The notes under the pieces were generated by a model. The model did no database searches. It was not told the origin of the DNA and saw only the letters and a list, made by a program, of their open reading frames with translations. A DNA stretch of 55,159 nucleotides from Candidatus Poribacteria bacterium (GTDB lineage: Bacteria > Abyssobacteria > SURF-5), in NCBI GenBank assembly GCA_016215705.1, contig JACRIR010000073.1, positions 1 through 55,159 of the forward strand. The letters are read 5' to 3'. This document shows, piece by piece, positions 1-55,159 of the stretch. Position 1 is the stretch's first letter. Each line of letters opens with the position of its first letter. Position numbers and translations under genes: made by a program.

Positions 1-199
1 CTTCAATGAGCGCCGCCTTCTTCCTCCCATCATTCTGAGCAAAGCGAAGAATCTCATTTCCTTTTCATTCGTTCCATTCGTGATCCAACTTTTCTCTTTT
101 CCTTCTCCCTCTTTGCGCCTTTGCGGTTTGATTCGTCCCTTTTCCCCCTTCTTGATATTCCCTTTCGCCTTGCTCCTTTCGCCTACGTCGGCCTTTCGC
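1..199. other. Intergenic edge with a dispersed CATTCTGAG repeat copy
   Basis: No gene is supported in this stretch. It holds a half-copy of a dispersed repeat (CATTCTGAGCAAAGCGAAGAAT at about 32-53) that recurs as both arms of an inverted repeat near 27225-27319. It is followed by a pyrimidine-rich tract (about 60-200) whose wording (CTTTGCGCCTTTGCGGTTTGATTC) resembles the tract at about 6135-6200, just downstream of another minus-strand gene. Confidence 0.5.
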
Positions 200-1804
200 C
201 TATTTCGGCCGCTCCAGCGCGGTCGCGACAAAGCGATAAAACATCTTGGAGGGCTTGTCGAGCGTAGAGGTCAGTTCAGGATGGAACTGGCTGGCCATGA
301 AGAACGGGTGGTCTTTGAGCTCGATAATCTGCATTATCGGTTTTCCCCTCGCCTTACCTGAGAAAACGATGCCGCCTTTCTCGAGCTGTTTGATGTACCG
401 CGGGTTCACCTCGTTGCGATGGCGGAATCTCTTCCGCGTCTTCTCGCCATAAAGCTCATGCGCCAGCGTGCCCTTCTTTATTATGACGTCGTGGCCTCCG
501 AGGCGCATCGTGCCGCCCTTATGCGTAATGCCTATCTGCTCGGGCAGGTAGTCAATCACGGGATGCTTCGTGTTCTCATCTATTTCGCGGCTGTTCGCAT
601 CCTTCAAGCCGCAAACGTTTCGGGCATGCTCGACGACCGCCAACTGCAGGCCATAGCAGAGACCCAAGAAAGGAATCTTGTTCTCACGAGCATATTTGAT
701 GACGGATATCTTGCCCTCTGCCCCGCGCGCGCCAAAACCGCCCGCGACAATGATGCCCTGCATCTCCTTCAACGCATCCTCGACCGTCAATTTACCGCGC
801 TCAATATCAGTCGTCTCGACCCATTTCTTGTTCACTTTGCAGTTCAGGTGGGCGGCGCTGTGAACAAGCGCCTCCTCGATGCTGATGTAGGAATCGGCAA
901 GTTCGGTGTACTTTCCGCAGATGGCGATGTTGATCGATTTCTTGGGATTCTTGATGTGTGCTACGAACTTCTTCCATTCGGCCAGCCGGTTCGGGATTCT
1001 CAGCCCGAGTTGACGCGAGAGCACGCGCCGCAGTCCTTCTTCCTCGAACACGAGCGGCAACTCATAGACGTAGTCGAGGTACGGGTCGCTGATGACGTTC
1101 TGCACCGGCACGTTGCAGAGCCAGTGGATTTTCAGTTTCGTCCGCTCGGTCAGTTTCTCTTTGGAACGCCCGATGATTACTTGCGGGAACAGGCCGCGCT
1201 CGCGCAAGAACAGAATGCTTTGCTGTATCGGCTTGGTCTTCTGCTGACCCAACTCATCCAGAACGGGCACTAGCCCAAGATGCACGAACACGATATCCTT
1301 CGGGGCGACCTCGGCGCTCAGTTCGCGGACGGCCTCGAGGAACCATAGATTCTCGATGTCACCGACTGTGCCCCCGATTTCTATGAGGACGATGTCAGCC
1401 TTTTCTTTCCGCGCGATCTTCTTAAACCTTTCACGTATTTCGCCCGTGACATGCGGGATCACTTGAACCGTTTTCCCCAAGAAATCGCCGCGGCGCTCCT
1501 TCTCGACGAGCGCCTGGAATATCTTTCCCGATGTAAGGTTCCACTCCGACTTGCAGTTTATGTTCATGAACCGCTCGTAATGTCCGAAGTCGAGGTCCAC
1601 CTCGCCGCCGTCATCGAGCACAAAGACTTCTCCGTGCTCTATCGGGTTCATCGTTCCGGGGTCAACATTGAGATAGCCGTCGCACTTGATGGGAACAACC
1701 TTGTACGCGGGCGCCATAAGCCGGCCGATCGAGGCCGAAACGACGCCCTTCCCGAGGCCCGAAAGCACGCCTCCGGTCACAACAATCCACTTCGTGTTTT
1801 GCAT
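200..1804 (-). CDS. pyrG: CTP synthase (glutamine hydrolysing)
   Basis: Converts UTP to CTP using ATP and ammonia from glutamine, the last step of de novo pyrimidine nucleotide synthesis in the cytosol. The 534-residue product has the N-terminal synthetase domain (P-loop-like SGLGKG, then VDPGTMNP, HGEVFVLDDG and IEIGGTVGDIE) and a C-terminal class I glutaminase domain. The glutaminase has its nucleophile Cys in GLCYGLQ and its catalytic His in QFHPEL. The ATG at 1804 is chosen because MQNTKWIVVTGG matches the family start and an AGGT lies about 9 nt upstream; an in-frame start 45 nt further upstream adds non-family residues. The first third is divergent (KCDGYLNVDPGTMNP where most bacteria have a KFDPYINVDPGTMSP type), more like archaeal or candidate-phylum forms. 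It stands alone; its promoter is not clear. Confidence 0.95.
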   Translation of the reverse strand: MQNTKWIVVTGGVLSGLGKGVVSASIGRLMAPAYKVVPIKCDGYLNVDPGTMNPIEHGEVFVLDDGGEVDLDFGHYERFMNINCKSEWNLTSGKIFQALVEKERRGDFLGKTVQVIPHVTGEIRERFKKIARKEKADIVLIEIGGTVGDIENLWFLEAVRELSAEVAPKDIVFVHLGLVPVLDELGQQKTKPIQQSILFLRERGLFPQVIIGRSKEKLTERTKLKIHWLCNVPVQNVISDPYLDYVYELPLVFEEEGLRRVLSRQLGLRIPNRLAEWKKFVAHIKNPKKSINIAICGKYTELADSYISIEEALVHSAAHLNCKVNKKWVETTDIERGKLTVEDALKEMQGIIVAGGFGARGAEGKISVIKYARENKIPFLGLCYGLQLAVVEHARNVCGLKDANSREIDENTKHPVIDYLPEQIGITHKGGTMRLGGHDVIIKKGTLAHELYGEKTRKRFRHRNEVNPRYIKQLEKGGIVFSGKARGKPIMQIIELKDHPFFMASQFHPELTSTLDKPSKMFYRFVATALERPK

Positions 1805-1849
1805 GGAATTTACCTGTTCAGGCCAGAGGAATGGAAAGTGACACTTCAT

Positions 1850-2189
1850 AATTTATCACAATGCCGATTCTCTTGTCAAAACAGTGCCTCCGGCAAAACA
1901 AATATTCTCGATGCTATATCGCCAAACCATTACTGACTACCTTCGAGGCGACGGTCAATGCCTAAGCTAAGAAGGATGTCTGCGAAAGGAGTGACAACTC
2001 CGGGCATTTTGGCTCACTTCGCATGGAATGCGCGTTCCATGAACAACGAAGTGCAAAATGGGTAGCGTTGGCGTTCGAGTACCCCGTACCGTCGCCAGGC
2101 ACGGTCGACATAAAACACATCAGTTTTTGCGGGATCTTATCCCCTTTATCCCCCTTGACTAACGTGCGTTATGGTGGTAGAATTTGAGC
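1850..2189. other. Intergenic region between divergent pyrG and SGNH-like gene
   Basis: About 340 bases without a supported gene. The right end carries the promoter of the SGNH-like gene (separate entry). A purine/pyrimidine-alternating CCCCTTTATCCCCC stretch precedes the -35 box. Nothing else is recognised. Confidence 0.5.
2155..2183 (+). promoter_or_regulatory. Sigma-70-like promoter placed for a leaderless start
   Basis: TTGACT at 2155-2160, a 17-nt spacer, and TAGAAT at 2178-2183 preceded by TGG, which acts as a TGn extended -10. The ATG at 2190 begins 6 nt after the -10 box, so the transcript should start at or within a nucleotide or two of the initiation codon. The same arrangement is seen before hflK and before the GT-C gene at 42320. 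Confidence 0.6.
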
Positions 2190-2705
2190 ATGAAAAATCT
2201 TATGAGCATCGTCATCTACTACCTCTGCATCATGGCAGTAGCTACCTGTGCGGTGCGCTTCACGAGCCTCCATAAGTATGTTGTTCTGCCAACCTTCACA
2301 TCCTCATACAATGATCCCATAACTGATAATGGTTTCTGCCTCATCGGCGACTCTCAAGTTTGTCTCGCTCCATATCGGATTCCAAAGATCGCATACGCGG
2401 GAGCCTCCAGTCAACGACTCGCCCAATTAATCCAATCTATTCCCAACGCCGCCCACAACGTGACCTTCATTCTAATGGCCGGAACAATTGACATGGCCGA
2501 TAACGCATCAAGAGACCATGTTTTCAAGAATATCGCATATCTTGAATCAACAATTCGGTCTCGCTTCCCAGACTCTCACATTGTAACAATCGATCCGTTC
2601 TATATTCAGGAGCTCGCCAAAAAGCATCCCAGTTTTCCTGGACATCTCGATGTGAAAGGCTACTGGTTGCTGGCCGCAAAATATCCCATCCTTGCGTCTC
2701 ATTAG
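2190..2705 (+). CDS. Small membrane-anchored SGNH-hydrolase-like protein
   Basis: A 171-residue protein with an N-terminal hydrophobic segment (about residues 3-20), either a signal anchor or an uncleaved signal. The rest looks like a minimal SGNH/GDSL fold: block I GDSQ with the candidate Ser nucleophile at about residue 52, a GTID segment where SGNH enzymes have G-x-N-D, and HLDVKGY near the C-terminus where D-x-x-H-L is expected. Several signature positions are changed, so hydrolase activity is uncertain. A TTG 6 nt upstream is an alternative start, but the ATG fits the promoter geometry. Its codon use is more AT-rich than its neighbours, which hints at recent acquisition. The substrate is unknown; surface polysaccharide deacetylation is one possibility, by family analogy only. 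Confidence 0.55.
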   Translation: MKNLMSIVIYYLCIMAVATCAVRFTSLHKYVVLPTFTSSYNDPITDNGFCLIGDSQVCLAPYRIPKIAYAGASSQRLAQLIQSIPNAAHNVTFILMAGTIDMADNASRDHVFKNIAYLESTIRSRFPDSHIVTIDPFYIQELAKKHPSFPGHLDVKGYWLLAAKYPILASH

Positions 2706-2812
2706 AACCTCTATCAGCCCTACCAAAGAACTGATATCGACCTCTGTGGCTAATCTTTCTTAGTGGTTAGACGCTGTGTTTCTTTCGTCTTGAGGCAAGA
2801 TCTCCTTTGGAC

Positions 2813-2847
2813 TTGACAAATCAGTATAATCAGTATATACTGATTAT
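2813..2847 (+). promoter_or_regulatory. Consensus promoter with a palindromic operator over the -10 box (copy 1)
   Basis: TTGACA at 2813-2818, a 17-nt spacer and TATACT at 2836-2841. The -10 lies inside a perfect 22-bp palindrome (2826-2847, core TCAGTATATACTGA). A direct copy of the half-site (AATCAGTAT at 2819-2827, again at 2828-2836) fills most of the spacer, giving three half-sites. A bound dimer would block polymerase. The same unit recurs at 3747-3778 before the AbrB-like gene. Confidence 0.75.
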
Positions 2848-2949
2848 GCGGAAGTCATTCGCCGCACGGAGATGAATGTCTGCGGATAGGAGATCGACGG
2901 AAGACTGAACCTATGAGATGGTGCAAGCGCAAGTCCGGAGGAAACTGAA

Positions 2950-3750
2950 ATGTCAGTAGAGGAACTGCTGAGGAAAATTGAATCGTATCTTTATCAAGAG
3001 AGAATGGATGTGGTCGGAGTTGCAAATGCGGCCGACTGGTCCAGTCCCATGAAGGAAACCATTCCCGGGGAAATCCTCGAAGATTGCAGAAGCATCGTTG
3101 TTTTCGGAAAAGAAATACCGCCTGCAACCTTCACGGCCCGGAATCATGCGGCCGGCCTTTACCACCAGATCGCATCAAACTACTATATCACCATGGATTC
3201 GGTCGCAACCGATGTCGCCTTGATGCTCACACGGGAAGGATTTCCCTCCATCCCGCTGGCAGGACAAAAGCCCATGTTCATGAGAAAGGGGAAATATTGG
3301 GGAGTTGTCTCGCTCAAGCATGCGGCTGTGCGGGCGGGTCTCGGGACGATGGGCAGGAATTCCCTGCTGATCAATGAAGACTTCGGCAACCGGTTGCGAC
3401 TTGCAGGCCTGCTCACGACCGCGCCTCTGCCTGCCGGAAAGCCGACGGGAAAGTCGCATTGTCCCGAGAAATGTCGTAAGTGCGTCGAGACATGCCCGGT
3501 AAAGGCCCTTGACGGGAGCGGCAACATAGATCAATACAAATGCCTTCGCAGAAGCATCGCATCCCCCTTGATGGGGGCGCTATTTCTGTCCCAGTGGCTT
3601 CGCTCGTTCAGGTCTGCGGACAGAAACTTCGAACTCACCGGCAATACGTTGGGTTCAATATACGTGTATTCCTGTCACCAGTGTCTTGTCAGTTGCCCTC
3701 ATTTCAGCCGAAAACGCAATAGCAAACGTGAAGCGTCGGAGCAAGATTGA
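2950..3750 (+). CDS. QueG-like 4Fe-4S protein
   Basis: A 266-residue protein resembling the N-terminal and ferredoxin part of epoxyqueuosine reductase and related reductive iron-sulfur proteins. The N-terminal region (1-160) matches the DUF1730-like portion, including GVVSLKHAAVRAGLGTMGRNSLL. Two Cys clusters follow: C-x3-C-x2-C-x3-CP (CPEKCRKCVETCP) and C-x2-C-x3-CP (CHQCLVSCP), enough for two 4Fe-4S centres. It lacks the HEAT-repeat tail of true QueG (about 350-380 aa), so it is more likely a redox partner or a reductase for another substrate. It is transcribed from a consensus promoter overlapped by a palindrome shared with the following AbrB-like/arsM promoter, which links it to the metal/arsenic block. 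Confidence 0.75.
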   Translation: MSVEELLRKIESYLYQERMDVVGVANAADWSSPMKETIPGEILEDCRSIVVFGKEIPPATFTARNHAAGLYHQIASNYYITMDSVATDVALMLTREGFPSIPLAGQKPMFMRKGKYWGVVSLKHAAVRAGLGTMGRNSLLINEDFGNRLRLAGLLTTAPLPAGKPTGKSHCPEKCRKCVETCPVKALDGSGNIDQYKCLRRSIASPLMGALFLSQWLRSFRSADRNFELTGNTLGSIYVYSCHQCLVSCPHFSRKRNSKREASEQD

Positions 3751-3778
3751 CAATCCAGATATTTCAGCATATACTGAT
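3747..3778 (+). promoter_or_regulatory. Consensus promoter with a palindromic operator over the -10 box (copy 2)
   Basis: TTGACA at 3747-3752, a 17-nt spacer and TATACT at 3770-3775. It lies inside a near-perfect palindrome TCAGCATATACTGA (3764-3777), one mismatch pair from the operator at 2830-2843. The -35 overlaps the stop codon of the QueG-like gene. It should drive the AbrB-like gene and possibly arsM. Confidence 0.75.
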
Positions 3779-3834
3779 TTGTAAGAATAGGTTAATAAGA
3801 CGACATATTTCCGACAGGAAAGGCGGTGGTAAGG

Positions 3835-4116
3835 ATGGCGGGGAAAAAGGCTCCGCAACCATGCGGACCAGGCTCGATGCTGGGAGAGAGCGTGCGCTGC
3901 TGCAAGGTTGAGGCGCTCATACCGATTGACGCGCGGGGACAGATTGTTCTGCCGAAAGACTTGAGGGAGAAGGCCGGAATCAAGGCAGGCGACAAACTCG
4001 CGGTCGTGAGTTTCGAATCCGACGGGCAAGTGTGTTGCTTCGCCCTTGTCAAAGCGGACGCGCTCGCCGGCACCGTGAAAGATATGCTTGGTCCAATCAT
4101 GAAAGACATATTTTAA
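3835..4116 (+). CDS. AbrB/MazE/SpoVT-type regulator of the HgcAB-associated (HgcC-like) kind
   Basis: About 93 residues. The N-terminus is Cys-containing (CGPG... then CCKVE), followed by a swapped-hairpin AbrB DNA-binding core: PIDARGQIVLPKDLREKAGIKAGDKLAVV (about 32-60). A C-terminal segment with a CC pair and KADALAGTVKDMLGPIMKDIF follows. The whole pattern matches the AbrB-like proteins annotated as HgcAB-associated protein, which often sit next to hgcAB or arsM. No hgcA or hgcB is present here. ATG at 3835 is preferred, with AGGAAAGG about 11 nt upstream; an in-frame GTG at 3826 is possible. The Cys residues suggest metal or thiol sensing, and it is the best local candidate to bind the duplicated palindrome. 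Both points are inference. Confidence 0.8.
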   Translation: MAGKKAPQPCGPGSMLGESVRCCKVEALIPIDARGQIVLPKDLREKAGIKAGDKLAVVSFESDGQVCCFALVKADALAGTVKDMLGPIMKDIF

Positions 4117-4260
4117 GAGAAATGATGAAAGGGGAATGAGCGCGTTGTGTAGTACAGCGGAGCATGGCCGCAAACGAAAGTAAGAAATGGGGACCGCTGA
4201 TTAGCCGGGTGCGGCGTAGCAGCAGCCAAAGGAAAAGAAGAAGCGTTTTTGCGCGGATTT

Positions 4261-4288
4261 TGTAAGGGCGGTTCGAGAACCGCTTACA
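4261..4288 (+). other. Hairpin between the AbrB-like gene and arsM
   Basis: An imperfect stem-loop: TGTAAG...GCGGTT pairs with AACCGC...TTACA around a CGAG tetraloop. There is no U-tract, so it is more likely a leader structure or mRNA-processing element than a terminator. It lies 83 nt before the arsM start. Confidence 0.35.
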
Positions 4289-4370
4289 GAAAACGCTACA
4301 AGAACTCATGATTTCGAACCCGAGTGGTACAGGAAACAGATTGCGGAACAAACGCAAGGAGGATATCCAG

Positions 4371-5213
4371 ATGAAGAAGGAAGAAGTTAAGAAGAACGTC
4401 AGGGAGCGATACGCGAAGAAAGTCAAGAGCGAGAGTTCATGCTGCGCTCCGCAAACCTCGTGTTGTGGCAGCGTGAACGTGGCGGAGCAACTGAGTAAAC
4501 GCGTCGGATATTCGGATTCCGAGTTGGCGTCCGTCCCGGAGGGCGCGAACCTCGGGCTGGGCTGCGGCAATCCCACAGCGCTTGCGTCTCTGAAAGAAGG
4601 CGAAACAGTCCTCGATCTTGGCGCAGGCGCCGGATTCGACTGTTTCCTGGCAGCGAACAAGGTCGGCAAGAGCGGAAGAGTGATAGGCGTCGATATGACT
4701 CCCGAGATGCTCGACAAGGCGAGGGAAAACGCGCGCAAAGACAATTACGAGAACGTGGAGTTCAGACTTGGAGAGATCGAGAATCTACCCGCTGCCGACG
4801 ACTCGGTGGACGTGATCATTTCGAACTGCGTCATTAATCTTTCGCCCGACAAGCCAAAGGTGTTCCACGAGGCTTTCCGCGTGCTGAGACCCGGCGGGCG
4901 GATGATGGTATCGGACATTGTGCTGACGAAGGAACTGCCGGATTTCATCAGAAGTTCAATCGAAGCATACGTCGGCTGTGTCGCAGGCGCCATGATCAGA
5001 GAGGACTATGTTCAGGCAATACGTGACGCCGGCTTCGGGGACGTCAAGATAGTCAGCGAGGCCAGTTTCCCCGCCGAAGTGATGGCCAACGATCCGACCG
5101 TAAAGGAGATGATCAAAGACCTCAACGCTTCGGTGGAACAACTGCGAGACGTCGCCAATTCGGTGTTGAGCGTGAAAGTTCAGGGAACAAAACCTGCCGG
5201 TGGCTGCTGCTAA
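4371..5213 (+). CDS. arsM: Arsenite S-adenosylmethionine methyltransferase
   Basis: Methylates trivalent arsenic (As(III)-thiol complexes) using S-adenosylmethionine in the cytosol, giving methylated arsenicals. The 280-residue protein has the Rossmann SAM motif VLDLGAGAGFDCFLAA (about 83-98), the acidic VIGVD strand, and the ArsM Cys set: a Cys-rich N-terminus (SSCCAPQTSCCG), SNCVINLSPDK and YVGCVAGAM. It ends in GGCC. The start is the ATG after AAGGAGG (4356-4362, 8-nt spacing); a longer in-frame ORF upstream has no RBS. It follows the HgcC-like gene, a pairing also seen in other anaerobes. The GshA homologue at 36.7-38.0 kb could supply the thiol cofactor (inference). Confidence 0.93.
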   Translation: MKKEEVKKNVRERYAKKVKSESSCCAPQTSCCGSVNVAEQLSKRVGYSDSELASVPEGANLGLGCGNPTALASLKEGETVLDLGAGAGFDCFLAANKVGKSGRVIGVDMTPEMLDKARENARKDNYENVEFRLGEIENLPAADDSVDVIISNCVINLSPDKPKVFHEAFRVLRPGGRMMVSDIVLTKELPDFIRSSIEAYVGCVAGAMIREDYVQAIRDAGFGDVKIVSEASFPAEVMANDPTVKEMIKDLNASVEQLRDVANSVLSVKVQGTKPAGGCC

Positions 5214-5276
5214 CGGAGGGCAAAGGCGAAAGGGAGCCACAACGCGGCACAGCCGCAGACAAAGAAGAAGAATTCT

Positions 5277-5375
5277 TGGAACACGAATATCACGAATCGT
5301 GCAAAGCGCGAAACGAATTACTCGAATAAGCAGTTCCTTTTTTGTCATTCCCGCGAAAGCGGGAATCCATGATAA
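5277..5375. repeat. Composite repeat: CACGAAT-type tract plus ATTCCCGC hairpin
   Basis: The left part (about 5277-5330, GGAACACGAAT...CGCGAAACGAATTAC) matches a tract at about 39583-39630. The right part, 5344-5370, is a hairpin: ATTCCCGC (5347-5354), GAAA loop, GCGGGAAT (5359-5366), followed by CCAT. The hairpin recurs inverted at 7550-7576 and, degenerate, at about 39650-39675 and 53797-53822. Two copies share the same order of parts, so the composite probably spread as a unit. Confidence 0.7.
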
Positions 5376-5463
5376 ATGCGGCGTGGACCGCGCGCAATTT
5401 CTTATGACGCCGCTCCTGGAAGAGGAGAAGGCTGGCGGACCGGACCGTCAAAGGATAAACACT

Positions 5464-6099
5464 ATGTCCGTAAATGCCAACATTCCTACGCTATACGACA
5501 AAGCGCTGTGCTCGAAATACAAGATTCTCACGAGCGCTTTCTTTTACCCGCGCGGGATCAGGGATTTCATCCTGCAAGGACTTCCCATAAAAGACAACGA
5601 CAGAATCCTGGACGCGGGTTGCGGCCACGGGATATTGAGCAGAGCGATTCGCAGCAAGATCAAAAGGGAGGCGGTTCAGGGAACGCAGCAGTTTGCCTTC
5701 GACATATCGGACGACATGCTGCAAGGTTTCCGGAAAACGGGCGCCGACGGAATAGACCTTCGGCGATTGGACGTGAGAGAATTGTCCTACGACAACGACT
5801 TCTTCGATCTGATAGTCACGTCGGCTATGCTCGAGTATGTGCCGGACATAGAGAATGCGCTCTCCTCACTCAAGAGATGTTTGAAGCCCGGCGGGAAAAT
5901 TTACGTCTTCATGTCGAAGAAGACGCGCCTGAACCACTTCCTGTTTCAGCCATTCGGGAAGCCTAGGTGCTATTCATTCCCGGAATTGACGAATATCCTT
6001 TTGCGAGTCGGCTTTCAAAACATCGAGAGACAGCGCTTCCCCGCAAGCTCGTTCTGGCTGAATATATGGGGTATCATCGTCGAGGCCGGGAAAACATAA
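5464..6099 (+). CDS. Class I SAM-dependent methyltransferase
   Basis: A 211-residue Methyltransf_11/25-type enzyme. It shows the SAM-binding glycine loop ILDAGCGHGILSRAI (about 47-61), an acidic end of strand 2 (FDISDDML), and the post-IV motif TSAMLEYVPDIENALSSLKRCLKPGGKIYVF. The ATG at 5464 is chosen because it follows AAGGA by 10 nt and the upstream 88 in-frame codons run through repeat DNA. The substrate is unknown. It could form part of the arsenic block 250 nt upstream (for example a further methylation step), but the repeat-filled gap makes co-transcription uncertain. Confidence 0.8.
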   Translation: MSVNANIPTLYDKALCSKYKILTSAFFYPRGIRDFILQGLPIKDNDRILDAGCGHGILSRAIRSKIKREAVQGTQQFAFDISDDMLQGFRKTGADGIDLRRLDVRELSYDNDFFDLIVTSAMLEYVPDIENALSSLKRCLKPGGKIYVFMSKKTRLNHFLFQPFGKPRCYSFPELTNILLRVGFQNIERQRFPASSFWLNIWGIIVEAGKT

Positions 6100-6203
6100 G
6101 TCCGTGTGAGTAGTGATTCGCTTTCACGAGTTCTCTTTGCGCCCTCTGCGCCTTTGAGGTTTATTCCTCCCTTTCGTCTTGTTCCTTTCGACTTTCGCCT
6201 TTC

Positions 6204-7136
6204 TCAGTACCCCACTTTGTCCGTGCCCTTGAGTCCGAGCATTTGGCGCGCTTCATCGGGAGTGGCCGGCTCGAGGCTCATCTCTTTGGCGATGTTGACC
6301 ACCATCTTCACCTGGTCGGCGCTGCACGTGGCAGGTTTTCCCTTGCCCGCGAAAAGCGAGTCTTCGAGACCGACACGAACGTTCTGAGCGCCCATGGCCA
6401 TAGCGGTAGCTGCGAGCGGTATCTGATGTTTTCCCGCGCCTGCGACCGACCACGTGAATTTGCCGGCGCCGAGCCTGTCCACAGCCTCGTCGTGCATCAT
6501 GACGAGGTGTTTAACCGACGGAGTCATCCATCCGACAATGGGCCCGAACACGAACTGCAGGTGAGGCGGCAATTTAACCAAACCTTCCCCGATCAACCAT
6601 GCGACGTAGCCGATATGGCCGAGTTCATACATCTCGAACTCAGGCTTTGTTTCGCAATCAAGCATGGTCCTTGCGTATTCGAGATCGTCATTGAAGCTCG
6701 GCGCGAACGTGCCCATCTTCACCATTTCGAGATACAACTTTTCCCATTCATACTTGAAATTGTCGAACCGCTGCACAAGTTGGAACAGCCCGAGGTTGAA
6801 CGGCGCGGGATCGAAGGAACACATCTCCGGCTTGAGCCTCGATATCGGCTTCAACTTTTCCTCTATGGTCTGGTTCGCCCCGCCGCCGGTCGTGGGAAGC
6901 AGGATCATGTTGCAGCGCCGCTTAATCTTGCTGTGCACTTCGTAGAATAACTCGGGGTCCGCGGTAGGCATTCCATTCTCCGGCACGCGCACATGGATGT
7001 GAGCTATCGCAGCGCCTGCTTCATGCGCCTTCACGGCGTCCTCGACGATCTGGTCCGGTGTTATCGGCAGATAGGGGCTCATGGTGGGAATATGGACCGC
7101 TCCCGTGATCGCGGCGGTGATGATGATCTTACTCAT
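6204..7136 (-). CDS. BKACE-family beta-keto acid cleavage enzyme (3-keto-5-aminohexanoate cleavage type)
   Basis: A 310-residue TIM-barrel enzyme of the DUF849/BKACE family. These enzymes condense a beta-keto acid with acetyl-CoA and release acetoacetate plus a new CoA ester; Kce of lysine fermentation is the type member. Visible family features are the N-terminal IITAAITGAVHIPTMSPYLPITP, the Zn-binding HIHVR loop (about 46-50), the LLPTTGGG strand and the C-terminal NVRVGLEDSLFAGKGKPATCSADQV. The ATG at 7136 follows GGAGGT with 7-nt spacing; the in-frame extension upstream lacks family residues. No other lysine-fermentation gene lies nearby, so the keto-acid substrate is open. Confidence 0.88.
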   Translation of the reverse strand: MSKIIITAAITGAVHIPTMSPYLPITPDQIVEDAVKAHEAGAAIAHIHVRVPENGMPTADPELFYEVHSKIKRRCNMILLPTTGGGANQTIEEKLKPISRLKPEMCSFDPAPFNLGLFQLVQRFDNFKYEWEKLYLEMVKMGTFAPSFNDDLEYARTMLDCETKPEFEMYELGHIGYVAWLIGEGLVKLPPHLQFVFGPIVGWMTPSVKHLVMMHDEAVDRLGAGKFTWSVAGAGKHQIPLAATAMAMGAQNVRVGLEDSLFAGKGKPATCSADQVKMVVNIAKEMSLEPATPDEARQMLGLKGTDKVGY

Positions 7137-7549
7137 TATTGACCTCCGTGTTGAATGGCTGCTCGCTCTGTAGTTGTCTTGGTTCTGTTTGACGTTATCC
7201 GAATCCGTCCTGCAACTGCGCACTTGGGTCAGATTACTGTACGCGCGCATTCATTCGCAAAATATTTCCGGCCCCTTTTCGCTCATCGCCTGCGAATAAA
7301 TTGGCGCCTACACTGCCTTGGCCGGTTCGCGAACAGATTCTGTCCTGATTCCGCTTGCGGCTTCCGGCCTTTGTCAGGCTCTACGCGGACTATTTTAGCT
7401 TCGGCACGGTATGAGTTGTCAAGGCTGGACAGCCTGGACACTTGTCCCTGACAGGACTCGCTGTGGCAGAATCGCGGGAAGTCGGGCAAAACGCATCATT
7501 GTAGAAGAGGACTGCGTCATGGTAAAATGGATTCGATTTCCGGATGTGC

Positions 7550-7576
7550 ATGGATTCCCGCTTTCGCGGGAATGAC
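7550..7576. repeat. ATTCCCGC hairpin repeat (inverted copy)
   Basis: ATTCCCGC (7554-7561), TTTC loop, GCGGGAAT (7566-7573), preceded by ATGG and followed by GAC. It is the reverse complement of the element at 5344-5370. Confidence 0.75.
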
Positions 7577-7579
7577 AAT

Positions 7580-7655
7580 GAGGGGCGGGGATAACAATGA
7601 GGGGCGGGAATGACAGTGAGGGGCGGGGATAACAACGAGGGGCGGGGATGACAGT
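7580..7655. repeat. Four tandem 19-bp repeats ending 12 nt before a start codon
   Basis: Four head-to-tail units (7580-7598, 7599-7617, 7618-7636, 7637-7655) of consensus GAGGGGCGGGGATAACAAT. Alternate units read GATAACAA and GA(A/T)GACAGT. The unit resembles the 3' half of the adjacent hairpin repeat (GCGGGAATGACAATG), from which it probably expanded. It sits directly upstream of the COG2509 flavoprotein gene and could affect its leader. Confidence 0.85.
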
Positions 7656-7667
7656 GCCGGGAGGACT

Positions 7668-9065
7668 ATGGCGAAGAAATATGAAGCTGTAATTGTGGGG
7701 GCGGGGCCTGCCGGGATGTTTGCGGCGCTCGAGTTGGCCCAGGAGAAAAGAAAGGTCCTCATCGTCGATCGGGGTAAAGACGCGAACGCCCGCAGTTGCA
7801 GGATGGAATATGCGGGTGTCTGCTATAAATGCGACCCGTGCAACATCCTTTGCGGAGTCGGTGGAGCGGGCACGTTTTCAGACGGCACACTGAACTTGCG
7901 GCCGGACATCGGCGGCAACCTCCGCGACTACACGCAAACCGACGAGGAAGCATGGTCGCTCGTGGAAGAAGTTGACAAGACATTCATCAGATACGGCGTC
8001 AACGACCAACTCGTCGCCGCGTCGGCGGACAAGATAGAGCAACTGAAGAGACGGGCGGCTTCGGTCGGCGTCAACTTTGTGGACATCAAGCAGCGACACA
8101 TCGGCTCCGATTTCACCCAGAAAGTAATCAACGAGTTCAAGAGGGACCTCGAGAGCAGGGGAGTCGATTTTCTGCTTGAGACAAGGGTGCGCGACATCCT
8201 GCTCAGAGACGGGCGCTGCCATGGGATCGTGCTGGAGGACGGCCGGAGGATTCCGGCCGCGAGCGTCCTTCTTGCCCCGGGTCGCGTGGGCGCAAACTGG
8301 ACAAACAGCCTGGTAGATCAACACGGCATCAAGGCGAAATACGCGCCGATTGATATCGGAGTCAGGGTCGAGGTACAGAGCATAGTCATGGATTGCGTGA
8401 CCGACATCAACCGCGACCCCAAGTTTCACATCCGCACGTCCGAGCACGATGATTTTGTGCGCACGTTCTGCACGAACAGACGCGGCTATATCGTGAAGGA
8501 ACGCTACGACGGGATTGTGGGAGTCAACGGGCACTCGTTTCGCGACAAAGACTCGCCGAATACGAACTTTGCACTGCTTGTGACGATTGATTTGACTGAG
8601 CCGCTGGAGAACACCACTACCTACGGAGAGTGCATCGGCAGGCTGGCTTACACCCTCGGGGGCGGCAAACCGATTCTCCAGCGAATGGGCGACCTTCGCC
8701 GGGGGCGCCGCTCCACAGATCACCGGATAGCTCGAAACACGGTTCAGAACACGCTCAAAGACGTGACACCGGGTGACATAGCTATGGCTTTGCCGCATCG
8801 CATCGTGATGGATATTCTGGAAAGCCTTGACACGCTGGACAAAATAATCCCGGGCGTGGCCTCGGACTCGACACTCCTGTATGCGCCCGAGATCAAGTTC
8901 TATGCGATGAAGGTCCACGTCAACCGCCATCTCGAGACGAGCATCGAAAACCTTTTTGCCGCAGGCGACGGCACCGGTCTGTCACGCGATATAGTCAACG
9001 CCTCGGCCACGGGAATTCTGGCTGGAAGAGGAATGCTGAAAAAGATGTCGAAGCCCGGACGGTAA
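7668..9065 (+). CDS. COG2509-type FAD-dependent oxidoreductase
   Basis: A 465-residue flavoprotein of the uncharacterised FAD-dependent dehydrogenase group. The N-terminal dinucleotide fold is AVIVGAGPAGMFAALELA (about 7-24) with the acidic IVDRG at strand 2. A Cys-bearing CYKCDPCNILCGVGGAGTFSDG (about 52-74) follows, and the C-terminal FAD motif is NLFAAGDGTGLSRDIVNASATGILAGR. The CxxCxxC-like segment next to the FAD-proximal GGAG is typical of this family and may carry a redox disulfide or metal. ATG follows GGGAGGAC at about 6 nt. The reaction is unknown; there is no operon partner. Confidence 0.85.
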   Translation: MAKKYEAVIVGAGPAGMFAALELAQEKRKVLIVDRGKDANARSCRMEYAGVCYKCDPCNILCGVGGAGTFSDGTLNLRPDIGGNLRDYTQTDEEAWSLVEEVDKTFIRYGVNDQLVAASADKIEQLKRRAASVGVNFVDIKQRHIGSDFTQKVINEFKRDLESRGVDFLLETRVRDILLRDGRCHGIVLEDGRRIPAASVLLAPGRVGANWTNSLVDQHGIKAKYAPIDIGVRVEVQSIVMDCVTDINRDPKFHIRTSEHDDFVRTFCTNRRGYIVKERYDGIVGVNGHSFRDKDSPNTNFALLVTIDLTEPLENTTTYGECIGRLAYTLGGGKPILQRMGDLRRGRRSTDHRIARNTVQNTLKDVTPGDIAMALPHRIVMDILESLDTLDKIIPGVASDSTLLYAPEIKFYAMKVHVNRHLETSIENLFAAGDGTGLSRDIVNASATGILAGRGMLKKMSKPGR

Positions 9066-9588
9066 GCCCTTCTTGTATGACCCCAAAAGAGGGATACCCG
9101 TCGATCCCAGCCACAGAGATTGTGATGCTGTCCCGAACTTGAGTGTTTGGACAAGTCCGCTGTAAGCCCGTTCACTGCACGAACATAAATCTTCTGACAT
9201 TCAAGATCACGAATTTACGCTGTGATTTCTTGCACGAACCTAAGGCATGTTAATCACACGGGCGCAATGAATTGCGCCTCCAGAGACAAGAATGAGGAAA
9301 ATCGGGGACACGATGTAATATCGTGTCCCCGATTTCCTGAGGCGCGGTTCATCGCGTCAGATGCGCGCTGGTTGATTGCGGCCACGTTGCGTTGTGTGTT
9401 CGTGTCAGGAAAATCCTACAGAGTGTTTGGTATGAGACTTGCTTAGAATTTACTGAAGGGAACCCGGAGCCTGAGACTGCTTCCCGGGAGCAGCCTACCC
9501 CACTGTGCGGGATTGTTCAGGGAAGAAACGCGGTTGTCTTTGATTGGGGACACCATGCCGGATAGTGTCTCAGCCAAAGGATTTCCCT
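9066..9588. other. Intergenic region with GGGGACAC hairpin repeats
   Basis: About 520 bases with no supported gene. It contains a 16-bp-stem hairpin at 9299-9335, a GC-rich possibly structured segment (about 9460-9530, with AACCCGGAGCC and TTCCCGGGAGC blocks that can pair), and a degenerate GGGGACAC hairpin at 9547-9571. No RNA family was recognised. Confidence 0.45.
9299..9335. repeat. GGGGACAC-family hairpin
   Basis: Perfect 16-bp inverted repeat (9299-9314 with 9320-9335) around a GTAAT loop; the core is ATCGGGGACACGAT. Related hairpins lie at 9547-9571 (degenerate), 25866-25906 and 35370-35420, with half-copies near 35725 and 42275. Confidence 0.85.
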
Positions 9589-10503
9589 GTGGCGCTGGAG
9601 GCGCAGCTTTTGAAGCATAGCAGAGGACAGATCAAGGCGAAGGTTGACAGGATACAGACGCTGCCCACCATGGCCAAGGTGGGAATGAGGGTAATCGAGC
9701 TTGCCTCAAGTCAGGAGGTTTCAATGGCCGACTTGAGTCGGGCTATCCACCAGGACGCATCATTCGCCGCCCGTGTGCTCAAAATCGCAAATTCTCCTTT
9801 TTACGGAATGCCGCGTCAGGTTGACTCGCTTCAACTCGCGCTGGTTATTCTCGGCCTGAACGAGATACAGAATATTGCGTTGGGTCTCTCGGTGTTCAAC
9901 GTGATCAGAAACATGAACTCTCACCCGACCCGCAACCGCGAACAGTTCTGGCTTCACAGCGCGGGATGCGGAATAGTGGCAAGGATTCTTGCTCGCGCGC
10001 TTGGGCTTCACGCCGAAGGGACGGACTTCGCCGCCGGTCTGCTGCACGACATCGGGAAAATAGTAATTGACGAATTTTTCGGTGAAGAGTTCGACCTTAT
10101 CCATGAGAAAGCGGCTACGAAGAATGTGTGCGTGCTCGAAGCTGAAGAGGAAGTGCTCGGCGAATCGCACGCGCATATCGGCGGATGGCTTGCTGAGAAA
10201 TGGCAACTGCCCGACATCCTGTGCGGCGCAATTATGTGTCACCACGATTCCGCAAAAGCTCCGGCCGGGACATTTGTCAAGGACCCAAAGATTGCGGCGC
10301 TCTCATATGTCGCAGAGGGGTTCTGTGGCTGTCATGAGATTGGATGGGACGGCGACTCCAGAGCTTGCGATATGAAGAGTCCGGATGCGTGGGACATACT
10401 GCTCGCGGGCCAGAGCAAGCGCACCCGGGCGGACATCGATGCCATTCTCGAAGAGACTCTGCAGGCTTACCGGGAGACGCGCCCGCAAATGTTGTGGGAA
10501 TGA
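9589..10503 (+). CDS. HDOD-domain signalling protein
   Basis: About 304 residues, almost entirely one HDOD domain: DRIQTLPTMAKVGMRVIELASS...LSRAIHQDASFAARVLKIANSPFYGMPRQVDSLQLALVILGLNEIQNIALG. An intact HD-type motif LLHDIGK follows in the second half. HDOD proteins act in signal output (chemotaxis, c-di-GMP or stress pathways), often without a proven enzymatic activity. GTG at 9589 is preferred: AAAGGA lies 7 nt upstream, while the longer ORF from TTG 9544 would begin inside a hairpin repeat. The stop lies 9 nt from the stop of the convergent hyuB-like gene, so overlapping 3' transcripts are likely. Confidence 0.85.
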   Translation: MALEAQLLKHSRGQIKAKVDRIQTLPTMAKVGMRVIELASSQEVSMADLSRAIHQDASFAARVLKIANSPFYGMPRQVDSLQLALVILGLNEIQNIALGLSVFNVIRNMNSHPTRNREQFWLHSAGCGIVARILARALGLHAEGTDFAAGLLHDIGKIVIDEFFGEEFDLIHEKAATKNVCVLEAEEEVLGESHAHIGGWLAEKWQLPDILCGAIMCHHDSAKAPAGTFVKDPKIAALSYVAEGFCGCHEIGWDGDSRACDMKSPDAWDILLAGQSKRTRADIDAILEETLQAYRETRPQMLWE

Positions 10504-10512
10504 GGCGGGGCA

Positions 10513-12771
10513 TCAGTACTTCGTCGGGATAGCCCTTCTAACTTCCGTGAAGCGATTGAGCGCGTCCGCATACTTCATCATTTGAACGAGGTCGCCCTCA
10601 AACCGGAGCAACCCCTCCATTATCGCTGATTCGACGCTCGTCTTGGCCGTGTTTATCCGCATGAAGGTTTCATAGGTTGCGATGGTCGTGAAGAACGGCT
10701 TTCTATCGCCGAGTTCTTCAGTCAAACCGGAAACAGTCTCAACGAGCTTGCTTTTCTCGAAACGCCAGTAGAGGAACCGTGTCTTGCCATCGGGGCAGTT
10801 CTCGATGACGTTGTTGAGCTCGATCGAGAGTTCGCTTGCCATGCGGGCAAACTCGGCGTCGGCGTTTACGACTTCTTGACAAAGGTTTTGCCATTCCGAC
10901 GACAGATACTTGACGGCCCGCGAGGTGTCTCTTCCCGTCGTGACGCGTTCTTTCTTCATTGCTTCGCGAAGGGTTTGCGTGGCGGCTTCGTCGACTTTCA
11001 TTTCTTTTGGAGTTGTTGCGACTCCGTGGGATTCCATCGTGTCCGGAGATTCTTCGCGGAGTTTATCCAGAACGGAGCCAGTGAATTCAGAATGACGCTG
11101 GACTATCATTACACCATAGCGCTTTCGGGCGCCCTCGATTGAGACATATTCGTCGAGGACATCCTCGAGCACGGCAGCGGGGTCACGTTCGAGTGGGTCC
11201 CCCCATCCCCCGCCGCCTCCGAGTTCTGCATGGACAAGGTGTCCGGAAGAGAGGGGCTCGTTGAAAGCGGTCGCTGTGACCCGGGTTTCGGCAGAGGTCC
11301 CTTCTCTTATGACGAACTTGTTCAGGGAGCCGTCCGTTCCCCCGTTGAAGCCGCGCATGGGATATTTTGTGCCGATCACATAGGTATGCAGGAACATGGG
11401 CGAGAGAGCCCTTAGTCGAAGCGAAGCGCCACATCCGCCACGCCATTTGCCCGGCCCCCCGGAATCGGTGATATACTCCCGGCCAAGCGTTTGGACGGGG
11501 AAGTACATATCGTGAAGCTCGCCCGTCGCCATTGTCATGGCGCCAAAGAACGGGGCCATGGCCCCCCACCCATCAGTTTCATGGGCGGCGTTGCACCAGC
11601 CGGCCGCCATGGTTACGTTCTGGTCCACGTAGAACTCCCCGGTATACGGATTCGTGCCGTATGTAACAAGGGGCATTCCCAGCTTGATGTTCTGGACGAA
11701 TGCTTTCTTGGGGATTGCCTTTTCGAGCGCGAAAGCCACGGCCTCGCCGATTTCGCCGCCGGCGTGGAGCGTGCACGCCGTGCATGGAGCGGGCGGGCGC
11801 GGGTTAACGACTGTGCCTTCAGGCAAGATGATCTCGACCGGATTCAATAGGCCCTCGTTGCGAGGGATGGAGTCGTCGATCATGCTTGAGAGAGTCAGGA
11901 AGATATACGAATACGAGTTAGGCACAGAACTGTTTATGAAGCCGGGTGTCTGCGGATCGCTGCCCGTGAAATCTATTTTGAGGGAATCGCCGGAGACAGT
12001 CACTGTTGCTCGAATCGTAATATCCCGCACTCCCTGACAGTCGTGCTCGAGGTATGCTTCGCCCCTGTACACGCCGTCGGGCCACTGGCTTATTTCGGCG
12101 CGGAACCTGCGCTCCGTGTATTGCGTAATATAGTCCAGGCAATCCAGCACGGTTTGAGCGCCGTACTTTTTGAGCATTTCCAGCAGACGGCGCTCGGCCA
12201 CCCGCACGGAACCCATCATCGCTTTCAAATCGCCCAGGAAGGTCGGCTCGCGGTTGTTTATCTTGAGCATATTGATTATGTCGTTTCGGGGCTTGCCGCG
12301 GTCATATATCTTTATGGGGGGCAGGCGCAGGCCCTCCTGCCATATGTCGGTTGCCTCCGGATTGTAGCCTCCGGGCACCGCTCCGCCGGTGTCCCCCTGG
12401 TGTGCCCGCGTTACGGGGAAGAAAATGATCCGGCCGTTAAAGAATATAGGCGTCATCATTGTCCAGTCGGGCAGATGGGAGCCCCCGTGGTAGGGATCGT
12501 TGACGACGATCAGGTCGCCGGTGTGCAGGTCGTCGCCAAAATCTTTGAGCGCCGCCGTGACCGAAAACTTCGACGCGCCCATGTGGATCGGGAGCGCATC
12601 GGCAAGAGCAATGATTCTGCCCGTTCCATCGAATATCGCGGTAGAGAAATCATGCGATTCGCTGAATGTAGGGGTGGTGGCCGTGCGAATCATGGTGTCG
12701 CCCATTTCGTTCGCGATGGTTACCAGCCCGCAGCGGACTACTTCGGCGGTAATGGGGTCTATTTCTTTCAT
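10513..12771 (-). CDS. Hydantoinase B/oxoprolinase-family subunit fused to an SCP2-like domain
   Basis: 752 residues. Residues 1 to about 570 are a HyuB/acetone-carboxylase-alpha-type subunit: DPITAEVVRCGLVTIANEMGDTMIRTA, the ALADALPIHMGA loop, NDPYHGGSHLPDW, TRAHQGDTGG and the Gly-rich ELGGGGGWGDPLERDP. It should pair with the HyuA protein encoded upstream to form an ATP-dependent hydrolase or carboxylase acting on a cyclic amide, oxoproline-like substrate or ketone. A linker follows, then the last 130 or so residues look like a sterol-carrier-protein-2 (SCP2) fold: FFTTIATYETFMRI...AIMEGLLRFEGDLVQMMKYADALNRF...IPTKY. Plain HyuB ends near 510-590 aa, so this tail is an added lipid/acyl-binding domain. 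The RBS CAGGAG lies 7-8 nt before ATG. Confidence 0.88.
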   Translation of the reverse strand: MKEIDPITAEVVRCGLVTIANEMGDTMIRTATTPTFSESHDFSTAIFDGTGRIIALADALPIHMGASKFSVTAALKDFGDDLHTGDLIVVNDPYHGGSHLPDWTMMTPIFFNGRIIFFPVTRAHQGDTGGAVPGGYNPEATDIWQEGLRLPPIKIYDRGKPRNDIINMLKINNREPTFLGDLKAMMGSVRVAERRLLEMLKKYGAQTVLDCLDYITQYTERRFRAEISQWPDGVYRGEAYLEHDCQGVRDITIRATVTVSGDSLKIDFTGSDPQTPGFINSSVPNSYSYIFLTLSSMIDDSIPRNEGLLNPVEIILPEGTVVNPRPPAPCTACTLHAGGEIGEAVAFALEKAIPKKAFVQNIKLGMPLVTYGTNPYTGEFYVDQNVTMAAGWCNAAHETDGWGAMAPFFGAMTMATGELHDMYFPVQTLGREYITDSGGPGKWRGGCGASLRLRALSPMFLHTYVIGTKYPMRGFNGGTDGSLNKFVIREGTSAETRVTATAFNEPLSSGHLVHAELGGGGGWGDPLERDPAAVLEDVLDEYVSIEGARKRYGVMIVQRHSEFTGSVLDKLREESPDTMESHGVATTPKEMKVDEAATQTLREAMKKERVTTGRDTSRAVKYLSSEWQNLCQEVVNADAEFARMASELSIELNNVIENCPDGKTRFLYWRFEKSKLVETVSGLTEELGDRKPFFTTIATYETFMRINTAKTSVESAIMEGLLRFEGDLVQMMKYADALNRFTEVRRAIPTKY

Positions 12772-12866
12772 TGTCTGCTCCTGTCATGTAACTGATGCTT
12801 GCCTGATTCCGCATCAGAAGGTGGCGCCCTGAAAGCCATTATGAGTCTGTGGGGTAAATCCCCCTA

Positions 12867-12945
12867 CCCCCCCCCTTTGTTAAAGGGGGGATAATTAGGC
12901 CCCCTTATGAAAGGGGGGTATGATTAGGCCCCTTTGTCAAAGGGG
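12867..12945. repeat. Three tandem CCCCTTT hairpins between hyuA and hyuB
   Basis: Three small stem-loops in a row: CCCCCCTTT/AAAGGGGGG (about 12871-12890), CCCCCTT/AAGGGGG (about 12899-12918) and CCCCTTT/AAAGGGG (about 12929-12945), separated by ATNATTAGG spacers. On the operon (minus) strand they fall in the hyuA-hyuB mRNA gap and could tune the relative amounts of the two subunits. Confidence 0.75.
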
Positions 12946-12950
12946 AGATT

Positions 12951-15035
12951 TCACCTTATTGTTATTTCGTAGTTGTCAAACTCCGTCAAATGAGCGATTT
13001 GACTCGGATAGACGACAATGGTCGTAGCCGGCTCCTCGATCACGCACGGCCCGCGAACGACGTTGCCGCAGCGGATGCTTGCTCCGTCATAAATCGGAGT
13101 CTTAACGAAGCCGCCTGCATCCTCGAAGTACACGCTCCGTTCGCCCCTTAGCGCCGCTGAGGCGTCTCCGCCCGACGATTCGAGTTTTTGCACGGGGGGT
13201 TTGCTTGTCTGAATGATGGCCTCGAGCCTCAGGTTCATGAAGTACACCGGCTCATCGGGATTCGAGAACGTGTGCAAGCTTTCGTGGGCGGAGTGAAATG
13301 CCTGCACCGCGCGAGCGATATCCTCCGCCGCGACATCGCCCCCCGAGGACTTGAGCGGAACAGTTATCTCGTGGGTCTCGCCTTTGTAGTGCATGTCCAC
13401 GAAGTAATTGTTGAGCGCTTTGCCCATGAAACCGGACCGCGTTCGCCGCGCCGCCGGCAAATTGTTTTCGATTTCCTTGCGCATTTCGGAGAGGAGGAAG
13501 TTCATCTTATCCAGGCTATAGTCGCTGGAACGGCCTATGTACGTGCGCATCTTATCGATCACGATGTTCGAGCTGAGGAGGCCGCGCGCTGAAAAGGCCG
13601 TCGCTATCCCGGGAACTATGACTTTGCGGATGCCGAGCTCACGCGCCTGCATGCCGGCATGGAGCGCTCCGTTTCCGCCAAAGGCAACGAGGACAAAGTC
13701 CCGTGGGTCGTATCCTCGTTGAACCGAGACCACGCGAATCCCGTTTGCCATACTATTGTTGACGATCCGGAAAACGCCGCTTGCAGCCTGGACCAAGTCA
13801 AGCCCCAGAGGGCGGGCGACTTTTTCGTTTATGGCGTTTTCGGCCGCATTCCGGTCAAGCTTCATCTCGCCCCCGAGGAAATTATCCGGATCGAGGAAAC
13901 CAAGCAGAACGTTGGCGTCCGTAACTGTAGGTTCACGACCGCCTTTTCCGTAGCAGGCGGGGCCGGGAACTGCGCCCGCGCTTTGAGGACCTACGTGGAG
14001 CGCGCCTCCCGCATCGACCCACGCAATACTTCCCCCGCCGGCCCCTATCGTGTGGATGTCAAGCATCGGCGCCGCCACACGGTAGCGACTGACCCAGTAA
14101 TTCGTCGTGACCGTCGGCTTGCCATTGCGAATAAGAGAGATGTCATAGCTCGTTCCTCCCATATCGACCGTTATCAAGTTAGGCTCGTTGCAAAGGTCTC
14201 CGATCAACTGCGAACACGCGACCACTCCTCCCGCCGGACCGGAGAACAGGCTGTAAACAGAGAAATCACCCGCGTAGGCGGCATTCATGATTCCGCCATT
14301 CGAGAGCATTACGAAGAACTCGCGCTCGAAGCCGAATCCCTTTAGCTCGCGTTCGAGACTTTCAAGGTATCGTTTGAGTTTCGGGCTCGTGTATGCGTTG
14401 ACGAGTGTCGTGCTGACCCGCTCGAACTCACGAATTTGCGGAAGCACCTCATGTGAGAGCGAGACATGTGCCTCCGGATACTCGCGCCTGATTATTTCGG
14501 CCATCTTTTTTTCGTGCGCCGAATTCAGGAAGCCGAAGAAGAGACAGACGCCGATCGATTCCACGCCTGCTTCTTTCAGTTTGCGCGCCGCCTGCACGGC
14601 CTCGGCCTCATCGAGTGGAACAAGGACTTTCCCTTCGCGGTCGATTCGCTCGTTCACGGTGAGTCTGTGCCGCCGGCGGGCAATGGGAACGGGCCCCGGA
14701 AGTCTTGGGTTGAAAATATTCTCCTTGTAACCGCGCCGTATCTCGATGTCGTCACGAAATCCTTTGGTTGTTATGAGACCTGTTTTGGCGCCGTTGAACT
14801 CGAGCATGGTATTCGTGGCGACTGTCGTGCCGTGGATTATGAGGTCGGTCTTGATAAGAAGCTCCCGCGCGGTCATTCCTTCGCGGGCCGCTATTTTCCC
14901 GATGCCCGCAATCACGCCGATGGCCTGGTTTTCAGGCGTAGTGGGCGTCTTCACGACCCCTATTGAATCTGCGCCGTCGGTGTAAACGAGGTCGGTGAAC
15001 GTGCCGCCGACGTCAATGCCTATTTTGTAGCCCAT
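12951..15035 (-). CDS. Hydantoinase A/oxoprolinase-family ATPase subunit
   Basis: 694 residues of the HyuA/acetone-carboxylase-beta type. The ASKHA ATPase fold is visible: phosphate-1 IGIDVGGTFTDLVYTDG at the N-terminus and a second VDMGGTSYDISLI near the middle. Also seen are GTTVATNTMLEFNGAKTGLITTKGF, FSGPAGGV and a C-terminal beta domain ending GPCVIEEPATTIVVYP. It should hydrolyse ATP to activate the substrate for the HyuB partner. ATG follows CAGGAGAA. It lies between the MerR-type gene and hyuB on the same strand. The absence of a third small gene (the acetone carboxylase gamma subunit) argues against a classical acetone carboxylase. Confidence 0.92.
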   Translation of the reverse strand: MGYKIGIDVGGTFTDLVYTDGADSIGVVKTPTTPENQAIGVIAGIGKIAAREGMTARELLIKTDLIIHGTTVATNTMLEFNGAKTGLITTKGFRDDIEIRRGYKENIFNPRLPGPVPIARRRHRLTVNERIDREGKVLVPLDEAEAVQAARKLKEAGVESIGVCLFFGFLNSAHEKKMAEIIRREYPEAHVSLSHEVLPQIREFERVSTTLVNAYTSPKLKRYLESLERELKGFGFEREFFVMLSNGGIMNAAYAGDFSVYSLFSGPAGGVVACSQLIGDLCNEPNLITVDMGGTSYDISLIRNGKPTVTTNYWVSRYRVAAPMLDIHTIGAGGGSIAWVDAGGALHVGPQSAGAVPGPACYGKGGREPTVTDANVLLGFLDPDNFLGGEMKLDRNAAENAINEKVARPLGLDLVQAASGVFRIVNNSMANGIRVVSVQRGYDPRDFVLVAFGGNGALHAGMQARELGIRKVIVPGIATAFSARGLLSSNIVIDKMRTYIGRSSDYSLDKMNFLLSEMRKEIENNLPAARRTRSGFMGKALNNYFVDMHYKGETHEITVPLKSSGGDVAAEDIARAVQAFHSAHESLHTFSNPDEPVYFMNLRLEAIIQTSKPPVQKLESSGGDASAALRGERSVYFEDAGGFVKTPIYDGASIRCGNVVRGPCVIEEPATTIVVYPSQIAHLTEFDNYEITIR

Positions 15036-15133
15036 TGCAGTTCTCCTGCCTGGTTGGACGGATTCGCATTATGATCGAGTTGAGAAATCACATCCTGTCC
15101 CTTTGTTAGAGGAAAGTGGTACTCGCTTCCCTC

Positions 15134-16597
15134 TCACTGCTTGTTTTCCTTTTGACTTTTGTTTAACTCGTGCAGTTGTCTGCGAGCCCATTTGCCGTAG
15201 AAGCCGCTGCCGCATTTCTTCTTCATTGAGTCCAGGATTTCGTACGCGGCATCGTAATTTTCGTCACACAGGTACATTTGCGCGAGGAAATACGCGGCCT
15301 TTGCTCTGATCTCCGGGCAGAGTCTCTTCAAGCCGGCGTCACGACACGCAGCGTCCGCGTTTGCAGAGTCGATGACGGCTCGAAGGTCTGCGGCGGCCTC
15401 GTGATGTGTGTCGAAAATCTCGGGGATGATGGCAAGGCCCACTCCCCTGAGATAAGAGTAGAGGAGCGTGGTTTCCGGATCAGACGAATGTCCTCGCGAG
15501 GCGTCGAAACTTGCGATGCCATCGGTGATCGCGTGCATGGGCGAAAGCACGCCTGGCGCCTGCGGTATCCGGGCCATGTGCGCCAGCCCGGAGAGAGCTT
15601 GCGCAAGCGGCAGGATCGCTTCGCAGGTCACCGCCCGGCTGAAGCAAAGCAGCGCTTCAGCGGCTCTGCCTGCGACCAGATCACTGATACCGTTCATCAG
15701 GCTCATTATTTCAGGGCTGCAAATGGTTGATTCGGGAACTGCGCGTTTGTTCTTCCCGCGGATTGCGGCGAACAAAAGCGTAAGCCGCGATTCTGAGCCG
15801 ACCCGTCGAGGCTGACCGCTGTCCATTTCGGAAAGTGTTCGCGGGCTACGGAAGCGAAGCGATTCTTCCAGCCTGTCCGGAATCGCGTTCAGTTCCTCGA
15901 CGAGGGTTTCCGCATTCGAGCTGACCAGCTTGGCTTTGATGAGGGGCATGAACGCGGCGAGAGCCTTGTCCCCCTCGCGAACGTATCTGGCCGCGTCGGA
16001 GGCGGAAGTGTTCTTGAGCATCCGGCGGACAAAGAGCCTGGCGTCTTCTTTGACGATCTGCCGGATGTGTGCGCGGTACATGGACATCATCTCGAGCGAA
16101 TAATCGAATGGGAGTCCTGCCTCCTCGCGCTGCCGCATGAGCGAGATGATCTTGCAGTCGATCTGATCGTATTCTTTCCCCCGGGGAGTCATCCGCGGAC
16201 GTATGAGCCCCAACGCTTCCATTTTGTCTATTTTCGAAAGCGGGTATTCGGTCTCCTTTGCGATTTGGCGTCTCAGGGTAGCACCGGTGGAAGGCGCGAG
16301 CGCCGAGACGTTCATCAGCGCCTCGCCGAGCGCCACTTCTCCCTCGAGCGAAGCGCCGCTCTCGATGATTCGCTTGATTACGCTCAGGGGGAGAAACCGG
16401 TCCGTCCGAAGCCTTTTGATCAGACGGACCCTGTCAATGCAATCGTTTCCATAGTAGGACATGGTGCGGCCCGTCTTGGTCGGCCGGGGGAGCAGGCCCT
16501 CGTTGAGATAGTGTTTGATGGTAGGAATAGGCACGCCCGCGAGTTTCGCAAGCTGGCTGATCCTGAGACCCTTCCGTTTCGGTTTGTTTTGCGCCAT
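15134..16597 (-). CDS. Double-MerR-type regulator with helical C-terminal domain
   Basis: 487 residues. A MerR winged helix (LRISQLAKLAGVPIPTIKHYLNEGLLPRPTKTGRTMSYYGNDCIDRVRLIKRLR, about 11-64) is followed by a second MerR-like unit (IAKETEYPLSKIDKMEALGLIRPRMTPRGKEYDQIDCKIISLMRQREEAG, about 112-161). The remaining 300 or so residues are helical with TPR-like A/L spacing (ARAAEALLCFSRAV..., DENYDAAYEILDSMKKK). Such double-MerR proteins typically control neighbouring catabolic genes. It heads the operon with hyuA and hyuB and has its own consensus promoter followed by a palindrome, pointing to autoregulation. The RBS is weak. Confidence 0.82.
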   Translation of the reverse strand: MAQNKPKRKGLRISQLAKLAGVPIPTIKHYLNEGLLPRPTKTGRTMSYYGNDCIDRVRLIKRLRTDRFLPLSVIKRIIESGASLEGEVALGEALMNVSALAPSTGATLRRQIAKETEYPLSKIDKMEALGLIRPRMTPRGKEYDQIDCKIISLMRQREEAGLPFDYSLEMMSMYRAHIRQIVKEDARLFVRRMLKNTSASDAARYVREGDKALAAFMPLIKAKLVSSNAETLVEELNAIPDRLEESLRFRSPRTLSEMDSGQPRRVGSESRLTLLFAAIRGKNKRAVPESTICSPEIMSLMNGISDLVAGRAAEALLCFSRAVTCEAILPLAQALSGLAHMARIPQAPGVLSPMHAITDGIASFDASRGHSSDPETTLLYSYLRGVGLAIIPEIFDTHHEAAADLRAVIDSANADAACRDAGLKRLCPEIRAKAAYFLAQMYLCDENYDAAYEILDSMKKKCGSGFYGKWARRQLHELNKSQKENKQ

Positions 16598-16620
16598 GCC
16601 CGTGGATGTGTGTTTGTCTC

Positions 16621-16647
16621 AAACTAGGAAGTTGAACTTTCTAGTTT
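16621..16647 (-). promoter_or_regulatory. Palindromic operator at the merR-type gene start
   Basis: A 27-bp palindrome (13-bp arms AAACTAGGAAGTT and AACTTTCTAGTTT around one G, one mismatch pair). It lies immediately downstream of the -10 box on the minus strand, over the expected transcription start. It is a strong candidate for the autoregulatory site of the double-MerR protein. Confidence 0.7.
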
Positions 16648-16676
16648 ATTATATTGGCCTTCTTTCCCTTTGTCAA
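16648..16676 (-). promoter_or_regulatory. Consensus sigma-70 promoter of the merR-hyuA-hyuB operon
   Basis: Reading the minus strand: TTGACA (16676-16671), a 17-nt spacer, and TATAAT (16653-16648). This is the full consensus with normal spacing, unlike the 19-20-nt spacers of classical MerR-activated promoters. Repression from the adjacent downstream palindrome is therefore the likelier mode. Confidence 0.8.
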
Positions 16677-16716
16677 GCGAAATCGCGAGGAGAGGTGTTC
16701 GACATAAGAGGCGAGA

Positions 16717-16746
16717 TTGGACGGGCCGTGAAAGGTATGGTATAAT
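16717..16746 (+). promoter_or_regulatory. Extended -10 promoter placed for a leaderless hflK mRNA
   Basis: TGG-TATAAT with TATAAT at 16741-16746, and a weak TTGGAC at 16717-16722 with an 18-nt spacer. The hflK ATG starts 7 nt after the -10 box and no Shine-Dalgarno site lies at a usable distance, so transcription should begin at or next to the start codon. Confidence 0.55.
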
Positions 16747-16753
16747 TCGTTTT

Positions 16754-17773
16754 ATGAGTCCACGGCGACCCCACGATGACGACACTTTCGACATGGACGC
16801 TTTTCGCCGCATTCCGGACATCCGGATATCCCCGCCTAAAACGGTTGTCATTCTGATCCTGCTTGCTCTTCTTGCATGGTTCATTTTTGGCGGTCCGGTC
16901 TACATGGTGGACCCGGATGAAGAAGGAATGATTCAGACTTTCGGGAAGTACACGTCTTCGACGCCACCCGGCCTGCATTTCAAGTTTCCATGGCCTATCC
17001 AGACGGTCAAGCTGCCGAAGGTGACCGAGGTCAAGCGGCTGGAAATAGGCTTTCGCACCATATCTCACGGACCTCCTGCCAGGTATGAGGACGCGAGCAA
17101 CGATGCCGAGATGTTGAGAGAAGCCCAAATGCTGACGGGTGACGAAAACGTGGTCAACAACAGTATGATCGTGCAATACAAGATACGAGACCCCGTGATG
17201 TACCTTTTCAACGTGCGCGGGCCGGAGGACACTCTTCACGACCTTGCCGAGGCCGCCGAACGACAGGTAGTCGGCAACCGTCCAATAGATGATACGCTGA
17301 CGGTGGGCAAGACCGAGATCCAGTTGGAAATAGGGGAGAAGATACAGTCCATGGCGGACCTGTACGGAATGGGCGTACAGATTATTGCGGTCCAGCTCCA
17401 GGACGTGCAGCCGCCGAGAGAAGTCGCTAATGCTTTCAAGGACGTCGCCACGGCAAAGGAGGACCGCGACCGCATCATCAACACTTCGCGCGGGTACCAG
17501 AACGAGCAAATCCCGAAGGCGCGCGGCATGGCTGCTCAACTGCTGAGAGAGGCCGAGGCATACGAGCGCGAGCGCGTGGCGCGGGCGGAGGGTGACGCCG
17601 CCCGTTTTCTGGCTCTTGCAAACGAGTACAAGAAGGCGCCGTCGGTCACGAAGGAGAGGCTGTATCTGGAGACGATGAAATCGGTGTTGCCGCGTTTCAA
17701 GAAAGTGATCGTAGATGAGCATGCAAGTATAGTGAACCTTAATCAGCTTGCGCCGCCGGAAGGAAAGCAGTAA
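16754..17773 (+). CDS. hflK: HflK-like SPFH/band-7 membrane protein
   Basis: 339 residues. A charged N-terminus, one membrane helix (VVILILLALLAWFIFGGPVYMV, about 32-53), then an SPFH/prohibitin domain with DPDEEGMIQTFGKY...PPGLHFKFPWPIQTV. A long Ala/Glu-rich coiled coil follows (EQIPKARGMAAQLLREAEAYERERVARAEGDAARFLAL). HflK and HflC form a membrane complex that restrains the FtsH protease and organises membrane domains. The ATG at 16754 begins at MSPRRPHDDD; the longer in-frame ORF would cross the promoter. The stop overlaps the hflC ATG in TAATG, so translation is coupled. Confidence 0.9.
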   Translation: MSPRRPHDDDTFDMDAFRRIPDIRISPPKTVVILILLALLAWFIFGGPVYMVDPDEEGMIQTFGKYTSSTPPGLHFKFPWPIQTVKLPKVTEVKRLEIGFRTISHGPPARYEDASNDAEMLREAQMLTGDENVVNNSMIVQYKIRDPVMYLFNVRGPEDTLHDLAEAAERQVVGNRPIDDTLTVGKTEIQLEIGEKIQSMADLYGMGVQIIAVQLQDVQPPREVANAFKDVATAKEDRDRIINTSRGYQNEQIPKARGMAAQLLREAEAYERERVARAEGDAARFLALANEYKKAPSVTKERLYLETMKSVLPRFKKVIVDEHASIVNLNQLAPPEGKQ

Positions 17774-18747
17774 TGAAGATTGTTACGGTTGCCGCAGTGG
17801 TTCTCGTCGCTCTTGTCGCTGTCTTCGTGTCAGCTTCTTTCTTCGTCGTTGATGAGACCAAGCAAGCGGTGATCACGTTGTTTGGCGAGCCGGTTGCCAT
17901 AGTCATCGGTTCGATGCCTCCGGAGCTCCGGGTCGACTTCGAGAAGGCCATCAAAGACTACGAGAGGGAAAAGCGCACCAAACTGACCATCAAGCAGGGG
18001 GCCGGACTATATACGAAGGCGCCTTTCCTCCAGAAAGTCATCATTCTCGAGGACCGCATACTTGAATATGATTCCGAGCCGACTGATATTGTCACAAAGG
18101 ACAAGAAGCACCTTCTGGTCGACAACTTTGCGCGCTGGCGTATCGTGAATCCGCTGTGGTTCATCCAGACCGTTCGCACGGAGAACGGCGCGCAGGCGCG
18201 GCTTGACGACATCATCTACTCTGTTTTGCGGGAAGAGTTGGCCAAGAGCAACGTTGTCGAGATAGTGCGAACCGACAACATACATTCTCTGAAGGAACAG
18301 ATAGCCACGGGCCGCGAGACCATCATGAATGCCGTCGCAAAGAAATCGGATGGATCTGCAAGGAGATATGGCATCCAGGTGGTTGACGTCCGGATCAAGC
18401 GCGCCGACCTTCCGCAGGAGAATCTCAATGCTATTTTCAACCGCATGAGAGCCGAGCGTGAGCGAATCTCGAAGCAATACCGTTCCGAGGGCGAAGAAGA
18501 AGCGGCCAAGATACGGGCGGAAACCGACCGAGACGTCAAGATAATGCTGGCGGAGGCTTACAAAGAAGCGGAGAAGACAAAAGGCAACGGCGACGGGAAG
18601 GCAGCGGCCATATACGCCCAGGCGTATTCCGCCAACGAAGAGTTCTACAAGTTCCTCCAGTCGCTTGAGGTCGTCGAGAAATCGACCAGCGACAAGGATC
18701 AGCTCATCATAAGCACCTCGAGCGGCGTGTACCGGTACATGAAGTAG
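17773..18747 (+). CDS. hflC: HflC-like SPFH/band-7 membrane protein
   Basis: 324 residues. An N-terminal membrane helix (VTVAAVVLVALVAVFVSASFFVV), an SPFH domain with DETKQAVITLFGEP, and GLYTKAPFLQKVIILEDRILEYDSEPTDIVTKDKKHLLVDNFARWRI. The RIKRADLPQENLNAIFNRMRAERERISKQYRSEGEEEAAKIRAETDRD coiled-coil segment is diagnostic for HflC. It carries an insertion of about 25 residues after GEPVAIV compared with common HflC (SMPPELRVDFEKAIKDYEREK). It starts on the TAATG overlap with hflK and is followed by a hairpin. Confidence 0.92.
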   Translation: MKIVTVAAVVLVALVAVFVSASFFVVDETKQAVITLFGEPVAIVIGSMPPELRVDFEKAIKDYEREKRTKLTIKQGAGLYTKAPFLQKVIILEDRILEYDSEPTDIVTKDKKHLLVDNFARWRIVNPLWFIQTVRTENGAQARLDDIIYSVLREELAKSNVVEIVRTDNIHSLKEQIATGRETIMNAVAKKSDGSARRYGIQVVDVRIKRADLPQENLNAIFNRMRAERERISKQYRSEGEEEAAKIRAETDRDVKIMLAEAYKEAEKTKGNGDGKAAAIYAQAYSANEEFYKFLQSLEVVEKSTSDKDQLIISTSSGVYRYMK

Positions 18748-18762
18748 GATTCAGGAAAAGAC

Positions 18763-18795
18763 GATGGGTCGGCGCCTGTCGGCATCCGACCCATC
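18763..18795 (+). terminator. Probable hflKC terminator hairpin
   Basis: GATGGGTCGG (18763-18772) pairs with CCGACCCATC (18786-18795), a 10-bp stem 15 nt after the hflC stop. The U-rich tail is poor (TCTCATGAG), so efficiency is uncertain. Confidence 0.55.
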
Positions 18796-18855
18796 TCTCA
18801 TGAGTGCCCTGCAGCGCCGTGGCGCTGCATTGTCCCGCGTGCGGCCCTCGTTCCC

Positions 18856-19050
18856 TTAGTGGTTCATGCTTTCTTCGGCCGCTGGGTCCAAGTCAAGGAA
18901 ATCCACGTTGTCGGAGCGCAGTATCGCGAGATTGACCTCTTCGACTCCTTCCTGTGTCAACTGCCGCCTCGCAGCGTCGATTGACTCGGCCCGAACGATT
19001 CCCTCGCTTGTCTTGCCATCCTTGAGACCAATGTAATAAAACTTCTTCAT
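18856..19050 (-). CDS. 64-residue protein resembling the GspF N-terminal domain
   Basis: A tiny protein. The pattern KKFYYIGLKDGKTSEGIVRAESIDAARRQLTQEGVEEVNLAIL matches the start of type II secretion/type IV pilus inner-membrane proteins of the GspF/PilC group (F-Y-x-G-x-D-G...G-x-I-x-A-x-S...A...L...G). It then ends in an acidic tail (DFLDLDPAAEESMNH). In GspF this segment precedes the first cytosolic domain; here it stands alone. The ATG at 19050 follows GGAGGT with 9-nt spacing, a strong RBS. The neighbour 240 nt downstream is GspN, another secretion-related protein, so a role in a secretion or pilus machine is possible. Confidence 0.6.
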   Translation of the reverse strand: MKKFYYIGLKDGKTSEGIVRAESIDAARRQLTQEGVEEVNLAILRSDNVDFLDLDPAAEESMNH

Positions 19051-19291
19051 GTTTCCCGGCACCTCCAAAGAAAATTTTGTAATTTTGAAATAGGCAACTT
19101 TTGTGCCACATATGGCTTAAATTGTAACCAGCGTGGACACAATAAGTTATGAAATAACACCTCACGTTATGCAGTGGGTTTGCTCCATATTCGTGCACCA
19201 TTTTGGGGAGCCGTGTCTTAGTTTCGGCCACAAGGTCGGATTGAGGAGGGACGGCTGGCGGATGGACTTTTTGTGGGGGGCGAACCCGATT

Positions 19292-20251
19292 TCAGCGATT
19301 CAGGCGTCCCAATGCGTCGCCAAGAGAAGATACGCTGTCGAGTCGCGCCACCGGTTTCCCGATTGTCCCCTCGACATGGAAGGTCAATTTGCCCCGGCTG
19401 GCGACAAGGGCGGCAGCGATTTCGCGCGCGCCATTTTTCGCGAGTCGCTCGTCGGTAATGGTAAAGTTTTCTTTAAAGATGACGGAGAACGAGCCTTCGG
19501 CGGGGCTCAGTTCAAACGGTTTGGCGAGTTTGATGATTCCCTTCCCGGAGATTTCGTAGGCTGAGCCGAGGGACTGAAATTCTTCGATGAATATTTTCCC
19601 GTCTTTTGCCGAAAGTTTCGCCAGAAGCTCGACGTTGTGATTCGCGGGGAGAACCAGTCTCTTTGTTTCAATGGGAGGGACATCAATGTCTTTCCCTATC
19701 AGGAGCGCGAGTTTCCGTTCGGGCAACGTGGCGTCGAAGTCCGCGTCGAGCAGTCCCTTCGCGGATACGGGGGTCTGCAAGAAGCTGCATATCCGGCTGA
19801 CATCCAATGCTCTGGCCCTTGCCTCGAATGCGGCCGGGAAGGTCATGGAAGCGGCGCGAAGCGGCGATCCGGCGTTAGCGCTCATCCAAAGTGTTCCCCC
19901 GAAGAGGTCGCTGTCCATTTCAGTTTCCATTCTTCCTCTTAGAAGCGAAAGGACGGAAACCTTCCCGGAAATCTTACTTATTGCGAGCTGCCGCACTTGT
20001 CCGTTAATGGACACGGGAATATCGAGATCCGTGATGACAAACGTGGACGGAAAGCCGGCGCTTATCGTGGCGAAGGTTGTTCCTGGTGGAGCGGTTCGCG
20101 TGAGCATATCGCCCATAAGTGTCGCAAGACGCTTATACGGGCGCACCATGAGGATGACGAGACACAACAGGAGCAATCCTGCGGCAAGAAGCAATGCCAG
20201 CAGCTTAATCAGACGGGTAGAGGGGGCCCCTTGTGGTTTGTTTGGAGACAT
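19292..20251 (-). CDS. GspN-like type II secretion-associated protein
   Basis: About 319 residues. A short cytosolic N-terminus, one membrane helix (LIKLLALLLAAGLLLLCLVILMV, about 15-37), then a periplasmic beta-rich domain typical of GspN/AsmA-like proteins (TFATISAGFPSTFVITDLDIPV...GKVSVLSLLRGRMETEMDSDLFGGTLWMSA). GspN occurs in some type II systems near the inner membrane; its role is not well defined. An in-frame ATG at 20302 would extend the protein by 17 residues but lies inside the palindrome GGGGCGCAGC/GCTGCGCCCC, so the internal start is preferred despite its weak RBS. No other gsp operon genes are present. Confidence 0.65.
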   Translation of the reverse strand: MSPNKPQGAPSTRLIKLLALLLAAGLLLLCLVILMVRPYKRLATLMGDMLTRTAPPGTTFATISAGFPSTFVITDLDIPVSINGQVRQLAISKISGKVSVLSLLRGRMETEMDSDLFGGTLWMSANAGSPLRAASMTFPAAFEARARALDVSRICSFLQTPVSAKGLLDADFDATLPERKLALLIGKDIDVPPIETKRLVLPANHNVELLAKLSAKDGKIFIEEFQSLGSAYEISGKGIIKLAKPFELSPAEGSFSVIFKENFTITDERLAKNGAREIAAALVASRGKLTFHVEGTIGKPVARLDSVSSLGDALGRLNR

Positions 20252-20290
20252 GACCAGCGTTTTGTCAACTTTGTTCTTGACGGTTTCTAT

Positions 20291-20312
20291 GGGGCGCAGC
20301 ATGCTGCGCCCC
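20291..20312. repeat. GGGGCG...CGCCCC palindrome (copy 1)
   Basis: Perfect 22-bp palindrome GGGGCGCAGC-AT-GCTGCGCCCC, flanked on the right by TAC. It shares its outer arms GGGGCG/CGCCCCTAC with the palindrome at 21550-21571 while the centres differ. Confidence 0.75.
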
Positions 20313-20360
20313 TACGAAGAACCAAGCGCCGATACCCAAGAGTTTCACCGTGACGGCGCG

Positions 20361-20876
20361 CTAAGGATGTTTGCCGCTTTCCTTGCGCTTTGTTACGGCA
20401 GCGGCATCGAGTGAATCGAGAACGGTCTTGAGAATGAAGAACATATAGCCCATGTGCTTTTCGGCTATGTTGCTCCGGCCGCCTTCCTCAAAAATCGTAT
20501 TCGTCAGATACTCGAGCATATGCGGCTGAGAGAGAAAATCGATCTCGGTGAGACAGCCGCCCGTTGCGTTGCGCGCCATTTGAACGAATCGCTCGATGAA
20601 CAGCCAGTTCTGCTGAATTTGTTCGAGGATGGTGTCGGCCGATACGGGTCTCACCGTCGCGCCACTGTCCTCGAATATGCGCCATAACATATAGGCGAGG
20701 TAGAGCGTCAGGTCCTGCGCCGCGGGCGGAAGCTGGGAACTGAAGGCGGAGATAAAAGACGCAAGCAGAGGTTGCTCGCGGTTGAAGCGTTCGGCCTCGA
20801 CAGACATATGTCGCGTGGGCTGAGTAGCGAGGTTCCTCGCGATTCTTTCGACCACAGTTCTTGATATCAGGTCCAT
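20361..20876 (-). CDS. Uncharacterised helical protein
   Basis: 171 residues, not recognised. It is predicted largely helical and soluble, with no signal peptide or membrane helix. It is rich in hydrophobic heptads (LYLAYMLWRIFEDS, DTILEQIQQNWLFIERFVQMARN, MLEYLTNTIFEE, MGYMFFILKTVLDSLDAA), suggesting a compact bundle. The ATG follows AAAGGA with 6-nt spacing, and it has its own good promoter on the minus strand. It is divergent from the parvulin gene and upstream of GspN. Confidence 0.65.
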   Translation of the reverse strand: MDLISRTVVERIARNLATQPTRHMSVEAERFNREQPLLASFISAFSSQLPPAAQDLTLYLAYMLWRIFEDSGATVRPVSADTILEQIQQNWLFIERFVQMARNATGGCLTEIDFLSQPHMLEYLTNTIFEEGGRSNIAEKHMGYMFFILKTVLDSLDAAAVTKRKESGKHP

Positions 20877-20913
20877 TTGAGTCCTTTTTGGGCATCCCTT
20901 TCAGGGTCGCTCG

Positions 20914-20942
20914 ATTATATAACCGCAATCCGAGAATTTCAA
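20914..20942 (-). promoter_or_regulatory. Promoter of the 171-residue protein gene
   Basis: Minus strand: TTGAAA (20942-20937), a 17-nt spacer, TATAAT (20919-20914). It lies back to back with the plus-strand promoter at 20970-20998. Confidence 0.65.
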
Positions 20943-20969
20943 CTCAAAAAAGCGCAGCTTCGTATCATC

Positions 20970-20998
20970 TTGAAATTGTGGGAGATATGTGCTAGGAT
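20970..20998 (+). promoter_or_regulatory. Promoter of the parvulin gene
   Basis: TTGAAA (20970-20975), a 17-nt spacer, TGC-TAGGAT (-10 at 20993-20998). It gives a leader of roughly 57 nt before the ATG at 21063. Confidence 0.5.
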
Positions 20999-21062
20999 GG
21001 GTCTCGAAGATGGGCAAGTGTCGTTGATTTTCTTTTGACTGTGAGGACGAAATTCCGGCGCT

Positions 21063-21482
21063 ATGAAAGCGACGAAAATCCTATGGGTAGGCGTTCCGCT
21101 TGTTTTTCTGATTGCAGTGGCAGCGGCGCAGTGGGGAGCGGGCGCCAAACGCAGACCCGAAGTGTGGGTTCGGCAGATTGTTGTCAAAGCTGACGCGATG
21201 AAGCCCGAAGACGTTGAGCGGGCGCGCCGCAAGATCGATGAGGTATATACAGAGCTGAAGAAGGGAACCGACTTCAAACGGCTTGCTGCAAAACAGTCGG
21301 AGGCGGACAGTTCGCGACAGGAGGGTGACCTCGGATGGATTGGGAAAGGCATCCTGCCCAAGCGTCTTGAGGAGGTCGCGTTTTCGCTTCAGCCGAAACA
21401 CTATAGCGCAATCGTGTCTGAAATCGGACCAGAAGTTCATATTTATCGCATCTTCTATGTGGAAGAGCGCCGCAATTTCTGA
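21063..21482 (+). CDS. Small parvulin-type peptidyl-prolyl isomerase, exported or membrane-anchored
   Basis: 139 residues. An N-terminal hydrophobic segment (ILWVGVPLVFLIAVAAAQWGAGA) is a signal peptide or anchor. It is followed by one rotamase domain: VRQIVVKADAMKPEDVERARRKIDEVYTELKKGTDFKRLAAKQSEADSSRQEGDLGWIGKGILPKRLEEVAFSLQPKHYSAIVSEIGPEVHIYRI. The GDLGW and AF-L-G/K-S-x-I-V-x-S patterns are those of SurA/PrsA-type parvulins. It lacks the chaperone domains of SurA or PrsA, so it would be a minimal periplasmic folding helper. The RBS is weak (GAGGA 15 nt upstream). Confidence 0.8.
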   Translation: MKATKILWVGVPLVFLIAVAAAQWGAGAKRRPEVWVRQIVVKADAMKPEDVERARRKIDEVYTELKKGTDFKRLAAKQSEADSSRQEGDLGWIGKGILPKRLEEVAFSLQPKHYSAIVSEIGPEVHIYRIFYVEERRNF

Positions 21483-21549
21483 TACAGGTAAATTCAAGGA
21501 GAATATCTCCTCGTCTGCGAGTTTCCGAATTCCTTTGATGTATTTTGTG

Positions 21550-21571
21550 GGGGCGACTCGCGAGTCGCCCC
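21550..21571. repeat. GGGGCG...CGCCCC palindrome (copy 2)
   Basis: Perfect 22-bp palindrome with GGGGCGACTCG/CGAGTCGCCCC arms, followed by TAC. It lies 68 nt after the parvulin stop and could also serve as a transcript 3' end structure. It is related to 20291-20312. Confidence 0.75.
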
Positions 21572-21654
21572 TACGGAGTTTGGACGGACACGTCACCGTA
21601 TTTATGAAAACGTGCACTTAGAAGATGAGGCAGCCGGCGGACCCACAAAAGTTG

Positions 21655-21683
21655 TTGCAATTTGTTTTCTCGCGCATTATAAT
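21655..21683 (+). promoter_or_regulatory. Promoter of the signalling cassette
   Basis: TTGCAA (21655-21660), a 17-nt spacer, TATAAT (21678-21683). It lies about 80 nt before the start of the kinase-like gene and is the only clear promoter before the overlapping kinase pair. Confidence 0.65.
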
Positions 21684-21764
21684 AGCACTCATCGAAATCA
21701 GTTGGAGGGACTGGCACTTCCGCTCGCTGGGCTGCCTGATTAGTTGTGAAAGGGGCGGCGGCTG

Positions 21765-23813
21765 ATGGAGTCTCGCGCAGGCAATTCCAATGAGTTGACG
21801 AAGTTCTTGCGCGCGCACAAAGAGTCGGTGGTGGACGACTGGATTGCCAGTTTGAGGTTGGAGCGCGCGCTGGGGAGGAAGTTGCCCCAATCAGGTGACC
21901 GACAGAAGCGACGAGAAGTGTTTGCCGGTCTTTATGACTCATTCCTGGCTCCTTTGTCCCAACCTGCCCACGGTAAGAAGCCTCAAAGCGTTCGCCTCAC
22001 CAAATCCCAGCAACAGAGCCTCAACGTCTTGTCGATCCATGAAATCCAGCGGTCACAGGTCGTTCTGCTTGATATCCTTTGTGCGATAATCCGGAAGCAA
22101 TATCGCGCCCATCCGAAGAAAGTCGAAAAACTCATCTCTCTCCTCAACAATCGGATACATGAGCTTATTGTGCAGACAAGCGCTGCCGAATCAAAACGTC
22201 GCCGGAAGGCGGCGGGCCGCACGGAGGGCAAGTACTCCCGGTTGCTGGACGTGGCGACGGATGCCGTTTTCCTGTTGAATTACGATTCGGGACTCTTCGT
22301 CGAGGTGAACAAGGCCGCTTGCGGGCTCACAGGCTATTCTGAATCGGAGCTGAAGCAGATGGGATTCAATTCGCTTGTGTCCGTTTTCGACTTGAATCTT
22401 GCGCTTGAGCGAGCGAATACCGCTGCGGAGAGAGGCACTGTCCGTTTTGATGACCTTTCGATATACACGAAGAAAGGAGCAGCGGCGCCGGTCGATATAA
22501 GCGCCAGCGCCGTGATGATCGATGGCAGCAAGCACATTCTCGCGGTCATGCGCGACATAAAGGAGCGCAAGGCGTTTGAGAGTTCGATCAGGCAAAAAGC
22601 CGAGCGGCTGCAACTTGTGAATGAGATTGCTCACGCTATCAGCTCGAGCGACCTCGACATCGAAGCGGTGCTGACGGCAATATTGGAAAGCGTCGCGCGC
22701 GTCATAAAGGTGGAAGCCGGCTCGATCCTGAAGTTGGAACAGGGTGAGTTGATATTCATGGCCGCGTTGGGCGAGAAGTCTGAGTATGTCAAGCCATTCC
22801 GTCTCAAGCCGGGACAAGGCATCGCCGGTTGGGTTGCAGAGACAGGAGAAGGGGTAATTGCGCGCAATGTTCATAACGATCCGCGTTATTATCCTGAAGT
22901 CGAACGCGCCACTGGCTTTGTATCAAGATCGATCCTGGCCGTTCCCATGAAGGCGGGCGGCGCGATCATAGGAGTCATAGAACTCATCAACAAGGTCGGC
23001 AGCCAGTTCAGCAAGACCGATCTCGACCTCATGAATGTGATATCGCAGTTTGCGGCCGTGGCGCTCGAGCATGCCAGGCTTTTCTCGGAGTCCGAACGCG
23101 CCAAAGGATATCTCTCGCAAATGCACTCTCCGGTTTCTTCTTCGCGATTGGCGGCGGTGGTCGCGCAGGAGATGAAAGACCCTTTGGGTATCATCAAGAA
23201 TTATGTGCGCATTCTTACGGATAAGCTTGCTGCGGGCGGAGACCGATTCGAGGAGCTTGCCGTGGTCGCTGAGGAGATAGACCGTATCGCCAGCATTACG
23301 GATCAACTCCTGTATTTCTCCGAAGGGTACTCGGAAGCTCCGAAGGTGACTCCCCTGAATCTGCTCATCGAGAATTCCGTCGAGTCGATGCGAGAAAGAC
23401 TGCAGGCGGGCGGGATCGCGACGGAACTCAAGATGGAGAGCGCGCTGCCTCATGTTTCGGTAATACCGAATCAAATGAAGATGGTATTCTCGAATCTCAT
23501 ACGGTTGGCTATTGCGGAAATGCCGCACGGCGGCACGTTGATCGTTGCCAGCCGAAGGAGTGATTCCGCCATATATATCGAATTCTCAAACACCGGGGCC
23601 AAACATGCGGAGGCGGACGCCAATGAACTGTTCTTACCCAGCGCAGTTGCAAAGGGACTGGTTCCTAAAGGGCTGGGACTTTATATGGTGTATAACATCG
23701 TCCGGAGCTACGGAGGCGATATCGAGGTCAAATCGCGCAGGGGACGCGGAAACACGTTCAGTATTACGATACCGGTGAACACCGGCGTCCAGGGAGCCGG
23801 AGCGCTGCAATGA
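21765..23813 (+). CDS. PAS-GAF histidine-kinase-like protein lacking the phospho-acceptor His (pseudokinase)
   Basis: 682 residues, cytosolic. An N-terminal helical domain (1-140, RsbR-N/globin-like in spacing), a PAS domain (about 155-275), a GAF domain (about 285-440), then a DHp-like and a C-terminal ATPase-like domain. The H-box reads VVAQEMKDPLGIIKNYV, with Gln468 where the phosphorylated His should be. The N-box reads NLIRLA, with Leu581 in place of the Mg-binding Asn. The G1 box is SNTGAKH, lacking the Asp, although a GLGLYMV G2-like box remains. Autophosphorylation is therefore not expected; it may dimerise with or modulate the next protein, whose H-box region (HEINNPLGIIKNYV) is nearly identical downstream of the His. 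It ends in ATGA overlap with that gene. Confidence 0.85.
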   Translation: MESRAGNSNELTKFLRAHKESVVDDWIASLRLERALGRKLPQSGDRQKRREVFAGLYDSFLAPLSQPAHGKKPQSVRLTKSQQQSLNVLSIHEIQRSQVVLLDILCAIIRKQYRAHPKKVEKLISLLNNRIHELIVQTSAAESKRRRKAAGRTEGKYSRLLDVATDAVFLLNYDSGLFVEVNKAACGLTGYSESELKQMGFNSLVSVFDLNLALERANTAAERGTVRFDDLSIYTKKGAAAPVDISASAVMIDGSKHILAVMRDIKERKAFESSIRQKAERLQLVNEIAHAISSSDLDIEAVLTAILESVARVIKVEAGSILKLEQGELIFMAALGEKSEYVKPFRLKPGQGIAGWVAETGEGVIARNVHNDPRYYPEVERATGFVSRSILAVPMKAGGAIIGVIELINKVGSQFSKTDLDLMNVISQFAAVALEHARLFSESERAKGYLSQMHSPVSSSRLAAVVAQEMKDPLGIIKNYVRILTDKLAAGGDRFEELAVVAEEIDRIASITDQLLYFSEGYSEAPKVTPLNLLIENSVESMRERLQAGGIATELKMESALPHVSVIPNQMKMVFSNLIRLAIAEMPHGGTLIVASRRSDSAIYIEFSNTGAKHAEADANELFLPSAVAKGLVPKGLGLYMVYNIVRSYGGDIEVKSRRGRGNTFSITIPVNTGVQGAGALQ

Positions 23814-25822
23814 TCGAATCGGGACGGCAGACATCTCGCGCCTCGATCAGCCGGGGACTCAGCAAGAAGTTTGTTTTGCCCATCATAGTCGGCGCGGCCG
23901 CCACGATAGTATGGGGAGCAATTTTCGGGTACTACCATGCCTACAAGCTCAGGCGCGAGGGACTGGGAGCGTCGATGGAGCGCGCCGCCGAGAGCCTGTC
24001 GGCGCAAATGGATACATCGCTGGAGACAGCGGTCGAACTGATGACCCAACTTGCCGCCTCTGCGCAGATACGTGACACCGTCGCAGAGCGCGACAAGAGA
24101 TATGGCTCTCTCTCGAACGCCGAGATGTCCGAGTTGGTACTTCAGGAATCGGCGATTCTGAGGGCCTCGAAACAACCGCAGGCATTGCTTGACGCCCTCA
24201 AGTCGAACCCGATTGCCGACAAGTTGAAGATGTTTGCATCGGGAGCGCCGGGGTTTCGCGTTCTTGGCATCACTGACCGGGCAGGCGTTCTCATGGCTGC
24301 ATTTGGTGAAGCGGCCTCGTCACACCCGAAACCGGAGGAGTGGTGGCAAGTGGCCGAAATCATGGAACATGGAAAAGTTGTTATCTCCGAGCCAACGTTT
24401 ACGGAAAAGACCGTCTCCGCCACCGTCCGGATACACGTGCCCATCATGGCTTCGGAATCGGCAGGTCTTCTCGGAGGGTTGGACGCCGAATACAGCTTCG
24501 ACAACATTATCTCTCAACTGGACGCGGAGGATGAGATCGTCGCTTTCCTTCTGTCCGACTCGAACGAGAGACGTCTGTACATTCTAAGTCCACCGGATAT
24601 GGTCGCATCCAAACCGGTGGAATTCAGTGAAAAAGTGGAGAAGGTGAGGCCCAAAGAACACGGTTGGTCGCTGCTCGAGCTCGAAAAGGGCGGTGGGACC
24701 GTCGTCGCGGGCTTTGCGCCGATCGAACATTCTTTGGCGTTGCGGTCTGTCGTTTATCAGGGAAAGGACTGGAGCGCCGTTACTGCCGCGCAGGAAAGCC
24801 GGGTGACCGGGCCCCTGAACTCCCTTTTCGTGGGTATACTCGGGTTTAGCGCACTGATGCTGGTTGCGCTTTCCACGGGCGGGATAATGCTGGCCCAGAG
24901 GACGCTCAGACCCATCCGCGTGCTTCAGGAGGGGGTGCAGGAAATCGGGCAAGGAAATCTCGAACACCGGATTGACATACGGAGCGGAGACGAGATTGAA
25001 ATGCTCGCGCTCGAGTTCAACCGCATGGCGGAACGGATGCAGCGCACCCAAGAGCAGTTGCAACGGAGGGGCAAGGAACTGGAACAGCGCGTCAATCAGT
25101 TGAGGAGATTGCAGGCGCAGCTCATGCAGTCGGAGCGAATGGCGGCCACAGGCGAGCTTGCGGCCCAAATTGCGCATGAAATAAACAACCCGCTCGGCAT
25201 CATCAAGAATTACGTCGGCATTGCGAAAATGCTCATGGTGGAAGAGGACCCGAACCGCGAAAACATGAAGATTGTCGACCAGGAAATAAACCGCATAGCG
25301 GGCATAGTACGCAGGCTCCTCAAGTTTGCGAAGCCTGGGACCGAGGATATCCAATCGGTGCAGATAAACCAGGTGCTCGAGGAGTTGCTTGCTCTTTTGC
25401 GCGGACAGCTTTTCCGCAGGAAGATAGAGATTTCGACGGAATTCGCGGAGAATTTGCCCGAGGTCAGTGTCTCGACCGACCAGATGCGGCAAGTGTTCTT
25501 GAATCTGATAAAAAACGCCGAAGACGCGATGTCGGACGGCGGCAAACTGAGCGTGCGCACGCGCTACAGGAAAGGCCGTGTCGAGATAGACATCGCCGAC
25601 ACCGGTTGCGGGATACCCTCAGAGAATATCAAGAATATTTTCGAGCCGTTCTTTACCACGAAGGGAGTGAAAGGCACCGGGCTTGGGCTATCCGTTTCAT
25701 ACGGAATCGTCAAGAATTACAATGGCGAGATAAGCGTAGACAGCGAGCCCGGCAAGGGCGCCACGTTCACCATCCAATTGCCCGTGGTGAGCGAAAAGGT
25801 GTTCCAGGTTATTCGTTCATGA
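23810..25822 (+). CDS. Membrane sensor histidine kinase (sensor-HAMP-HisKA-HATPase)
   Basis: 670 residues. Membrane helices at about 21-43 and 336-362 frame a periplasmic double-Cache-like sensor (44-335). A HAMP linker follows (RTLRPIRVLQEGVQEIGQGNLEHRIDIRSGDEIEMLALEFNRM), then a coiled coil. The DHp domain has the acceptor His456 in IAHEINNPLGIIKNYV, and the ATPase is complete (NLIKNAEDAM, IADTGCGIP, FFTTKGVKGTGLGLSVSYGIV). It is an intact NtrB/AtoS-class kinase. Its start overlaps the stop of the pseudokinase (ATGA), implying coupled translation and stoichiometric production. Likely partners are the two receiver proteins downstream. Confidence 0.92.
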   Translation: MIESGRQTSRASISRGLSKKFVLPIIVGAAATIVWGAIFGYYHAYKLRREGLGASMERAAESLSAQMDTSLETAVELMTQLAASAQIRDTVAERDKRYGSLSNAEMSELVLQESAILRASKQPQALLDALKSNPIADKLKMFASGAPGFRVLGITDRAGVLMAAFGEAASSHPKPEEWWQVAEIMEHGKVVISEPTFTEKTVSATVRIHVPIMASESAGLLGGLDAEYSFDNIISQLDAEDEIVAFLLSDSNERRLYILSPPDMVASKPVEFSEKVEKVRPKEHGWSLLELEKGGGTVVAGFAPIEHSLALRSVVYQGKDWSAVTAAQESRVTGPLNSLFVGILGFSALMLVALSTGGIMLAQRTLRPIRVLQEGVQEIGQGNLEHRIDIRSGDEIEMLALEFNRMAERMQRTQEQLQRRGKELEQRVNQLRRLQAQLMQSERMAATGELAAQIAHEINNPLGIIKNYVGIAKMLMVEEDPNRENMKIVDQEINRIAGIVRRLLKFAKPGTEDIQSVQINQVLEELLALLRGQLFRRKIEISTEFAENLPEVSVSTDQMRQVFLNLIKNAEDAMSDGGKLSVRTRYRKGRVEIDIADTGCGIPSENIKNIFEPFFTTKGVKGTGLGLSVSYGIVKNYNGEISVDSEPGKGATFTIQLPVVSEKVFQVIRS

Positions 25823-25865
25823 AGGATACAATGGTATCGTATCGGGTCCGGGGGAGTATATTACG

Positions 25866-25906
25866 ACAAATCGGCGACACGATGCGACATTGTGTTCCCG
25901 ATTTGT
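25866..25906. repeat. GGGGACAC-family hairpin (diverged)
   Basis: 15-nt arms ACAAATCGGCGACAC (25866-25880) and GTGTTCCCGATTTGT (25892-25906), two mismatches, 11-nt centre. It lies between the kinase gene and the receiver gene, so it would form in the polycistronic mRNA if they are co-transcribed. Confidence 0.7.
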
Positions 25907-26013
25907 TGTAGAGGTGTCCCGGTCAGGCGGAACTACGTCCCGGACAAAGGCTGCAGGGCCGCAATGAGTTGCGCCCGAGTTGGCAAGACATTAAGGCGAG
26001 AGGGGGACCATCT

Positions 26014-26661
26014 GTGGCGGAAAGAAGCAAGATACTGGTGATAGACGATGAAAAGCGCATGTGCGACAGCATAAAGGTGCTGCTGTCAAACATCGGCTAT
26101 GAGGTGGACACCGCCGAGAACGGCCGCATCGGGATAGAGAGGCTCAAGGCGCAGGAATACGGCCTTGTCATAACCGACCTGATGATGCCCGAGCTGGATG
26201 GCTTCGCCGTGATGAAGCACATAAGGGAGAACTGTCAGAACACGCTCGTAATAGTCATCACGGGCTATGCGTCAGTCGAGTCGGCGGTCAGGGCCATCCG
26301 GAGCGGCGCATATGACTACATTCTGAAGCCGTTCGACTTCGAGATAATAAAGATTTCGGTCGAACGGGCGTGGGACAAACTTAAGCTGGAGAAGGAACTG
26401 GAGAAGACGCGCAAGCTGGCGCAAGTGGCCGAGCGCGCACTCGCAATGAACAATGAACTCAACAATCCTCTTTCGGTCGCCTCGGGCTTTGCTCAACTAC
26501 TGCAGATTCGGGCCGAAAACAGCGGAGACGAAGTCTTGAAACGTCAGATCGATTCGATTGTGAAGGCTTCCGAGAGTATTCATCAGATGACAACGCAGTT
26601 TCGGCGGTTTGCGCACACTTTGCTGAACGAAAACGCCGAACATGATCTGGGCATGATGTGA
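26014..26661 (+). CDS. Receiver domain fused to a His-less DHp-like segment
   Basis: 215 residues. Residues 5-120 form a CheY-like receiver: acidic pair DD at 11-12, phospho-acceptor Asp55 in LVITDLMMPE, Thr83 in ITGYAS, Lys105 in LKPFD. After a coiled linker (LEKELEKTRKLAQVAERA), residues 140-200 read like a HisKA DHp helix pair: AMNNELNNPLSVASGFAQLLQI...IVKASESIHQMTTQFRRFAHT. Asn147 occupies the phospho-His position, and no ATPase domain follows. It could dock on the kinases through DHp-DHp contacts instead of binding DNA. The start is GTG 26014 (GAGGGGGA upstream); the TTG at 25969 is unlikely. Confidence 0.85.
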   Translation: MAERSKILVIDDEKRMCDSIKVLLSNIGYEVDTAENGRIGIERLKAQEYGLVITDLMMPELDGFAVMKHIRENCQNTLVIVITGYASVESAVRAIRSGAYDYILKPFDFEIIKISVERAWDKLKLEKELEKTRKLAQVAERALAMNNELNNPLSVASGFAQLLQIRAENSGDEVLKRQIDSIVKASESIHQMTTQFRRFAHTLLNENAEHDLGMM

Positions 26662-26727
26662 CGGGGACTTTGCCCGGATTCTTAACCCTGAACCCGAAAC
26701 CTTGAACCATTTCCCTAGGAGAACCAG

Positions 26728-27111
26728 ATGGCGGAGAGCAGAAATATTCTTATAGCCGACGATAACGAAGAAGCTCGCCAACTTTTTTGTGACATAATCA
26801 AGCTCCTGGGTTTCACGCCCAAGGCGGTCAGCAGCGGAGTAGCCGCGCTTCAACAACTCAAAGTAACCCCCTTCGACATGGTTATCCTTGACATGCGCAT
26901 GCCCGACCTTAACGGCCTCGACACATTCAAAGCCATCCGCCAGTTCGATTCGTCCGTGCCCGTCGTCCTCACGACCGGCTTCGGAATGGACAAAGGTGTG
27001 CAAGAAGCCCTGAGCCAGGGGGCGCTCCTATGCCTGGAAAAACCATTCAACGTTGCGCGCACGATGAAAACCATCCGCGAGATCGTCGAGAAGGAATCAC
27101 CCAAGAAATAG
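26728..27111 (+). CDS. Stand-alone response regulator receiver
   Basis: 127 residues, a single CheY-like receiver: Asp11-Asp12, phospho-acceptor Asp55 in MVILDMRMPDLNG, Thr82/Thr83, Lys105 in CLEKPFN. There is no output domain, as in CheY/Spo0F-type relay or hub proteins. ATG follows AGGAGA with 6-nt spacing, 66 nt after the previous stop. Together with the three genes upstream it forms a compact signalling cassette with no DNA-binding output encoded locally. Confidence 0.9.
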   Translation: MAESRNILIADDNEEARQLFCDIIKLLGFTPKAVSSGVAALQQLKVTPFDMVILDMRMPDLNGLDTFKAIRQFDSSVPVVLTTGFGMDKGVQEALSQGALLCLEKPFNVARTMKTIREIVEKESPKK

Positions 27112-27183
27112 CTCTGCCATATTACGCCGTCCACCTCGATATCGCTCTGTTTCTTTATTCTTATTTCCCCCCTCTTTCCGGCC

Positions 27184-27365
27184 TGTTGCCCAAATGAAAT
27201 TGCGCTTCATGGTGCTGTTAGGATTGTCATTCTGAGGAGCGAAGCGACGAAGAATCTCTCGTTTTCCTGCAAATTTGCGACTTAATAGACAGAGATTCTT
27301 CGCTTCGCTCAGAATGACAAATGGCTCGCTCAGAATGACAACCGGCTACTACCATTTGGGCAACA
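27184..27365. repeat. MITE-like element with terminal and internal inverted repeats
   Basis: 13-bp terminal inverted repeats TGTTGCCCAAATG (27184-27196) and CATTTGGGCAACA (27353-27365). Inside is a second inverted pair: TGTCATTCTGAG...AAGAATCTCT (27225-27259) against AGAGATTCTTCG...CAGAATGACA (27291-27319), plus a short extra GCTCAGAATGACA copy. The inner arm also occurs near position 32-53. It encodes no protein, so if mobile it would need a transposase in trans. Confidence 0.6.
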
Positions 27366-27469
27366 CGCCGTTTAGCCCTGGCTTCGCCTCTTCGTTCCGC
27401 TCGGTTTCTTTTCGCCTATTCTCCCTAGGGCTCTGCGTGTGCGCCGCGGCTTGAGAGGTTTACGCCTCA

Positions 27470-27499
27470 TTGACGAACTTTTCGGCAGCATGTTATACT
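27470..27499 (+). promoter_or_regulatory. Promoter of the small ORF
   Basis: TTGACG (27470-27475), an 18-nt spacer, TATACT (27494-27499), about 30 nt before the ATG at 27530. Confidence 0.6.
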
Positions 27500-27529
27500 T
27501 TTCCAACGGGTTGGAAGGGTTAATCCGGC

Positions 27530-27700
27530 ATGTCACGGCGCGGAGGCCTACAGGTGAAACTGGACAGTTTTTCCTACAATGTCGTCATGAAGACGTTGGA
27601 ACTCCTTGAGACGCGATATAATTACAAGATTTCGGAGAACACCAAGAAAGAGATTGCCGAAGCGGTCCTCAAACAGATGGATTCACTGATTGAGAAGTGA
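27530..27700 (+). CDS. Small conserved-looking protein of 48-56 residues
   Basis: A short ORF supported by a promoter and two plausible initiation sites. ATG 27530 has GGAAGG upstream (56 aa), and GTG 27554 has GGAGG 8 nt upstream (48 aa, beginning VKLDSFSYNVVMKTLELLE). The product is basic-acidic and fully helical in appearance: KTLELLETRYNYKISENTKKEIAEAVLKQMDSLIEK. The family is not recognised. It is followed 148 nt later by pcm and uvrA and may be the first gene of that transcript. Confidence 0.55.
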   Translation: MSRRGGLQVKLDSFSYNVVMKTLELLETRYNYKISENTKKEIAEAVLKQMDSLIEK

Positions 27701-27848
27701 TTGTTTCATATGAATCTGTCCGAGCTCTCCGGAAACCGGATGAAAGAGGCGCACGGCCGTGCGCCGTTACAAGGCGAAGAAGCCGACTATCGGACACATT
27801 CCATATGACAGTATTTGTGGCTCTCCGGCAATTCCTGGCTCGACTACG

Positions 27849-28520
27849 ATGACACTGTTCGGAAGAGCGGCATCCCCTCCCGATTTCGATGAAGCCCGCC
27901 GACTGATGGTTGAAAGACAACTTCGCGGCCGTGGAATCAAAGATGAGAGAGTGCTTGCCGCAATGTTGCTTGTACCCAGACACGAATTCGTGCCCGGCGA
28001 GTTCAAGGGTGAGGCTTACGAGGATCATCCGATCTCGATAGGAGAAGACCAGACTATCTCGCAGCCGTTCATGGTTGCTAAAATGACGCAGGAGCTGATG
28101 CTCAAGCCGTCTGACGTAACGCTTGAGATCGGCGCAGGCAGCGGGTACCAGGCTGCCGTTCTCTCGCGGCTGGCGTCGATGGTTTACACCGTTGAAAGGC
28201 GCCAGCGCCTGGCATGTCTTGCATACGCGACGCTCATGAAACTGGGGTACGCGAACGTCGCTGTCTTTTGCGGCGATGGGAGCAGGGGACTCGCCGAACA
28301 TTCGCCTTACGACGGAATAATCGTCACGGCGGGAGCGCCGGAAGTTCCGCCCGTCTTGCTCGAACAACTTGCTGAAGGCGGCAGGTTGGTCATTCCCGTC
28401 GGGCCGAAAATGCATCAAGTCTGCAAACGGATAACGAAGCATGGCGGCAGGTATGAGACCGAAGACCTGACCGGCTGCGTCTTTGTTCCGCTGATCGGGA
28501 GATTCGGATGGGAGATTTAG
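27849..28520 (+). CDS. pcm: Protein-L-isoaspartate O-methyltransferase
   Basis: Methylates L-isoaspartyl residues in damaged proteins so they can revert to aspartate; SAM-dependent, cytosolic. The 223-residue form has the family N-terminus ([36 protein letters not shown]), the active-site loop [24 protein letters not shown] motif [19 protein letters not shown] and the [24 protein letters not shown] block. A longer start at GTG 27759 (30 more residues, AAGAGG upstream) is possible and cannot be excluded. The 3' end lies at the uvrA start, suggesting coupled expression of protein-repair and DNA-repair genes. Confidence 0.92.
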
Positions 28521-28525
28521 TTCTG

Positions 28526-31402
28526 ATGGATGAACGGCTTATCATAATCAGGGGCGCCAAGGAGCATAACCTCAAGAATCTCGACCTGCGAATACCGCGT
28601 GACCGGCTGGTGGTAATCACCGGCCTCAGCGGCTCGGGAAAATCGAGCCTCGCTTTCGATACGATTTATGCGGAAGGGCAGCGCCGATACGTCGAGAGCC
28701 TCTCAGCGTATGCCCGCCAGTTTCTCGAACAGATGCAGAAACCTGACGTAGAACATATCGAGGGCCTCTCGCCCGCGATCTCGATTGAACAGAAGAGCGC
28801 AGGCAGGAACCCTCGCTCGACGGTCGGGACTATCACGGAGATATATGATTACCTTCGCGTGTTGTTCGCCCGTACCGGAGCCCCTCACTGTTACAAATGC
28901 GGGAAAGCCATCTCTTCGCAGACGGCCCAGGAGATCACCGATCAAATCGCCTCCATGCCCGAGGGAACGCGGCTGACTCTTCTGGCGCCGCTCGTCAGGG
29001 GGCGAAAAGGCGAATATCGGCACATCTTTGAGAACATCCGCAAGGAGGGCTACGTCCGCGTTCGTGTTGACGGCAAGATTTATGACGTGAATGAAGATAT
29101 AAAGCTGGCCAAGCGCAAGGCCCATGACGTGGACGTTGTGATTGACCGGCTCGTGTCCAAGCCGGGCGCACTCACGCGCCTCAATGATTCAGTCGAAACC
29201 TGTCTTCGTCTCGGCAAGGGGATTATGAGGCTCCAGCATGATCTGCCGGGGGAAAAACAAAGAAAGTCCTCCGAGCAAATATTCAGCGAGCGTCTCGCCT
29301 GCATCGAGTGCGGCATCAGCTATGCCGAACTCGAGCCGCGCATGTTCTCCTTCAATAGCCCTCATGGCGCGTGCTCGACGTGCGGCGGACTCGGCTCCAG
29401 CCTGGAGTTGGACCCCACCCTGATTGTGCCGGACGAGGGGAAGAGCCTGCGTGAAGGCGCCGTCGACCCGTGGCAATCGACCCAGAAGAACTCGCGATAT
29501 TTCGGCCAGGTGCTCGAGCAAGTGAGCAGGCATTATGGTATCAAGAGCGACGTGCCCTTCAAGGAGTTGGACCCGCGTCACCAGAAAATCCTACTCTACG
29601 GCTCAGACAACGAGGAGATCAAGTTCACGCTTTCGCACGGCCGGAACAAGTACACGTTCGAGAAGGAATTTGAGGGTATCATCCCGAACCTCGAGAGGAG
29701 ATACAAGGAAACCGACTCTGCCGCAATCAGGGAGATGGTGGAGGCGTACATGAGGCCGCGCCCGTGCAGCGCTTGCGGCGGCGCGCGTCTGAAGCCGGAG
29801 AGCCTCGCCGTCCGCATTGGGGGAAAGAACATCGCGGAGCTGACGGCGCTTTCTATCAAGGAAGCCCGCGGGTTTCTGAAAAAACTGAAGCTTTCCCGCA
29901 CACAGTCGATCATCGCGGGCAGGATTCTGAAAGAGATCGGCGAACGGCTCGACTTCATGCTCGACGTGGGGCTTGACTATCTTACACTGGATCGCGCGGC
30001 GGGCACGCTGGCGGGCGGCGAGGCTCAAAGAATAAGGCTGGCGACGCAGGTTGGCTCGGGGCTGGTCGGCGTGCTATACATACTCGATGAACCGAGCATA
30101 GGGCTGCACCAGAGGGACAATCATAGGCTCCTGAATACTCTCCTCAGACTGCGCGACATGGGGAACACGGTAATTGTGGTCGAGCACGATGAGGCGACGA
30201 TCCGGGCCGCCGACTACGTGATAGACCTCGGGCCGGGGGCGGGAGCGCACGGTGGAGAGCTTGTAGCTACAGGCTCCCCGCAGGACGTCATGGCGAGCGA
30301 GAACTCATTGACAGGCAAGTATCTGAGCGGAAAACTTCAAATCGAGGTTCCCTCTTTCCGTCGCAAGCAGAACAAGCAGTGCCTCACGCTCGTCGGCGCA
30401 AGGCACAACAATCTGAAGAGTATCGATGTCAAATTCCCACTGGGGCTGTTCATTTGCGTCACCGGCGTATCCGGCTCGGGAAAATCTTCGCTTGTCGATG
30501 AGACCCTTTTCCCGGCGATTGCGCGGAAACTTTACCGCGCGAAGCTCGAGCCGGGGGCATACTCCGACCTGGTCGGCATAGAGCATATTGACAAAGTTAT
30601 CGACATTGACCAGTCACCTATCGGGCGGACGCCGCGCTCGAATCCGGCGACGTATACCGGCGTGTTTACTCATATACGTGACCTCTTTGCGAAGGTACCC
30701 GACTCAAAGGTGCGCGGCTACCGGCCCGGGAGGTTCAGCTTCAATGTCAAAGGCGGCAGGTGCGAGGCGTGCGCGGGCGATGGGCTGATCAAGATAGAGA
30801 TGCACTTCCTGCCCGATGTTTATGTAACGTGCGAAGCATGCGGTGGTCTTCGCTACAACCGCGAGACACTCGCAGTGAAGTACAAGGGTAAGAGCATCGC
30901 CGATGTTCTGGATATGACTGTAGAGACGGCGCTCGAGTTCTTCGAGGGCATCCCCGCAATCAGACAGAAAATGCGAACTCTTTATGATGTCGGGCTGGGT
31001 TACATCAAGCTCGGACAGTCGTCAACGACCCTCTCGGGCGGAGAGGCGCAACGCATCAAACTTTCCACGGAACTCTCGCGCCGGGACACGGGACGAACGC
31101 TCTATATCCTGGACGAGCCGACAACCGGCCTGCATTTCGATGACATTAAGCGGCTCCTTGCGATCCTGGACCGCCTCGTCGAGGCAGGCAACACCGTGAT
31201 TGTCATCGAGCACAATCTCGATGTCATAAAGACGGCCGACTACCTGATTGACCTCGGTCCCGAGGGCGGCGACGGGGGCGGATACGTTATCGCGACCGGC
31301 ACACCCGAAGAGGTAGCGGAATGCAAGAGTTCATTCACCGGTGAGTACCTGGCGCCAGTGCTTGGAAGAAGAATTGCGGTCAGCCTGCAAAGCGCCGATT
31401 GA
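28526..31402 (+). CDS. uvrA: Excinuclease ABC subunit A
   Basis: The damage-recognition ATPase of nucleotide excision repair. The roughly 958-residue protein is full length: Walker [11 protein letters not shown] and [10 protein letters not shown], signatures [13 protein letters not shown] and [13 protein letters not shown], and Walker [11 protein letters not shown] and [10 protein letters not shown]. The zinc modules are CIECG...CSTCGG and CEACAGDG...CEACGG. The ATG at 28526 is preferred (GGGAG about 10 nt upstream, immediately after the pcm stop). An ATG at 28508, overlapping pcm, would add six residues. The first ABC signature has Ala in place of Ser (LAGGE), a small deviation. Confidence 0.96.
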
Positions 31403-31426
31403 GCATCTGCCCGGAGACAGCGCCTT

Positions 31427-33076
31427 TTGACTCGAACCATCCTGAATGCAAGAGGAAGCAAGACACGACGAGGAGGCATGAGGCCTGCGAGAATCGGGCA
31501 TCGGGCAAGAAATTCTTGCCACAGGTTTTCAATTGTATCGCCGGCTGGTTTTCTTCGGCATGATCACTTGCTGCTTTTCGGAATATTCTGCGCGCAGTTC
31601 ATCTTCTTTCTTTTCCTGGCGTCACAAAGAATAGTTGACAGCGACGAAGGTTTTTATCTTTACGCCTCCAAGCTCATCACTGCCGGAACAGTCATTTACA
31701 GAGACGTGTTCTATCCGCAAATGCCACTGCTGCCGTATGTTTACGGGAGTTGGATGAATCTGTTCGGTATCGACTGGCAAATGGCGAGAGTGCTTTCAGC
31801 CCTTTTGACCGCTCTCATAGGCGGCATGCTTTTCCAACACATACGCTCCTCGACGGAACGAATAACTCCAGCCCTGAGCGCGATTTTGCTTTATGCCTTC
31901 AACATTTCCGTTCTGCTCTTCTTCTTGACAGCAAAGACATATGCTTTGTCAGTAGCCCTATTGTTCTCAAGCCTTCTGATGGAGAGACAAAGCAATGGCA
32001 AGAGTCCTTTATGGGGCGTGTTTGCTTCGGGTTTACTTCTCGGGCTAAGCGTTCAGGCTCGCCTTTTCTTTATCATAATAGCGCCTGTCGCGGTATTCGA
32101 CCTATGGAGACGTCAAAAGGAGAAACGGAGCGTACTGCCCGGGTTTTTCTGCCTTGGATTTGCGGCAGGCTCTGCGCCCTCTGCGATATTCTTGCTTGTC
32201 GCTCCGGGGCAATTCGTATTTGACAACCTCACGTATCATTCTATCCGCAACCCGTTCGGGCTGATTGCGCAACTAGACCAGAAGCTGGAGGTACTCGGAC
32301 AACTTCTTGCCGGGTCCGAAACATGGCGACCGACTCAGTTCTCTCTCCTCGCCGCAGGATCGGCAGCGGGTTTGCTTCTGTGGCGAAGGCTGAATCACAC
32401 CACAAGACTCAGCATTTTTTTCTCGCTGGCGCTAGGGGCCGTCTCGCTTCTGCCGACACCCGCTTTCGGGCAGTATTTTTGCGTACTTGTCCCGTTTCTG
32501 ATAATCTCTTTCATCGGTTCGGCTCATTCGATGGCGGGTTTGTTCATCAGCCAATCGCGCCGCAAAGCATTTGAGGCGGCGCTGCTTGTGCTCTCACTCG
32601 CATATGCAGGCTGGACAATTACCAGGATCGAGAGTCTCTTTGTACGCTCGGAAATGGCGCCGGGGCTCGACATTTACACGACGGCGCTCGACTGGAAAAT
32701 CTCGACGATCGAGAAAGTGGCCCACATGGTGGAGGAAAATACCCGGCCGGATGATTTGGTGGTAAGCGTCTGGCCCGGCTATCTACTCACAGCCGACCGA
32801 CGGCTGTACCCCCGGATGGAGAACCAGTTCACCTTCGACAGTTCCATGCGGATATCGCCTGAAGAGGCCTCGCGATACAGAATGATGCGTGAAGATGAGA
32901 TTGCCGGCGCTGTCAGGGACCCTGCCACCGGCACCGTAATCATCGGAAACTGGTCTCATGAGAGAATCGGCTCATTCGGGCAATTGCCCAATGAGATGTT
33001 TAAATGCGTGGGATATGTCGGCAATACGAAAGTGTTCGCGCGCATCCGGCCGGGTAGCCCCGTCGAACCGAGATAA
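31427..33076 (+). CDS. GT39/ArnT-like GT-C membrane glycosyltransferase
   Basis: About 549 residues with roughly 10-12 membrane helices and a soluble C-terminal part. The first luminal loop has the GT-C acidic pair in IVDSDEGFYLYASKLITAGTVIYRDVFYPQMPLLPYVYG, typical of PMT_2/GT39 enzymes that move sugars from polyprenyl-phosphate donors onto lipids or proteins on the outer face of the inner membrane. The start is uncertain: TTG 31427 has GGAGA 10 nt upstream, while ATG 31478 follows AGGAGG by only 1 nt. It is followed 40 nt later by another large membrane protein, likely the same transcript. Confidence 0.8.
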   Translation: MTRTILNARGSKTRRGGMRPARIGHRARNSCHRFSIVSPAGFLRHDHLLLFGIFCAQFIFFLFLASQRIVDSDEGFYLYASKLITAGTVIYRDVFYPQMPLLPYVYGSWMNLFGIDWQMARVLSALLTALIGGMLFQHIRSSTERITPALSAILLYAFNISVLLFFLTAKTYALSVALLFSSLLMERQSNGKSPLWGVFASGLLLGLSVQARLFFIIIAPVAVFDLWRRQKEKRSVLPGFFCLGFAAGSAPSAIFLLVAPGQFVFDNLTYHSIRNPFGLIAQLDQKLEVLGQLLAGSETWRPTQFSLLAAGSAAGLLLWRRLNHTTRLSIFFSLALGAVSLLPTPAFGQYFCVLVPFLIISFIGSAHSMAGLFISQSRRKAFEAALLVLSLAYAGWTITRIESLFVRSEMAPGLDIYTTALDWKISTIEKVAHMVEENTRPDDLVVSVWPGYLLTADRRLYPRMENQFTFDSSMRISPEEASRYRMMREDEIAGAVRDPATGTVIIGNWSHERIGSFGQLPNEMFKCVGYVGNTKVFARIRPGSPVEPR

Positions 33077-33116
33077 GCCAGGCTCAAAGAAGAATTCGCG
33101 CGAAGAGCGAGATACG

Positions 33117-35093
33117 ATGGTCTCTGAACCAATTCGGATTGTTGGACAAACTCTGTTTGTTCTTCTTTGTCTTCTCTTGCCTTATTTCCATCTCTTGCGA
33201 TGGAAGAGGCTCTCGGCGGAAGAAGCAATTGTGTTGTCCTTCGGCGTGTCTTCATTGATCTTCGGGTTCGCCGCATTTTTCACGCATGCATTCGGGCTGC
33301 CGCAGAAATCCATCCACTGGCTGTTCCTGGCGATGTTTGCGGCGTCTGTTACTCCATTTCTCCGACGCGGACTCGGCGCCCTCAAGGGCGCGAGCCTTTC
33401 CCCTTTCGGGTTCCTTGCGGCTTTCCTGTTGCTCATAATGGCGCTCGAGGCGAGCTTTCCCATTTACATCGGAGGATTCTGGTATTTCGATTGGTGGCAG
33501 CATTACAGTGTTTCGCAAATGTATATGGGCAAGGTCGCACATGACTATCTATGGCTCGGAATGTATAACTTTGCTTCGCGGACTCCCTTGATGAACCTCG
33601 ATGCCGCATTTTTCCTCTCCGTATTCGGAGACAATTACTGGATGTATCAGATTGTAAGTTCGATTCTCAACTCCATATACATTCTGCCCGCTTTCTTGCT
33701 GTGCCGGCGTGTTTCCGGCAAGAAGACCACGGTCATGATAGTCTCGTTGCTCTTCCTTTCACCCTCGCTAGTGCACAATGCATGGTATCCGTGGCCGAAA
33801 CTATTCGCAGCCTATTTCGCACTCCTGGCCGCCTATTTCTATCTCAAACGCCGGCAGGCAAGCTCCATTCCGGATAACATCGACTGCGTTCTCGTTTTTG
33901 CCCTCATATGGGCCGGTTTCTTCGCGCACCAATCATCGTTGTTCTCTTCAGTGGTAATACTGGTTGATCTGTTTCTGCGAGCGCTCCGGAAGGAACCCAA
34001 GAGAGTTCTGCTGCTGGGCGCGGCATGCGCGCTCTGTTTCATTGTGATCAACGGGATTTGGTTTGCGTGGGCAACGAGCTTTTTCGGGATAAGACGAAGC
34101 TTTCTTTCGTACTATGAGAGGCCTGCCACAGTAGGAGGTCTTTCGGGTTATCTTATTCTGTTTACGTACCATACACTTGCCACGATTTGCTCGCCTTTGT
34201 TTGTGTACGACCTTGCCGGAAAGCAGTTCGACGCCATGCGTTTCTTTGAAAATATCCAGGTTCTCTATTACAATTCATTCGCCGGAATGGCGACCGTTAC
34301 GGTTTTCGTTGGGTCGGCAGCCGTTCTCTTTGCACGCTTGAGTTCGCGCGACCAAATAGGCGCCGGATATGCCGACTTCGCGGCATCGCAAACCGTGAAA
34401 TGGTTGCTGTGGATAATGGGAGGATGGGCGCTCGTAATCGGAGTATTGATTCTTGCAGTCCCCGGATTTGGCGCCGCGCTCTTTTCCCGCTTTTTCAACC
34501 ATCCTGATTTTGCGAGAAGGATGTTCGCGTGGCTTTTCCTGGCGGCGGGTTCAGCAATTGCCGGAGCAGGAGTCCTGCTTTGGAGACTTGGGCGAGGACG
34601 CGCCGGCGCTGCCGGGAGTACGGAAACCGATTCTGCATCCAATCTCCTCTTCTGGATGGCGGTTACCGGATACGCCGGCGGCATAGCGACACATCATGAG
34701 TTGTACATTCATGGGATGGTCAGCGCCGGCTGTGCGACATCGGTCTTACTGACCGCCATTTTTCTGGCGCGGGCGTGTTCGGATTTTTCGAGAATTACAA
34801 GACTCATTCTTGCAATTCCCATCTTGTGCGAAAACGTTCTCATAACGTGGCTGCCACTTCTCATCATCAAGTATAACTGGGGATGGGCAGACGAGAAGAA
34901 TCGGTTATTGAAAGCCGAGAGTTCGGCCGTCTTCCTGGCAGATCTCTTGCCCGGCGCGTGGGCCGCATTGGCCGTCGTCGGGCTTATGATACAGGTAGTC
35001 ATGATGGCTGTTTGGATTGCCGGATTCGACGGAGGACGAATTGAGCGAAGCTTGAGTTACTCTCACAATGCAGATATACTCCGAAAAGATTGA
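33117..35093 (+). CDS. Large polytopic membrane protein, GT-C-like
   Basis: 658 residues with about 13-14 membrane helices. The first large external loop contains FPIYIGGFWYFDWWQHYSVSQMYMGKVAHDYLWLGMYNFASRTPLMNL, an acidic/aromatic loop like those of GT-C glycosyltransferases, but no precise family is recognised. ATG 33117 begins MVSEPIRIVGQTLFVLLCLLLPYF; the longer in-frame ORF overlaps the previous gene and lacks hydrophobic sequence. The context (next to a GT39-like enzyme) suggests surface glycan or lipid modification. Confidence 0.65.
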   Translation: MVSEPIRIVGQTLFVLLCLLLPYFHLLRWKRLSAEEAIVLSFGVSSLIFGFAAFFTHAFGLPQKSIHWLFLAMFAASVTPFLRRGLGALKGASLSPFGFLAAFLLLIMALEASFPIYIGGFWYFDWWQHYSVSQMYMGKVAHDYLWLGMYNFASRTPLMNLDAAFFLSVFGDNYWMYQIVSSILNSIYILPAFLLCRRVSGKKTTVMIVSLLFLSPSLVHNAWYPWPKLFAAYFALLAAYFYLKRRQASSIPDNIDCVLVFALIWAGFFAHQSSLFSSVVILVDLFLRALRKEPKRVLLLGAACALCFIVINGIWFAWATSFFGIRRSFLSYYERPATVGGLSGYLILFTYHTLATICSPLFVYDLAGKQFDAMRFFENIQVLYYNSFAGMATVTVFVGSAAVLFARLSSRDQIGAGYADFAASQTVKWLLWIMGGWALVIGVLILAVPGFGAALFSRFFNHPDFARRMFAWLFLAAGSAIAGAGVLLWRLGRGRAGAAGSTETDSASNLLFWMAVTGYAGGIATHHELYIHGMVSAGCATSVLLTAIFLARACSDFSRITRLILAIPILCENVLITWLPLLIIKYNWGWADEKNRLLKAESSAVFLADLLPGAWAALAVVGLMIQVVMMAVWIAGFDGGRIERSLSYSHNADILRKD

Positions 35094-35349
35094 GGTGCGG
35101 TGCGAGGGCGAACCCTCAAGACCAGTCTCGTTCACATGGCAGGACACTGAATTCCGCATCGAGAAGATTCTGAGAACGTGGCAGGATTGGGGTTTCCCTG
35201 CGGGCGCGCCCCGGCGGAAGACGTGGCGTTTGCGACGCCACCGGACTTGTTTCAAAGTGCGCGTCGAAGGCGGCAGAGTGTTCGAGATATATATGGACCG
35301 CAAAGCTCCTGAGCCTACGTGGGTCCTATATCGCGAGATCGAGGCGTGA
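35068..35349 (+). CDS. DUF6504-like small protein
   Basis: 93 residues. The pattern of RPVSFTWQDTEFRIEKILRTWQDWGFP...RTCFKVRVEGGRVFEIYMDRKAPEPTWVLYREIEA resembles small basic DUF6504-type proteins (F-x-W-x-x-x-x-x-x-V-x-x-I-L-x-x-W, then V-Y-E-I-Y-x-D, then W-x-L-Y-R), which have no established function. It overlaps the end of the preceding membrane-protein gene by 26 nt in another frame and has a weak RBS, so translation may depend on coupling. A palindromic terminator-like repeat follows. Confidence 0.65.
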   Translation: MQIYSEKIEVRCEGEPSRPVSFTWQDTEFRIEKILRTWQDWGFPAGAPRRKTWRLRRHRTCFKVRVEGGRVFEIYMDRKAPEPTWVLYREIEA

Positions 35350-35369
35350 CCGGCAATCGACTGTCGCAG

Positions 35370-35420
35370 GCTCAGTATTCCGGGGACACCATGCGGCATG
35401 GTGTCCCCGGAATACTGAGC
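35370..35420. repeat. GGGGACAC-family palindrome between convergent genes
   Basis: 25-bp perfect arms (35370-35394 and 35396-35420) around one central base, core CCGGGGACACCATGC. It lies 20 nt after the stop of the DUF6504-like gene and 15 nt before the stop of the convergent zinc-ribbon gene, so it probably also ends transcription from both sides. It is the longest and best preserved copy of this hairpin family in the window. Confidence 0.9.
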
Positions 35421-35435
35421 CCTCTCCAAACGGAA

Positions 35436-35693
35436 TCAAGGTGTCTTCCGGAATTTGCCGCCACCTTCGTTCATCAGTTTGGTGAACCCGTGTTTTTTCA
35501 GATTACTGTCTGAGAGGACGGACTTGTCGCTGCGGCCGGTTTTCAGAAATGGGACACATATGACACGCTCAATGGGCGTTCCACATTCCGGACACTTCGT
35601 AAGCGGCGCCTCGTTTATGCCCTGCTTCTGATCGAAGCTGTCCTTGCAGAACCGGCATCCACCGGTTGTAGCTCGATAAACGTACGTCGGCAC
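35436..35693 (-). CDS. FmdB-type zinc-ribbon protein
   Basis: 85 residues. Residues 1-45 are the FmdB-family zinc ribbon: MPTYVYRA then CRFC (13-16) and CPEC (34-37), the canonical C-x2-C...C-x2-C zinc site, followed by RVICVPFLKTGRSDKS and a C-terminal tail. FmdB-like proteins are putative regulatory or nucleic-acid-binding proteins, with no settled function. GTG start with AGGAGGTG 6 nt upstream. It is last in a minus-strand group after gshA and a TIM-barrel gene. Confidence 0.88.
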   Translation of the reverse strand: MPTYVYRATTGGCRFCKDSFDQKQGINEAPLTKCPECGTPIERVICVPFLKTGRSDKSVLSDSNLKKHGFTKLMNEGGGKFRKTP

Positions 35694-35724
35694 CGTCCCA
35701 CCTCCTGCTTGAGAAATCCTCCAC

Positions 35725-35755
35725 TATTCGGGAACACCGTGCGGCGTTATGCCGT
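35725..35755. repeat. Degenerate GGGGACAC-type repeat fragment
   Basis: TATTCGGGAACACCGTGCGGCG resembles the left arm and centre of the palindrome at 35370-35420 (TATTCCGGGGACACCATGCGGC) with several changes and a decayed right arm. Confidence 0.5.
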
Positions 35756-35809
35756 CAAATAGGCGGCTAATGACCTCTTTAGCTATTCTCCAGGAATTGA
35801 AGGGGGATG

Positions 35810-36658
35810 TCAAGTTCGATTGGACAGCATAGCAAGAGGGGCAATGAATCTGTTCTCTTTGAGGTAGCTCAGGCTTGCATCGAATTTTTCGCGCGTCATC
35901 TCGACGGTGAACCGGGGATGTGCGTCGCGCGCTCTTAACTCGTGAAAGAACCTTCTAAAGTCTATTGTTCCCTTTCCGAGCGCAAGATGCTCGTCCTGGA
36001 GACCTCTGTTATCATTGAGGTGAACCTCCGCGATATCCGCGCCCAGCTCGTCCAGCCAGTGATTGAGTGGGGTTCTCGAGTAAACGTTGAAATGGCCGAC
36101 GTCGAAGCAGAACTTGACGACATGGGATTTCAAGCCGTTCTTGAGGGCGACAAGAAATCGGGGAGACGGCACGAACATGTTCTCCAGCAGTATTGTCATC
36201 GAGAGTTGTTCGGCCAAATCGACAAGTGGCTTCCATGTCAATATGCTGCTTTCGAGCCATGAGTTGAGCGCGCTCTCAGGGAGCAGAGGGTTGACGCCAA
36301 GGTGAAGCACGAGGCTCTTCGCCGCAAGGGCGTGACAGATAGCGAGCGTCTTGAAATAGCAGTGTCTCGTATAGTCGCGGATAACCACGTCGAGGCTTCC
36401 GGGATTAAGATCGTGAATGGGGCCGTGCACGGCCACTTCAATCCCGGCATCGCGGAGAAGGCGTGAGAGTTCAGCGACTTTTTCGCCGGGATAATTGCAT
36501 ATCCAATTCGTGTCGTAAAGCGCGATTTCCACTCCGAGGTTGTTCCGCTGCAGGAATCCGATTCCGCGCCGAACCATCCTGAAAGGAAGCGTCAGAAGGA
36601 GGTGGGCATCGGTCTGGGCCCACGGCCCTTTGATCAAGGTCTTTCCCGACTTTTGCAT
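35810..36658 (-). CDS. Sugar phosphate isomerase/epimerase-like TIM-barrel protein
   Basis: 282 residues of the AP-endonuclease-2/xylose-isomerase-like superfamily. Metal-site elements can be seen in order: VAVHGPIHDLNPGS, LVLHLGVNPL, ILLENMF (Glu), KFCFDVGHFNVYS (Asp, His), IAEVHLNDNRG (His, Asn, Asp) and FTVEMT (Glu). This set fits a divalent-metal TIM barrel acting on a sugar, inositol or keto acid; the substrate cannot be told. ATG 36658 follows AAGGAG by 5-6 nt, and the upstream in-frame extension overlaps gshA. It is co-directional with gshA, 104 nt away. Confidence 0.8.
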   Translation of the reverse strand: MQKSGKTLIKGPWAQTDAHLLLTLPFRMVRRGIGFLQRNNLGVEIALYDTNWICNYPGEKVAELSRLLRDAGIEVAVHGPIHDLNPGSLDVVIRDYTRHCYFKTLAICHALAAKSLVLHLGVNPLLPESALNSWLESSILTWKPLVDLAEQLSMTILLENMFVPSPRFLVALKNGLKSHVVKFCFDVGHFNVYSRTPLNHWLDELGADIAEVHLNDNRGLQDEHLALGKGTIDFRRFFHELRARDAHPRFTVEMTREKFDASLSYLKENRFIAPLAMLSNRT

Positions 36659-36762
36659 TGACGCTCCTTCCCGCACCGGAGTCTGGCGCCGTGTCTCCCA
36701 TGAAGCCGGCGCTTGTTCGCGGACAACATGCGGTGTACCCGAACAGACGCCTGTCCGCCTCT

Positions 36763-38037
36763 TTATCGGATTCCTCCATGAGAGACGGCCGGCGGACAAA
36801 GCTCGCGATTTTTCATTTCCTGCCCCATAGCAAGGCATGAGATACGCGCAATAGTGTAGTAGAGCGCAAAGGAACAATGTCCCTGGTAGCAGGCGAGAAC
36901 ATCATCGAAGTCCTCTTCTCCCGCCAAACACAGCTTGGCAAATTGGGTGCCTGGCGCATTCAACGACTCGGTTTCAGACTTGCTTTCGCTGTAGCGAAAG
37001 AATCCCCCGAGAACCTGGTCACCAACCATGTAAATGACCGGCTCGCCGGCGAATTCGTTGAAGTAGTCGGAGGTAGGAATACACTCTTGAATGATGACTG
37101 CGCGTATTCCGGAACTGCTCTTGCCGCGCGCCATTTTGTTTCTCTGGCTCCGGTTCAAGTTGAGGACTTCGTCTCCGGACCCGACCACGACGATCCCCAT
37201 TCCGTATGTGCCCGCATTGTCCTTGACGAAAACAAGCGGCTTTCTGTTGATGCCGTATTCATTGTATTTGGCGGCAATACGGCCGATGAGGTAATCGATT
37301 TTCGTGGCGACGCGGTCAATCCCCTTACCGTCTTTGAAGCGGACATCGTCCTCAAACTCGGTCAGTGGGGCGAGCAGCCACGGGTCTACCGAGAGTATTT
37401 CAGCGAACTCTTTGACAAGCGAATCATATATCTGAAAGTGTTCCCATTTCGAGCGGACGTACCAGCCCATGGCCGGAGGCGGCGTGACCGGTGTTCCGGC
37501 AGTGGCAAGCTCGTCGGGCCTGCCATCGGCGAAGTCGTTGTTTATGAGGATGAGTTCGGGCGTGAAATCATTGGAGAACAGAGCTTCTCCGTTACGCATG
37601 AGTCTGTGTATTTGAATCTTTTGTCCCTCGAAGGTTTCGAGCTCGGTTACCCCATTTCGGAATTTCGGGTCGAGGGTTCCGACAAGCGCTTTATAGCCGG
37701 CGCGCTCGACCATGGACTTGAGGGCGTGAAGATTCTGCAAGTAGTACTTGTTGCGGGTATGACTTTCCGGATAGATGGCAATCCGCTCGAGGTCGCCGTA
37801 GTTCGCGGTTACGAATTCCCGCAGCAGTCTTGCTCCCTTTTCGAGGAACGCGTCACACAGATTGTTAAAGCCTGCCGGGAAAATGTTGGCGTCGATCGCT
37901 GATATTTTGAAACCGGCGTCTCGCACATCGACGGAAGAATAAATCGGAAAACAAACCTTCCCGGCATGCCGTCTTATCCAATCCTCAACGGCAGAATGCC
38001 TCTCTGCCAGTCTTTTCTCGAGACTTTTGACGTCCAC
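36763..38037 (-). CDS. gshA: Glutamate-cysteine ligase, GshA family (PF08886 type)
   Basis: Forms gamma-glutamylcysteine from glutamate, cysteine and ATP, the first step of glutathione-type thiol synthesis. The 424-residue protein matches the rarer GshA family known from acidithiobacilli and nitrifiers: PIYSSVDVRDAGFKISAIDANIFPAGFNNL near the N-terminus, IAIYPESHTRNKYYLQNL, and a C-terminal ATP-grasp-like part with FVKDNAGTYGMGI and VIIQECIPTSD. The start is GTG with GGAGGAAG 6 nt upstream. No gshB lies in the window, so gamma-glutamylcysteine itself may be the end product, or gshB is elsewhere. The thiol would support arsenic chemistry at the other end of the window. Confidence 0.88.
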   Translation of the reverse strand: MDVKSLEKRLAERHSAVEDWIRRHAGKVCFPIYSSVDVRDAGFKISAIDANIFPAGFNNLCDAFLEKGARLLREFVTANYGDLERIAIYPESHTRNKYYLQNLHALKSMVERAGYKALVGTLDPKFRNGVTELETFEGQKIQIHRLMRNGEALFSNDFTPELILINNDFADGRPDELATAGTPVTPPPAMGWYVRSKWEHFQIYDSLVKEFAEILSVDPWLLAPLTEFEDDVRFKDGKGIDRVATKIDYLIGRIAAKYNEYGINRKPLVFVKDNAGTYGMGIVVVGSGDEVLNLNRSQRNKMARGKSSSGIRAVIIQECIPTSDYFNEFAGEPVIYMVGDQVLGGFFRYSESKSETESLNAPGTQFAKLCLAGEEDFDDVLACYQGHCSFALYYTIARISCLAMGQEMKNRELCPPAVSHGGIR

Positions 38038-38069
38038 GAATCTTCCTCCGAATCCGGAGCGCGTTTCTT

Positions 38070-38624
38070 CTAAGGAACCAGGAAACGCACGTTTGTAGTT
38101 TCTGTGCGGATTATCTCAGGTTCGACCGTGTCAGGAAATTCACCCATTCGGACGCCAAACTCTTTACGAGTCAAGGGCATCAAGGGACCGCCACCCACTT
38201 CTTCGAGGCGAGAATCGACTATCAATGGGAAATCGAAGCTGGCCTCACCGCCCGAACGTGTCCTAAAATAACATCTCAGGTCGGCTGATCTGACTGCAAG
38301 CTTCCCACGGTTGTTCACATACCCTCTAATCTCGAGTTCCCGGATGCCCGTAGCAGTGGTCCGGAGACTCGGCAACAAATCTTCCGCTACGACATTCGCG
38401 ACATTCGCCTGTTCCTCCTCTTCGGGGGGCTCTTCTGATTGGGCGACAAGATTTCCGGCGACCTCAGAAGGAGAACGCCTCACAGCCAGCAGCATCAGAG
38501 ACATTACTATGATAAAGGCAACAGCGGCGACGATAATCACAAGAAAGGGTTGTTTCATTTTCGCCGGAGACGCTTTGAAATATGCCAATGTGCCGCCTTT
38601 GGACGTGGAATCAGCCTCTTGCAT
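38070..38624 (-). CDS. Membrane-anchored protein of unknown function
   Basis: 184 residues: one membrane helix (PFLVIIVAAVAFIIVMSLMLLAV, about 26-48), an acidic linker (EEPPEEEEQ), then a periplasmic beta-rich domain (IRELEIRGYVNNRGKLAVRSADLRCYFRTRSGGEASFDFPLIVDSR...REFGVRMGEFPDTVEPEIIRTETTNVRFLVP). That pattern resembles FxLYD/DUF2393-type beta-sandwich modules that describe transport-associated or surface proteins. The internal ATG 38558 (MKQPFLV) is an alternative start; neither has a clear RBS. It is upstream of gshA on the same strand, 32 nt apart. Confidence 0.55.
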   Translation of the reverse strand: MQEADSTSKGGTLAYFKASPAKMKQPFLVIIVAAVAFIIVMSLMLLAVRRSPSEVAGNLVAQSEEPPEEEEQANVANVVAEDLLPSLRTTATGIRELEIRGYVNNRGKLAVRSADLRCYFRTRSGGEASFDFPLIVDSRLEEVGGGPLMPLTRKEFGVRMGEFPDTVEPEIIRTETTNVRFLVP

Positions 38625-39052
38625 TATTTGATCACGGCTGCTTTCATTCTCATGTACGGCCTTGTATTTGGTTAGCCGACCGGGGTTTCATCAAGTAATT
38701 CTAGCACAACGCCAAAACAAGCGTCAACGCTGCGCGGTTTCGAGTTTCGGGCCCAGGTCTCGCGTTAACAAAGAAACGCGAAAGATGAAAGGAGGACGGA
38801 AGGAAAATGGGAAGGAAGAGAGATGGAACGTGAATTGCCAATGAGTACGAATGGCAAATGAAGGCCGAAGATGGAGCGTCGTTCTGAGCAGCGAGATCAC
38901 CTGCGGCGGGATTGCAGGCGCATCATCTGACTTGAGACGTTTTTCATGTATTCACTGAATATTCGGATAGCCGGCGCGTCTATAGTTGCAGGAAGGCAAG
39001 CAAAACAAAAACGGGAAATCAGTCAAACAGTTGGAATGAGGAGGTAAGTGGG
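38625..39052. other. Intergenic region, no gene recognised
   Basis: About 430 bases between divergent genes. It contains a purine-rich tract (about 38770-38835, AAAGAAACGCG...AAAGGAGGACGG...GGAAGGAAGAGAG) and, at the right end, the RBS of the secreted His-rich protein. No promoter was assigned with confidence. Confidence 0.5.
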
Positions 39053-39403
39053 ATGAGAAAAAGCTTTGTGACTGTGGCGCTGGTTCTGACGTTGACCGCC
39101 GGCATGGCATCGAGCGCATATGCAAAAGACGAGTTCGAGAACGGGTTCAAGACTGAACTCGGTGCGATTGCAGCGCGGTCAGCAGTTGGCCTGGGAGTGG
39201 GACTGGTCAGGGGCGCCTTCGGTGGCCCGGTTTACTACAATGGTTACTACGCCCGCCCGTATTACAGGCCCGTAGTGGTCTATACGCCGCCACCGCCTCC
39301 GCCGCCGGTATACGTGGTGACGCGCACGTACTACTATCCGGCTCCGGTGTATGTTGCGCCTCCGCCGCCCGTCCATCATCACCATCACGATTGCTATCAC
39401 TGA
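39053..39403 (+). CDS. Secreted Pro/Tyr/His-rich protein with C-terminal penta-His
   Basis: 116 residues. A clear signal peptide MRKSFVTVALVLTLTAGMASSAYA with cleavage after AYA (about residue 24), then a short glycine-containing segment (AVGLGVGLVRGAFGGP). A low-complexity tail follows: YYNGYYARPYYRPVVVYTPPPPPPPVYVVTRTYYYPAPVYVAPPPP ending in VHHHHHDCYH. The His5-Asp-Cys-Tyr-His end is a plausible Ni/Cu/Zn-binding site, and the Tyr/Pro part resembles envelope or spore-coat-like adhesive proteins. ATG follows GGAGG with 9-nt spacing. It is monocistronic and followed by a strong terminator. Confidence 0.8.
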   Translation: MRKSFVTVALVLTLTAGMASSAYAKDEFENGFKTELGAIAARSAVGLGVGLVRGAFGGPVYYNGYYARPYYRPVVVYTPPPPPPPVYVVTRTYYYPAPVYVAPPPPVHHHHHDCYH

Positions 39404-39438
39404 GACAAGCCGAGGATGCGAGCAGGTCATCCGAAGGA

Positions 39439-39479
39439 CGCCCCGGGCTCCGGGCAGGAGAGCCCGGGGCGTTCCGTTT
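39439..39479 (+). terminator. Intrinsic terminator of the His-rich protein gene
   Basis: CGCCCCGGGCTC (39439-39450) pairs with GAGCCCGGGGCG (39460-39471), a perfect 12-bp GC-rich stem with a 9-nt loop, followed by TTCCGTTTT. Confidence 0.85.
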
Positions 39480-39582
39480 TCCGGTTGCAGCATCCGCCTT
39501 TCTTGACAAAACCACTGAAATTGCTATGATGTCACAAGTGATTATTGAAGTTCTTGGGATGCGGCATGGCCGCGCCAAGAAA

Positions 39583-39675
39583 AATTGGGACACGAATCTC
39601 GCAAGACGCGAAACGGATTATACGAATACGGACTTCTCAATGTCATTCCTGCAAAAGCAGAAATCCATTTCATGA
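39583..39675. repeat. Composite CACGAAT/ATTCC repeat (second copy, degenerate)
   Basis: GGGACACGAATCTCGCAAGACGCG... followed by GTCATTCCTGCAAAAGCAGAAATCCAT, in the same order as the composite at 5277-5375. The hairpin arm is mutated (CCTGC-AAAA-GCAG) but still able to pair, i.e. compensatory changes. Confidence 0.65.
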
Positions 39676-39773
39676 CAATGCGTCATCCAATTGCATTTAT
39701 CAATTGCATTTATGAGAATCTCGGTGCGACTTTGTGATTTTGAAGGTGAGCAGTACAGAGGGGAGGCAATTGA

Positions 39774-40646
39774 ATGAAGACCCTGCTCATAGGGGCCGAC
39801 GGGCAACTCGGAAGCGACTTGAGGAAGATTTATTCGGCGGATGAACTGATCCCGCTCACGAGAGGCGACCTGGACATATGCGACTATGCGGAAGTGAGCC
39901 GGACGCTTCGCGGGAACACGCCGGACGTAGTGATAAACACAGCGGCTTACCACCGCGTCGACGAGTGCGAGGGAAACGCCGAGAGGTCTCTCGCAGTGAA
40001 CGCGCTTGCCGTCAGAAACCTCGCCCTGACGTGCAAGCAGATGGGCTCCATATTCGTTCATTTCAGCACTGATTATGTTTTTGACGGTGAAGCGTTGAGG
40101 CCGTACACGGAGCGAGACACGCCGCGCCCTGTCAATGCCTACGGAATATCAAAACTTGCCGGCGAGCATTTTGTCCGCTATCTGTATGACCGCCACTTCG
40201 TAATTCGCGTTTCCGGGTTGTACGGGGTGGCCGGCAGTCGCGGGAAGGGGACGAATTTTGTCGAGATGATGTTAAAGAAGGCGCAAGAAGGGCAAGACAT
40301 AAGAGTGGTCAACGACCAGACGCTCACCCCCACCTACACCCGTGCGCTCGCACCCCGGATCAAGGCGCTTGTCGAAACCAAGCGGTACGGACTGTATCAC
40401 ATGACATGCGAAGGGGAATGCTCGTGGTACGAATTTGCGAGCGCGATCTTCGAACTGTCCGGCCTCAGGCCGAATCTCTGGCCGACGACATCGGCCGCAT
40501 TCTACACACCGGCCAAGCGCCCCCGTTACTCTGTTCTTGAAAACGAAAACCTGAAATCCATTTCGGCGCCACCGATGCCTTTCTGGCGCGATGCGCTGAG
40601 AGATTACCTCGAGGAGCGCAAGAGCCGCCTCACTCCGGCGCAATGA
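39774..40646 (+). CDS. rfbD: dTDP-4-dehydrorhamnose reductase
   Basis: The last step of dTDP-L-rhamnose synthesis: NAD(P)H-dependent reduction of dTDP-4-keto-rhamnose. The 290-residue extended SDR has the N-terminal GADGQLG nucleotide loop, DLDICDYAEV, VINTAAYHRVDECE, STDYVFDGE and the catalytic Y-x3-K in VNAYGISKLAGE. A family-typical YTPAKRPRYSVLEN follows near the C-terminus. ATG follows GGGGAGG with 8-nt spacing. It is the only rhamnose gene here (no rfbA/B/C) and is convergent, 11 nt apart, with the membrane-protein gene next to it. It marks the left edge of the surface-glycan region. Confidence 0.93.
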   Translation: MKTLLIGADGQLGSDLRKIYSADELIPLTRGDLDICDYAEVSRTLRGNTPDVVINTAAYHRVDECEGNAERSLAVNALAVRNLALTCKQMGSIFVHFSTDYVFDGEALRPYTERDTPRPVNAYGISKLAGEHFVRYLYDRHFVIRVSGLYGVAGSRGKGTNFVEMMLKKAQEGQDIRVVNDQTLTPTYTRALAPRIKALVETKRYGLYHMTCEGECSWYEFASAIFELSGLRPNLWPTTSAAFYTPAKRPRYSVLENENLKSISAPPMPFWRDALRDYLEERKSRLTPAQ

Positions 40647-40657
40647 CGGGAGGAAAC

Positions 40658-42202
40658 TCATCGGCAGAATTCTTTCAGCCTCTCGTACGCGGGGTCCCAC
40701 GTGTAGACATTGTAAGAAGGATTCGAGCACATCGCGGTGAGAGTCTGCCGGTCAATCCGAGGAGCATCGGCAAAGACCTCGGAGGCCGTGAACGCTGTCA
40801 GGATATCCGCCGGGAGCGCATATGTTTTCACATTATTCATAATCCTGCCCATCAGCAGATTGACTCTCGCCTGCATGCTCGTGCGGGCAACGTAGGCCGG
40901 CCACACCTCTACGCTCGGCACACCGTCCGGCATATTAACGAAGACCAGCATTTTGTCTGAGAGGTCTTCGGCGGACCTGTATCTTTCCCGAATAAACTCA
41001 TCGATCCGGATTGACCATTCGGAGGCTTTGCGCCATTCCTGCATCCGTCGTTCGAGCATTTGTTTCTCCATGAACAAGATAGGGGGACACAAGAGCGCAA
41101 CCACGACGAGTTTGACATAGGCCGGGCGAGAAAACGCGGCATGGGCACGGGCGACTCCGCGCGAAGCCAAATCACCGAGGCCCGCGATGGCAGCCCCGAA
41201 AAGGATCGAAGAGAAGGCGGAAGAGAGGTAGAGATAGCGCGCCTGGATGAAACTCAGGAGCAGCGTAGGCGTGAGAGCGATGAACACGGCCACTATGGGG
41301 AATCGGCATTTGCGGTACTTCCGGACGACGAACGACAGGACAGCAAGCAAAGCCACAAAAACACCCACGATGTTATCTCGCCCGACCTCCACTGCGAGAG
41401 CGGGAATATATGGGAAAACCAAATAGGCGACGGCCCTCGCATAATTCACTGGAATTTCCGCAAGGGATGGAACCGAGGCTTGCGCCAGCATTGTGAAGTC
41501 GAGGATGCTGAGCCTGAACAAGAGAAAGAGAACCATCAAGGCGCCAAGAAGGAAGTACTTGAGAACGTTGCTCCGAAGGTTCCGCAGGAATGCAAGGAAC
41601 CGCGTGTCATCGCGGGGGTTGTGGACAAGCAGTTCCCATGCGAACAGCATGATAATCAGGAAGATACTTGATTCGAGAGTCGAAAGCGAGACCAGCATGA
41701 GAAGGGCGGTTGCTGCGAGCAGAGCCGGTCGCCTGCTTCTCAGGTATCCGTCGAAGCAAATGAGGGTCAAGAGATACGCGAGGGTCATCAGAAGGTTGCA
41801 CAGGCCGGTTATCCAGATGACGGCCTCATAATTCATTGAGAAGGTCAGGAATATAATTGAGGACAGGATGCCGACGAACTCATTGCGGAATATTCTGAAG
41901 GCAATGAGCATCACGAGATACGCATTGAGAACGTGGAGCGCCAGAGAGACAAAATGCCACAACGAATACTTTGTTCCGAATAAGCAATAGAGGGCGTGGA
42001 AGAAAACGTTGGCAGCCGGAATCCAGTGGCTTCCCGCCGTGTACTTAAGAAGCAATGGAAACGGCCAGAGGCCCCTTTCGACCAGGGCGAAATCGTCGCA
42101 TACAAAGTAGAAACCCACACACTCGCCAAAGTAAATCCGGACGAGGACGATTAAGACAAGTACGAGCGTTGTCCGTCTTAGGGCAACCGGAATCTTTTTC
42201 AA
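40658..42202 (-). CDS. Polytopic membrane protein, GT-C-like, paralogue A
   Basis: 514 residues with about 11-12 membrane helices and a soluble C-terminus of about 110 residues. The first external loop has FVCDDFALVERGLWPFPLLLKYTAGSHWIPAANVFFHALYCLFG, with the DD/E acidic set expected in GT-C glycosyltransferases. It is clearly homologous along its whole length to the protein at 50967-52568 (shared VADDF/VCDDF, NYEVVFYISG/NYEAVIWITG, SFIQARYLYL/SIIQARYLYL, KQMLDRRIKEWQKASEWS-type, LPEGVPSSEVWPAYV-type blocks). TTG 42202 is chosen: GAGG 7 nt upstream, and alignment with the paralogue's own TTG start. A TGC-TATAAT box lies at 42256-42251. Confidence 0.75.
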   Translation of the reverse strand: MKKIPVALRRTTLVLVLIVLVRIYFGECVGFYFVCDDFALVERGLWPFPLLLKYTAGSHWIPAANVFFHALYCLFGTKYSLWHFVSLALHVLNAYLVMLIAFRIFRNEFVGILSSIIFLTFSMNYEAVIWITGLCNLLMTLAYLLTLICFDGYLRSRRPALLAATALLMLVSLSTLESSIFLIIMLFAWELLVHNPRDDTRFLAFLRNLRSNVLKYFLLGALMVLFLLFRLSILDFTMLAQASVPSLAEIPVNYARAVAYLVFPYIPALAVEVGRDNIVGVFVALLAVLSFVVRKYRKCRFPIVAVFIALTPTLLLSFIQARYLYLSSAFSSILFGAAIAGLGDLASRGVARAHAAFSRPAYVKLVVVALLCPPILFMEKQMLERRMQEWRKASEWSIRIDEFIRERYRSAEDLSDKMLVFVNMPDGVPSVEVWPAYVARTSMQARVNLLMGRIMNNVKTYALPADILTAFTASEVFADAPRIDRQTLTAMCSNPSYNVYTWDPAYERLKEFCR

Positions 42203-42250
42203 CCTGAACCTCTGTATAGGGCAGATGGGGTTTTGAGCCGACAACGTCTT

Positions 42251-42256
42251 ATTATA
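42251..42256 (-). promoter_or_regulatory. Extended -10 box for paralogue A
   Basis: TGC-TATAAT on the minus strand, about 50 nt before the TTG start, with no good -35. It faces the plus-strand extended -10 at 42308 about 50 bp away, forming a small divergent promoter region that also contains a GGGGACAC repeat remnant. Confidence 0.45.
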
Positions 42257-42304
42257 GCATGCGATCCCAAGAAAATGGGGACACGCCCTGCGCGCACACG
42301 CATA

Positions 42305-42313
42305 TGGTATAAT
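42305..42313 (+). promoter_or_regulatory. Extended -10 promoter placed for a leaderless start
   Basis: TGG-TATAAT, with TATAAT at 42308-42313; the ATG begins at 42320, 6 nt later. The nine bases are identical to those before hflK (TATGGTATAAT in both). No -35 consensus and no Shine-Dalgarno site are seen. Confidence 0.55.
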
Positions 42314-42319
42314 GACGAC

Positions 42320-44350
42320 ATGTCCGCACACGGAACGCGCCTCAACGCCCGGTGGAAATCGAGGCTGCTTTTTTTCCTGGTTGCTCTGGCTTCTATCTCA
42401 GCATATCTTCTCCTTGCCCCTTTCAACGTCGCAGACGGTATCGGTCAGTGGCTGGATGGCGACTACGGAAAGTTGACCAATGACGGTCTCCGAATCCTGA
42501 ACGGAGAGCTGCTCTATCGCGATATCGGGACGCTGTACCCGCCCGCAATGGACTATTTGGTCGCGTCTGTCTTCCGGATATTCGGCGACAGCATTTTGAC
42601 CCTCCGGATTACGCTTGCGCTCATGGGAGCGGGAACATTAGTGCTTGTGTTCTTTATGACCCGCGCGATGAGTTCAGCCTGGTGCGCGCTTGCAGCGACG
42701 CTTATTGCCCTATTGATAGGGCCGGTTTGTCTAAACTATCCGTATGCAAGCTGGTCCTGCATTCCGCTCGGCCTTTGCATGGTTTTGGCGGAATATTCCG
42801 GCTGGAAGCGCAACAGCGCGAAATGCCGACTGCTGGCGGGTATGCTGGCGGGAACGATTTTTTCATTCAAGCCGAACTGGGGAATATTCGCCCTCGCGGC
42901 GCTAATATGCTCGCAGTCGTTGGGAAGCCTGCTGGCTTATGATGGTTCCAATCGGTTAACTTTGGGCGGCAGGCTCTCCACCTTTCTGGTGTCCGGCGCC
43001 GGCGGCCTCATTCTCGGGTTGTCGCTGGTTCTCATGAGAAAACATCTTATAGCGTCCAATCTTGCGGCCTTCATTCTGCCGACGTGCCTGATTGCGCTCG
43101 AGGGAGGTATCTTGCTGCGGACGTGCGCAATGCAGGGGCGTGCGCCGGCGATGAGTATTCTGCCCACGCTCAATTCATCCGTTGGGTTCGCACTTGTGAC
43201 GATCCCGTGGATCGCTTATTTTTTCTTCAAGTTGGGGGCCAATCTTTTTTATCAGTTCCTCATATATCCCTCCACTGTGTTTGCGAAAGGTTTCTTCGTG
43301 CCGCTGCCGGCGCCCTCTCCGGAGGCGATAGTTCTCGTATTCCTTTCTTGTTTCCAGGGCATCATGATGCTAAAAGGAAGGGCGCCATTCTCCGCGAGGG
43401 CGACATTTCTTGGCATTTTCGGCTTGTTCGGGTTTGCGCTTCTCTGCAGGCTGGTTCCACTTGTCCGGGAGGGAATACTGACTACCAAGAGCGGAGAATA
43501 CGACAAATGGGGCTTTGCGTTCGCGTGCTATGTGCCTCTCGCCGTTCACGCAGGCATGGGATGCGTTCTTGCGAGAGATATTCTCAACATCGAGACGGTT
43601 GACCGGAGCCGAACCTATCTGTCATTATGCTTATGGATATATTCGATCGCCGCTTTCCACGTTTTCTACCCCTTAATGGATATCTATCACCTGATCTGGC
43701 CTCTGGCGCCCGTCGTCGCGCTCGGAGCAACATTCCTGTTCCGGTCGCTTGAGTTCTGGAAGACCAAAACGCCGGATGGTTTCGCCGAACGCCGGCAGAA
43801 GACAGTGAGATGTTTGTCAGTCCTTATTGTCCCGCTGTTTATGGGATTGTTCTTCGGCCTCCCCATATTCAAGTACTTTGTAAAAGCCGGCAAGACTCCG
43901 TTCCAGGTCACAATAAACGGGTTTTCTCCCATAAGATCGCGCCGAGGAGGCATTCTCATGCCGGAGCGACGCGCTGATGACATCAACAATGTTGTCGATT
44001 TCGTTCAATCCAGCACTTCTCCGGGCAAGACCATCTTTGACATGACCGGCTCGCTTTTCTATTTTCTGGCTGACCGCCACAATCCAATTCGATGGGCATA
44101 CTTGCAACCGGATTTCTTCTCGCCGGAGGAAATCGAGGATGTCAGGCGAACAATCGAGAGTCTGAGGCCCCGGCTCGTCGTGACCTCATCTGTGGCCGAG
44201 TGGAACATATCTGCGAATTATCCGGTTCTCTACAGTTTCATTTACGCAAAATACAAGCCGCTCAGGACCTTCGGCGAATATCAGGTTCTCTCGTTGCGGA
44301 ATACGAACAGCCTTAGTGGAGGCGAAAGGACGGATGGGAGAGAGAATTGA
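42320..44350 (+). CDS. GT-C-type polytopic membrane glycosyltransferase-like protein
   Basis: 676 residues, about 12-13 membrane helices and a soluble C-terminal domain of about 130 residues. The first external loop, DGIGQWLDGDYGKLTNDGLRILNGELLYRDIGTLYPPAMDYLVASVFRIFGDS, carries the acidic residues and YRDI..LYPP pattern of GT39/PMT_2-like GT-C enzymes. It should transfer a sugar from a polyprenyl carrier on the outer face of the inner membrane. The internal ATG 42320 (MSAHGTRLNARWKSRLLFF) fits the promoter geometry; the longer frame crosses the promoter. The C-terminal FDMTGSLFYFLADRHNP segment resembles the soluble domains of related proteins. Confidence 0.75.
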   Translation: MSAHGTRLNARWKSRLLFFLVALASISAYLLLAPFNVADGIGQWLDGDYGKLTNDGLRILNGELLYRDIGTLYPPAMDYLVASVFRIFGDSILTLRITLALMGAGTLVLVFFMTRAMSSAWCALAATLIALLIGPVCLNYPYASWSCIPLGLCMVLAEYSGWKRNSAKCRLLAGMLAGTIFSFKPNWGIFALAALICSQSLGSLLAYDGSNRLTLGGRLSTFLVSGAGGLILGLSLVLMRKHLIASNLAAFILPTCLIALEGGILLRTCAMQGRAPAMSILPTLNSSVGFALVTIPWIAYFFFKLGANLFYQFLIYPSTVFAKGFFVPLPAPSPEAIVLVFLSCFQGIMMLKGRAPFSARATFLGIFGLFGFALLCRLVPLVREGILTTKSGEYDKWGFAFACYVPLAVHAGMGCVLARDILNIETVDRSRTYLSLCLWIYSIAAFHVFYPLMDIYHLIWPLAPVVALGATFLFRSLEFWKTKTPDGFAERRQKTVRCLSVLIVPLFMGLFFGLPIFKYFVKAGKTPFQVTINGFSPIRSRRGGILMPERRADDINNVVDFVQSSTSPGKTIFDMTGSLFYFLADRHNPIRWAYLQPDFFSPEEIEDVRRTIESLRPRLVVTSSVAEWNISANYPVLYSFIYAKYKPLRTFGEYQVLSLRNTNSLSGGERTDGREN

Positions 44351-44437
44351 TCTGTTGATTGCGCGCACGAAACACATCTTTAAGAATGCACGATTCTGAA
44401 ACCGAGTAATATAGGGTTCGCCCTTACAAATCCGTCG

Positions 44438-45370
44438 TCATCTGCGCAATATTTCCCTAACGATGTACTTTGGCACGTGTCTGGATGAGACAAACGACCG
44501 CAACGTGAATTCGCCTACCATGCAGAGTATGCCAATGAGAACAAAGGAAGAGATGACCACCGCGTTCAGCAATAGGCCGTTCGAAACGCCGGGCAGGATT
44601 CTGAATGGAGAGAAGTAGTCGACGACCACTCGCGCTGCGAAAAGGAAGGCGAGAAAGAGGCTGGCAAGCGCCAGTAGTTGGAAGGGCCGCTCGGACATGC
44701 TGACTATGTTTTCCATGTTGTACGTCCAGAGCTTCCTGAAGGTCCAGCCCGATTTTCCATATTTCCTGGGGAAATGGGTCACGGGAATTTCATGGCATCG
44801 TTGCGCCCTGGAGATGACGTCGACGCTGCTAAAGATGTGAAACGGCCCGAATTCAAAAGCGCGAATCAATTCGGCGTTGAACAGTTTGAACGAGCAACCG
44901 AAATCGCGAAAGGAGCTCCTGGAAGCTTTCCGCATGATCATGTTTGCGATGTATGAGGGAATGATCCTCAATAGAGAGTCTTTTCTGTTCTTCCGATAGC
45001 CGCTTACGATGTCATAGCCTTTGTCGTATTCGCGCACAAGGAGAGGGAGCTCTTCCGGGGGGAGTTGCAGATCGCTATCCATGTACAGGAAAGCGCGTCC
45101 GCGCGCCTGACAGACGGCGGCGGTGAAGGCGGCCTGTTGACCTGCATTCTTGAAGAGATCGAGGACGGCGCTGACTTTCGGGTCTCGCAGGAAGATTCCT
45201 TTGAGCTTTTCGAAAGTTCCGTCGGCGCTGCCGTCGCTCACCATGATTATCTCATAGGATCTCCCGAGAGACTCCATGGTGGCAGAAACCCGGGAATGGA
45301 ACTCCTCTATGCTCTTCTCTTCGCAATAACAGGTTACAAGCACGGAGAATTCCGGCGTCTCATTGTTCAT
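44438..45370 (-). CDS. Family 2 glycosyltransferase with two C-terminal membrane helices
   Basis: 310 residues. The GT2 GT-A fold spans residues 1-225: FSVLVTCYCEEKSIEEF, IIMVSDGSADGTFE, FLYMDSDLQLPPEELPLLV (DxD-like) and the later SGYRKNRKDSLLRIIPSYIANMIMR. Two membrane helices follow (LLALASLFLAFLFAARVVVDYF and LLNAVVISSFVLIGILCMVGEF). This is the ArnC/GtrB/DPM1-like layout, making polyprenyl-phosphate-sugars on the cytosolic face. It is last in the seven-gene glycan operon and would load the finished modified sugar on its lipid carrier for the GT-C proteins nearby. ATG 45370 has AGGA 4 nt upstream. Confidence 0.88.
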   Translation of the reverse strand: MNNETPEFSVLVTCYCEEKSIEEFHSRVSATMESLGRSYEIIMVSDGSADGTFEKLKGIFLRDPKVSAVLDLFKNAGQQAAFTAAVCQARGRAFLYMDSDLQLPPEELPLLVREYDKGYDIVSGYRKNRKDSLLRIIPSYIANMIMRKASRSSFRDFGCSFKLFNAELIRAFEFGPFHIFSSVDVISRAQRCHEIPVTHFPRKYGKSGWTFRKLWTYNMENIVSMSERPFQLLALASLFLAFLFAARVVVDYFSPFRILPGVSNGLLLNAVVISSFVLIGILCMVGEFTLRSFVSSRHVPKYIVREILRR

Positions 45371-45430
45371 CTGTCCTGAATCCCTGTTCTGCATATCACG
45401 TTTTGCGGCCCATCGACTTTGTTGCGAAAC

Positions 45431-46450
45431 TTACACGGAATCGGCGCGGCTTCTTGCCGCGACGATTCTGTAAAGCGAAAGCCCGCAGTCAGACCACGAG
45501 AGGTCAGTGTAGCCGACCGAACGTAGAAACGCCGCGTATTCCTGCATACTCCGACGCTTGCCGCCGAAAAGGGTTATCATCAAGGAAGTCAACGCGGAAC
45601 TCCGGGTGGGCTGTTCACTATCATCGTTCATAGGTTCTATTACCAACGCCGTTCCATCCTTGCAAAGACAGGAACGGGTCTTCGCCAGCAGATTAGCGGT
45701 TTCGTCACCATCCCAATCGTGCAGAACGCGCACAAAAACTATCGCGTCAGCCACACCAACCGGCAGAGGGTCGCGAAAGAAATCCACCGGCAAGAGATCG
45801 ATTCTACCTCCGAGTCCTTCTGCATCGACTAGAGCGCGCGTCTTTTCACACACGGCAGGCAAATCTGCAATTGTGATTCTCAAACCGGGGTATTTTTCGG
45901 CAAGCGCAATGGCGAGTCGGCCGTATCCGCCGCCAAAATCAATAATATGGGCGTAACCCGAGAAGTCGTGGTGGTCCATAATGGCGTGGCTCAACTGCAT
46001 CTGAGATGCGTCCATCAGGGACGAGTAGTCGTTGACTTCAGATGCCTGCAGTTTCTTGGGATCACGAGACTTCTTATAAATCCAGTAATCGGAAAGAATC
46101 GAGTCTTTATAGTCGCCGCTCTTGACCAATCCCGTCAGATCACAGAGAGAGTCATAGAACAACTGCATTTCTCTGGCCCAGCTTCTTATACTCTCATACG
46201 CCGGCAGGATCGATCGACCGGTCTCCGATAATTCGAGCTTATCCCCATTTCCGTTGAGAATCTTGAACGCGACCAGGACGTCGATGAATGCATCCGAGAT
46301 AGGGCCTTCCTTGATCCCTGTCCGTTTCCTCAAATCGGCTTTGCTGAGAGGTCTCTCATCGAGTTGCCTGAAGACGTCCAACTCGATTGCGGTCATCAGC
46401 ACACGAGATAGAGCAAACGATCTCACGGAGTCAAGGAAATCAGTCAACAT
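45431..46450 (-). CDS. SAM-dependent O-methyltransferase (Methyltransf_2-like)
   Basis: 339 residues. An N-terminal winged-helix dimerisation domain (SRVLMTAIELDVFRQLDERPLSKADLRKRTGIKEGPISDAFIDVLVAFKILN) is typical of plant-type/hydroxyindole O-methyltransferases. The SAM domain follows: HIIDFGGGYGRLAIALAEKYPGL, ITIADLPAVCE, VRVLHDWDGDETANLLAKTRSCL (HDWDD-like with the catalytic-base His) and LVIEPMN. It could methylate a hydroxyl on the acyl chain or sugar made by its operon partners, as in anthrose-type glycans (analogy only). 130 nt separates it from the acyltransferase gene upstream. Confidence 0.85.
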   Translation of the reverse strand: MLTDFLDSVRSFALSRVLMTAIELDVFRQLDERPLSKADLRKRTGIKEGPISDAFIDVLVAFKILNGNGDKLELSETGRSILPAYESIRSWAREMQLFYDSLCDLTGLVKSGDYKDSILSDYWIYKKSRDPKKLQASEVNDYSSLMDASQMQLSHAIMDHHDFSGYAHIIDFGGGYGRLAIALAEKYPGLRITIADLPAVCEKTRALVDAEGLGGRIDLLPVDFFRDPLPVGVADAIVFVRVLHDWDGDETANLLAKTRSCLCKDGTALVIEPMNDDSEQPTRSSALTSLMITLFGGKRRSMQEYAAFLRSVGYTDLSWSDCGLSLYRIVAARSRADSV

Positions 46451-46579
46451 ATTCTTTCTCGCCTTCTCCGCAATGATTGCTTCCGGTTACCTCGTAATGG
46501 CAGCCAAACGGAAGTGTCACAAACGGGTCGCTATTCGGGTTTGCCCGGCATTTAACGCGATTCCGGTTTCTGAGTTCGC

Positions 46580-47179
46580 TCACCGATTTTTCAGCAACTC
46601 TTTCTCCAGCTTAAGGATTCTGTCGGACCTTCTTCTTCCTGCGGATTTCGCAGGGTTCCCTTTCCATATTGTCCATGGGTCAACCTCACCGCGCACCAAC
46701 GAGAGCGCGCCGATGGCTGCGCCGGCGCCGATGACTGTATTCGGCAGGATTATTGATCCGGCTCCAACAATCACGTGCTTCCCGAGAGTAACGGGCCCTT
46801 TGTCAAGCTTGATCTTGAATTTGTCCGGGATAGTAGGATTCGTCAGCGATAGCCCAAAGACGTAGTCGTCCGAGAACGTGTATATCGAGACTCTGGCGGA
46901 CAGACCTGCAAAATCACTGATGTTTATGTTCGCCTCCTGGGCGTACAATGCGCAATAGGCGGCAATGTGAACATAGGAACCAACGCGAATATCCCCGCTG
47001 AGAATACAGAAATCGTCAATCCTGACGTTGTCTCCGATAACCATCTTCCCCGGCGAATAGATTGAACATTTTCTGCTTATTGAGACATTGCTGCCGCATT
47101 TCTTGAACCCCGTCTTCGCCAGTTCTGTCTTGCTCAGGAATGATGTTCCCATGAAGTGTTTTCCCTGAAACAGCCCCAA
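46580..47179 (-). CDS. Left-handed beta-helix (hexapeptide-repeat) acyltransferase
   Basis: 199 residues with many hexapeptide repeats: VSISRKCSIYSPGKMVIGDNVRIDDFCILSGDIRVGSYVHIAAYCALYA, VTLGKHVIVGAGSIILPNTVIGAGAAIGALSLV. It ends in the WbbJ-like IWKGNPAKSAGRR motif. Such enzymes move acetyl or acyl groups onto sugars. Together with the ACP, ligase and SDR beside it, the acyl donor here may be an acyl-ACP. TTG 47179 (GGAG 5 nt upstream, 2 nt after the previous stop) is taken; ATG 47152 with AGGGA upstream is an alternative. Confidence 0.85.
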   Translation of the reverse strand: MGLFQGKHFMGTSFLSKTELAKTGFKKCGSNVSISRKCSIYSPGKMVIGDNVRIDDFCILSGDIRVGSYVHIAAYCALYAQEANINISDFAGLSARVSIYTFSDDYVFGLSLTNPTIPDKFKIKLDKGPVTLGKHVIVGAGSIILPNTVIGAGAAIGALSLVRGEVDPWTIWKGNPAKSAGRRRSDRILKLEKELLKNR

Positions 47180-47180
47180 C

Positions 47181-48527
47181 TTACTCCTGCTGCCGTCGTT
47201 TCTTGAACCTATCCGTGTGCAGGGCCCCGTTTACGACGAATACCCTGACCGGAACCTTATATCTTGGCAATTTTTCCCGGCAGTATTGTTTAAGCCGGAT
47301 GGCGAATCTGTCGGGCTCCTCTTCGGCGAGCAGACTAACTTTGGCGCACACGATGCTGCCCATTATTGAATTCTTTTCGCCGTATACGACCACCTCGGAT
47401 ATATTCTCCATCTCGTAGATGACGTTCTCAACCTCAGTGGGGTGCACCTTCTCACCGCCGACGTTGATTATTTCTGATTCGCGACCCAGTATCCTGATGT
47501 AGTCGCCGTCTACCTCGACTGAGTCTCCGGTGTTGAACCAGCCGTCCTCAGTAAATGGACTTTCGGCATTAAGATAACCCAACATGGCCGTATCCGTTTT
47601 CACGTGTAACACGCCATTGACTATCCTTGTCTTGAAATGGGCGCCGTCAATTCTTATCCACGTAGAATCCGTTTCTCCGGATTTGGATGCAGGAGAACCC
47701 AACTCTGTCACCCCATATTTTTGAATTATCCTAACGTCTCTGAAGATTCTTCTCAGCCGCTCCAGGACAGCTTTCGGCATTCGTTCGGAGCCAAACGTGA
47801 CAATCTTTAGGGAACTCAGGTCGTATTTCTTGTATTCCTCGGAGAGCAACAGCAAATTCAGAAAAGTCGGTGATGTCGGCAGAACCTCCACTTTGTGCTT
47901 CTCTATCAGGGAGCATATATCCGCTGGATTCCTGGAAGACGGGAGAACAGCCATGCCGCCGCTGTAGAGGGAATAGAAGTAAGTGTCTATTCCCGCAACG
48001 TGGTCAAACATGAGAAAACAGAGTGTTCTATATTTCTTATGGGCATTTTGATACTTGGACAAAAGCTTTATGAAGTCGTGCGCGACGGCCTTCGGATGAC
48101 CGCTGGAGCCCGAGGTGAACAGTATCAAACCCGGCCGCTCCTTCTCTATTAATTCTCTCAGAATCGTGTTTTGCCTCGGCTCAGCGTCTCTCATTGAGAA
48201 TGCGCAGACGCCTTTTCTGAGATCGAGCACATGCTGGGTGCGTGAAAGATCGAGATATTCCGAAAAATGTGTCTCCGCCAGGGGGGTCAATGGAACGATG
48301 ATCTGTTTGTTGAGAATCGAAGCTATAATAAGCGCTATTGAATCAGGAGAGTAATCACCAATCAGCGCAGTGACTGCGCCGGGGCCAATCTTCTCTTCGT
48401 TCAATTTTGTTAGCCATTTGTTTATAAGGTCGCTAAGGTCACGATAGGAGAGAACCGTGTCATTATGTATGATGGCCGTGCTCTCGGAGTATTGTTCTAA
48501 TCTTTCCAGAAGTGTTCTTACAATCAC
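47181..48527 (-). CDS. AMP-forming acyl/aryl ligase (ANL superfamily)
   Basis: 448 residues. The adenylation motifs are present: LILFTSGSSGHPKAVAHDF (A3), IQKYGVTELGSPA (A5), GWFNTGDSVEVDGDYIRILGRESEIINVGGEKVHPTEVENVIYEM (A7-A8) and the C-terminal Lys region (DRFKKRRQQE). It activates a carboxylic acid with ATP and probably transfers it to the phosphopantetheine arm of the ACP encoded two genes upstream. It is shorter than acetyl-CoA synthetases and similar in size to stand-alone adenylating enzymes. Its start abuts the stop of the SDR gene. Confidence 0.9.
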   Translation of the reverse strand: MIVRTLLERLEQYSESTAIIHNDTVLSYRDLSDLINKWLTKLNEEKIGPGAVTALIGDYSPDSIALIIASILNKQIIVPLTPLAETHFSEYLDLSRTQHVLDLRKGVCAFSMRDAEPRQNTILRELIEKERPGLILFTSGSSGHPKAVAHDFIKLLSKYQNAHKKYRTLCFLMFDHVAGIDTYFYSLYSGGMAVLPSSRNPADICSLIEKHKVEVLPTSPTFLNLLLLSEEYKKYDLSSLKIVTFGSERMPKAVLERLRRIFRDVRIIQKYGVTELGSPASKSGETDSTWIRIDGAHFKTRIVNGVLHVKTDTAMLGYLNAESPFTEDGWFNTGDSVEVDGDYIRILGRESEIINVGGEKVHPTEVENVIYEMENISEVVVYGEKNSIMGSIVCAKVSLLAEEEPDRFAIRLKQYCREKLPRYKVPVRVFVVNGALHTDRFKKRRQQE

Positions 48528-49229
48528 TTATATGCCCCCGAGATATATGTTTTGACCCGTGACAAAATCGCTTTTCGGGCTTATGAAGAAATCAATGACA
48601 TTGGCGATATCCCGGAATTCTCCGAAGCGGTGGATGGCCTGCCGATCCAGAAGCGCCTTAATCTTTTCTTTGGGCACAGAACGGATCAGGTCTGTTTCAA
48701 TGGGTGTGGGGCCGACCGCGTTGACGGTTACGCCAAAGGGGGCAAGTTCACGCGCAAGTATTTCGGTAAGACTGGCGACCGCCGCCTTCGAGGACGCATA
48801 AATAGCCTCTCCTTCAAGTTTTAGGGGAGTGGCAACCGTCGTAAAATTGACGATTCTGCCGTAGCGCCGCTTCTGCATCAATTTTGCAGCTTCGCGGCAA
48901 AAGAGAAATGTGCCGACATAATTCGTGTTGATGATTTTATGAACTGTTTCGAGGGGGGTCAGAACAACATGGTTCATGGAGGCTATGCCGGCATTATTTA
49001 TCAAGATATCCAGACGATTGTAGAGTTTGCGAATTTCCGAGAACATGTTCTTCACTCTGCTCTCATCCGAAACGTCAAGGCAATAGTGTCGGTAGTTATC
49101 CAACTCATAATCGACTTCTCCGCGGCTGCAGCCGACCACACGGAACGCTTTCTCCGCATAATAGTGGGCCAAATACCTGCCAATACCTTTTCTCGTGCCG
49201 GTAATCAGAATGACCTGTTCGTCAGCCAT
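48528..49229 (-). CDS. FabG-like short-chain dehydrogenase/reductase
   Basis: 233 residues, classical SDR. It has LITGTRKGIGRYLA (TGxxxGxG), NNAG in ILINNAGIASM, a Ser/Thr-region FTTVATP, the catalytic Y-x3-K in YASSKAAV, and the C-terminal FFISPKSDFVTGQNIYLGGI typical of 3-oxoacyl-ACP reductases. It would reduce a keto group on the ACP-bound acyl chain, giving a hydroxyacyl unit. The start ATG 49229 lies inside the end of the ACP gene (8-nt overlap), with GAGGAAAAC as RBS. Confidence 0.9.
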   Translation of the reverse strand: MADEQVILITGTRKGIGRYLAHYYAEKAFRVVGCSRGEVDYELDNYRHYCLDVSDESRVKNMFSEIRKLYNRLDILINNAGIASMNHVVLTPLETVHKIINTNYVGTFLFCREAAKLMQKRRYGRIVNFTTVATPLKLEGEAIYASSKAAVASLTEILARELAPFGVTVNAVGPTPIETDLIRSVPKEKIKALLDRQAIHRFGEFRDIANVIDFFISPKSDFVTGQNIYLGGI

Positions 49230-49530
49230 TCTTGTTTTCCTCGAGGAGTTGCGACACGTATTCTGCAAGCCTCCCGATGGTTTTGAACGGACTCCTCTTT
49301 TGCGACATCGCTTTTTCGTCAGCTATGACTATTGCCATCCCGTACTCTTCTTCGATCTTTTCTTCTATCAACACGATAAAGTTCACTAATCCCAATGAAT
49401 CGAGCCGACCGGATTTCCCGAACAGGACCTTGTCGAGAGACTTTTCAAGTGGCCCTCCTTCAGAAAGGCCGCGATTGTATTCGTCAACTGCCCGAAAAAT
49501 TGTCCGAACTAATCTATCCTTTTCTTTCAT
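49222..49530 (-). CDS. Acyl carrier protein-like carrier
   Basis: 102 residues, acidic and helical. It holds the phosphopantetheine attachment Ser45 in the DSLGLVNFI motif at the head of helix II. It is longer than the usual 75-80-residue fatty-acid ACP, with an N-terminal extension (MKEKDRLVRTIFRAVDEYNRGLSEGGPLEKSL). It is dedicated to this operon: upstream of an SDR and an AMP ligase with overlapping or abutting reading frames. It probably carries the acyl group later attached to the amino sugar. Confidence 0.85.
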   Translation of the reverse strand: MKEKDRLVRTIFRAVDEYNRGLSEGGPLEKSLDKVLFGKSGRLDSLGLVNFIVLIEEKIEEEYGMAIVIADEKAMSQKRSPFKTIGRLAEYVSQLLEENKNG

Positions 49531-49547
49531 CCGGTTTTCCTTATTCC

Positions 49548-50741
49548 TTATTCGAGGTAATGCTCCTCATGTATTTTCATGAGTATATTGCATATAGTCT
49601 CTACTATCCCGTTCTCCAACGTTCCGTAAATCGGCAGGCAAAGCACCTGCCGGGCGACACGCTCTGCAAGCGGCAATCTGGCGGGGTCGGCCGAGGGCAA
49701 CGAGGAGTAACATGAGAAATGGCTGCATAACGGATAGAAGTATTTTCGGGGGTGAACATTGAATAGCTTGAGCAACGCGAATAGTTCGTCACGGTTGATG
49801 CCATAGTTCTTCTCGTCAACGAGAATCGGGAAATAGGCATAGTTATGCTGTACGTCGGGCACGTCCTTGAGAAACGAAATGCCCGCAATGTCCTTCAGCC
49901 CGTTCTGGTAACTCTTAGCAAGGTTACGACGATTTGCAATCTCTTCGTCCACCATATCTAGTTGCAGGAGTCCGAGAGCCGCCTGAAATTCGCTCATTTT
50001 GCCGTTGATGCCGGGACCGATGACCGTTTCTTCGTCTGCAATGCCGAAGTTTTTCAGGAAATCTATCCGTTTCTTCTGAGCTTCGGATTGGCAGACAAGC
50101 GCGCCGCCCTCGCCGGTGGTAAAGAGCTTTGTGGCGTGGAAACTCAGCATGGACAGATCGCCATGCGTCAGGACAGATTGCCCTTTGTAGCGCACCCCAA
50201 AGGCATGGGCTGCGTCATAAATCACCCGCAGACCATGCGAGTCGGCGACTTTCCGGATTGCCTCTACATTGCAGGGCGTGCCATAAACATGTACCGGCAG
50301 AATCGCTTTCGTCTCCGGGCTTATCAGTTGCTCTATGCGGTTTGCATCAAGATTAAAGGTGTTCGCTTCAATATCGCAGAACACCGGACGAATCCGATTC
50401 CAATGCAGAACGTGGGCGGTAGCCGGAAATGTGAATGGGGTTGTTATGACCTCGCCGCCATCGATGCGAAGCGTCTGCAATGCAACCATCAAAGCAATGG
50501 CGCCGTTGCAGAAAAGCGCCAAGTGGTCTACTCCCAGGTATTCCGCCAGGCGGTGTTCCAATTCCCTGTGAAGCTGTCCGTCGTTAGTAAGCCATCTTCG
50601 TTCCCATATTCCGGTGAGCTTTTCGCAGTAATCCGCCAGCTTGGGCATGGTCGGACGTGCAACGAACACCGGTTCGGGAAGTTTATGATTTCTGAGAAGA
50701 TGGTCCACGTTAAGACGTTGGAAATGGTCTCTCTTTTTCAT
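49548..50741 (-). CDS. DegT/DnrJ/EryC1/StrS sugar aminotransferase
   Basis: 397 residues. A PLP-dependent enzyme that converts a nucleotide-bound keto sugar to an amino sugar, with glutamate as usual donor. Family features are LGVDHLALFCNGAIALMVALQTL, EVITTPFTFPATAHVL, ILPVHVYGTPCNVE, IYDAAHAFGVRYKG and SMLSFHATKLFTTGEGGALV with the PLP Lys205. The TTPFTF...H motifs are close to VioA/FdtB/WecE-type enzymes making 3- or 4-amino-dideoxyhexoses. It is the first gene of the operon, behind a strong promoter; its own RBS is weak. Confidence 0.93.
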   Translation of the reverse strand: MKKRDHFQRLNVDHLLRNHKLPEPVFVARPTMPKLADYCEKLTGIWERRWLTNDGQLHRELEHRLAEYLGVDHLALFCNGAIALMVALQTLRIDGGEVITTPFTFPATAHVLHWNRIRPVFCDIEANTFNLDANRIEQLISPETKAILPVHVYGTPCNVEAIRKVADSHGLRVIYDAAHAFGVRYKGQSVLTHGDLSMLSFHATKLFTTGEGGALVCQSEAQKKRIDFLKNFGIADEETVIGPGINGKMSEFQAALGLLQLDMVDEEIANRRNLAKSYQNGLKDIAGISFLKDVPDVQHNYAYFPILVDEKNYGINRDELFALLKLFNVHPRKYFYPLCSHFSCYSSLPSADPARLPLAERVARQVLCLPIYGTLENGIVETICNILMKIHEEHYLE

Positions 50742-50832
50742 CAGCGCACGGGGAGTCTGTGTTTTCGCTCACACTGTCGAGAACTGCCCAGAGAAAATCG
50801 AATGGCTCAATGACATTCTTCCATCGATAATG

Positions 50833-50861
50833 ATTCTACGGTAGGGACCAATGTATGTCAA
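50833..50861 (-). promoter_or_regulatory. Promoter of the amino-sugar/acyl operon
   Basis: Minus strand: TTGACA (50861-50856), a 17-nt spacer, TAGAAT (50838-50833). It gives a leader of about 85 nt before the DegT ATG at 50741. Confidence 0.75.
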
Positions 50862-50966
50862 GCATTTCGCAAGAAAGCGTCCGGCTCGTATCATTCGAAA
50901 CACTATGTATAGACATGAAAGGAATGAAGGCGGAACTTCGGGTCAGTTGGCGCAATTCGGACCGGT

Positions 50967-52568
50967 TTATTGTGGCATTCCATTCTTAATAGATTCTCTG
51001 CTTTCACAGAACTGTCTGAGTCGCTCATTCACGGAGTCCCACACGTAGACGTCGTACGAAGGACTCGCGCACATATTCCTAAGAGCTTCTCTTTCAATCA
51101 CGGGAGCATATGCAAATACGTTTGTGTCAGTGAATGCCACGATAATATCTGCCGGGAGGCAATAGAGCTGCACGTTGGCGATACTGGCGACAATTCGATC
51201 GAACATGAGGTTGAACCGACAATGAGTGCATACCAACGCAACGTAAGCCGGCCATACCTCGGAACTCGGGACACCTTCCGGAAGATTCAGGAATACGAGC
51301 GTCTTGCCCGCGACCATTTCGGGAGTTTTATAGGTTGACGCCAGGAAAGAATCTATCCTGAGTGACAATTCGGAAGCCTTTTGCCATTCCTTAATCCTGC
51401 GGTCGAGCATTTGCTTATCAAGGAAAAGGATCGGAAAACATGCCAGCGCCACTATCGAGAGCTTTATCGCAGTCTTCGCCCTGCCGACGCCCGAGGATAC
51501 GGCATCGGCCAGGCCGTCAATTGCCGAGGCAAGGAGCATCGAACAAAAGATAGAAGCAAGGTACAAGTATCTCGCCTGGATTATGCTAAATAAGAGAGTC
51601 GGACTCAAAGCAATAACAATGTTCACAAGAGGGAACCGGGAGTTCTTGCATTTCCAAAATACAAGAAGAAAGGAAACCAAGAGTATTGCGAAGATGGGTA
51701 TGATAGTGTCTCTCTGTATCTCGAATGCCAATAGAGGGGAAAAGGGGAAAACCAGATAAGCGGCTGCCCTTGCATAGTTCACAAGGATTTCTTCAGCAGA
51801 CGGCACTGAAGGATGCGACATCGAAGGGAAACCAAATGCCCGGAACCGGATGCAAAACAACAAAACCAGCATTCCGCCGAGAAGAAAGTACTTGCCGGTA
51901 TGCCGATAAAAGCCCTTTGCATATTCCAAAAGCGGCAAATTGATGTTCCGATTGTGGACGGCCAACTCCCATGCGAACAGGGTAATAATCAAGAAACTAC
52001 TTGCCTCTTGCGTAAGCAAAGCCAATACCATCAAGAACGCCGTTATCGCAAGCATGCCCATTCTTCTCATCTTTGTGTTGCCTGCGTTTGAAACGGACAT
52101 CCTAAGATACCGGCTGTAACAGACAATGGCCAGAAGATACATTGAAGCCATCAGACTATAGAAGATTCCACTTATGTAGAAAACGACCTCATAGTTCATT
52201 GCAAAAGTAACAAAAAAGACGGGGGTCAAGAATTTGGTCATTTTTTTTCCGGGATAGATTTCCGAGACCAGGACCATAGCCAAGAGCGCATTGAACGTGT
52301 GGAGAACCAGGGATGTAAGATGCCACCATGAATAGTGCACTCCGAATAATTGATAGAAAATATGGAAGAAGAGGTTCGGAACCGGCAACCAATGTGGGGG
52401 GCAATAATAAGTGAGAAGTAGCCGAAATCCCCAAAGACCCTTTTCGAGCATGCCAAAGTCGTCAGCCACCAGGTACCATTGCAGCGTATCGCCGTAATAG
52501 ACCCAGACGAGAACTCCTATGACAGGCCAAACCGCTAACCAGGCCAGGTCAAGTGAGTTTTTCCGCAA
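50967..52568 (-). CDS. Polytopic membrane protein, GT-C-like, paralogue B
   Basis: 533 residues, about 12 membrane helices plus a soluble C-terminal part. It is homologous throughout to the protein at 40658-42202, including the first external loop LVADDFGMLEKGLWGFRLLLTYYCPPHWLPVPNLFFHIFYQLFGVHYSWWHLTSLVLHTFNALLAM and the C-terminal SSEVWPAYVALVCTHCRFNLMFDRIVASIANVQLYCLPADIIVAFTDTNVFAYAP. TTG start with a strong GAGGAGGT 5-6 nt upstream; both paralogues use TTG. It brackets the amino-sugar/acyl operon together with paralogue A, so the two may transfer related sugar units. Confidence 0.78.
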   Translation of the reverse strand: MRKNSLDLAWLAVWPVIGVLVWVYYGDTLQWYLVADDFGMLEKGLWGFRLLLTYYCPPHWLPVPNLFFHIFYQLFGVHYSWWHLTSLVLHTFNALLAMVLVSEIYPGKKMTKFLTPVFFVTFAMNYEVVFYISGIFYSLMASMYLLAIVCYSRYLRMSVSNAGNTKMRRMGMLAITAFLMVLALLTQEASSFLIITLFAWELAVHNRNINLPLLEYAKGFYRHTGKYFLLGGMLVLLFCIRFRAFGFPSMSHPSVPSAEEILVNYARAAAYLVFPFSPLLAFEIQRDTIIPIFAILLVSFLLVFWKCKNSRFPLVNIVIALSPTLLFSIIQARYLYLASIFCSMLLASAIDGLADAVSSGVGRAKTAIKLSIVALACFPILFLDKQMLDRRIKEWQKASELSLRIDSFLASTYKTPEMVAGKTLVFLNLPEGVPSSEVWPAYVALVCTHCRFNLMFDRIVASIANVQLYCLPADIIVAFTDTNVFAYAPVIEREALRNMCASPSYDVYVWDSVNERLRQFCESRESIKNGMPQ

Positions 52569-52826
52569 GCGATACCTCCTCTCACGCGCCCATCAGCGGT
52601 GTGAGTACGGCTATTATACGATGCTGAGACAGCCTCAACAGTACTGTCTTCACGGTGTGATTTTACCGGAGGAGCTAGTACGTGTCAAGCGTTCCGCCAA
52701 GAGTAGTGATGGTCAGATATTCGCCGAAACATGTCGTTCATTTCATGGCCAACGCGCCAGGAAGACAACTCGAAAGAGGTGGCAACTCCCGTCGCTTGTC
52801 CGGTCAACTCCGTGTGTCTGAATGCT

Positions 52827-53708
52827 TCACGGATGTTTCGCGACCACAAACAGCGAACCACCGGCCGGAAAGGAAAGTCCTCCCTTGATAAGGAATCGCT
52901 CGAGGGTCATTATCGTCGTCAGCAAAGTATTCAGGAACCCGCTTATTCTCAGCTCTTCAAGGGGGTCGTAGACCTGCGGATTCCTCGACTCCTTTATCCG
53001 GACCAGTATCATTACAGGAAGAAGAAGCGAAACGAAGCTTGTCACGCGAATTACCTCAAATCCGGCGTTCGACACTTTTTCGACCAACTCCTTGCCCGAA
53101 TATCTGCGCTTGTGACAGCGGTAATCATCATTGGGGCTCCAAAGGAATCGGTGTTGGGGAACGGCGACTACGATCCCTCCGCCGGGACTGGTAGCCTGAA
53201 ACATCTGTGTGAGGACGGATTCGTCTTCTTCTATGTGCTCAAGCACATCGAGGGCGGCAACTATGTCAAACTCATTCTCAAAGGGAATATGACGCGCATC
53301 CATTTGGAAGAATGCGCCGTCTGGAACTTGAGATTTTGCGCAGGCAAGCGATTCGGTGTATATGTCGCTTCCTGCAAGGCGCGCGAGCGGAAACTCCTTC
53401 TGAATTCTTGACAAGATAAAGCCGGTGCCGCAGCCCATGTCCAAGAAGCTCTTGAAGCCCGGGAAATATTTGCGCAAGGCCCAAACAAGCAAAGCATTCC
53501 GAGCCTCGCACCAGAAATGTCCCGCCTCGAGTTGGGCGCTGGGAGCAAAAAGCTCTGCCTTGAAGCTGCTCGCATCCTCGATCATATAGGGCGCGAACAC
53601 AGGATATCCGTGGTCGAATTTAGGCGCGCGCCCGCAAGCCGGGCACTTCCAGTCATCGGCTGTGTGACGGCATCCACATTCAAGACAGAGTTTCACTATG
53701 AGCCTCAT
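52827..53708 (-). CDS. Zinc-ribbon SAM methyltransferase
   Basis: 293 residues. The N-terminal zinc ribbon has C-x2-C twice (CLECG... CPACG, about 7-30). A Methyltransf_11 domain follows: FLDMGCGTGFILSRI (about 98-112), LAGSDIYTES, ALDVLEHIEEDESVLTQMFQATSPGGGIVVAVPQHRFLWS and the YRCHKRRYSGKELVE block. This type is common in polysaccharide and lipid-linked glycan clusters. A hydrophobic segment (VSLLLPVMILVRI) may tether it to the membrane. ATG 53708 is chosen at MRLIVKLCLECG; the RBS is weak, and the longer ORF upstream runs through non-coding repeat DNA. Confidence 0.82.
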   Translation of the reverse strand: MRLIVKLCLECGCRHTADDWKCPACGRAPKFDHGYPVFAPYMIEDASSFKAELFAPSAQLEAGHFWCEARNALLVWALRKYFPGFKSFLDMGCGTGFILSRIQKEFPLARLAGSDIYTESLACAKSQVPDGAFFQMDARHIPFENEFDIVAALDVLEHIEEDESVLTQMFQATSPGGGIVVAVPQHRFLWSPNDDYRCHKRRYSGKELVEKVSNAGFEVIRVTSFVSLLLPVMILVRIKESRNPQVYDPLEELRISGFLNTLLTTIMTLERFLIKGGLSFPAGGSLFVVAKHP

Positions 53709-53796
53709 GCATGATTCTGTGCTGTTTTTTCCGATTCCTGGAATCTCCGTCGTGATTCTCAAAGGAACCTGAAGCGATCCGCATGTTTGTTTCTGT

Positions 53797-53822
53797 GTCA
53801 CTCCCCTGAAAGCGGGAATCAA
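53797..53822. repeat. Degenerate ATTCCCGC hairpin repeat
   Basis: GTCACTCCCCTGAAAGCGGGAATCA, a decayed copy of the 5344-5370 element with an impaired left arm. Confidence 0.5.
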
Positions 53823-53936
53823 CCTGGCGTGCCGCAATCTCAAAATAGAGTATAAGACATGATTTGTCAAGCATGCGCCCGCAATCCCGCAACCACCGGG
53901 TTTGTGCCAATCCGGTTTCTTGCCAATCCGGCTTCC

Positions 53937-53965
53937 TTGACGGCAAACCTTCTTTCTGCTATCAT
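53937..53965 (+). promoter_or_regulatory. Promoter of the DUF3842-cooT pair
   Basis: TTGACG (53937-53942), a 17-nt spacer, TATCAT (53960-53965). The ATG at 53975 starts 9 nt later, so the mRNA would have a leader of about 0-3 nt. Confidence 0.6.
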
Positions 53966-53974
53966 TTCCTGAAG

Positions 53975-54424
53975 ATGACATGTCGACAGGGTGCAGATGT
54001 GATAATCGGCGTGGTGGACGGGCAAGGCGGGAGGATCGGAGCGCACATAGTCGAGCGTCTTATAAGCGTCCTTCCAGAAGGCGCTGAAATCATTGCGCTC
54101 GGCACGAACGCAATCGCAACCGCCGCGATGATGAAGGCGGGCGCGAACAAAGGCGCCTCCGGAGAGAACGCGATAAGGCAGACATCGCTCCGCCTCGATA
54201 TTATCGCAGGAGGAGTCGCGATTCTGCAGCCTCATTCGATGTTGGGTGAAATGACGCCCACGATGGTCGAAGCCATTGTTCAAAGTCCGGCTCGTAAAGT
54301 CGTTATGCCGCTCAAATCGGCTGGCATCGAGATTGTCGGCCTGAAAAACGAGCCGATCCCGCACCTCATTGATGAACTCGCTCGTCGAGTGGCGGAAATA
54401 GTAAGGGAAACGAAAGATGTGTGA
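53975..54424 (+). CDS. DUF3842 family protein
   Basis: 149 residues. It has an N-terminal Rossmann-like glycine loop IIGVVDGQGGRIGAHIVERL, then GAEIIALGTNAIATAAMMKAGANKGASGENAIRQTSLRLDIIAGGVAILQPHSMLGEMTPTMVEAIVQSPARKVVMPLKSAGIEIVGLKNEPIPHLIDE. That is the conserved body of DUF3842, frequently encoded next to CooT in anaerobes. Nucleotide binding is possible from the glycine loop; the function is unknown. ATG 53975 fits the promoter and the family start. The last 8 nt overlap cooT. Confidence 0.88.
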   Translation: MTCRQGADVIIGVVDGQGGRIGAHIVERLISVLPEGAEIIALGTNAIATAAMMKAGANKGASGENAIRQTSLRLDIIAGGVAILQPHSMLGEMTPTMVEAIVQSPARKVVMPLKSAGIEIVGLKNEPIPHLIDELARRVAEIVRETKDV

Positions 54425-54605
54425 ATCAAACGCTTACATTCTGGAGAATGGAAAAGAGGAGTTGTTTCTCGAGAGCGTGGACCTGATACGCCCGGAAGGT
54501 GACAGCGTCTACCTATGCAGCGCGTTCGGAGAACAGAAGACCGTGAGCGCCCGCATCCTGGAAATACGCTTGATGGACCACAAAATAATCCTCGAGAAGA
54601 ACTAG
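54417..54605 (+). CDS. cooT: CooT-type nickel-binding protein
   Basis: 62 residues. The family signature MCESNAYIL with Cys2 as metal ligand is followed by GKEELFLESVDLIRPEGDSVYLCSAFGEQKTVSARILEIRLMDHKIILEK, a small beta fold. CooT proteins bind Ni(II) and are linked with CO dehydrogenase maturation, although many bacteria have CooT without cooS nearby, as here. The start overlaps the end of DUF3842 (8 nt), so translation is coupled. Confidence 0.9.
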   Translation: MCESNAYILENGKEELFLESVDLIRPEGDSVYLCSAFGEQKTVSARILEIRLMDHKIILEKN

Positions 54606-54617
54606 AGTCGAATGAAC

Positions 54618-54634
54618 CGGGCCACGAAGGCCCG
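54618..54634 (+). terminator. Small hairpin after cooT
   Basis: CGGGCC (54618-54623), ACGAA loop, GGCCCG (54629-54634), 12 nt after the cooT stop; no U-tract. The loop ACGAA recurs in the next hairpin arm. Confidence 0.4.
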
Positions 54635-54665
54635 ACTAATTAACCGAAAATATCTGAAGGCTGAC

Positions 54666-54721
54666 CACGAAGGTCGGCACGTCGGCACAAAGCAGACGTT
54701 GCCCCCTTCGTGATTTTTTTT
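54666..54721 (+). terminator. Intrinsic terminator of the DUF3842-cooT transcript
   Basis: CACGAAGG (54666-54673) pairs with CCTTCGTG (54705-54712), with further internal pairing, followed by A and eight T. Confidence 0.75.
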
Positions 54722-54866
54722 GGGGACGGAAAGGAGCAGGTGTATCCGGAACACAGCGGTTATTCTCTTCGTGACGTCTATTGAACACCTGTGAGGTTCT
54801 TGAGAGGAGGAGCATACCCCATATGTCAGCGTTAAGAAAAAAAGGGATTTCTGAAACTGTTCACTC

Positions 54867-54894
54867 TTGAACTACGTAAAGTAATGCGTATGAT
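54867..54894 (+). promoter_or_regulatory. Promoter of the DUF4198 gene
   Basis: TTGAAC (54867-54872), a 16-nt spacer, TATGAT (54889-54894), 26 nt before the ATG; GAGGAG lies 8 nt before the ATG. Confidence 0.6.
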
Positions 54895-54920
54895 CTCATT
54901 TCAAGAGAGGAGATTTCAAC

Positions 54921-55159
54921 ATGAATGCTATGATGCCAATACTCACGTTGCTTCTGGGGTCATTTATCCTCACATCGCCGGCGTACGCACACTTCCAAAT
55001 GATCGTGCCTTCGACGGAGATCGTATCGCCGACCGACGGTAAGGAGATATCTCTCAAGCTGCTGTTCGCGCATCCCATGGAAGGACACGCAATGGACATG
55101 GCGAAGCCTGCTGCGTTTGGAGTGATCGCCGCCGGCGAGAAACAGAACTTGCTTGAGAC
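54921..55159 (+). CDS. DUF4198 domain periplasmic protein (partial, 5' end)
   Basis: The first 79 codons of a gene cut by the window end. A signal peptide MNAMMPILTLLLGSFILTSPAYA with an AYA cleavage site is followed directly by HFQMIVPSTEIVSPTDGKEISLKLLFAHPMEGHAMDMAKPAAFGVIAAGEKQNLLE, the start of a DUF4198 domain. The His after the cleavage site and the HPMEGHAMDM segment are typical of these proteins, often linked with nickel/cobalt uptake systems. It stands behind its own promoter, downstream of cooT, supporting a nickel-related locus extending past the window. Confidence 0.85.
   Translation, partial: MNAMMPILTLLLGSFILTSPAYAHFQMIVPSTEIVSPTDGKEISLKLLFAHPMEGHAMDMAKPAAFGVIAAGEKQNLLE

Follow-up and report, generated by a model that had tools for sequence, protein, structure and literature searches.

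A four-gene Abyssobacteria locus in which an intact histidine kinase lies beside a pseudokinase and a receiver-DHp protein

Organization of the locus

The DNA analyzed here (the window) is a stretch of 55,159 nucleotides from a genome of Candidatus Abyssobacteria, and four genes follow one another on its forward strand. The first gene, PK (21765..23813, +), encodes a pseudokinase consisting of an N-terminal helical region, PAS and GAF domains, a DHp segment with Gln468 at the acceptor position (codon CAG, 23166..23168, +), and a degenerate CA domain. The second, HK (23810..25822, +), encodes an active-type membrane kinase arranged as TM-dCache-TM-HAMP-DHp-CA, with His456 in its DHp. The stop codon of PK and the start codon of HK overlap as ATGA (23810..23813, +). 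The third, RD (26014..26661, +), encodes an NtrC-type receiver followed by one continuous helix and a DHp hairpin with Asn147 at the His position, without a CA domain. Its start was taken as the GTG at 26014 (215 aa), which is common to its orthologues and gives the numbering of Asn147. The fourth, REC (26728..27111, +), encodes a single-domain receiver of 127 aa.

The gaps between HK and RD (191 bp) and between RD and REC (66 bp) are each about 20 bp in the two other genomes described below, and the spacing of the four genes is consistent with an operon. In all three genomes PK is immediately preceded by a PpiC-type parvulin gene (21063..21482, +, in the window), of which the membership in the unit is uncertain. 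Downstream of REC, the non-coding part at 27220-27340 of the window contains an apparent inverted repeat (tcattctgaggagcgaagcgacgaagaatctctcg ... agagattcttcgcttcgctcagaatgac), which may be a dispersed element.

The Pfam search found PAS, GAF, HisKA, and HATPase_c in PK; dCache, HAMP, HisKA, and HATPase_c in HK; and Response_reg in REC. The HisKA (PF00512) scores of PK, HK, and RD were 32.3, 36.9, and 30.8 bits, all of which exceed the curated cut-off of 26.9. RD, which the preliminary description had read as a receiver joined to a DHp segment, indeed matched both Response_reg (E-value 2.6e-28) and HisKA (3e-7) above the cut-off, and both receivers keep their phosphorylation sites, the Asp and Lys sites of REC being intact. 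The best kinase model of NCBIfam was AtoS for PK and HK, and that for the receiver of RD was AtoC; every one of these scores is well short of its equivalog cut-off. Judged by these matches, the module resembles a pair of the AtoS/AtoC type in which the sigma-54 and DNA-binding parts of the regulator are replaced by a DHp hairpin. None of the four genes of the unit encodes a DNA-binding output, in agreement with the earlier view that the cassette has no local transcriptional output.

Residue losses in PK and RD and their conservation

HK keeps His456 as well as the N, G1, and G2 boxes, its H-box being HEINN, and its sequence predicts that it is capable of both kinase and phosphatase action. In the alignment to HK, PK lacks the N-box Asn (Leu581) and the G1 Asp (NTG instead of DTG, in NTGAKH). 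These residues, Gln468 (CAG), and Asn147 had been named with their coordinates in the preliminary description, and all of them were verified.

The window genome gave 69 HisKA matches, and after one 60-aa fragment was left out the H-boxes of 68 were examined. The His was missing in three of the 68, namely PK, RD, and an orphan membrane kinase. The misses of the N-box/G1 pattern were inspected by eye, and PK alone among the 68 domains lacked both the N-box Asn and the G1 Asp. Among the HisKA proteins of this genome, the CA domain was absent only from RD and from the C36 protein, which keeps its His. The orphan kinase (682 aa, with HAMP; contig C80, 15702-15905, -, L174) has a His-less HisKA domain (DICDGLNNPV), and its N, G1, and G2 boxes look intact.

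A first scan of genome contigs with PK found no relative. Searches at the levels of order, class, and phylum all returned the same three genomes of Candidatus Abyssobacteria, and the conservation described here therefore rests on these three, which represent three genera. The order parvulin gene-PK-HK-RD-REC and the ATGA overlap were identical in all of them, so that the co-occurrence of the four genes, proposed earlier as a check, was found in three of three. PCMT and UvrA lie downstream in just one of the two orthologous stretches examined. The HAMP-DHp-CA part of HK is 88-93% identical between species and its sensor about 36%; the values were 90-93% for the receiver of RD, 73-81% for its linker and DHp, 78-83% for REC, and 57-79% for the PAS/GAF/DHp/CA part of PK (PAS/GAF 65-75%). 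Pairwise dN/dS, quoted only where dS was unsaturated because saturation was frequent, was 0.02-0.17, the fast-evolving PK N-terminus and HK sensor aside. Since the residues that flank the losses are conserved under purifying selection, the losses in PK and RD do not look like decay.

The N-box Leu and the missing G1 Asp of PK were found in all three orthologues. The acceptor position is Gln (CAG) in the window, His (CAT) in the genome SURF_17, and Arg (CGG) in the third genome, amid a stretch, VVAxEMKDPLGI[IV]KNY, that is invariant in all three. It had been expected that both the Gln of PK and the Asn of RD would be conserved across orthologues. This held for Asn147 of RD (AAT, AAT, and AAC) but not for Gln468 of PK, and none of the three genomes has His at both positions, SURF_17 having it in PK only. 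These results indicate that PK can do without its acceptor site and that Gln468 is no functional substitute for the His; a codon that varies within invariant flanks fits selection for docking, not for phosphoryl transfer.

The residue four positions after the acceptor (+4) is Asp in all three PK proteins, the sole Asp among the 62 scored H-boxes of the window genome. In CrdS, the N375D mutant showed no phosphatase activity (PMC3510030). Because PK has no ATP-site Asn or Asp, does not require a His, and carries Asp at +4, it is predicted from its sequence to be dead in every activity, with binding alone left to it. The model of its DHp-CA part was of moderate confidence (pLDDT 74.5), with helices at 16-49 and 55-83 followed by a CA fold, and the closest solved structures include ZraS, HK853, KinB, and DivL (4q20).

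Within its genome PK matched HK best (129 bits; the next match 90 bits). The tree did not group PK with HK (PK has a long branch, and a support of 0.76 placed it elsewhere), and such a tree supports neither paralogy of PK and HK nor a shared dimer interface. An origin of PK by tandem duplication with HK was thus set aside, despite the BLAST result. The tree grouping of PK with the kinase upstream in L061-L063 was also not adopted, since that kinase is short (about 250-266 aa) and has the His and the G1 box.

The near-identity of PK and HK after the H-box (NPLGIIKNYV), which had been noted at the outset, is real. However, a similar motif recurs in the AtoS/ZraS-like subfamily (NNPLGIIRNY in L061, NNPLGIITNY in L033); being largely a subfamily property, it is no particular evidence of pairing and speaks less strongly for a bond between PK and HK than first implied. 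Outside the phylum, several top matches of the HK core (45-51%) directly precede top matches of the RD receiver (43-57%), which suggests that the pairing of these kinase and receiver types is old. In L033/L034 and L061-L063 such receivers head full kinases.

In RD the +4 residue is Asn (Asn151) in the window and the third genome, and Ser in SURF_17; in all three genomes the chain ends after the DHp, without CA. The model (pLDDT 84) consists of the receiver, a single helix (109-167) that carries Asn147, a turn, and a second helix (173-213). In the Foldseek search receivers ranked first, and LvrB (8vc9) was among the top 50. The receiver of RD is closest (45-57%) to those of REC-DHp-CA kinases. 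RD may nevertheless not be a mere truncation of such a kinase, because its receiver-to-DHp spacing is 42, as in the CA-less proteins described below, versus 33 in L033/L034.

The PAS/GAF part of PK is conserved, but the extracytoplasmic sensor of HK is not and is partly deleted in SURF_17; the input therefore seems to come partly via PK. The SURF_17 HK (L031:5381-7201) has 606 instead of 670 aa, with about 65 sensor residues missing, and its kinase core is 91% identical to that of the window.

Possible roles of the four proteins

Pseudokinases are well studied in eukaryotes; among bacterial histidine kinases, to our knowledge, few are known, chiefly DivL. It is also known that RetS of Pseudomonas regulates GacS through hetero-oligomers, a relation comparable to that proposed for PK and HK; RetS differs in being a hybrid kinase of the membrane whose gene is not located with that of GacS.

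DivL of Caulobacter, which acts with DivK and CckA, is a PAS-bearing DHp-CA protein without the acceptor His (PMC4211667), like PK of the window and of the third genome; PK of SURF_17 has the His. The partners of DivL include a live kinase as well as a single-domain receiver, and its structure (4q20) matches the fold modeled for PK. However, DivL retains a conserved Tyr as well as the N, G1, F, and G2 boxes (PMC4211667), whereas PK has lost the N-box Asn and the G1 Asp, varies at the acceptor position, and belongs to another sequence family. With these losses in all three genomes, PK may work like a DivL-type pseudokinase without being a member of that group, and a cell-cycle role is not implied. 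The LvrA-LvrB-LvrC set of Leptospira resembles HK-RD-REC in its order: a kinase, a REC-long helix-DHp protein, and a receiver protein (PMC13269768). LvrB has an uninterrupted REC-alphaS-DHp helix, and helix 109-167 of the RD model agrees with this continuous-alphaS feature of LvrB-type REC-controlled histidine kinases; LvrB also has His161 and a CA domain (PMC13269768), and RD has neither. FasB and FasC of Streptococcus are, like PK and HK, two kinase-like proteins of one operon with partial, complementary functions, and a two-hybrid assay supports their heterodimer; they differ in that both are membrane-bound, the output is a DNA-binding regulator, and there is no REC-DHp protein (PMC12675982). 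ChrS-HrrS is a further precedent (PMC9491836).

The first interpretation, in which two dead DHp modules dock on or heterodimerize with the active kinase and thereby gate phosphotransfer, is partly supported. The catalogue of parts, as read from the sequence, is solid, and from it we infer their job and all links between the four proteins. Our best reading, to which we give a little less than an even chance, is a branched two-component module similar to DivL and FasBC, in which a single kinase works and two DHp proteins are non-catalytic. HK would phosphorylate RD and/or REC. PK would sense signals in the cytosol through PAS/GAF, as a subunit pairing with the DHp of HK; alternatively, its RR-docking face may bind a phosphorylated receiver, in the way that DivL binds DivK~P. 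Either way, PK would shift HK between its kinase and phosphatase states. Phosphorylation of the RD receiver may move the long helix and change the exposed face of the DHp hairpin, so that RD would be a phospho-switched docking partner unable to pass the phosphate on. The output may then consist of protein-protein contacts that REC or RD makes with targets elsewhere.

We favor this docking and gating over the idea that RD is a receiver-controlled, kinase-dead phosphatase, although both can hold together. On the phosphatase idea, which we regard as rather unlikely, phosphorylation of RD switches the dephosphorylation of REC (or of RD in trans), and HK and RD form a kinase/phosphatase pair. The H-box residue that a HisKA phosphatase needs, the +4 Asn, is kept in the window and the third genome, and in CrdS this Asn is essential and the His is not (half-life 2.6 min with H371A versus 0.7 with the wild type and 53.5 without enzyme; PMC3510030). 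The +4 residue is nevertheless Ser in SURF_17, and CrdS N375A, N375Q, and N375D abolish the activity (PMC3510030). A DHp-only EnvZ phosphatase was reported by Zhu 2000, as cited in PMC8971529, but the activity was not reproduced in mammalian cells (PMC8971529), and PleC requires its His.

PK may instead have begun as a phosphotransfer protein, either ChpT-like or phosphorylated in trans, in which the ATP site was lost first, the His served as a relay (and may still do so in SURF_17), and the His was later lost in the other two genomes. The SURF_17 protein has the His and scores 25.1 bits with HPTransfase (PF10090; cut-off 22.9), and a protein with His and a degenerate CA also adjoins a His-less REC-DHp-REC protein in genome G157 (L285). 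On the other hand, PK of the window and of the third genome lacks the His and falls just below the cut-off (21.7 and 22.7 bits), ordinary HATPase_c outscores HPTransfase in all three, and the ChpT partners CckA, CtrA, and CpdR are absent nearby. With the His lost in two of three genomes, a relay cannot be the shared function, and we find this origin improbable. Scarcely better placed is the view that PK and RD do not depend on HK and serve as sinks for receivers or as scaffolds, for example a PK homodimer that binds REC or RD, with neither a heterodimer nor direct gating of HK. Each appears in the models to have a complete DHp hairpin suitable for homodimers, and the putative receiver-docking helix of PK is among its best-conserved parts; the fact that PK and HK overlap by ATGA in all three genomes hints rather at coupled translation and stoichiometric assembly. 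Neutral decay, that is, His loss through relaxed constraint in genes being lost, would account for the variable acceptor position of PK, but in three genera the frames are open, the gene order is kept, and dN/dS is low, with invariant residues all round the site, which makes it very improbable.

The single elements of the module have precedents: the dead kinase in DivL, REC-DHp in LvrB, and the operonic kinase heterodimer in FasBC. In the open-access papers searched we found neither a live kinase combined with two distinct His-less DHp proteins nor a His-less, CA-less REC-DHp protein. The locus suggests that an operon of a deep-subsurface bacterium keeps 'dead' kinase parts for docking or gating, and two His-less DHp proteins beside a live kinase make such docking-based wiring testable in four proteins.

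Receiver-DHp proteins without a CA domain in other lineages

When other lineages were searched with a CA-less REC-DHp profile (A6), many further proteins of this kind were found. They are spread over many lineages and were not found described as a class in the open-access papers searched. Like RD, they have a receiver and a DHp hairpin without CA (L226, L227, L235, L264, L265, L270-L282, and others), and in most of those measured the spacing from Lys-Pro to the H-position is 42 residues, as in RD. The His was kept in 25 of the 26 proteins read, a sample drawn by similarity to RD and not a census; the 26 include the C36 protein and its two orthologues. Proteins that keep the His were noted at L226, L227, L235, L256, L264, L265, L268, L270, and L272-L282. 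It is possible that the His-keeping proteins form a receiver-coupled phosphotransferase class. Most of them, about 20, share a C-terminal tail resembling Y-x-x-G-x-x-M-[IVL]-D-[ILM]. It may be a remnant of the DHp-CA linker (VDLN), and RD lacks it.

In the REC-DHp-REC fusions L245, L249, L251, and L252, parts like RD and REC, here encoded by adjacent genes, are joined in one chain, which suggests that RD and REC work together. The lone His-less exception among the 26 is such a fusion in G157, with Asp at the His position (L249/L285). It belongs to a trio (L285:6292-9709), analogous to the present set, consisting of a 231-aa DHp protein that keeps its His, the REC-DHp-REC protein, and a REC-PAS kinase. 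HATPase was not detectable in the 231-aa protein, whose CA is degenerate, and the neighboring kinase is ordinary.

A bolder view, which we consider possible but doubtful, is that the locus is a self-contained, phylum-specific operon in which one live kinase would be gated, without any phosphotransfer, by two dead DHp proteins, one of the sensor type and one of the receiver type. In that case the His-less REC-DHp protein would represent a new response-regulator output, a phospho-switched hairpin for kinase docking or phosphatase action, and the G157 set may mean that such a design evolved repeatedly.

At L230:4502-11998 and L231:2603-8998, kinase genes of more than 2100 aa with GAF-like matches were observed directly upstream of a REC-DHp-CA kinase.
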